Virus record (IMG/VR): IMGVR_UViG_3300017752_003462
Span: 1 to 22,889 of that record
Origin: a virus
Length of the DNA: 22,889 nucleotides
Direction: 5' to 3' (one strand)
Shown here: positions 1 through 22,889 of the stretch, piece after piece
Position numbering within the stretch: the stretch's first letter is position 1
Layout of the letters: each line of letters opens with the position of its first letter
Made by a program: the position numbers and the translations under genes
The notes under the pieces: model-generated
Databases searched by the model: none
Told to the model about the DNA's origin: nothing
What the model saw: the letters and a program-made list of their open reading frames with translations, nothing else

Positions 1-160
1 AACTATGGTTCAAATATAGTTCAAATCTTTTTATCTCCAAATATATTTTTAAAAAATGTTTATGTACATTTCAAAACTCTATTATAATTTGTTGATTGTC
101 AGTATGTTACAAGCAAAAAAAAATTTAATAAAAAATAAACTTTGTTTGTGTTTTATCATA

Positions 161-210
161 CTCGCGGGGGGATAAACCGCGGGGCGTGTCTTTGTCTCTT
201 TCTCTTTTTT
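161..210 (+). terminator. Possible hairpin plus pyrimidine tract
   Basis: CGCGG at 163-167 pairs perfectly with CCGCG at 177-181 around a 9-base loop, and the stem can be extended by a T-G and a C-G pair. A pyrimidine-rich tract (about 189-210, ending in six T) follows after a few bases. This is compatible with a rho-independent terminator of a rightward gene left of the window. The T tract starts somewhat late for a classic terminator, so the call is tentative. Confidence 0.35.
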
Positions 211-219
211 GTGCGAGAT

Positions 220-339
220 GCGGGGGCGGTGCGGTTACCTGTTAAACAATAGGCCATTAATAGACGGACGCGGGGGCGTGATACGGGGGCGGGGGTGCTA
301 CCTGGAGCGGGGGCGGTGCTACCTGGTAACGGCCCAGGG
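220..339 (+). repeat. G-rich island with repeated CGGGGGC / GGTGCTACCTGG motifs
   Basis: Five runs of five G occur here (222-226, 272-276, 285-289, 291-295, 309-313), all on the plus strand. The 12-mer GGTGCTACCTGG is repeated exactly at 294-305 and 315-326, 21 bases apart, and a related copy (GGTGCGGTTACCTG) lies at 228-241. CGGGGGC recurs at 221, 271, 284 and 308. The last copy also forms a small hairpin, CCTGG (322-326) with CCAGG (334-338). The function is unknown; the G runs could form a G-quadruplex. Confidence 0.75.
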
Positions 340-419
340 AAAAGCTAAAAAAATCGGAGCGAAATTTTTAGGATTGCTTTGAGCTGATAAAAAATTTTGA
401 CTTCGGGTTGGGGGGTGGC

Positions 420-442
420 ATATGCATATCGGGGTATTACCC
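420..442. promoter_or_regulatory. Two adjacent palindromes upstream of the first promoter
   Basis: ATATGCATAT (420-429) is a perfect 10-base palindrome. It is followed directly by GGGT (432-435), a 3-base spacer and ACCC (439-442), a short inverted repeat. They lie 30-50 bases upstream of the -7 element at 473-480, where a regulator could bind. Operator function is inference only. Confidence 0.3.
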
Positions 443-472
443 TCAGGTTCTAAATATCTAACATTTTTTTAT

Positions 473-480
473 TATCTTTG
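473..480 (+). promoter_or_regulatory. Bacteroidetes-type -7 promoter element (TATCTTTG)
   Basis: The sequence matches TAnnTTTG, the -7 box known for Bacteroidetes primary sigma promoters, and sits in the longer context TTTATTATCTTTG. No clear TTG at -33 is visible. The ATG of the next gene begins only 5 bases after the element, so its transcript would be leaderless or almost so. Confidence 0.55.
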
Positions 481-485
481 TGCAA

Positions 486-632
486 ATGGATTCGTGGAGT
501 TTAAAGATTGAGTTTCACTATCCTCATAATCGCTTTGCATTAGGTTTTGATTTTATGAGGCCAGAGGAAAATTATGAATATAGTACGATCCGAATTTATT
601 TATTAATAGCAACACTAACATTAGATTTTTAA
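486..632 (+). CDS. Small hypothetical phage protein (48 aa)
   Basis: The frame encodes 48 residues starting MDSWSLKIEFHYP and ending LLIATLTLDF. The N-terminal half alternates aromatic and hydrophobic residues, and the C-terminal stretch (about 36-48) is hydrophobic and beta-like. It does not look like a classical membrane helix. I recognise no enzymatic motif. Support comes from a promoter element ending 5 bases upstream and from the following gene starting 1 base after its stop, as in a two-gene operon. The near-absence of a 5' leader suggests leaderless translation. Function unknown. Confidence 0.65.
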   Translation: MDSWSLKIEFHYPHNRFALGFDFMRPEENYEYSTIRIYLLIATLTLDF

Positions 633-633
633 A

Positions 634-846
634 ATGAGTAATTATAAAAAAGGATTAACACCAAGACAACAAGGTTACACAATAAAGGAAGGTCGTTTAA
701 TAAACGATGCTCCAGATGGTATGAGTGGAATAGCCAAAGCAGCAATGGTAAAGAGAGCTGTAAAAAATGATCGTAAGATAAACCAAATAGCAGAAGCCAT
801 AGAGCTTGCTGAAAACAAGAAGAATTTTAGACAATTGTTTTTCTAA
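634..846 (+). CDS. Small basic hypothetical protein (70 aa)
   Basis: The protein is 70 residues long, lysine-rich and predicted mostly helical, with no membrane segment or cysteine. The N-terminus (MSNYKKGLTPRQQGYTIKEG) looks flexible, and residues about 30-65 (AKAAMVKRAVKNDRKINQIA) look like an amphipathic helix or helical pair. It follows the 486-632 gene by one base and is followed 36 bases later by a strong terminator, so the two form a short transcript. Function unknown; the charge pattern would suit a nucleic-acid or partner-protein binder, but no motif shows this. Confidence 0.75.
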   Translation: MSNYKKGLTPRQQGYTIKEGRLINDAPDGMSGIAKAAMVKRAVKNDRKINQIAEAIELAENKKNFRQLFF

Positions 847-882
847 ACTTAATTCCCAATGTTCTGTTTTTGATTGAGTTTG

Positions 883-916
883 AAAAGGGGTTACAATTAG
901 TAGCCTCTTTTTTTTT
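883..916 (+). terminator. Rho-independent terminator
   Basis: AGGGGTTAC (886-894) pairs with GTAGCCTCT (900-908) across a 5-base AATTA loop. The stem has nine pairs, including two G-U wobbles, and is extended by A-T pairs from the flanking A run. It runs straight into nine T (908-916). It ends the two-gene transcript that starts at the 473-480 promoter. Confidence 0.85.
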
Positions 917-944
917 ACTTAATTCTTTATTATTACTATATATT

Positions 945-1125
945 AGTCATTTTAATGACTCTTTTAATGACAGTTATAAAAATATAATATACTAATAATA
1001 AGTAAGTTATATTATAAATGACTGAAATGACAGTTTTATTCTATAAAAATAAAATATAAAAATATATATAATAGAGAAAATATATAGTAGAGAAAAGGAG
1101 CGACCCAAGTCGTCATTGCGTCATT
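945..1125. repeat. Cluster of seven AATGAC/GTCATT repeats upstream of groEL
   Basis: The hexamer AATGAC occurs on the plus strand at 954, 966, 1017 and 1026, and as GTCATT at 946, 1112 and 1120. Most copies are paired: 954/966 are 12 bases apart, 1017/1026 are 9 apart, and 1112/1120 are 8 apart. Copies 946 and 954 make a perfect inverted repeat, AGTCATT-TT-AATGACT (945-960). The stretch contains no gene and lies between a terminator and the groEL promoter. It looks like operator or iteron sites for a DNA-binding protein; function is inferred. Confidence 0.6.
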
Positions 1126-1178
1126 AAAAAATAATTGAATACAAATGCGGTAGAGTAGTTCATCCTGAATAATTTTTA

Positions 1179-1186
1179 TATATTTG
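1179..1186 (+). promoter_or_regulatory. Bacteroidetes-type -7 element for the groEL operon (TATATTTG)
   Basis: TATATTTG matches TAnnTTTG and lies 25 bases before the groEL start codon. No clear -33 TTG is present. The AATGAC repeat cluster lies immediately upstream, its nearest copy about 54 bases away. Confidence 0.6.
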
Positions 1187-1211
1187 TATCACTTTAATTA
1201 AATTCAATCAT

Positions 1212-2825
1212 ATGTCAAAACAGGGCTACATTCCCAAGGATCTTCATTTCGATGAATCGGGTAGAGAAAAACTAATCAGCGGGATTACAAAAATTTCAAA
1301 AGCAGTAAAGAGTACATTAGGTCCTCGCGGTAAAACCGTACTAATCGAATCGCCCGACCACTTACGTGGAATCACTGTAACTAAGGACGGGGTAACTGTT
1401 GCCAAGTCAGTATCTCTTAACGATCCAGTTGAGAACCTTGCAATACAAATAATGAAAGACGCAGCTGAGCGTACTGCAAATTCAGCTGGAGATGGAACGA
1501 CTACTGCTATTGTATTGGCTGAGGGATTTGTAAACGCTGGGCAAAAATATTTAACTGCAAAAAACAACACTACTCAAGTCATTCGTCATGTAAACAGTAT
1601 CGTAGAAGATATGGTAAAAAAACTAACGAAGAACTCAAAGAGGATTACAAAGAAAAGTTTATTGAATGTAGCTAAGATATCTGCTAATAACGATAGTACT
1701 ATTGGCAAACTAATCTACGATGCGTATTCTAAAGTTGGTAAAGATGGTATTGTTACGGTAGAAAAATCTTTGAATCACGAAACCTTTGCCGAAGTAACAA
1801 ATGGTATAAGGATAGACAGAGGGTATACTTCAAACCTATTTATTAATAATCAAAAAAAGGATGAGTGTATATTGGAAGATGTTCGTGTCCTTGTTTGTGA
1901 CCAGGAGATAAGTAACATTCTACAAATAGAAAACATACTAAAACCAGTTATACAAAACAATGATAAGCTTTTAGTCATTGCAGACTGCGGGCAAAACGTC
2001 ATCAATACGTTTGCTGCCAATGTGGTGAGGAATAACCTAAAGCTATGCAACATTGCCCCTCCCTCATTCGGGTATAAGAAAAATGAACTGATGCAGGATA
2101 TAGCTGCAACAGTTGGGGCAACCTACTTCTCTGAGCAAACGGGCGATGACCTAAGCTTGCTTCGTATGGAAGACTTAGGTTTTGCTAATAAAATAATAGT
2201 AGGCAAAGATCAAACTGTTCTAATAAAAAATGATGAGTCAACTGTAGAGCTTAAGACTCGAGTAGATGATCTAAAAATACAGCAAGCTAATACTACCAAC
2301 CCAGTAGATAGAAAGTTTATTGATGAGCGAATAGCAAGTTTAGCTGGAGCAATAGGATGCATTTACGTAGGCGGTAATTCAGATGTAGAACAAAAAGAAA
2401 AATTTGACCGAGTTGATGACTCGGTATGTGCTGTTCGTTCTGCATTAGAAGAAGGGATTGTTCCTGGTGGAGGGATTGCTTTATATGGATTATCTGATGC
2501 TATGGATAATTTAACTCCAGAAGATATAGACTATACTACAGCATTTAATATAGTAAAAGACACATTGTGTCAACCACTATATCAAATATTAGAAAACGCA
2601 GGAATGAATCCAAAAGAAATTATTGGTGATGGCGGTATTTATTTTGAAGGACATAATCACGGATTTGATGTTAAGAATGAAAAGTATGGGAACATGTTTG
2701 ATTTAGGTATAATAGATCCTCTTAAGGTTACTAAGAACGCACTTATAAATGCAAGTAGTGTAGCAACAACAATACTTTCTACTAACGCCATTATTACAAT
2801 GGCAAGAACATACGATAATAAATAA
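1212..2825 (+). CDS. groEL: Phage-encoded GroEL-type (HSP60) chaperonin
   Basis: This 537-residue protein is an ATP-driven group I chaperonin subunit expected to form ring complexes in the host cytoplasm and fold phage proteins. Visible motifs are the nucleotide-binding TLGPRG near residues 36-41, TKDGVTVAK near 57-65, the AGDGTTTA ATP-hydrolysis loop near 92-99, RVDDSVCAVR carrying the Asp equivalent to E. coli D398, and EEGIVPGGGIAL. The apical substrate-binding face keeps GYTSNLFIN, where E. coli has GYLSPYFIN. The length is close to bacterial GroEL (about 545), but the Gly/Met-rich GGM tail is missing and the chain ends TMARTYDNK. It heads an operon with a zinc-ribbon-like gene and groES. 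The ATG follows an A/T-rich leader without a Shine-Dalgarno sequence. Confidence 0.97.
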   Translation: MSKQGYIPKDLHFDESGREKLISGITKISKAVKSTLGPRGKTVLIESPDHLRGITVTKDGVTVAKSVSLNDPVENLAIQIMKDAAERTANSAGDGTTTAIVLAEGFVNAGQKYLTAKNNTTQVIRHVNSIVEDMVKKLTKNSKRITKKSLLNVAKISANNDSTIGKLIYDAYSKVGKDGIVTVEKSLNHETFAEVTNGIRIDRGYTSNLFINNQKKDECILEDVRVLVCDQEISNILQIENILKPVIQNNDKLLVIADCGQNVINTFAANVVRNNLKLCNIAPPSFGYKKNELMQDIAATVGATYFSEQTGDDLSLLRMEDLGFANKIIVGKDQTVLIKNDESTVELKTRVDDLKIQQANTTNPVDRKFIDERIASLAGAIGCIYVGGNSDVEQKEKFDRVDDSVCAVRSALEEGIVPGGGIALYGLSDAMDNLTPEDIDYTTAFNIVKDTLCQPLYQILENAGMNPKEIIGDGGIYFEGHNHGFDVKNEKYGNMFDLGIIDPLKVTKNALINASSVATTILSTNAIITMARTYDNK

Positions 2826-2827
2826 TT

Positions 2828-2983
2828 ATGAATAAGTGTACGGATTGCGATGAAAATTTAATATGGGGTGGAGACCATTCCTATGAAGATTATAGCATTG
2901 AAGGTGAAGGTATTGTATCAAACTATAGTTGTTTTAATAAAAATTGCGAGGTAGAAACATTAATAATTTATAGAAATATATGA
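2828..2983 (+). CDS. Small zinc-ribbon-like protein between groEL and groES (51 aa)
   Basis: The 51-residue frame starts MNKCTDCDENLIWGGDHSYE. It has C4-x2-C7 and C35-x4-C40 pairs that could bind one zinc ion, separated by an acidic, aromatic loop. I recognise the general pattern (Cys pair, IWGGDH-like turn, GIVSNYSC) as a small phage zinc-ribbon type, but no function is established. It starts 2 bases after groEL stops, and its TGA overlaps the groES ATG (ATGA at 2980-2983). It is therefore almost certainly translated within the chaperonin operon. A chaperonin accessory role is possible but only inferred from position. Confidence 0.8.
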   Translation: MNKCTDCDENLIWGGDHSYEDYSIEGEGIVSNYSCFNKNCEVETLIIYRNI

Positions 2984-3237
2984 AACCAATTGGAAAATAT
3001 ATAGTAATTAAAAAAATAGAAGAGGAAGTAAAAACGGAATCTGGAATTTTATTATCTTCAGAAGACGTATCTTCTATGAGATATCAAAAGGGCAAGGTTG
3101 TAAAACCAGGAACTTTAGTTGATACCATAAAAGAAAAAGATATTATATATTACGATAAAGCTGCGGGTCACTCAATGCTTATAAATGATTTTGTATACAC
3201 AGTAATATCAGAAAGAGATGTTGTTGTTGTTGTTTAA
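2980..3237 (+). CDS. groES: Phage-encoded GroES-type co-chaperonin (85 aa)
   Basis: GroES forms a seven-fold lid on GroEL. This 85-residue protein is a little shorter than E. coli GroES (97). It shows KPIGKYIVIKKIEEEVKTES, then the mobile-loop core G22-I-L-L25 that matches the GroEL-binding Ile-Val-Leu tripeptide. It continues with a KGKVVKPGT strand, KEKDIIYYDK (the VGDxVxF strand equivalent) and a terminal VISERDVVVVV like E. coli LIMSESDILAIVE. It is the last gene of the chaperonin operon, overlapping the zinc-ribbon gene by 4 bases. Its stop overlaps by 4 bases the end of the convergent minus-strand regulator, so antisense interference between the two transcripts is possible. Confidence 0.93.
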   Translation: MKPIGKYIVIKKIEEEVKTESGILLSSEDVSSMRYQKGKVVKPGTLVDTIKEKDIIYYDKAAGHSMLINDFVYTVISERDVVVVV

Positions 3238-3689
3238 TTATCTTCTCGTATCTCTTTATTTATTTTAAGCATATAGTTTCTAAATACTTTATCTCTGAAT
3301 TTAACATCGTGTTTAAATACAGGGTTGTTTACATAGTTTTCAGGAAACTCTTCACCATTTAATTTTGCATAAACATTACTAATCATTCTCTTGGCCTTGT
3401 ATGTGAGCTCGTATAAAGCAGCTTGATTACCTTTTTTCTTTCTCCATTCGTGTATCCAACCATTTTTTATTAGCTCATAGAATTTATTTTTATTCCAGCT
3501 AAATAATTCCTGGTACTCTTCAAATTTAGTTTTGTTAAACAAATGCTCACTATATAAAAAAAGCATTAGCTCTAAGTCTCCAGTAGTTATATTATATTTT
3601 CTTTTAGCCCAATACTTTACTACTCTCCAATATTTAAGATAGTCATGTGTTGGATTTGACCTTGATGTATTTCGGACAGGTACACTCAT
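3234..3689 (-). CDS. Predicted winged helix-turn-helix transcriptional regulator (151 aa)
   Basis: This is the only minus-strand gene in the window. Residues about 17-105 read like a MarR-type winged helix: a first helix HDYLKYWRVVKYWAKRKY, a helix TTGDLELMLFLYSE (36-48), a likely recognition helix WNKNKFYELIKNGW (65-78), and a basic wing EWRKKKGNQAALYEL (81-95). The C-terminal about 40 residues are charged and helical, possibly for dimerisation. It is divergent from the amidase gene; its promoter element (3728-3735) faces and overlaps that of the amidase. This layout suits a regulator acting on its own and the late promoter. The fold assignment rests on sequence pattern only, and the target is inferred. 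Confidence 0.7.
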   Translation of the reverse strand: MSVPVRNTSRSNPTHDYLKYWRVVKYWAKRKYNITTGDLELMLFLYSEHLFNKTKFEEYQELFSWNKNKFYELIKNGWIHEWRKKKGNQAALYELTYKAKRMISNVYAKLNGEEFPENYVNNPVFKHDVKFRDKVFRNYMLKINKEIREDN

Positions 3690-3711
3690 AAAAAAATTAG
3701 ATTAAATTTAT

Positions 3712-3719
3712 TACTTTTG
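3712..3719 (+). promoter_or_regulatory. Bacteroidetes-type -7 element for the amidase/mini-protein operon (TACTTTTG)
   Basis: TACTTTTG matches TAnnTTTG in the context TTTATTACTTTTG, the same extended form as at 473-480 and 13145-13152. It lies 21 bases before the amidase ATG. It forms the left half of an inverted repeat, TTTGTA (3716-3721) and TACAAA (3726-3731), whose right half belongs to the minus-strand promoter. Confidence 0.65.
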
Positions 3720-3727
3720 TAAAGGTA

Positions 3728-3735
3728 CAAAGTTA
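3728..3735 (-). promoter_or_regulatory. Bacteroidetes-type -7 element for the minus-strand regulator (TAACTTTG)
   Basis: Read on the minus strand, 3735-3728 is TAACTTTG, a TAnnTTTG match 38 bases before the regulator's start codon at 3689. Each promoter's transcript would run through the other's -7 box, so the two cannot fire at the same moment. No clear -33 box is visible. Confidence 0.55.
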
Positions 3736-3740
3736 CACAA

Positions 3741-4169
3741 ATGAAAGATGTAAGTAAAATTATAATTCATTGTTCAGCAACAAGAGAAGGAGACGACTCA
3801 ATTAATGCTGAAGTAATTGATAGATGGCACAAGGCAAGGGGATGGAAAGGAATGGGATATCATTTTTTAGTTTTAATAGACGGTTCTATTGAAACTGGAC
3901 GAATGATAAACAAGTGTGGAGCTCATACTAAAGGTTTGAATTGCAGTTCAATATCGATTTGTTATGTGGGAGGAGTAGAATCTGAAAAAGATTCAAAAGG
4001 AAATTATCCCCCAAAAGATACCAGAACTAAAGAACAAAAAGATTCTTTGTTGCAACTGTTAGTCGTATTACGTAAAATGTACCCAGAAGCAAAAATACAT
4101 TCTCATCGAGACTTTGCTGCAAAAGCATGCCCAAGTTTTGATGCTACAACAGAATATTGCAATATTTAA
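3741..4169 (+). CDS. N-acetylmuramoyl-L-alanine amidase (T7 lysozyme-like endolysin)
   Basis: This Zn-dependent amidase cleaves the bond between N-acetylmuramic acid and the peptide stem of peptidoglycan. At 142 residues it is a single Amidase_2/PGRP domain, close to T7 lysozyme (about 150). The zinc ligands are visible as H10 (IIIHCSATRE), H122 (IHSHRDF) and C130 (AKACPSF). Y40 (GMGYHF) and K128 match the catalytic Tyr and Lys of T7 lysozyme. There is no signal peptide, so export needs the holin, whose likely gene is at 7660-8121. It is the first gene of the rightward operon controlled by the overlapping divergent promoters and is followed 12 bases later by the mini-protein cluster. T7 lysozyme also inhibits T7 RNA polymerase; nothing here shows such a role. 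Confidence 0.93.
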   Translation: MKDVSKIIIHCSATREGDDSINAEVIDRWHKARGWKGMGYHFLVLIDGSIETGRMINKCGAHTKGLNCSSISICYVGGVESEKDSKGNYPPKDTRTKEQKDSLLQLLVVLRKMYPEAKIHSHRDFAAKACPSFDATTEYCNI

Positions 4170-4181
4170 TAATAAAAAGAT

Positions 4182-4397
4182 ATGCCAACTAAAGACAAAA
4201 ATCGTAAAAAAGTAAGAACCCAAGTTTGTAAGATAAACAAAAAAGGGGTTAAGAAGTGTACTTATAAGATGGTTAAAAGAACACCTAAGGAATTAAAAGC
4301 TTATGATAAAATGAAATCAAGAGGAGCTAATAAAAGTTTAAGTGATCTTGATGTAAGCTATCCTACTAAAGTAATTGATAAAAGAAAAAAGAAATAG
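4182..4397 (+). CDS. Lys-rich mini-protein 1 of the basic cluster (71 aa)
   Basis: 26 of 71 residues are Lys or Arg against six acidic ones. There are two cysteines (C16, C26) near the middle, and the chain ends DKRKKK. No known domain is recognised. It opens a run of fifteen short same-strand genes and starts 12 bases after the amidase stop. The high charge suggests nucleic-acid or polyanion binding, but this is inference. Confidence 0.8.
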   Translation: MPTKDKNRKKVRTQVCKINKKGVKKCTYKMVKRTPKELKAYDKMKSRGANKSLSDLDVSYPTKVIDKRKKK

Positions 4398-4399
4398 TT

Positions 4400-4546
4400 A
4401 TGATAGATCCTAAAAATAAAAAGAAAGGGAAACTAAAACAAAAAGCTATTACTTTTATATTTAATAAAATTAAAGATAATAAGGCACGTAGTGCTTATAG
4501 AAAAAAGAAGAGAAAGTCAAGAAGAACTTATAATCCTTACGACTAA
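4400..4546 (+). CDS. Lys/Arg-rich mini-protein 2 (48 aa)
   Basis: The frame starts ATG at 4400 after the A/T-rich leader AATAGTTATG and has 19 basic residues in 48, three acidic. Its centre has a short hydrophobic patch (AITFIFNKI, 16-24). It then has a strongly basic tail (about 34-42, RKKKRKSRR) and ends YNPYD. Its stop shares the TAATG junction with the next gene, indicating coupled translation. Function unknown; histone- or protamine-like charge is the only clue. Confidence 0.7.
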   Translation: MIDPKNKKKGKLKQKAITFIFNKIKDNKARSAYRKKKRKSRRTYNPYD

Positions 4547-4704
4547 TGGCAGGGAGAACAAAAAAGAAAGGAAATAAAATTTGCCCATCTGGTATAGCAT
4601 GGGCTAAAAGAACATTTGATAAGTATCCGTCAGCATATGCAAATATGGCTGCAAGTAAATATTGTAAAGACCCTAACTACGCTAAAGGCAAAAAAAAGAA
4701 ATAA
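4546..4704 (+). CDS. Basic mini-protein 3 with KxCPSGIAWAKRTFD motif (52 aa)
   Basis: The protein reads MAGRTKKKGNKICPSGIAWA, then KRTFDKYPSAYANMAASKYC and a KKKK tail. Cysteines C13 and C40 flank the conserved-looking core IAWAKRTFDKYPSAYAN. I recognise this core as a recurrent type among small proteins of marine and other environmental phages, generally annotated hypothetical. It is coupled by TAATG to the preceding gene. The structured core between two basic ends distinguishes it from pure protamine-like peptides. Function unknown. Confidence 0.8.
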   Translation: MAGRTKKKGNKICPSGIAWAKRTFDKYPSAYANMAASKYCKDPNYAKGKKKK

Positions 4705-4709
4705 TAATT

Positions 4710-4826
4710 ATGGACGCAAAGAAATTAAAACAAATATCAAGAGAGCTTAAAAAAGCTTCTGCTATGCACAAAGGTCAAGCGAACAAAATAGATAAGATGC
4801 TAAAAACTTTAAAGAAAAAGAAATGA
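4710..4826 (+). CDS. Basic mini-protein 4 (38 aa)
   Basis: 38 residues, 14 basic and 3 acidic, predicted as one or two helices (LKQISRELKKASAMHKGQAN) with a KKKK end. It starts after the recurring TAATTATG leader, and its TGA overlaps the next ATG by 4 bases (ATGA). It is so short that the support is mostly the operon context and the regular junctions. Function unknown. Confidence 0.65.
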   Translation: MDAKKLKQISRELKKASAMHKGQANKIDKMLKTLKKKK

Positions 4827-4948
4827 GTAAATTAAGTAAGTCTCAGAGAAAAATTGCAAGAGCAGCAATGCCTTTTAATAAAATTACGGGTGCAGATTTT
4901 AAAGTATTAAAAAATAAAAAAAAGTTTAAAAAAGTAAAAAGTAAATAA
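4823..4948 (+). CDS. Basic mini-protein 5 (41 aa)
   Basis: 41 residues with 15 Lys/Arg and a single acidic residue. A short helix (SKSQRKIARAAMPFNKITGA) precedes a lysine-rich tail. It overlaps the preceding gene by 4 bases (ATGA). No domain is recognised; it could be a DNA-binding or virion-internal peptide by charge only. Confidence 0.65.
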   Translation: MSKLSKSQRKIARAAMPFNKITGADFKVLKNKKKFKKVKSK

Positions 4949-4950
4949 TT

Positions 4951-5124
4951 ATGCCAACAGTAAAGTATAAGTGTGGAGACACAGGTAAAATGAAAACAAA
5001 ACAATTTCCTTACAATGCAGTAGGTAAAGCTCAGGCAGCTGAGTTTGCTAAAACAATGAAGGGTAGTATGAAAAACAATCCAGGATACGGGATGGAAAAA
5101 AAGATGGGTTCTAAAATGTATTAA
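4951..5124 (+). CDS. Mini-protein 6, Lys/Met-rich (57 aa)
   Basis: 57 residues starting MPTVKYKCGDTGKMKTKQFP, with one cysteine (C8) and a Met/Gly/Lys-rich C-terminus (GYGMEKKMGSKMY). The section PYNAVGKAQAAEFAKTMKGS resembles a small helical unit. It starts after the AATAATTATG leader and is coupled to the next gene by TAATG. Function unknown. Confidence 0.75.
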   Translation: MPTVKYKCGDTGKMKTKQFPYNAVGKAQAAEFAKTMKGSMKNNPGYGMEKKMGSKMY

Positions 5125-5351
5125 TGGGAGAGTTAAAAAAATGGCGTGAAGAAAATTGGGTTCGTATCGGTACTGACGGTAAGATAAAAGGCCCATGCGG
5201 TACTTCTAAAAATAAGAAGAACCCTGATCGTTGTTTACCTATGGCTAAGGCCAAAAGACTATCTAAAAGAAAACTTGCTGCTACTGCTCGAAAGAAAAAG
5301 AAAGAAGGATCAAAAGGAAAGCAATTTGTAAAAAACGTAAAAGGAGTATAA
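5124..5351 (+). CDS. Basic mini-protein 7 with WxxENWVRIGTDGKIKGPCG motif (75 aa)
   Basis: The 75-residue protein begins MGELKKWREENWVRIGTDGK. It continues GPCGTSKNKKNPDRCLPMAK (23-42), with C25 and C37 that may pair or bind metal, then a Lys/Arg-rich helix and tail. 25 of 75 residues are basic. The layout (Trp-rich start, GPCG, RCLP, AKAKRLSKRKLAATARKKKK) is a familiar type of small phage protein without a proven role. It is coupled by TAATG to the preceding gene. Confidence 0.85.
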   Translation: MGELKKWREENWVRIGTDGKIKGPCGTSKNKKNPDRCLPMAKAKRLSKRKLAATARKKKKEGSKGKQFVKNVKGV

Positions 5352-5353
5352 CA

Positions 5354-5476
5354 ATGGCAAAAAAATTTAAAATACACAACATGTATAGTAAAACTGGAAT
5401 CAAAAAAGTTGCTAAAACAATGAAAGATCATTTAGCTTTAAAGAAAAAGGGATATACTCATACTAAGAAAAAGTAA
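5354..5476 (+). CDS. Basic mini-protein 8 (40 aa)
   Basis: 40 residues, 14 of them lysine, reading MAKKFKIHNMYSKTGIKKVA then KTMKDHLALKKKGYTHTKKK. It contains no cysteine and is probably one amphipathic helix with basic ends. It starts 2 bases after the preceding stop and is coupled to the next gene by TAATG. Function unknown. Confidence 0.7.
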   Translation: MAKKFKIHNMYSKTGIKKVAKTMKDHLALKKKGYTHTKKK

Positions 5477-5730
5477 TGCCAACACCAAGAAAAGGAAAAG
5501 CTAAAGTAAAGGTTACTGCTTCTGGAAAAAAAGTAAGTTATGGCCAAGCAGGAAAAGCAAAAGGTGGTGGACCAAGGGTAAGACCTGGTACTTCCAAAGG
5601 TGATTCATATTGTGCCAGAAGCTATGGAATAAAGATGGGCTTACCTATTGGTAAAAGAAATGATCCTAATACTCCTAATAATTTATCTCGTAAGAGATGG
5701 AAGTGTGTAGGTAAAAAATCAAAAAGATAA
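5476..5730 (+). CDS. Basic mini-protein 9 with YCARSYGIKMG motif (84 aa)
   Basis: 84 residues with 24 Lys/Arg. The first half is low-complexity and Gly/Lys-rich (KAKVKVTASGKKVSYGQAGK). The second half has VRPGTSKGDSYCARSYGIKM, then NDPNTPNNLSRKRWKCVGKK. Cysteines C46 and C77 sit in compact conserved-looking segments, so there may be a small fold with a flexible basic N-terminus. I recognise the GTSKGDxYCARS...LSRKxWKC pattern from other environmental phages, where it is uncharacterised. It ends the first sub-block of the cluster, 6 bases before an internal promoter element. Confidence 0.85.
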   Translation: MPTPRKGKAKVKVTASGKKVSYGQAGKAKGGGPRVRPGTSKGDSYCARSYGIKMGLPIGKRNDPNTPNNLSRKRWKCVGKKSKR

Positions 5731-5736
5731 AAATAG

Positions 5737-5744
5737 TATATTTG
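5737..5744 (+). promoter_or_regulatory. Internal -7 promoter element (TATATTTG)
   Basis: TATATTTG matches TAnnTTTG and is followed by TAAAAAATAAATAACATG. Almost the same leader follows the elements at 20297-20304 and 6636-6643. It lies 15 bases before the start of the interrupted gene at 5760 and would drive the second half of the mini-protein cluster. No -33 box is visible. Confidence 0.5.
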
Positions 5745-5759
5745 TAAAAAATAAATAAC

Positions 5760-5963
5760 ATGAAAAAGCAAGGTTACAATTGAAGACTTGATGAGTCATT
5801 AGGATCTAAAAACGGAAAAAAATCTCAGTCTATGAAATCAAGACGAGATGAAAGTAAAGGAATGGCTAAAAAAATGGACGGTCACGCATACGGCGGAGAT
5901 CACTCTATGAAGTACTATCCTAAAAGTGTTAAATCTCATTTGTCTTCTTTAATTAAGAAGTAA
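5760..5963 (+). pseudogene. Mini-protein 10, interrupted by an in-frame TGA at codon 8
   Basis: From ATG 5760 the frame reads MKKQGYN, then TGA (5781-5783), then continues open for 59 codons (RLDESLGSKNGKKSQSMKSR, then RDESKGMAKKMDGHAYGGDH, to SLIKK) up to TAA at 5961-5963. The part after the TGA is intact, with cluster-like composition, and the YNxRLDESLG block looks like a typical continuous protein start. A single-base change (for example from TGG, TCA, CGA or AGA) would explain the stop. Translation could restart at ATG 5832, giving 43 residues. It could be a sequencing error, a recent nonsense mutation or readthrough. The next gene is coupled by TAATG. Confidence 0.65.
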
Positions 5964-6124
5964 TGAGTTTTAAAAAAGTCGCTTCTAAAATAGCTAAGAA
6001 GCAAGGCATCTCTAAAAAAAGAGCATCTGCTATATTAGCATCTTCTACTCGTAAAGCGAGTGCAGCAGCAAAAAGAAAAAACCCTAAGCTTAAAAGAGTA
6101 AAAGGTAAAGCTAAGCGAAAGTAA
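5963..6124 (+). CDS. Histone-like basic mini-protein 11 (53 aa)
   Basis: 53 residues with 21 Lys/Arg and no acidic residue, the most basic of the cluster. Residues 1-36 (MSFKKVASKIAKKQGISKKR, then ASAILASSTRKASAAA) read like two helices with a GISKKRA turn that superficially resembles a helix-turn-helix. The tail KNPKLKRVKGKAKRK is fully basic. I recognise this KIAKKxGIS...AILASSTRKAS type from many phages, where it is hypothetical. DNA binding is likely from composition but unproven. It is coupled by TAATG to the interrupted gene. Confidence 0.8.
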   Translation: MSFKKVASKIAKKQGISKKRASAILASSTRKASAAAKRKNPKLKRVKGKAKRK

Positions 6125-6152
6125 GGGTAAGTTTAAATTAATTAAATTAAAT

Positions 6153-6305
6153 ATGGCAAAAAAGAAAACAGCCACAAAAAAAAGTACAACCACAAAAAAA
6201 AAGGTTGAGAAAAAGGAAATTATAAAAGAAGCTGATGTTGTAAGAAACTTAGTTCAAGTAGTTCCCTACGTTAAAAGAAAAACTATATATAATACAAACA
6301 AATAA
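6153..6305 (+). CDS. Mini-protein 12 with H1-like Lys/Thr N-terminus (50 aa)
   Basis: The first 21 residues (MAKKKTATKKSTTTKKKVEK, then K) are almost only Lys, Thr and Ala, like a histone H1 tail. The rest (EIIKEADVVRNLVQVVPYVK) is a normal mixed helix and strand segment, followed by a short basic end. It starts 28 bases after the previous gene, behind an AT-rich leader containing the near-match TAAGTTTA. It is coupled by TAATG to the next gene. Function unknown. Confidence 0.75.
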   Translation: MAKKKTATKKSTTTKKKVEKKEIIKEADVVRNLVQVVPYVKRKTIYNTNK

Positions 6306-6508
6306 TGGAGTTTAGAATTTCACAACCCTTAGCAGCCTCACCCTCAGGAAGAGGATATGGAAGAAGAGCAATGCGTAAAGCAAAACGAAAAGCTCAAAGA
6401 GGAGCAAGAATTGGACAAAAGTTAGCAAACATTTGTTCAAGAAGCCTAAAGAGCGGTAAAGGATGCAGAAATAAAAAAGGATCTGTAAAAGGATTTAAAG
6501 GAAGATAG
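6305..6508 (+). CDS. Arg-rich mini-protein 13 (67 aa)
   Basis: 67 residues with 11 Arg and 10 Lys but only one acidic residue (E2), the most arginine-rich protein of the cluster. Residues 12-36 are Gly/Arg/Lys-rich (SPSGRGYGRRAMRKAKRKAQ), followed by ARIGQKLANICSRS and a Gly/Lys tail. There are two cysteines (C44, C54). The composition is protamine-like. It is coupled by TAATG to the preceding gene. A virion or nucleoid role is inference only. Confidence 0.8.
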   Translation: MEFRISQPLAASPSGRGYGRRAMRKAKRKAQRGARIGQKLANICSRSLKSGKGCRNKKGSVKGFKGR

Positions 6509-6512
6509 TATT

Positions 6513-6659
6513 ATGGGAAAACTCTTAGTAAAATTAGGATATTGGATTCAAAAATCATGGTGTAAGGTATTGTGTAAATGGAACTGGACTATATCTAAGC
6601 TAATTATAAATGTGAATGATTGTCCAATAGCAGAATGTATTTGTAAAAAAAATAAATAA
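6513..6659 (+). CDS. Trp/Cys-rich mini-protein 14 (48 aa)
   Basis: Unlike its neighbours, this 48-residue protein is hydrophobic and rich in Trp (W11, W16, W23, W25) and Cys (C17, C21, C37, C42, C44). It reads MGKLLVKLGYWIQKSWCKVL, then CKWNWTISKLIINVNDCPIA and ECICKKNK. The N-terminal 35 residues could lie along or across a membrane. The C-terminal C-x4-C-x-C could bind metal. It starts 4 bases after the preceding stop. Function unknown. Confidence 0.75.
   Translation: MGKLLVKLGYWIQKSWCKVLCKWNWTISKLIINVNDCPIAECICKKNK
6636..6643 (+). promoter_or_regulatory. Weak promoter-like element (TGTATTTG)
   Basis: This site has one mismatch to TAnnTTTG, but it is followed by TAAAAAAAATAAATAAAATG, nearly the same leader as after the 5737-5744 and 20297-20304 elements. 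It lies inside the end of the preceding gene and 17 bases before the next ATG. Confidence 0.3.
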
Positions 6660-6660
6660 A

Positions 6661-6816
6661 ATGAAATCAAAAGGACTTGGAGATACAATTGAAAAAGTAA
6701 CAAAAGCAACAGGTATTCATGCAGCTGTTCAAACAGTAAGTAAAGCAATAGGAAAACCCTGTGGTTGTTCTGAAAGAAAAGATTCTTTAAATAGAAAATT
6801 TCCTTATCAGAAATAA
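6661..6816 (+). CDS. Mini-protein 15 with C-terminal CGC motif (51 aa)
   Basis: 51 residues: a helical N-terminal half (MKSKGLGDTIEKVTKATGIH, then AAVQTVSKAI) followed by GKPCGCSERKDSLNRKFPYQ. The GLGDTIEKVTKATGI...PCGCSERKDxLNxxFPY layout is a recurring small phage protein type that I recognise without a function. C34-x-C36 resembles the CxC end of the preceding protein, so the two may share a metal or a partner. It is the last of the mini-protein run, 36 bases before a virion-type gene. Confidence 0.8.
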   Translation: MKSKGLGDTIEKVTKATGIHAAVQTVSKAIGKPCGCSERKDSLNRKFPYQK

Positions 6817-6852
6817 TAATAAAAGAGATTTTTAACCCTCAAAATAAAAAAA

Positions 6853-7392
6853 ATGGCATACCCAAAAATTACAGTAAACACGGGATTATCAATAGAAGTT
6901 ATCGCAAGTGATACACTTCCAATCCCATACCCAGGATTAAGTACTATATCTGGGACTAACGGAACTACTACAGCTAATAAACTTGTAGACACTAATAAAA
7001 AATTTATAGAAGACGGCGTTTCCGTAGGAGATATTATTTATAATACAACGGATAACACAACAGCTACTGTAAGTAGTGTGGATAGCGAAACAGTTCTTGG
7101 GATTAGTTCAAACATAATGGCTTCAGGAGAAACTTATGTAGTATACCTTGGAGGACCTGCACAACAACAATATCCAAAATCAGCTCAAGGATGTTTGTTA
7201 TATATTGGAAGTAGCGAAGCAACGATGGATATAGCAAAATCTTTTGTAGACGTAAAAGTCAAAACAACAGCTGGTAGTATAGTGACATTTAGCAACTTCC
7301 CAGTGGGAGAATATTTACCTGTACAAGTGGTACAATTATTTTCTACAGGAACAGATTCAGCAGCAAGAAATAACTCATTAGCAATTTGGTAA
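6853..7392 (+). CDS. Putative virion structural protein (179 aa)
   Basis: The 179-residue protein is rich in Thr, Ser, Gly and Val with little charge, typical of beta-structured virion proteins. Residues about 30-100 (GLSTISGTNGTTTANKLVDT, then KKFIEDGVSVGDIIYNTTDN) look like a beta domain of the sort seen in phage head- or tail-surface proteins. No enzyme motif or signal peptide is seen. It is the first gene after the basic cluster and precedes the holin and fibre genes. The exact place in the virion is unknown. Confidence 0.65.
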   Translation: MAYPKITVNTGLSIEVIASDTLPIPYPGLSTISGTNGTTTANKLVDTNKKFIEDGVSVGDIIYNTTDNTTATVSSVDSETVLGISSNIMASGETYVVYLGGPAQQQYPKSAQGCLLYIGSSEATMDIAKSFVDVKVKTTAGSIVTFSNFPVGEYLPVQVVQLFSTGTDSAARNNSLAIW

Positions 7393-7393
7393 T

Positions 7394-7474
7394 ATGGAAA
7401 TTATAACAAACAACATGAACAATACTTGGTCTGAAGATATAGTAATTAACTATACTTACGTAACTAAAAAATGA
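7394..7474 (+). CDS. Very short hypothetical ORF (26 aa)
   Basis: The frame encodes 26 residues (MEIITNNMNNTWSEDIVINY, then TYVTKK). It starts 1 base after the previous stop and overlaps the next ATG by 4 bases (ATGA). It may be a real micro-protein or only a translational bridge between the two genes. No composition signal decides this. Confidence 0.4.
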   Translation: MEIITNNMNNTWSEDIVINYTYVTKK

Positions 7475-7650
7475 ATGCTTGGATGTCAGATATTAAATTA
7501 TACGTACTAAACGCAAGTACATTCGCTATATCTTTTACTACTATCGATATGACATTGAAACTATTTTTATTAATAGTAAGTATCGGGTATACCATAAATA
7601 AATGGATGTTACTGAACAATAAAGACGATCAAGATAAAAAAAACAAATGA
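7471..7650 (+). CDS. Small membrane protein next to the holin (59 aa)
   Basis: 59 residues with a hydrophobic core at about 26-48 (DMTLKLFLLIVSIGYTINKW), a possible second hydrophobic stretch at 9-23, and a highly charged end (NNKDDQDKKNK). This fits a one- or two-span inner-membrane protein, such as a holin partner, antiholin or spanin-like accessory. It lies 9 bases upstream of the 3TM-type holin and ends with TGA. The lysis role is inferred from position and topology. Confidence 0.65.
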   Translation: MNAWMSDIKLYVLNASTFAISFTTIDMTLKLFLLIVSIGYTINKWMLLNNKDDQDKKNK

Positions 7651-7659
7651 TCGTAAAAA

Positions 7660-8121
7660 ATGTCAGAAACCTCCAAAAAAAAATTTAAAGACACTACCGT
7701 AGGAAAACTATTGTTAGGTGCTGCTCATGTAGTGAACCCTGCATTAGGGAAAGTTCTTGAAGGAGTTGTTGATCCACAAGAGGCTATAGCTGAAATTTCA
7801 AAATCTAAAATATCTGTTGAAGATAAAATCAAACTTCAGCAAATGATATATAATCATCAGAACAAAGAACTTGAAGAAATTTCAAAAAGATGGTCATCAG
7901 ATATGCTTAGTGATAATACGCTATCTAAATCTATTAGACCACTATCTTTAGCATTTGTTTTAATAAGCACAGTTTTGCTTATATTTATTGACTCTGGATT
8001 TATTAACTTTGCAGTAGATAGCGAATGGAAAGAATTATTAAAAATGCTTCTTATTACAATCGTTGCAGCTTATTTTGGAGGACGTAGTTACGAAAAAATA
8101 AAAAAAACAAAATTTTTATAA
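7660..8121 (+). CDS. Holin, 3TM / GTA-holin type
   Basis: Holins make inner-membrane lesions that let the endolysin reach peptidoglycan. The 153-residue protein has a family-typical soluble N-terminal helical half and the signature KRWSSDM (76-82) followed by LSKSIRPLSLAFV. It then has two clear membrane segments (about 96-112 and 126-140) and the AYFGGRSYEK end. This pattern matches the Holin_3TM/GTA_holin group (the third membrane helix is weak or amphipathic). The partner endolysin is the amidase at 3741-4169, 3.5 kb upstream. The gene abuts the next one, whose ATG follows the TAA directly. Confidence 0.85.
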   Translation: MSETSKKKFKDTTVGKLLLGAAHVVNPALGKVLEGVVDPQEAIAEISKSKISVEDKIKLQQMIYNHQNKELEEISKRWSSDMLSDNTLSKSIRPLSLAFVLISTVLLIFIDSGFINFAVDSEWKELLKMLLITIVAAYFGGRSYEKIKKTKFL

Positions 8122-8847
8122 ATGGCAAAAATAGCAACATATGTAAATGATACTAACATAGTATCGGCAGATAAGTGGATTGGTTCTGATTCGCAAAGTA
8201 ATTTTCAAACAAAAAACTTTACTGCTGGAGATGTTGCTGAGTTTATTAATAAGAAAAAAACTCAAAGTCAATTATTAAGATATACATATCAAACAGAAGG
8301 AAACAGGGCAAATGGTACAATAAGTTTTGATCCTTATGGTTCAGACAATGTTCCTTTTAATGGGATACAACAATTTGTTTTAAGTAAGTTTGATCAGTAT
8401 AGTTTAGAACATACTCCTCCTGTAGATATATCCACACTATATAACTCTCCTTTTGTAGGTAGTTATATATTACTTACTGAAGCCGACAATATGAGTGAAT
8501 GGGCTATATATCAGTGGGACGCACAGGCTCAAGATCCTGTAGAAACTAACTTTTATAATATAACTGTTACATACAAAGCGGGGAATGGAGGCTTAAATAA
8601 AAACGAAGATTATTTTATATCTTTGCTGACATATGATGCAGTATCTGCATCAGATAAGAATTTTGTGTTTACGCAGAATGTTGCTTCTTCAACCTGGATT
8701 GTTACTCATAACTTAAACAAGTTCCCTTCAGTGTCAGTAGTAGACTCAGCAAACACAACTGTTTACGGCGAAGTAGAATATAATAGTGTAAACCAAGTAA
8801 CAATAACATTTTTATTCCCTTTTACAGGCAAAGCTTATTTTAATTAG
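8122..8847 (+). CDS. Putative tail-fibre-associated / receptor-binding structural protein (241 aa)
   Basis: The 241-residue protein starts MAKIATYVNDTNIVSADKWI, similar in style to the protein at 13434-13967. Its middle is beta-rich. Residues 194-241 (VTHNLNKFPSVSVVDS...VYGEVEYNSVNQVTITF...GKAYFN) match the HNL-type C-terminal domain common at the ends of phage fibres and baseplate wedge-tip proteins. The fibre gene at 8865-11333 ends with the same VTHNL...NQITIT layout. A tail-tip or fibre role is likely; the attachment partner is unknown. Confidence 0.7.
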   Translation: MAKIATYVNDTNIVSADKWIGSDSQSNFQTKNFTAGDVAEFINKKKTQSQLLRYTYQTEGNRANGTISFDPYGSDNVPFNGIQQFVLSKFDQYSLEHTPPVDISTLYNSPFVGSYILLTEADNMSEWAIYQWDAQAQDPVETNFYNITVTYKAGNGGLNKNEDYFISLLTYDAVSASDKNFVFTQNVASSTWIVTHNLNKFPSVSVVDSANTTVYGEVEYNSVNQVTITFLFPFTGKAYFN

Positions 8848-8864
8848 AAAAGAATATATATAAC

Positions 8865-11333
8865 ATGGCAATAAAATATTTATCAAACATTAATTTAACC
8901 AACGGTGAGTTACAGAATTTTAAAGTACAAAACGTAACTTCAGATCCTTCCGTTACTGGAGAGGGTCAACTTATTTATAGATCCGATACAAACGTACTTA
9001 AATATTATAACGGTGCATCATGGGTAACATTAGGAGCTGCAGTAGGCTCAGTAGTTAATTCATTTACAAATACAAATGGAGGAACATTTGTTTCTTTTGG
9101 AACAGCTAACTCAGCGGCAACGGGAGCGGTAAGTATTGGAGATGTTGATTTATCAGCAACGGGAACACCAAGTGGAACAACATTCTTAAGAGGTGATAAT
9201 GTATGGGCTACTCCTGCAGGACAGTATACTTCTTGGACTTTATCTGGAGACAGTGGTTCATCTCAAGCGATTGCTGATGGAAATACTGCAACATTTGCTG
9301 GAGGAACAGCTATTTCTACTGTAGCAAGTGCAACAGATACGTTGACAATAAACTTAGATGATACTGCGGTAACGCCAGGTTCTTATACGTATGCAAGTAT
9401 TACTGTAGATCAACAAGGTAGATTAACTTCTGCAAGTTCAGGAACAGCTCCTGGAACAATGTCATCATGGACATTGAGTGGAGACAGTGGTTCAAGTCAA
9501 ACTATTTCTAATGGTAACACAGTTGATATAGCAGGTGGAACAAAAATTTCTACTGCAGCAAGTGCAACAGACACGCTTACTGTAACTCACAATAATACTT
9601 CAAGAACAGATACTACAAGTACAGATAGTTTAGGTTCTGGTGGATCATTCACTAAAGTAGATAGTGTAAGTACTGATGTAACTGGACACGTAACTGCAAT
9701 CAATCTTGAAACAGTTACAATAGGTTCTTTTGATAACTACGGTTCATGGACTTTAGCTGCAGATAGCGGATCGAGTCAAACAATTTCAAGTGGTAATACT
9801 GCTACTATAGCTGGAGGTACAGGATTAAGTTCAGTGGCCAGTGCAACTGATACAGTTACATTAAACTTAGATGATACTGCAGTTACTGCAGGTTCATATA
9901 CTTCTGCTGATATTACGGTAGATGCTCAAGGTAGAATTACAGCAGCATCAAGTGGTGGATCAGGAACAATGACTTCTTGGACACTTGCAGGATCAAGTGG
10001 TTCTTCTCAGTCAATTACAAACGGTAATACTGCAACATTTGCTCAAGGTAATGGTATTACTACCGTTGCAAGTGCGACTGATACTTTAACAATAACAAAC
10101 AGTAAACCATTTGATAAGATATCACTGATTGCTGATTCGGGTACTGACTCAGATATCGGAAACAACGATTCATTCGATATTGCTGGTGGTACAAATATAT
10201 CTACAGTAAACAACGGAACTGGAACAGTTACAATTAACTATACTGGAGGTACGGGTACAATGTCAAGCTTTACTTTAGCTGCTGACACTGGTACTTCACA
10301 AACCATTAGTGACGGTAATACACTTACAGTTGCTGGATCTACAGGTATTGACACCGTAGCCAGTGCGACAGACACTGTTACAGTTAATCTTGACTTATCT
10401 GAATTAACTACAGTTACAACTATTGATCCTGCCGCAGACTTTTTGGTAGGTGTAGATGGAACTGCAAACGAAAAAATATTATACCAAAATGTACACTTAA
10501 ACCAATGGGGTGATGCAGAAGCAGATGTAGACTTTGGTGGAAATAAATTATTAGATGTAGCTACAGGTACTGCTGGAACGGACGGTGTTAACTTAGCACA
10601 AGTTCAATCTATAGCAGCTGGAGTTGGTACTTTCCAAGGTGGATATAATGCAAGCACAAACTCTCCTGCATTAACTGGAGGAAGTAACGTTGCATTAGAT
10701 CAGGGTGACTTCTATGTAGTTACTACAGCAGGTACATTCTTTACAGAAACTTTAGAAGTTGGTGATTTAATATTTGCTAATTCAGCTATTGCTGCAAGTT
10801 CAACACCTTCTCTAACAGATTATACAGTTGTTATAGCTGATCAAAACATTGCTGGAGCAGGAGCTACAGATGGAGCAACACAAAAAGGTGTAGCTGGATT
10901 TGATAGTGGAAACTTTGGAGTAACAGCTAATGGATTTGTAACATTAGATGATACAGGAGTTACTGCAGGATCATATGGTTCAGCAAGTAAATCACTTTCT
11001 GCTACTGTAACTGCAAAAGGTTTAGTAACTTCGCTAAGTGAACAAAATATTTCAATCACAGCATCTCAGGTAACTGACTTCTGTACTGCAGTAGAAACAT
11101 GTGTAGCTTCAGATTTAACGTTTGCTACTAACATTGGTAATGGTGTTGCAACTTCTTATCAGGTTACTCATAACTTAGGAACAAGAGACGTAATAATTCA
11201 GTTGTATGACAATAGCACATACGATACAGTTTTTGCTGATGTTTTAAGAAATACAACAAATCAAATTACAATAACAACAAACAGTCCAATTGCAACTAAT
11301 GATGTAAGAGTATTAATTAGCAAGACTGTTTAA
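8865..11333 (+). CDS. Large repeat-containing tail fibre protein (822 aa)
   Basis: Residues 1-55 (MAIKYLSNINLTNGELQNFK ... KYYNGASWVTLG) form a typical fibre attachment module. The GTPSGTTFLRGDNVWATPAG stretch follows, a motif common in Bacteroidetes and T4-type fibre proteins. Residues about 123-510 contain at least five copies of a 77-97-residue repeat beginning SWTL(S/A)...DSGSSQxIxxGNT and including ASATDTLT. The C-terminal about 56 residues form the HNLG module (VTHNLGTRDVIIQLYD). It contains Ser, Thr, Gly and Ala in bulk and has no enzyme motif. Adsorption to the host surface is the expected role. The next gene carries a related repeat. Confidence 0.85.
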   Translation: MAIKYLSNINLTNGELQNFKVQNVTSDPSVTGEGQLIYRSDTNVLKYYNGASWVTLGAAVGSVVNSFTNTNGGTFVSFGTANSAATGAVSIGDVDLSATGTPSGTTFLRGDNVWATPAGQYTSWTLSGDSGSSQAIADGNTATFAGGTAISTVASATDTLTINLDDTAVTPGSYTYASITVDQQGRLTSASSGTAPGTMSSWTLSGDSGSSQTISNGNTVDIAGGTKISTAASATDTLTVTHNNTSRTDTTSTDSLGSGGSFTKVDSVSTDVTGHVTAINLETVTIGSFDNYGSWTLAADSGSSQTISSGNTATIAGGTGLSSVASATDTVTLNLDDTAVTAGSYTSADITVDAQGRITAASSGGSGTMTSWTLAGSSGSSQSITNGNTATFAQGNGITTVASATDTLTITNSKPFDKISLIADSGTDSDIGNNDSFDIAGGTNISTVNNGTGTVTINYTGGTGTMSSFTLAADTGTSQTISDGNTLTVAGSTGIDTVASATDTVTVNLDLSELTTVTTIDPAADFLVGVDGTANEKILYQNVHLNQWGDAEADVDFGGNKLLDVATGTAGTDGVNLAQVQSIAAGVGTFQGGYNASTNSPALTGGSNVALDQGDFYVVTTAGTFFTETLEVGDLIFANSAIAASSTPSLTDYTVVIADQNIAGAGATDGATQKGVAGFDSGNFGVTANGFVTLDDTGVTAGSYGSASKSLSATVTAKGLVTSLSEQNISITASQVTDFCTAVETCVASDLTFATNIGNGVATSYQVTHNLGTRDVIIQLYDNSTYDTVFADVLRNTTNQITITTNSPIATNDVRVLISKTV
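9231..10400 (+). repeat. Tandem coding repeats within the fibre gene
   Basis: Repeat units start with Ser-Trp-Thr-Leu codons at 9231, 9465, 9744 and 9975, and with Ser-Phe-Thr-Leu at 10266. Spacings are 234, 279, 231 and 291 bases, all multiples of three. A more diverged copy lies near 10110-10200. The units share DSGSSQ, GNT, AGGT and ASATDT blocks at protein level, with varied codons. A further diverged unit occurs in the neighbouring gene near 12624. Confidence 0.8.
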
Positions 11334-11353
11334 TAAATAAAATTAAATAGTTT

Positions 11354-13111
11354 ATGTCAATAAAATTTTTATCAGATGAATCGGTAGATGGAAAAATAAT
11401 AACTACGGAAATAGAATCTACTGGAACTTTACTTTTAGATGCGGCTTCTGATATAACTATAGATGCGGGTGGCCAAGATATTATATTGAGTGATGATGGA
11501 GTTATATTTGGAACTATAAGTAATTCAAGTGGTCTTCAAATTAGGTCAAGAATAAACAATTCTGATATGTTCTTGCGAGGTGTGGATGGAGGAGTAGAAT
11601 TTAACGCTCTTCAATTAGATATGTCTTCGCAGGGTGATGCAACTTTTGCAGGAAAAATAACATCTGGTAACGATATTGTAAACGCTACAGCTGGAGTTTA
11701 TACTTGGGTTGGAGATACAGATACTTATATACAGAGATCTGCTGCTAATGAAATAACTTTTAAAACAGGGGGATTAAACGCACTTGTTTTAGATAGTAGT
11801 CAAAACGCAACTTTTGCAAATGATGTAACTGTAAGCGGGGATATAGATGCAGTAGGAATATATGTTGGTGCTGTAAACACAAGTTTTGATTTTTACAATA
11901 ACGGTACAAGTTATTTAAATGGAGCTACTACAGTAGACGCAGCATTTACACAAACAGGAGGTGCTGCCTCAACTTTTTCAGGAGATATAACTGTAAGCGG
12001 GGATATAGATTTAACTCCAAGTAGTTGTGATATTAACATGATAGATAATGGTGGTGCAGCTTTAGAAATAAAGCAAGGATCTGATTTATATATGAGATTT
12101 GTAACTACAAATGGTGGTGAAGAAATACAAGTAAACAAAAATATCTCAATGTCAGCAGGTTTAACTGCTAATAGTGCTACTTTTTCAGGAGATATAACTG
12201 TTTCTGGTGGGGATATTACATTAGGTGGTACAGGTAGAATACAAGGTATTGATACAGTATCTGCAGGAACGGACGCAGCAAACAAAACTTATGTAGACAA
12301 TGCTGTTGCAGGTGGAGGCTCAGGTACAGTAACAAGTGTAGGATTTTCTCATCAAGGAAATGCTTTCACAACAGGTGGTGCACCAGTAACAAGTAGTGGT
12401 ACAATTGCTATTACAATGGCAGGTACTTCTTCTCAATATATTGATGGAGCAGGTGACCTTACTACTTTCCCAAGTATACCACAAGGAGACATTACTGAAG
12501 TAATCGCAGGAAATAAGTTAACAGGTGGAGGTACTTCTGGTTCAGTAACATTAGGTTTAGCAAGTAATAATATATCTCAATTTACAAACGATTCAGGATA
12601 TACAACTAATACTGGAACAATGTCATCTTGGACAATTAGTTCAGATTCTGGGTCTGGTACAATTACCAATGGTGCTACAATGAAAATTGCAGGGGGAACA
12701 AACATATCTACATCTGAAAGCAGCGGTGTTGTTACAATCACCAATGGCGTTACAAATAACAATCAACTTACAAACGGTGCGGGTTATACCACTAACACAG
12801 GTGATATTACAAATGTTTCTACAACAGCACCAATAATAGGAGGTGGAGCAAGTGGATCAGTTACTATTGAACATGCAGCTTCAGGAGCAATTCCAGGAAT
12901 TTATCCTAATGCAGATATAACAGTAGATGCTACAGGGCATGTAACGGCTGTAGCAAGTGGTGCTCCAGGATTTATTTCTGCTACTAATGCACCCGCAAAT
13001 TTTGGTTTTCAAAGTCCAGAAGTACCAGACAATACTGGTTTATTTGCTGCTGGTTGGGTAATAATTAACATAGGAGGTCAAAATTATTATATACCTGCTT
13101 GGACACCGTAA
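11354..13111 (+). CDS. Second tail fibre / virion surface protein (585 aa)
   Basis: 585 residues, Gly/Ser/Thr/Asp-rich. The start MSIKFLSDESVDGKIITTEI resembles the preceding fibre's N-terminus. Residues about 95-310 repeat a unit TFSGDITVSGDI (residues near 209 and 278, with earlier variants FAGKITSG and FANDVTVSGDI). VSAGTDAANKTYVDNAV near 302 is typical of phage fibres. Near 420 there is one unit related to the neighbour's repeat (MSSWTISSDSGSGTITNGAT). The C-terminal end (GWVIINIGGQNYYIPAWTP) looks like a tip domain. It was probably formed by duplication and divergence from the neighbour. Confidence 0.8.
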   Translation: MSIKFLSDESVDGKIITTEIESTGTLLLDAASDITIDAGGQDIILSDDGVIFGTISNSSGLQIRSRINNSDMFLRGVDGGVEFNALQLDMSSQGDATFAGKITSGNDIVNATAGVYTWVGDTDTYIQRSAANEITFKTGGLNALVLDSSQNATFANDVTVSGDIDAVGIYVGAVNTSFDFYNNGTSYLNGATTVDAAFTQTGGAASTFSGDITVSGDIDLTPSSCDINMIDNGGAALEIKQGSDLYMRFVTTNGGEEIQVNKNISMSAGLTANSATFSGDITVSGGDITLGGTGRIQGIDTVSAGTDAANKTYVDNAVAGGGSGTVTSVGFSHQGNAFTTGGAPVTSSGTIAITMAGTSSQYIDGAGDLTTFPSIPQGDITEVIAGNKLTGGGTSGSVTLGLASNNISQFTNDSGYTTNTGTMSSWTISSDSGSGTITNGATMKIAGGTNISTSESSGVVTITNGVTNNNQLTNGAGYTTNTGDITNVSTTAPIIGGGASGSVTIEHAASGAIPGIYPNADITVDATGHVTAVASGAPGFISATNAPANFGFQSPEVPDNTGLFAAGWVIINIGGQNYYIPAWTP

Positions 13112-13113
13112 TT

Positions 13114-13129
13114 AATGTTTAAGAACATT
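13114..13129. promoter_or_regulatory. Inverted repeat AATGTT-TAAG-AACATT
   Basis: A perfect 6-base inverted repeat with a 4-base centre lies between the fibre stop and the next promoter element, whose -7 box is 16 bases downstream. It is AT-rich and lacks a real T tract, so an operator is at least as likely as a terminator. Confidence 0.35.
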
Positions 13130-13144
13130 TCATAAAATTTTTAT

Positions 13145-13152
13145 TACCTTTG
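13145..13152 (+). promoter_or_regulatory. Bacteroidetes-type -7 element for the packaging operon (TACCTTTG)
   Basis: TACCTTTG matches TAnnTTTG in the extended context TTTATTACCTTTG, the same as at 473-480 and 3712-3719. It lies 25 bases before the ATG at 13178 and appears to drive the tightly packed run through the portal gene (to 20264). Confidence 0.65.
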
Positions 13153-13177
13153 TTATTATAAATAAAATCAAATTAAA

Positions 13178-13432
13178 ATGAGTAAAGAAAAAGAACCAAT
13201 GCAACTAACTGCAGTAGAATTAGAGAACATTCAAAATCTTAATCAGCAGTTTATGCAAACTAAAGTTGCTATTGCTGATGCAGCAGTACAACAAAAAACA
13301 TTAATGAGTGCGTTAGAAAGTATTCAAAATTCTTTTAATGATCAAGAAAAAATTCTTGCTGAAAAATACGGTAAGAATGCAACGATTAATTTAAAAGACG
13401 GAACTGTAACGCAACCAGAAGACAAAGAATAA
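13178..13432 (+). CDS. Small coiled-coil protein (84 aa)
   Basis: The 84-residue protein has a long helical stretch (about 10-64, LTAVELENIQNLNQQFMQTK ... SFNDQEKILAEKYG) with coiled-coil-like spacing of hydrophobic residues. It ends with the beta-like NATINLKDGTVTQPEDKE. No catalytic motif or membrane segment is seen. It is the first gene after the 13145 promoter, ending 1 base before the next ATG. Small helical proteins of this build are frequent near phage head genes, but its role is unknown. Confidence 0.75.
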   Translation: MSKEKEPMQLTAVELENIQNLNQQFMQTKVAIADAAVQQKTLMSALESIQNSFNDQEKILAEKYGKNATINLKDGTVTQPEDKE

Positions 13433-13433
13433 A

Positions 13434-13967
13434 ATGGCAAAAATAAGCAACACTACGGCATACCCACAAATTGCAACATTAGATCCTGCAGATTATTTAA
13501 TACTTACTGATGCAGAAAATCAGCTAATGACAAAATCTTGTACTGTACAACAATTACAAGCACAATTTGGTATTGATACGTTAGTTGCTCATGTCGAAGT
13601 TACATCTTCACAATTACAATCTTTAGCAACATCTTCAAAAACAATTATTGCTGCTCCAGGAACAAACAAGGTTTTTGATGTATTGTCTCTTGCAGTATAT
13701 GGTCAAAAAGGTACAACAGCATATAACTTTGGAAACAATTTAGAGTTTAAATGCAGCACCACTGTATTTGCAACTTTGCCATCTGCAACTGCAAATGGTA
13801 ACGCAGACTATGCAACAAAGCTTTTTCTTGATGGGGGAGCAACAAATATAGTACTGCCTGCTAATCAACCTTTAGTTTTAACTACGAGTGGTAATCCATC
13901 ACAAGGTGACGGTAAGTTGTTTGTGAACGTGTACTATAGAATCCTAACATTAGGAACAACATTTTAA
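13434..13967 (+). CDS. Putative virion structural protein (177 aa)
   Basis: The 177-residue protein starts MAKISNTTAYPQIATLDPAD and continues YLILTDAENQLMTKSCTVQQ, the 'VSELP...DYLIGTD' style of small phage attachment modules. From about residue 65 it becomes a beta-rich domain (ETSSQLQS-like turn, KTIIAAPGTNKVFDVLSLAV, then KLFVNVYYRILTLG), like a virion-surface jelly-roll. It has low charge and no enzyme motif. It resembles the N-terminus of the 8122-8847 protein in style. Probably a minor head or tail protein. Confidence 0.65.
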   Translation: MAKISNTTAYPQIATLDPADYLILTDAENQLMTKSCTVQQLQAQFGIDTLVAHVEVTSSQLQSLATSSKTIIAAPGTNKVFDVLSLAVYGQKGTTAYNFGNNLEFKCSTTVFATLPSATANGNADYATKLFLDGGATNIVLPANQPLVLTTSGNPSQGDGKLFVNVYYRILTLGTTF

Positions 13968-13976
13968 TTTAATAGA

Positions 13977-14201
13977 TTGGACATAAGAAAAATATCCATA
14001 GGCACAGATTATAAATCTGGTGCAATGCATTATATTGTAGGCCAAGAAGTTTTGGGAGGAGGATATTCTATTCACTTGATACAACACAATAAAGAATATG
14101 AATCATATATGATATGGATTCAAAAAGAAAACGAAGTGTTGTTGTGGAAAGAATTTAAAACCACCATGCCAATCTCATTGGAATATAATATAAATTTTTA
14201 A
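13977..14201 (+). CDS. Small hypothetical protein with TTG start (74 aa)
   Basis: The frame follows the previous stop directly; TTG at 13977 is the only sensible early start. It gives MDIRKISIGTDYKSGAMHYI, with the only ATG being internal at codon 17. The protein (VGQEVLGGGYSIHLIQHNKE ... EVLLWKEFKT ... ISLEYNINF) is a compact beta-type domain of 74 residues. I recognise this DIRKISIG...YNINF layout from other phages as conserved but uncharacterised, which supports the TTG start. It is coupled to the next gene by TAATG. Confidence 0.75.
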   Translation: MDIRKISIGTDYKSGAMHYIVGQEVLGGGYSIHLIQHNKEYESYMIWIQKENEVLLWKEFKTTMPISLEYNINF

Positions 14202-14767
14202 TGCAATCACCACACTATTTTATTGTAAAACCACTAAAGGGTAAAAGGTATGATAACACTAAATCTTATGGAGACAAAGAGTTAATCATAAGTGTATCTG
14301 AAGAAGATCACACTGTTGCAAATAGGTTTGCAAAGGTAGTAAATATACCAATAGGGTATACTGGCGATATATCTATAGGTGACACAGTATTGGTTCACCA
14401 TAATGTTTTTAAATATTATAATGACATTTATGGAAGACAAAAAAGTGGACGAAGCTGGTTAAAAGACGATTTGTTTTTAGTAGATGAGTTTCAGTTTTTT
14501 TTATATAAAAAAGATAAAGACTGGAAAGCATATGATAAATATTGTTTTGTAAAACCTGTTTCTAAAAAAGATTCTTATTTTATAGGAAGCGGAGTAACAA
14601 AAGAGCCTCTACACGGCAAGTTGGTTTACATTAATAAACAGTTAGAAGCCTTAGGATTAAAGGTCGGAGACGAAATATGTTTTGAGCCACACAGTGAATA
14701 TGCATTTAAAGTAGAGGGGGAGGACTTATATAGAATGTTTACGCAAAATATTACTATAAAATTATGA
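14201..14767 (+). CDS. Tandem GroES-fold (co-chaperonin-like) protein (188 aa)
   Basis: The 188-residue protein appears to contain two GroES-like units. Unit 1 has FIVKPL (7-12), FAKVVNIP (43-50), IGDTVLVHHNVF (59-70) and a closing strand DDLFLVDEFQFFLY (89-102). Unit 2 has CFVKPV (115-120), HGKLVYIN (138-145), KVGDEICFEP (154-163) and EGEDLYRMFTQNITI (172-186). These follow the order in GroES: KPL/V strand, GKV strand, VGDxVxF strand, GxxYxxM...I end. A clear mobile loop with an Ile-Val-Leu tripeptide is not visible in either unit. It is coupled to its neighbours (TAATG upstream, ATGA downstream) inside the packaging operon. It could assist capsid assembly as a T4 gp31-like factor or be a structural use of the fold. 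Confidence 0.65.
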   Translation: MQSPHYFIVKPLKGKRYDNTKSYGDKELIISVSEEDHTVANRFAKVVNIPIGYTGDISIGDTVLVHHNVFKYYNDIYGRQKSGRSWLKDDLFLVDEFQFFLYKKDKDWKAYDKYCFVKPVSKKDSYFIGSGVTKEPLHGKLVYINKQLEALGLKVGDEICFEPHSEYAFKVEGEDLYRMFTQNITIKL

Positions 14768-15333
14768 TATATATAATAGATAATTTTTTAGACAAAGATT
14801 TTTTAAAGGTAACTCAAAATTATTTAAACGAACCTTTTCAAAAAGTTATTTCTGGAGAAAAAGATTTTTATGTTTTAGACTCAAATGAAGATTTTGATAA
14901 ATATATTTTAAGTTTACTCGAACAAAAAGAAGGGGTAGAATTAGAAAACATATTAAGTTTTTTTAGAATTGCCACAGATGAGTTAGACACTAACTGGAGA
15001 ATTCATTCTGATTTAAACATAAAAGGAGAAAGACCTGATCGTGCTATTGTATTGTATTTATCACCTAAAGAACTTGAAGAGTTACATGGAACAGCTTTTT
15101 GGGAACATGATATTTATGGTAAAGATTTACCACCTGAAATTACAGATGAAGAATATGATAGAATGCTCAAAGCTGATGCTGAGATTTTAGAAAAATGGAG
15201 GTTAAGTTCTGTGATTGGATATGAAGAAAATAGATTACTATCTTATCCTTCCAGTTATTTCCATAGTAAATTTCCTAATAAAGGATGGTCTTCAGGTAGA
15301 AAAGTATTTGTAATGTTTTATAAATTTAAGTAA
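14764..15333 (+). CDS. 2-oxoglutarate/Fe(II)-dependent oxygenase-like protein (prolyl-hydroxylase type)
   Basis: Members of this family oxidise a substrate using 2-oxoglutarate, O2 and Fe(II). The 189-residue protein has the expected double-stranded beta-helix signature. The H-x-D iron ligands are in NWRIHSDLNI (H81, D83), the distal His is in SSYFHSKFP (H167), and the 2-oxoglutarate-binding Arg follows 12 residues later (R179 in SSGRKVFVMFY). Strands RAIVLYLSP and GTAFWEHDIYG fit the core. The N-terminus IYIIDNFLDKDFL also matches this class. It overlaps the co-chaperonin-like gene by 4 bases (ATGA) and the small-terminase candidate by 1 (TAATG). The substrate is unknown; a protein of the head or packaging machinery is possible from context. 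Confidence 0.75.
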   Translation: MIYIIDNFLDKDFLKVTQNYLNEPFQKVISGEKDFYVLDSNEDFDKYILSLLEQKEGVELENILSFFRIATDELDTNWRIHSDLNIKGERPDRAIVLYLSPKELEELHGTAFWEHDIYGKDLPPEITDEEYDRMLKADAEILEKWRLSSVIGYEENRLLSYPSSYFHSKFPNKGWSSGRKVFVMFYKFK

Positions 15334-15605
15334 TGGATACTAAAGCACTTAAAATAAAAATAATAGATGCAGGTCAAAAGGCTGTAGATGAATTAATAAA
15401 TGTAGCTAAAGAAAAAATAGTAACAGGAACAGAAGATGATGTATCGGCAGATAGATTAAAAAATGCAGCAGCTACAAAAAAACTTGCAATTTTTGATGCC
15501 TTTGAAATATTAAAAAGAATAGAAGAGGAGAAAGATAGGTTAGAAGGAAAAGAAACTAAAAAAAATAACTTACCAAAAGGATTTGCAGAAAGAAATTCAA
15601 AATAA
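15333..15605 (+). CDS. Candidate small terminase subunit (90 aa)
   Basis: The 90-residue protein is helical and charged: TKALKIKIIDAGQKAVDELI, then VAKEKIVTGTEDDVSADRLK and a coiled-coil-like AIFDAFEILKRIEEEKDRLE. It lies immediately before TerL, overlapping its start by 23 bases. That is the usual location of a small terminase that recognises phage DNA and regulates the large subunit. No helix-turn-helix is obvious, so the assignment rests mainly on position, size and helical build. Confidence 0.55.
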   Translation: MDTKALKIKIIDAGQKAVDELINVAKEKIVTGTEDDVSADRLKNAAATKKLAIFDAFEILKRIEEEKDRLEGKETKKNNLPKGFAERNSK

Positions 15606-17832
15606 CTTATATACAGTTTTGCATAATGCAATTCCAGCTAAGGTTGTTTCTACAAAAAACAGACACAAATCTTGGCAGTATGGTTATGATGAAAAATATA
15701 ATATTGTAATAATATCCAGAGATGGAACTATTGGTGAAATATACAATATAAATGGTTTAAGAATTGCCTTACCAAGTACACCAAAAAATATATATAAAAG
15801 ATCTAATTCTAAAATAGATCAGTATTGGGAGGCTAAAGAATTTTCAAAAGAATTAAAAAAAATATCTACCATATTTGTTTGGCATCAAATGTCTAATGAC
15901 TTTAAAAATCAATGGGTAGATTATATTGAGGAAGAATTTAACAGAAGAGAAAAAGGTTTTTGGTTCTACAATAATGGTATACCTACATATATAACAGGGT
16001 CTCATTACATGTATTTACAGTGGACAAAAATTGATGTTGGGCTACCTGATTTTAGAGAAGCTAATAGAATATTTTACATATACTGGGAAGCTTGTAAAGC
16101 AGACAAAAGAAGTTTCGGTATTTGTTATTTAAAAATAAGGCGGTCAGGTTTTTCTTACATGGGTTCTGAAGAGTGTGTAAACATGGCAACTCTCGCAAAA
16201 GACTCGAGAGTAGGAATACTATCTAAAACAGGTAGTGATGCTAAAAAAATGTTTACTGATAAAGTTGTTCCTATATCTAATAACTATCCTTTCTTTTTTA
16301 AACCCATACAAGATGGTATGGATAAGCCCAAAACTGAATTAGCATTTAGAGTACCCGCTTCTAAAATTACCAAAAAGAATATGTTTGAAATAGAAGAGGA
16401 AGAGCTTGAGGGCTTAGACACTACTATTGATTGGAAAAACACTTCTGATAACAGTTATGATGGAGAAAAATTAAAACTTTTAATTCATGATGAAAGTGGC
16501 AAATGGGAAAAACCTGAAAATATTTTAAATAACTGGCGTGTTACAAAGACATGCTTGAGATTAGGTAGCAAAGTTATTGGCAAATGTATGATGGGTTCTA
16601 CTTCAAATGCTTTAGATAAAGGTGGTAGAAACTTTAAGAATTTATTTTACGATTCAGATGTTAACAAAAGAAATTCAAATGGTCAAACTAAAAGCGGATT
16701 ATATTCACTTTTTGTTCCTATGGAATGGAACATGGAAGGGTTTATAGATAGATATGGTATGCCTGTTTTTGAAACTCCAGAAACAAAAGTTATGGGAATC
16801 GATGGAGAGTATATTGATCAGGGTTCTGTTACTTATTGGCAAAACGAAGTTGACTCTTTAAAAAATGATCCAGATGCTTTAAATGAATTTTATCGACAGT
16901 TCCCTCGCTCTGAATCTCATGCCTTTAGAGATGAAAGTAAACAATCTATATTTAATTTAACTAAAATATATCAACAAATAGATTATAATGATTCCTTAAT
17001 TAAAGACCATTTTATAACTCAGGGATCTTTTAGTTGGAAAAATGGGATAAAAGATTCCCAGGTAATATGGACTCCAAATAAAAGAGGAAGATTTTTTGTA
17101 ACTTACATGCCGAAAGTTGCGTTGCAAAACAATGTAATAAAAAAGAATGGCAGATTTTTACCAGGAAACGAACATTTAGGTTCATTTGGCTGTGATTCTT
17201 ATGACATTTCGGGAGTGGTAGTTGGTAAAGGATCTAATGGTTCTTTGCACGGACTTACAAAATTTAGTATGGAAGAAATGCCAAGTAATCATTTCTTTTT
17301 AGAATATATTGCAAGACCTCAAACTGCAGAGATATTTTTTGAAGAAGTTTTAATGGCTTGTTTTTTTTATGGAATGCCAATTTTGTGTGAGAATAACAAA
17401 CCAAGATTACTGTATCATTTTAAAAATAGAGGATACAGAGAGTTTTGTTTAAACAGACCTGACAAAAATTATTCTAAACTTTCAAAAACAGAAAGAGAAT
17501 TAGGTGGAATACCTAATACTTCTGAAGATGTAAAGCAGTCGCATGCAGCAGCTATTGAGTCTCACATAGAAAAGTATGTGGGAATTGATGAGCAAGGTAT
17601 ATATAGAACAGAAGGTGATATGGGTGATATGTATTTTCAAAGAACTTTAGAGGATTGGGCAAAGTTTGATATCTCAAACCGAACAAAGTTTGATGCATCT
17701 ATTAGTTCTGGATTAGCAATTATGGCTAATCAAAAACACTTATATACACCGTCAAAAGAAAAAAAGAAAATAAGCATTAAATTTGCAACATATAACAATA
17801 CTGATTCTCGCAGTATAATAAATAATAAATGA
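15583..17832 (+). CDS. terL: Large terminase subunit (TerL)
   Basis: TerL pumps DNA into the prohead and cuts concatemers. The 749-residue protein has an N-terminal region with WFYNNGIPTYITGSHYMYLQ (127-146). A non-standard Walker A, KIRRSGFSY (184-192), follows, lacking the usual GKT/S, with a Walker B plus catalytic Glu LKLLIHDESGKW (297-308, D303/E304). The C-terminal RNase H-like nuclease shows FGCDSYD (D538), ILCENN (E603) and a conserved tail IPNTSEDVKQSHAAAIESHI. The long build resembles terminases of large Bacteroidetes podoviruses. The start is TTG at 15583 after AAAAGG; another in-frame TTG at 15619 is possible. The TGA stop overlaps the portal ATG (ATGA). Confidence 0.9.
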   Translation: MQKEIQNNLYTVLHNAIPAKVVSTKNRHKSWQYGYDEKYNIVIISRDGTIGEIYNINGLRIALPSTPKNIYKRSNSKIDQYWEAKEFSKELKKISTIFVWHQMSNDFKNQWVDYIEEEFNRREKGFWFYNNGIPTYITGSHYMYLQWTKIDVGLPDFREANRIFYIYWEACKADKRSFGICYLKIRRSGFSYMGSEECVNMATLAKDSRVGILSKTGSDAKKMFTDKVVPISNNYPFFFKPIQDGMDKPKTELAFRVPASKITKKNMFEIEEEELEGLDTTIDWKNTSDNSYDGEKLKLLIHDESGKWEKPENILNNWRVTKTCLRLGSKVIGKCMMGSTSNALDKGGRNFKNLFYDSDVNKRNSNGQTKSGLYSLFVPMEWNMEGFIDRYGMPVFETPETKVMGIDGEYIDQGSVTYWQNEVDSLKNDPDALNEFYRQFPRSESHAFRDESKQSIFNLTKIYQQIDYNDSLIKDHFITQGSFSWKNGIKDSQVIWTPNKRGRFFVTYMPKVALQNNVIKKNGRFLPGNEHLGSFGCDSYDISGVVVGKGSNGSLHGLTKFSMEEMPSNHFFLEYIARPQTAEIFFEEVLMACFFYGMPILCENNKPRLLYHFKNRGYREFCLNRPDKNYSKLSKTERELGGIPNTSEDVKQSHAAAIESHIEKYVGIDEQGIYRTEGDMGDMYFQRTLEDWAKFDISNRTKFDASISSGLAIMANQKHLYTPSKEKKKISIKFATYNNTDSRSIINNK

Positions 17833-20264
17833 AAGAGGTAAAAATAGAAATCAATCAAGCCGCTTTCCCTGATCAGTTTGTTACTGACGCACAGAAAGAC
17901 TCCATGGAATATGGCCTCCAAGTTGGACAGGCTATACAATATGAGTGGTTCAGAAGAGATAATGGCTCGTGTCGGTTTTTTGATCAATGGGGGGAGTTTA
18001 ATCGTTTGAGGCTTTACGCACGTGGAGAACAATCGGTGGCTAAGTATAAAAATGAAATAGCAGTTGATGGAGATTTAAGTTATCTTAATTTAGATTGGAC
18101 ACCTGTTCCTATAATTCCAAAGTTTGTTGACATTGTAGTAAATGGTTTAAATGACCGTCTATTTAAAGTAAAAACTTTTGCTGAAGACGCTATGTCTGCA
18201 GAGAAAAGGGATGAGTTCCAAAGAGAAATTGAAGGTGAAATGATTGCAAAACCTTTGTTTCAACAAATAGAAGAAGATTTTGATATAAATGTATTTCAAA
18301 CTGAAGAGTCTGAACTTCCTACAAATGAAGAAGAGTTGCAACTTTTTATGCAACTTAAATATAAACCAGCTATAGAAATAGCAGCAGAAGAAGCTGTAGA
18401 TACTATTTTAAGTCAAAATCAATATCAAGAAACAAGAAAAAGATGTGACTATGATTTAATGACTCTTGGAGTTAGTATGGCTAAACATCAATTTTTGCCT
18501 GGTCAAGGTATTCAAATAGATTATGTCGATCCAGCTAATGTTGTTTATAGTTATACTGAAGACCCTTATTTTAAAGATTGTTTTTATTGGGGAGAAATAA
18601 AAACCATACCAATGACAGAGTTGGTAAAAATAGATCCTAACATATCTAATGAAGATATGGACAAAATTGCCAAGTACAGTCAGTCTTGGTATAATTATTA
18701 TAATACTTCTCAGTATAACGAAAACTCTATGTTTTATAGAGACACGTGTACATTACTTTATTTTAATTATAAAACAACTCATTCATTTGTTTACAAGAAA
18801 AAACAAATGGCAGACGGAACTTTTAAAGTAGTTGCTAAAGACGACACATTTAATCCACCTCAAGAAATGATGGATGAAGGTAGTTTTGAAAGAGTTGAAA
18901 AGAAAATAGAAGTATGGTATGATGGTATAATGGTGATGGGAACAAATATTATGCTTAAATGGGAACTTGCAGAAAACATGGTTAGACCAAAGTCTGCTTC
19001 TCAATTTGCATATCCTAATTATGTTGCTGTTGCTCCCAGAATGTATAAAGGAAATTATGAATCTTTAGTAAGACGCATGATTCCTTTTGCCGATCTTATT
19101 CAAGTAACACATTTAAAAATACAACAAGTTGTAGCTCGAGTAGTTCCAGATGGTGTATTTATAGATGCTGATGGTTTAAATGAAGTTGATTTAGGAACAG
19201 GAAATGCATACAATCCTGAAGATGCATTGCGACTATACTTTCAAACAGGTAGTGTAGTTGGTAGATCTTACACACAAGATGGTGAGTTTAATAATGCAAG
19301 AGTTCCAATACAACAATTAACTTCAAGTAGTGGTGCTGGTAAGCTTCAAATGCTTATTGGTAACTATAATCATTACTTAGATATGATACGCACTGTAACA
19401 GGCCTTAATGAAGCGAGAGATGCTTCATCACCAAACCCTGAAGCTTTAGTAGGTATTCAAAAATTAGCAGCACTAAGCTCAAACACAGCAACTCGACATA
19501 TATTAAACGGAAGTTTATACTTGACTAAAAGATTAGCGGAAGGTGTTATTGTTAGAACTGCTGATGTGATGCAATATTCTGAATTTAAAGATCAGTTTGC
19601 TATGCAGATTGGTAAATATAATTTAAGACTATTAGAAGATTTAAAAGATTTTTATATATATGACTTTGGTATTTTCTTAGAAATGTCTCCAGATGAAGAA
19701 GAAAAGCAAATGCTTGAACAAAACATTCAGATGGCTTTATCTAAACAAGATATAAATTTAGAGGATGCTATTGACATAAGAGAAATTCATAATTTAAAAA
19801 TGGCTAATCAACTTTTAAAAGTTAAAAGAAAAAGAAAGGCCGAGGCTGAACAGCAACAAATTCAGCAGCAACAAGCTGCTCAGGCAGAAATGCAACAACA
19901 ACAGTTTATGGCTCAAGCTCAAATGGAGCAGCAAAAAGCTCAAATGGATCTTCAAAACAAAATGCAATTAAAGCAAAATGAAATTGCAATGGATATTGAA
20001 AAACTTAAAAGTGAAGCAACATTAAAAGCTCAACTAATGCAAGTAGAGTTTAATTATAATTTACAATTAAGAGGGATGGAGCAATCTCAAATTGATGATA
20101 GAGAGAAGGCAAAAGAAAAAGGTAAAGCAGATAGAATTACAATGGCTAATACACAGCAATCAAAAATGATTGAACAAAGAAAAAGAAACTTACCTCCAAT
20201 AAATTTTGAATCTAACGAAGACAGTTTAGATGGTTTTGATCTTGCTGAATTTAATCCAAGATAG
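17829..20264 (+). CDS. Portal protein (811 aa)
   Basis: Portals form the dodecameric ring through which DNA enters and leaves the head. The 811-residue protein follows TerL with a 4-base overlap and precedes a scaffold candidate and the capsid gene, the classic order. Features fitting a portal are the long helical and beta wing and stem region and the segment MLIGNYNHYLDMIRTVTGLN, which reads like the portal stem and tunnel helices. A long Gln-rich coiled coil (about 666-765, QQQIQQQQAAQAEMQQQQ, then EMQQQK-like repeats) resembles a barrel extension. It ends with an acidic DSLDGFDLAEFNPR. The assignment rests on size, order and general pattern. Confidence 0.85.
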   Translation: MKEVKIEINQAAFPDQFVTDAQKDSMEYGLQVGQAIQYEWFRRDNGSCRFFDQWGEFNRLRLYARGEQSVAKYKNEIAVDGDLSYLNLDWTPVPIIPKFVDIVVNGLNDRLFKVKTFAEDAMSAEKRDEFQREIEGEMIAKPLFQQIEEDFDINVFQTEESELPTNEEELQLFMQLKYKPAIEIAAEEAVDTILSQNQYQETRKRCDYDLMTLGVSMAKHQFLPGQGIQIDYVDPANVVYSYTEDPYFKDCFYWGEIKTIPMTELVKIDPNISNEDMDKIAKYSQSWYNYYNTSQYNENSMFYRDTCTLLYFNYKTTHSFVYKKKQMADGTFKVVAKDDTFNPPQEMMDEGSFERVEKKIEVWYDGIMVMGTNIMLKWELAENMVRPKSASQFAYPNYVAVAPRMYKGNYESLVRRMIPFADLIQVTHLKIQQVVARVVPDGVFIDADGLNEVDLGTGNAYNPEDALRLYFQTGSVVGRSYTQDGEFNNARVPIQQLTSSSGAGKLQMLIGNYNHYLDMIRTVTGLNEARDASSPNPEALVGIQKLAALSSNTATRHILNGSLYLTKRLAEGVIVRTADVMQYSEFKDQFAMQIGKYNLRLLEDLKDFYIYDFGIFLEMSPDEEEKQMLEQNIQMALSKQDINLEDAIDIREIHNLKMANQLLKVKRKRKAEAEQQQIQQQQAAQAEMQQQQFMAQAQMEQQKAQMDLQNKMQLKQNEIAMDIEKLKSEATLKAQLMQVEFNYNLQLRGMEQSQIDDREKAKEKGKADRITMANTQQSKMIEQRKRNLPPINFESNEDSLDGFDLAEFNPR

Positions 20265-20296
20265 TAATAGTCTAAAATTATATAGAAAATAATATA

Positions 20297-20304
20297 TAAA
20301 TTTG
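20297..20304 (+). promoter_or_regulatory. -7 promoter element for scaffold/capsid genes (TAAATTTG)
   Basis: TAAATTTG matches TAnnTTTG in the context TATATAAATTTG. It is followed by TAAAAAATAAAATTAAATAA before the ATG at 20326. It lies in the 61-base gap after the portal stop and gives the capsid genes a promoter of their own. No -33 box is visible. Confidence 0.6.
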
Positions 20305-20325
20305 TAAAAAATAAAATTAAATAAA

Positions 20326-21480
20326 ATGGAATTTAAAGTAAAAGAAGTTGGTCAAGGACAAGAAAAGTCTAAAGCTGAAATAGAAGAGAAACTATTAAAT
20401 GAGCATCAAGATAAAATAGAAACTCAGGAAGACGTTGATCTTAAAAAAGTTGAAAGTGTAGATATTTCTGAAACTAAAGACCCTGAGTCAGTTGACTCAA
20501 TAAAAGATAATATTGGTTTAAAAACCGAAGAAACTCCGTCATCAGGAGTAAATGATGAAAACGTTCTTTCATATATTAAAGAAAGGTACAATAAAGAAAT
20601 AAATTCAGTTGATGAATTGTTTGAAACAAGAGAAACAAACGAGGATTTACCTGAAGATGTTTTAAAGTATTTTGAGTATAAAAAAGAAACAGGTCGTGGC
20701 ATTGAAGACTTTTATAAATTACAAAAGAACTACAATGACATGGACGATGATTCAGTATTAGCTGACTACTATAGTATTCAAGAAGAAGGTCTTGATGCGA
20801 TAGATATAATTGATTTAATGGACGATAAGTTTGGATTCGATGTTGATGAAGACGAAGAAAAAGACATTAAAAAAAGAAAGTTAGCTAAAAAAAGAGAGCT
20901 TGCTAAAGCACGTAAGTACTTTAATGAACAGAAAGATAAGTATAAAATCCCTCTTGAGTCAAGTGGGGGTGGATTATCTGAAGATCAAGAAACACAACTT
21001 ACTGCTTATCAGGATTATATAAAAGAATCTGATACTATTGCTGAGGAAAACAAAAAGCGATACAGTTATTTTTTAGATCGAACTAAACAAGTGTTTAACG
21101 AAGATTTCAAAGGTTTTGAATTTAACGTGGGCGATTCAAAAATTAACTACAAACCAGGTACTAAAGAAGAATTGATGAACAAGCAATCAGATGTTAACAA
21201 TTTTGTCGGCAAATTTTTAGACGACAAAGGTTTAATTGAAGATGCTAAAGGATACCATAGAGCCTTATCGGTTGCTATGAATCCTGAAAAGTTTGCACAG
21301 TTTTTTTATGAACAAGGTGTAGCAGCAGCTGTGGATGATGTTACTCGTAAATCCAAAAATATAAATATGGATATACGGAAATCACCGCAATTGTCTACAA
21401 AAGATGGTTTGAAAATACGCTCAGTTGGAGATAAAAGTAGTGGACGAGGACTTAAAATTAGAAGTATTAATAAAAGTTAA
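20326..21480 (+). CDS. Putative capsid scaffolding protein (384 aa)
   Basis: The 384-residue protein lies between portal and major capsid protein, the usual site of the scaffold. It is very acidic in the first about 190 residues (KAEIEEKLLNEHQDKIETQE ... DDKFGFDVDEDEEKDIKKRK), then helical, with a basic C-terminal tail carrying GLKIRS twice (361-366 and 375-380). An acidic coiled body with a basic C-terminal tip is characteristic of phage scaffolds, whose tip contacts the capsid protein. No protease motif is visible, so a separate or host protease may be needed if it is removed by cleavage. Function is inferred from order and composition. Confidence 0.7.
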   Translation: MEFKVKEVGQGQEKSKAEIEEKLLNEHQDKIETQEDVDLKKVESVDISETKDPESVDSIKDNIGLKTEETPSSGVNDENVLSYIKERYNKEINSVDELFETRETNEDLPEDVLKYFEYKKETGRGIEDFYKLQKNYNDMDDDSVLADYYSIQEEGLDAIDIIDLMDDKFGFDVDEDEEKDIKKRKLAKKRELAKARKYFNEQKDKYKIPLESSGGGLSEDQETQLTAYQDYIKESDTIAEENKKRYSYFLDRTKQVFNEDFKGFEFNVGDSKINYKPGTKEELMNKQSDVNNFVGKFLDDKGLIEDAKGYHRALSVAMNPEKFAQFFYEQGVAAAVDDVTRKSKNINMDIRKSPQLSTKDGLKIRSVGDKSSGRGLKIRSINKS

Positions 21481-21500
21481 AAATTTAAAAAAGAAAAATT

Positions 21501-22889
21501 ATGGCAGTAAATGCAACCCCAGGTTTTGACTTACAACCTTCAGCACAACAAGTGCCGTTGGAAAGTAATTATATCAATAACTTTGATTTCTTAAATCAGT
21601 ATCTACCTGATACTTATGAAAAGGAATTTGAGAGATATGGAAACCGTTCGATTAGCTCTTTCCTTAGAATGGTTGGAGCAGAAATGCCTTCTAACTCTGA
21701 CCTTATCAAATGGGCTGAGCAAGGAAGACTACACGTTAAATATCAGAATTGTACATCAGCAGGTGCATTAGCAGCAGCAACTGGTGTTTGGACAATTCCT
21801 AATAACCTTACTAACTTTAACCCAGCATTAGCTGGAACGCAAAATACTGCGTCATTAAGAGTTGGTCAAACAGTAATGATCTCAGATAAAACTCCAGGTT
21901 CAAACCTTACAAATAAAGGAGTTGTAACAGTAGCACCTACGTCTGCTGCACCAAACACAGTAACAATTGCTTACTATGAAAATGGTGGACAAGCTATGGC
22001 AGCAGCTGTTGCTTGTGATATCTTTATCTATGGTTCAGAGTTCAACAAAGGAACTGAAGGAATGACTGGATCTAATGAAGCTGATGATTTCATCTTCGAC
22101 AACAAGCCTATTATTATCAAAGACAAATACGCAGTATCTGGATCTGATATGGCTCAAATCGGATGGATTGAAGTTTCTGGAGAAGACGGAGTAAGTGGAT
22201 ACCTTTGGTATTTGAAGTCTGAGCATGACACAAGATTACGTTTTGAGGACTATATGGAAACAGCTATGATTGAAGCTGTCCCTGCAGAAGCTGGTTCTGG
22301 AGCTGGAGACTTTTTCCAAGCAACAGTAGCTGGTGCATCTTTAGCAAACCTAAACGGTTCTGAAGGTGTATTCTACGTTGTAGAAGACCGAGGAAATGTT
22401 TTTGGTGGTGGTAACCCAACAACTCTTGCTGAGTTTGACAGTATTATCCAAAGATTAGATAAGCAAGGTTCTATTGAAGAGAATGTTCTTTTCGTAAATA
22501 GAAACTTCTCATTTGATATGGACGATATGTTAGCTGCTCAAAACTCTTATGGAGCTGGAGGTACATCATATGGTTTATTCGACAACGATGAAGAGATGGC
22601 ATTAAACCTTGGTTTCACAGGATTCCGTAGAGGTTATGACTTCTACAAGTCTGACTGGAAATATCTTAACGACCCAACAATGAGAGGTGGTCTTGTAGGT
22701 GGAGCAATCAACGGACTATTAGTTCCTGCTGGTTCAACTACAGTATACGATCAAATCTTAGGAAAGAATGCTAAGCGTCCTTTCTTACACGTTCGTTACA
22801 GAGCTTCTGAAACTGAAGACAGACGTTATAAAACTTGGATCACTGGTTCTGCTGGTGGAGCAAGAACATCTTCTTTAGATGCAATGGAA
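21501..22889 (+). CDS. Major capsid protein (partial, runs off right edge)
   Basis: The frame opens at ATG 21501 and remains open for 463 codons to the window edge. The start MAVNATPGFDLQPSAQQVPL is followed by NFDFLNQYLPDTYEKEFERY and GNRSISSFLRMVGAEMPSNS, a pattern I associate with major capsid proteins of Bacteroidetes and marine phages. The body is a mixed beta and alpha protein with many GGxGAG and Asn/Asp turns, such as AVAGASLANLNGSEGVFYVV. It follows the scaffold candidate by 20 bases. Codon use differs from the neighbours: Ile uses only ATT or ATC (no ATA in about 21 codons), and TTC, GAC, AAC and CGT are frequent. This fits a very highly translated gene. Confidence 0.85.
   Translation, partial: MAVNATPGFDLQPSAQQVPLESNYINNFDFLNQYLPDTYEKEFERYGNRSISSFLRMVGAEMPSNSDLIKWAEQGRLHVKYQNCTSAGALAAATGVWTIPNNLTNFNPALAGTQNTASLRVGQTVMISDKTPGSNLTNKGVVTVAPTSAAPNTVTIAYYENGGQAMAAAVACDIFIYGSEFNKGTEGMTGSNEADDFIFDNKPIIIKDKYAVSGSDMAQIGWIEVSGEDGVSGYLWYLKSEHDTRLRFEDYMETAMIEAVPAEAGSGAGDFFQATVAGASLANLNGSEGVFYVVEDRGNVFGGGNPTTLAEFDSIIQRLDKQGSIEENVLFVNRNFSFDMDDMLAAQNSYGAGGTSYGLFDNDEEMALNLGFTGFRRGYDFYKSDWKYLNDPTMRGGLVGGAINGLLVPAGSTTVYDQILGKNAKRPFLHVRYRASETEDRRYKTWITGSAGGARTSSLDAME

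Follow-up and report, generated by a model that had tools for sequence, protein, structure and literature searches.

The window, that is, the whole stretch of DNA that was analyzed, comprised a complete record of 22,889 bases with a G+C content of 33%, and it contained a 70-aa ORF, groEL, groES, lysis genes, structural genes and genes for a terminase, a portal and a virion structural protein. We identified it as a 22.9-kb fragment of a Flavobacteriia podovirus of approximately 60-65 kb, representing part of the late arm. The terminase showed a sequence identity of 71% to that of MW202828 ('Podoviridae sp. ctfjg026', 60.9 kb, circular) and of 31-44% to those of Elemovirus, Cellulophaga (Pervagoviridae, Pachyviridae) and Tenacibaculum phages, and a blastn search of positions 1-1000 against phages returned no match. 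Of 34 related records, 33 contained the 70-aa protein, in every case immediately 5' of groEL, and it belonged to no Pfam or PHROGs family. Additionally, several small, very basic, Lys/Arg-rich ORFs followed one another in the late arm between 4182 and 6508 (4182-4397, 5124-5351, 5476-5730 and 6305-6508), and ORFs resembling them were found in the relative L005. A single minus-strand ORF of 151 aa (3234-3689) lay within the rightward arm after groES and was kept in L005 (7194-7643).

The window opened with a region of approximately 450 bp 5' of these genes. The features of this region and of the first two genes were as follows:

11-43, minus strand: leftward Bacteroidetes-type promoter motif from the motif scan, TTG-spacer-TATATTTG, with a -7 box complementary to CAAATATA at 11-18
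84-160, plus strand: conserved left block, TTTTAA..CTGAT..TCAAT..TTA and then TTTTGTTT, its columns conserved when 35 relatives were aligned
165-189, plus strand: first G-run slot, CGGGGGGATAAACCGCGGGGCG, where relatives have TTAAGGGAAGG, at about -300 from the rightward promoter motif as in relatives
213-326, plus strand: hypervariable G-rich core with direct repeats at 213-241, 276-304 and 309-326 and no conserved columns in the alignment of relatives
221, plus strand: CGGGGGCGG in the slot at -250, which holds RGGGAAGG in relatives
272-313, plus strand: four G5 runs compatible with a permissive G-quadruplex motif (loops 8, 1 and 13), not conserved in relatives
324-479, plus strand: conserved single-copy block of about 155 bp, profile match E=2e-24
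340-355, 388-404, 410-415 and 433-462, plus strand: parts of this block, namely the A-tract box AAAAGCTAAAAAAATC, TAAAAAATTTTGACTTC, a G6 run and GGGGTATTACCCTCA..ATATCTAA
469-480, plus strand: rightward promoter motif TTATTATCTTTG with the -7 box TAnnTTTG at 473-480, conserved at the block end in relatives
634-846, plus strand: first rightward gene, encoding the conserved 70-aa protein
1212-2825, plus strand: phage groEL, the anchor for locating relatives

The same type of -7 box, TAnnTTTG, thus stood at both edges of the region, on the minus strand at 11-18 and on the plus strand at 473-480, and the predicted promoter calls read TATCTTTA/G rightward and TATATTTG leftward. The leftward motif contained a TTG -33 box, whereas the rightward motif did not. 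In the motif scan, several complete relatives also carried a leftward motif at the corresponding position, about -425 to -534 relative to the small ORF, and 13 of the 44 islands contained CAAATATA (0.56 expected). On sequence grounds, both edge motifs presumably act as promoters. TTTTGTTT of the left block occurred in 24 of 44 islands (2.2 expected), and its neighbor CGGGGGGATAAACCGCGGGGCG appears, from its position, to be the equivalent of TTAAGGGAAGG in the relatives.

The G-rich island between these edges had been described in the first-pass annotation as carrying five G5 runs on one strand. The strand was right, as all runs were on the plus strand, but the count was six between 160 and 340 (starting at 166, 222, 272, 285, 291 and 309), and the further G6 run at 410 lay outside these limits. 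Other reported properties were borne out. In particular, the 12-mer GGTGCTACCTGG was found in exact copies at 294 and 315, 21 bp apart; the six copies of CGGGGG in the window were all inside the island, compared with 1.06 expected and a number that 0 of 100 shuffles reached; and the island contained no ORF of at least 60 aa. The core was made up of a direct repeat of 29 nt, whose copies at 213-241 and 276-304 were 79% alike and which recurred in part at 309-326, and an 18-nt direct repeat (288-305 and 309-326), and the direct self-similarity of positions 155-345 exceeded that of all 300 dinucleotide shuffles. Tandem Repeats Finder reported no array in the island of the window, where the repeats were dispersed. 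A search of viral contigs for an exact 24-mer of the repeat found none; a shorter repeat pattern retrieved eight contigs of 54-69% GC, which we regarded as chance matches.

To place the island among relatives, GroEL was used as a query, which gave 80 loci from other contigs. The island is isolated within the window, as the first-pass annotation had stated, but it recurs at the same place in relatives, where its absence would have counted against it. In most of the GroEL-found loci, G5 or C5 runs clustered at one spot 5' of groEL, with a G+C peak at the same spot. Among 49 non-redundant loci, the approximately 200 bases 5' of the conserved block peaked at 55% G+C compared with a locus mean of 33%, and G exceeded C on the same strand in 46 of them; L013 and L014 were among the few relatives with no clear G/C peak. 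Close relatives conserved the core about as well as groEL (median 0.86 and 0.87, respectively), whereas the cores of the window and L003 were 0.58 alike against a shuffled baseline of 0.56, with about 58% G+C in both. As judged from these comparisons, the core sequence is replaced between lineages, and its place, composition and strand bias are kept. Direct repeats exceeded those of shuffles in 24 of 35 relatives (p<=0.05).

The strongest G-rich motif common to the islands was RGGGAAGG. The form AGGGAAGG was found in 20 of 44 islands against 0.25 expected, and either form in 28 of 44, with 41 copies on the plus strand and four on the minus strand. The motif was located mostly 220-300 bp 5' of the rightward promoter and was rare in the rest of the genomes. 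The window carries CGGGGGGATAAA and CGGGGGCGG at slots where relatives have RGGGAAGG, and because the same slots are occupied, its G5 runs may be diverged copies of this conserved element. At the island position of MW202828 (L082, 42870-43200), we observed a dense GC-rich simple repeat (CGCGTGTGTGTACGCG-like); this stretch is annotated as a hypothetical protein gene (42896-43219), a gene call that may be spurious.

The block downstream of the core was examined with a profile from which the window and its nearest relative had been left out; the window matched this profile at 324-479 with E=2e-24. Exactly one match, always on the plus strand, was found in 73 of 81 loci, and ten near-complete genomes with sizes of 60-67 kb (G003, G007, G008, G010, G014, G015, G017, G018, G019 and G022) also had one copy of the block each. 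Its distance to the rightward promoter motif was nearly fixed within the clade. Searched alone as a DNA pattern, the A-tract block retrieved 14 contigs out of 2.9 million; those inspected carried GC-rich, often repeated DNA on the 5' side of the match and the small ORF, groEL or both on the 3' side, and the genes diverged wherever the flank was sufficient. The exact block pattern was absent from 84,980 bacterial and archaeal genomes. Profile matches were also obtained in cultured phages, at or close to the point where their gene arms diverge, namely in Elemovirus (E=2.7e-6), phi38:1 (E=0.001) and Calle_1 (E=6e-6, small target). MW202828 gave a weak match (0.03), and the match of phi13:2 was not significant (0.43), although it lay near the divergent switch of that phage.

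The divergent intergenic regions of phi38:1 and Calle_1 (Pervagoviridae) and of Elemovirus thus carry an A-tract/C-run block homologous to that of the window, with some differences. Their downstream genes differ from those of the window clade, groEL is not directly downstream, and only the A-tract part was detected, the promoter part being undetected in all three. As in the window clade, G-rich repeats were present 5' of the block in phi38:1 and Calle_1; in these two phages they contained GTGGAAGGTA and lay in a G-rich stretch with two GTGGAAGG repeats; that of phi38:1 ranked in the top 0.02% of G-rich windows within the 50 kb examined. Elemovirus had the block and no G-rich stretch.

The near-complete genomes revealed the setting of the region. 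In L005 (genome G003), genes to the left of the island pointed leftward and those to the right rightward, and MW202828 was alike. In the ten genomes, the island was located at the divergent switch between a leftward arm with the replication genes and a rightward late arm. Genes for a BT4734-like/PriCT primase-helicase, an exonuclease, a Sak annealing protein and a helicase lie in the left arm of G003. In all ten genomes, the primase-helicase was located 7-11 kb, and a stand-alone DnaA domain IV-like protein of about 100 aa 5-9 kb, to the left of the island; the latter proteins are related to the DnaA domain IV (PF08299) protein of MW202828. No DnaA-box cluster was found at the island in the window or the ten genomes. 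The GC-skew analysis that had been proposed did find a switch from negative to positive at the island in 10 of 10 genomes, with the reverse switch approximately 15 kb leftward. However, the skew follows the gene strand, and in the window it became negative at 3201-3600, over the minus-strand gene. Gene direction is thus enough to account for the switch, which on its own is no evidence for an origin. In a rough comparison of the ten genomes, with imperfect island cut-outs in G008, G014 and G017, the repeat type of the island was uncorrelated with the DnaA-like protein (Spearman -0.24) or the primase (0.13), and G003 and G007 had primases that were 94% identical and islands that were unlike.

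Several explanations were weighed against these observations. The region may serve transcription control only, with operators and activator sites located between early and late promoters that point in opposite directions, the core consisting of lineage-specific operators or a GC-rich insulator that separates the promoters, and no origin. The promoter motifs at both edges, the near-constant spacing of block and rightward promoter, and a skew that gene direction alone explains all agree with this account, which we consider a tentative and rather unlikely possibility. The A-tract part speaks against it: because phi38:1, Calle_1 and Elemovirus gave a match to this part and none to the promoter part, it seems to act beyond the rightward promoter. 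A packaging start or genome end (a pac or terminal-repeat site) is improbable. The Tenacibaculum phage Gundel_1 (Pachyviridae, 31% terminase identity) has a PhageTerm-predicted 322-bp terminal repeat inside its divergent intergenic region (L127 1-322; L140 28512-28833), and short contigs often end near the island. However, the conserved block was not found in the Gundel_1 repeat, the ends of that phage are themselves a prediction, and the short contigs end at differing bases, as would be expected if assemblies broke within variable, repetitive sequence. Moreover, the cut points of near-complete contigs are scattered, and their ends overlap by 77, 99 and 127 bases, lengths suggestive of the k-mers used in assembly.

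We judged it very unlikely that the island functions as a G-quadruplex, in DNA or RNA. The four G5 runs at 272-313 do fit a permissive motif, as the first-pass annotation had proposed, and the G4Hunter score of 2.36 was the window maximum, but the canonical motif (loops <=7) was not satisfied by these runs and the capacity was not conserved: 7 of 49 relatives had it, compared with a mean of 4.6 in dinucleotide shuffles (24 of 200 shuffles reached 7). The island is non-coding and GC-rich, as a structured RNA might be, yet this suggestion was not supported, and we hold it to be highly improbable. The folding energy was at shuffle level (z = +0.75 for the core and -0.94 for the core with flank), Rfam returned no match, and no consensus structure emerged on either strand from 12-31 relatives, a test that is weak for a fast-changing core that aligns poorly. 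An assembly artefact or chimeric junction, which had been raised earlier and which the position of the island only 160 bases from the record end might suggest, can practically be discounted. Both conserved flanking blocks were present in the same order and at approximately the same spacing as in independent contigs, and we rejected both the artefact and a random junction because the island is positionally conserved in relatives.

The island thus belongs to a non-coding element that occurs once, holds a fixed position where the two arms diverge and is bordered on either side by promoter motifs. We give about even credence to the reading that it is the hypervariable, repeat-bearing half of a divergent early/late control region that doubles as a replication origin; an origin had earlier been offered as one option among many and is part of the reading favored here. 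We infer that the region acts as an early/late control hub, and a replication origin probably lies within it, because the block outlives changes of the downstream genes across families, stands beside lineage-specific repeats and resembles the combination of lambdoid iterons and AT-rich tract (PMC7466680). A phage protein would bind the repeats or G motifs of the core, the adjacent AT-rich A-tract block would melt, replication would begin next to the promoter that serves the replication genes, and the rightward promoter would be switched on for the late genes. The conserved place and composition, the single-copy block, the RGGGAAGG motif, the repeats and the replication genes of the left arm were counted in favor of this reading. 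Counted against it were that the skew switch gives no independent support, that the repeat type does not track the DnaA-like protein or primase, that DnaA-box clusters are absent, that a few relatives have no clear G/C peak and that the Elemovirus block has no G-rich core. In a more speculative and improbable variant, selection would act on composition and strand bias and not on sequence: a G-rich, constantly rebuilt repeat tract would be maintained beside the A-tract block, and the transcript or nascent strand would form a persistent R-loop-like hybrid that primes replication. If true, this would be an origin type whose recognition part has no fixed sequence.

The control region and probable origin favored here were compared with known systems. 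Ori-lambda combines O-protein iterons with an AT-rich tract (PMC7466680), and lambdoid origins likewise have direct repeats beside an AT-rich A-tract, in single copy, at an arm boundary with replication genes. In contrast, the island lies outside any initiator gene and is G-rich, phages whose replication proteins are nearly identical carry different repeats in it, and its origin role is putative. Direct repeats and an adjacent A-tract stretch, both iteron-type features, were found in the window, whereas repeat variation linked to the initiator was not (DnaA-like protein, primase). Because this defining feature was tested and not found, we did not class the region as a lambdoid-type origin but as a phage divergent control region, possibly an origin. 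The crAss-like phages are Bacteroidetes podoviruses with two opposed gene blocks of replication and structural genes, and the available part of the source gives neither an origin nor a promoter for their divergent region (PMC10136315). They share these opposed blocks with the window clade and are a different virus group by terminase. To our knowledge, no G-rich island has been described in the crAss-like divergent region. A review of the Crassvirales calls the DNA replication mechanism of these phages unknown. The open-licence papers searched contained no description of the region and no origin paper for the flavophages studied here. In Gundel_1, where the predicted terminal repeat also lies in the divergent gap, the block was undetected.

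For these phages, the block provides a DNA signature by which they can be found with no protein query. The block and its G-rich partner are shared with Cellulophaga phages in culture, and the block alone is shared with Flavobacterium phages. Together, the single-copy block and its hypervariable G-rich partner offer a defined place at which the origin and early/late control may be tested.

Follow-up and report, generated by a model that had tools for sequence, protein, structure and literature searches.

A run of fifteen small genes in a podovirus-like phage is best explained, with moderate confidence, as a late-operon cassette for small accessory proteins of the head module that are probably virion-associated and nucleic-acid-binding. 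The cassette lies in a virus record of 22,889 bases, the whole of which is referred to here as the window. Its core (F3, F7 and F9) belongs to a horizontally mobile guild common to unrelated tailed phages. A late, virion-associated accessory role is favored because of the position of the genes, the fusion of related sequences in cyanophages and two detections of DUF6321-ended proteins in virions, whereas a nucleic-acid ligand is favored because of the basic composition of the proteins and their indifference to capsid type. The fifteen genes are as follows.

4182..4397, + strand: F1, 71 aa, net charge +20; no convincing relative found
4400..4546, + strand: F2, 48 aa, net charge +16; no convincing relative found
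4546..4704, + strand: F3, 52 aa, cassette core, CPxGxAWAKRTFDxYPSAYANMAASKYC; phrog_27331
4710..4826, + strand: F4, 38 aa, LKKASAMHKGQAxKIDKMLK; median dN/dS 0.28
4823..4948, + strand: F5, 41 aa, LSKxQRKIAxxAxPxxKITGADFKxLK; median dN/dS 0.34
4951..5124, + strand: F6, 57 aa, MPTVKYKC...FPYNAVGKAQA; median dN/dS 0.35
5124..5351, + strand: F7, 75 aa, cassette core, WVRIGTDGxIKGxCGTSKxKKNPDRCLP; phrog_23735
5354..5476, + strand: F8, 40 aa; 7 members, median dN/dS 0.34 (8 pairs)
5476..5730, + strand: F9, 84 aa, cassette core, SYCARSxG...PNxxxxLSRKRWKC; DUF6321 relative
5760..5963, + strand: F10, family MKKQGYNxRLDESLG...; in-frame TGA at 5781-5783, ATG-started open part only 5832-5963
5963..6124, + strand: F11, 53 aa, FKxVxxKIAKKxGISxKxAxAILAxSTRxASAAAKRKNPKLKRVKG; 268 relatives in IMG/VR
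6153..6305, + strand: F12, 50 aa, Lys-rich N-terminus; no convincing relative
6305..6508, + strand: F13, 67 aa; single clear relative, in L023
6513..6659, + strand: F14, 48 aa, Trp/Cys-rich, MGKLLVKLGLWIQKTWCK...CPxxxCxCKK; median dN/dS 0.40
6661..6816, + strand: F15, 51 aa, GLGDTIEKxTKATGI...CGCxxRxDSLNRxFPY; phrog_32048 (weak), median dN/dS 0.27

The first-pass annotation had described fifteen same-strand frames of 38-84 codons, and their coordinates on the + strand were confirmed. Five junctions are TAATG overlaps (starts 4546, 5124, 5476, 5963 and 6305) and one is an ATGA overlap (start 4823), while the others are gaps of 1-5 nt (six), 28 nt (one) and 101 nt (one). When ORFs of 38 aa or more were chained, the best result comprised 15 ORFs and covered 2,499 of 2,681 nt, compared with a maximum of 684 nt and 5 ORFs in 300 dinucleotide shuffles. 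The fifteen ORFs are genuine; F1, F2 and F12, unlike the conserved families, are not individually proven as genes. With regard to composition, a Lys plus Arg content of 29-40%, previously ascribed to most members, was found in 11 of the 15 and did not extend to the ORFs at 4951 (21%), 5832 (26%), 6513 (19%) and 6661 (22%). The last two had been singled out as not basic, but all fifteen proteins are positively charged and each of these two still carries +7. The remark that many members end in KKKK or similar was overstated, as Lys-run ends occur only in the proteins at 4182, 4546, 4710 and 5354.

Homologs in related phage contigs could be identified for families 3-10 and 13-15, nearly all of which are under purifying selection. 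A search of viral contigs confirmed at least 594 relatives of F3 in IMG/VR and at least 581 of F7, and F11 is a widespread stand-alone family. Since the 137 deduplicated loci examined were selected by F3 or F7 or as named phages, the family counts in them (F7 128, F3 121, F9 61, F15 48, F6 41, F10 36, F4 33, F14 30 and F5 25, with F13 scarce at 2 members, as is F8) are not prevalences. No convincing relative of F1, F2 or F12 could be found among these loci. Median dN/dS was lowest in F3 (0.12) and F7 (0.18), followed by F10 (0.26); it was 0.63 for F9, whose alignments are divergent, and the one pair of F13 gave 0.54. Thus, the earlier view of the frames as more than random basic peptides is supported, most families being under purifying selection. 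Searches of the window proteins against Pfam and NCBIfam gave no named family. A search of genome contigs for F7 yielded 13 loci and, because all 13 lie in MAG contigs, there is no sign of a cellular F7 family.

The frame at 5832 had been taken as a whole gene, a view that has to be corrected. Members of the F10 family begin with MKKQGYNxRLDESLG, which places the family start at 5760, upstream of the in-frame TGA. Of 42 members, 39 had a readable motif, and in all 39 the codon equivalent to this TGA encodes A, S or D; it is TCA in nine. Our first choice here is a nonsense mutation or a sequencing error; recoding of TGA was set aside because TGA terminates three other ORFs of the window.

The gene neighborhood was also analyzed. 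The cluster is preceded by GroEL- and GroES-like ORFs, with an amidase directly upstream. The window also encodes portal and structural families, and an ORF of a holin family is located at 7660. TerL of the window is 71% identical to that of MW202828.1 and 44% identical to those of Flavobacterium elemoviruses. Clustering of large genes separated the loci into four groups without two large-gene clusters in common, namely (for the families tested) the window type and groups resembling HTVC023P, T7 (with connector, scaffold, capsid and tail families) and C75C1. The core F3, F7 and F9 is present in at least four tailed-phage lineages. No significant BLAST match could be observed between major capsid proteins across the lineages, except for within-lineage pairs and CRP-7 versus C75C1. 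Median identities to the window across the four lineages were 81-89% for F3 and 73-79% for F7. F3 preceded F7 in all 116 loci containing both, at a distance of up to 600 bp in 103 of them and with a 1-nt TAATG overlap in 50, and F9 could precede or follow F7 (it followed in 16 of 57). The nearest large ORFs were on the cassette strand in 552 cases and on the opposite strand in 52, and most core copies sit within head, tail or packaging modules. The late expression that had been suggested by the place of the cluster between amidase and virion genes therefore agrees with its neighborhood, which is late and structural. As for F11, 80 loci were retrieved, among which a phage group may be represented more than once. 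An F9-type ORF was present in 23 of them, always on the strand of F11 and in 15 cases at an offset of 3-4 nt, and F7-type ORFs were present in 6 of the 80. The large genes nearest to F11 formed 67 clusters; of ten of the largest that were tested, five matched major capsid protein, TerL, portal, scaffold and head protease families, and the other five matched other families or none.

The core is also found in cultured phages. In pelagiphage HTVC027P, gp49, gp50, gp51 and gp52 correspond to F3, F7, F4 and F9, respectively, and these four genes follow TerL and come before GroES and capsid; F10-like motifs could be recognized by eye in gp48. The text of the HTVC027P transcriptome study does not give gene-level timing for gp49-52. 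In Prochlorococcus phage P-SCSP2, scaffold and major capsid protein flank F3, F7 and F9; the F3 of this phage was recognized from its aligned YPSAYAN motif and not through a Pfam model. In roseophage CRP-7, F9 and F7 directly precede TerL, and an F3-like small ORF can be seen by eye between them.

Relatives of the core proteins matched two Pfam families of the DUF type. F7 of P-SCSP2 matched positions 55-112 of the DUF5872 (PF19197) profile with 53.3 bits (cut-off 27.5), an F3-like ORF of C72C1 matched positions 1-39 with 28.8 bits (same cut-off), and the adjoining F7 ORF of C72C1 aligned with positions 53-106 at 24.4 bits, below the cut-off. Because these ORFs match separate parts of the profile, F3 and F7 are taken as counterparts of the N- and C-terminal halves of DUF5872, respectively; F3 and F7 of the window themselves gave no DUF5872 match. 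F9 relatives in P-SCSP2, HTVC027P, C75C1 and cyanophages scored above the DUF6321 (PF19846) cut-off, and F9 of the window had no DUF6321 match at E 1. AlphaFold models were obtained for F7 (pLDDT 81, pTM 0.66) and F3 (pLDDT 71, pTM 0.49). Predicted viral proteins were hit by the F7 model, among them a DUF5872 protein and DUF6321 proteins of cyanophages, although most of the E-values were weak. No solved structure was matched by the two models or in PDB profile and Foldseek/VIA searches, and the putative nucleic-acid binding is argued from charge. A phrase search of the literature for small basic phage proteins returned nothing on point.

In T4-like cyanophages, DUF6321 forms the C-terminus of proteins of ∼440-520 aa, some of which contain F3-like and, more weakly, F7-like stretches. 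S-SCSM1_29 (517 aa, annotated as 'virion protein') has a DUF6321 end (79.5 bits) and stretches resembling F3 (15.6 bits, versus 6.3 for the best shuffle) and F7 (14.7 bits, versus 6.0 for the best shuffle). S-SM1_115 and Syn9 gp114 combine a DUF6321 end with F3-like stretches of 19.5 and 14.8 bits, and an F7-like part is visible in both by eye only. These fusion matches are weak (∼15-20 bits for F3-like and 14.7 bits for F7-like stretches), although the F3-like stretches of all three proteins score above 1,250 shuffles. Forty-five proteins were detected by mass spectrometry in CsCl-purified S-SCSM1 particles (PMC9602691), among which S-SCSM1_29 is counted on the basis of its record name. For S-CREM2 ORF137, which has a DUF6321 end, the virion table of that phage gives 4.1% coverage from 4 unique peptides (PMC10665884, Table 3). 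Thus, the earlier suggestion that the proteins are packaged gains indirect support from DUF6321-tailed proteins of purified virions, though not in its protamine-like bulk form. None of the sources found reports split-form proteins, that is, those encoded as separate genes, in virions. It should be noted that, against our reading, other parts of the fused proteins could explain their presence in virions, and that ORF137, with its low peptide coverage, has only the DUF6321 part in common with the cassette.

Taking these results together, we infer that the split proteins are virion-associated and have a nucleic-acid ligand. The guild would comprise the core F3-F7-F9 together with F4, F5, F6, F10, F11, F14 and F15, exchanged among unrelated tailed phages. 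The split proteins would be made late and would join the packaged genome or the inner head at low copy number via their basic surfaces and tails, and they may enter the host along with the DNA. Since the sequence stays the same next to capsids that are dissimilar, their ligand is probably universal, either DNA or RNA, and not one particular capsid lattice. A more speculative extension, which we regard as doubtful, is a capsid-independent 'cargo kit' of exchangeable virion-internal mini-proteins, traded by unrelated tailed phages of the ocean and linked through DUF5872 to a family of algal giant viruses, that would arrive together with the genome and, during entry, prime DNA or nucleic acids of the host.

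Several other explanations were considered. The proteins could be cofactors of head assembly or packaging whose work with scaffold, portal, terminase or capsid is transient and of which little or none is kept in the virion. Gene position offers some support for this unlikely alternative: in the T7-like lineage the core is flanked by scaffold and major capsid protein, cassette members lie beside TerL in CRP-7, P12024S (F15) and a Bradyrhizobium phage (F11), and the DUF6321 protein of S-CREM2 is encoded between TerS and TerL. However, F3 and F7 are strongly conserved although the adjacent capsids are dissimilar, which is difficult to reconcile with a fit to one capsid or terminase, and DUF6321 proteins are found in finished virions (PMC9602691, PMC10665884). 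Late effectors of host takeover, acting on the nucleoid, ribosomes or mRNA as the first-pass annotation had raised, with any trace in virions being carry-over, are also improbable. Their basic composition would fit such a role, as would the many parallel small genes and their turnover between close relatives, which is typical of accessory host-interaction genes; for example, in MW202828.1 the equivalent stretch holds F15 and a DUF5754-like gene. On the other hand, the genes lie in structural modules and not in early regions in most lineages, and DUF6321-tailed proteins occur in CsCl-purified virions. The first-pass annotation had listed protamine-like proteins among its options; a role of this kind, condensing the genome in the head in bulk, is very improbable and was rejected on charge and mass: although the net charge summed over one copy of each protein is +211, neutralizing 90% of a genome (calculated for the listed ORFs and 60 kb) would need ∼512 copies of each, or ∼46 MDa of protein versus 39 MDa of DNA. 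Finally, spurious frames are hardly credible, since the strong A-richness of the stretch inflates Lys codons but the observed tiling was never reached in shuffles and dN/dS is 0.12-0.40 in most conserved families, for which this explanation is refuted.

Some small genes that are very common in ocean phages, without an assigned function and annotated as 'hypothetical', can be seen as a single mobile guild whose members are split in podoviruses but fused in cyanomyoviruses, and many orphan families become one testable question. Culturable systems for it are available in HTVC027P on SAR11 and P-SCSP2 on Prochlorococcus MED4. A DUF5872 protein has been listed in an algal giant virus (PMC12085832), and a paper on a Chlorella-virus DNA-binding protein does not name one. 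Compared with known families, PF19197 has both halves in one chain, whereas F3 and F7 of the window are separate genes with F3 first. PF19846 is passed by F9 relatives, whereas F9 of the window represents a divergent branch ending LSRKRWKCVGKKSKR. T4-GC119 (S-SM1_115) and S-SCSM1_29 share with the cassette a C-terminal DUF6321 and an F3-like stretch, encoded near terminase or tail genes, but each is a single protein of ∼440-520 aa in contrast with the separate mini-proteins of the window. In mode of working, the cassette proteins would resemble the internal proteins IPI-IPIII of T4, which are small and basic, are packaged inside the head and leave it together with the DNA on ejection.

In three loci (L251, L252 and L253), which represent a single phage group that is not among the four lineages, F11, an F7-type ORF and an F9-type ORF were directly consecutive. 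In MW202828.1 (L002), the locus with the closest TerL, the 12450-12740 stretch contained F15 and a DUF5754-like small gene (below the cut-off), and neither F3 nor F7 was noticed among the small ORFs read there. In the window itself, the F10 gene copy (5760-5963) is interrupted by an in-frame TGA (5781-5783); at this codon position F10 relatives encode A, S or D, with TCA in 9 of 39.

Several ORFs lie outside the cassette:

1212-2825 and 2980-3237: GroEL/GroES-like ORFs
3234-3689, minus strand: 151 aa ORF, phrog_17028, function unassigned
14201-14767: 188 aa ORF before TerL, 47% identical to L082:14718-15293, from another phage locus

In 18 loci, the ORFs lying closest to the cassette include large ones that belong to one minus-strand cluster. 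By eye, a motif resembling SWTLSGDSGSSQTIS is repeated several times in an 822 aa ORF (8865-11333), and a 189 aa ORF (14764-15333) looks like a candidate 2OG-Fe(II) oxygenase.

Because the L082 relative of the 14201-14767 ORF matches phrog_13932 (co-chaperonin GroES), and GroEL/GroES-like ORFs are present at 1212-2825 and 2980-3237, the window phage may possess two GroES-like genes. In the cultured pelagiphage HTVC027P, a GroES gene likewise comes after the cassette.
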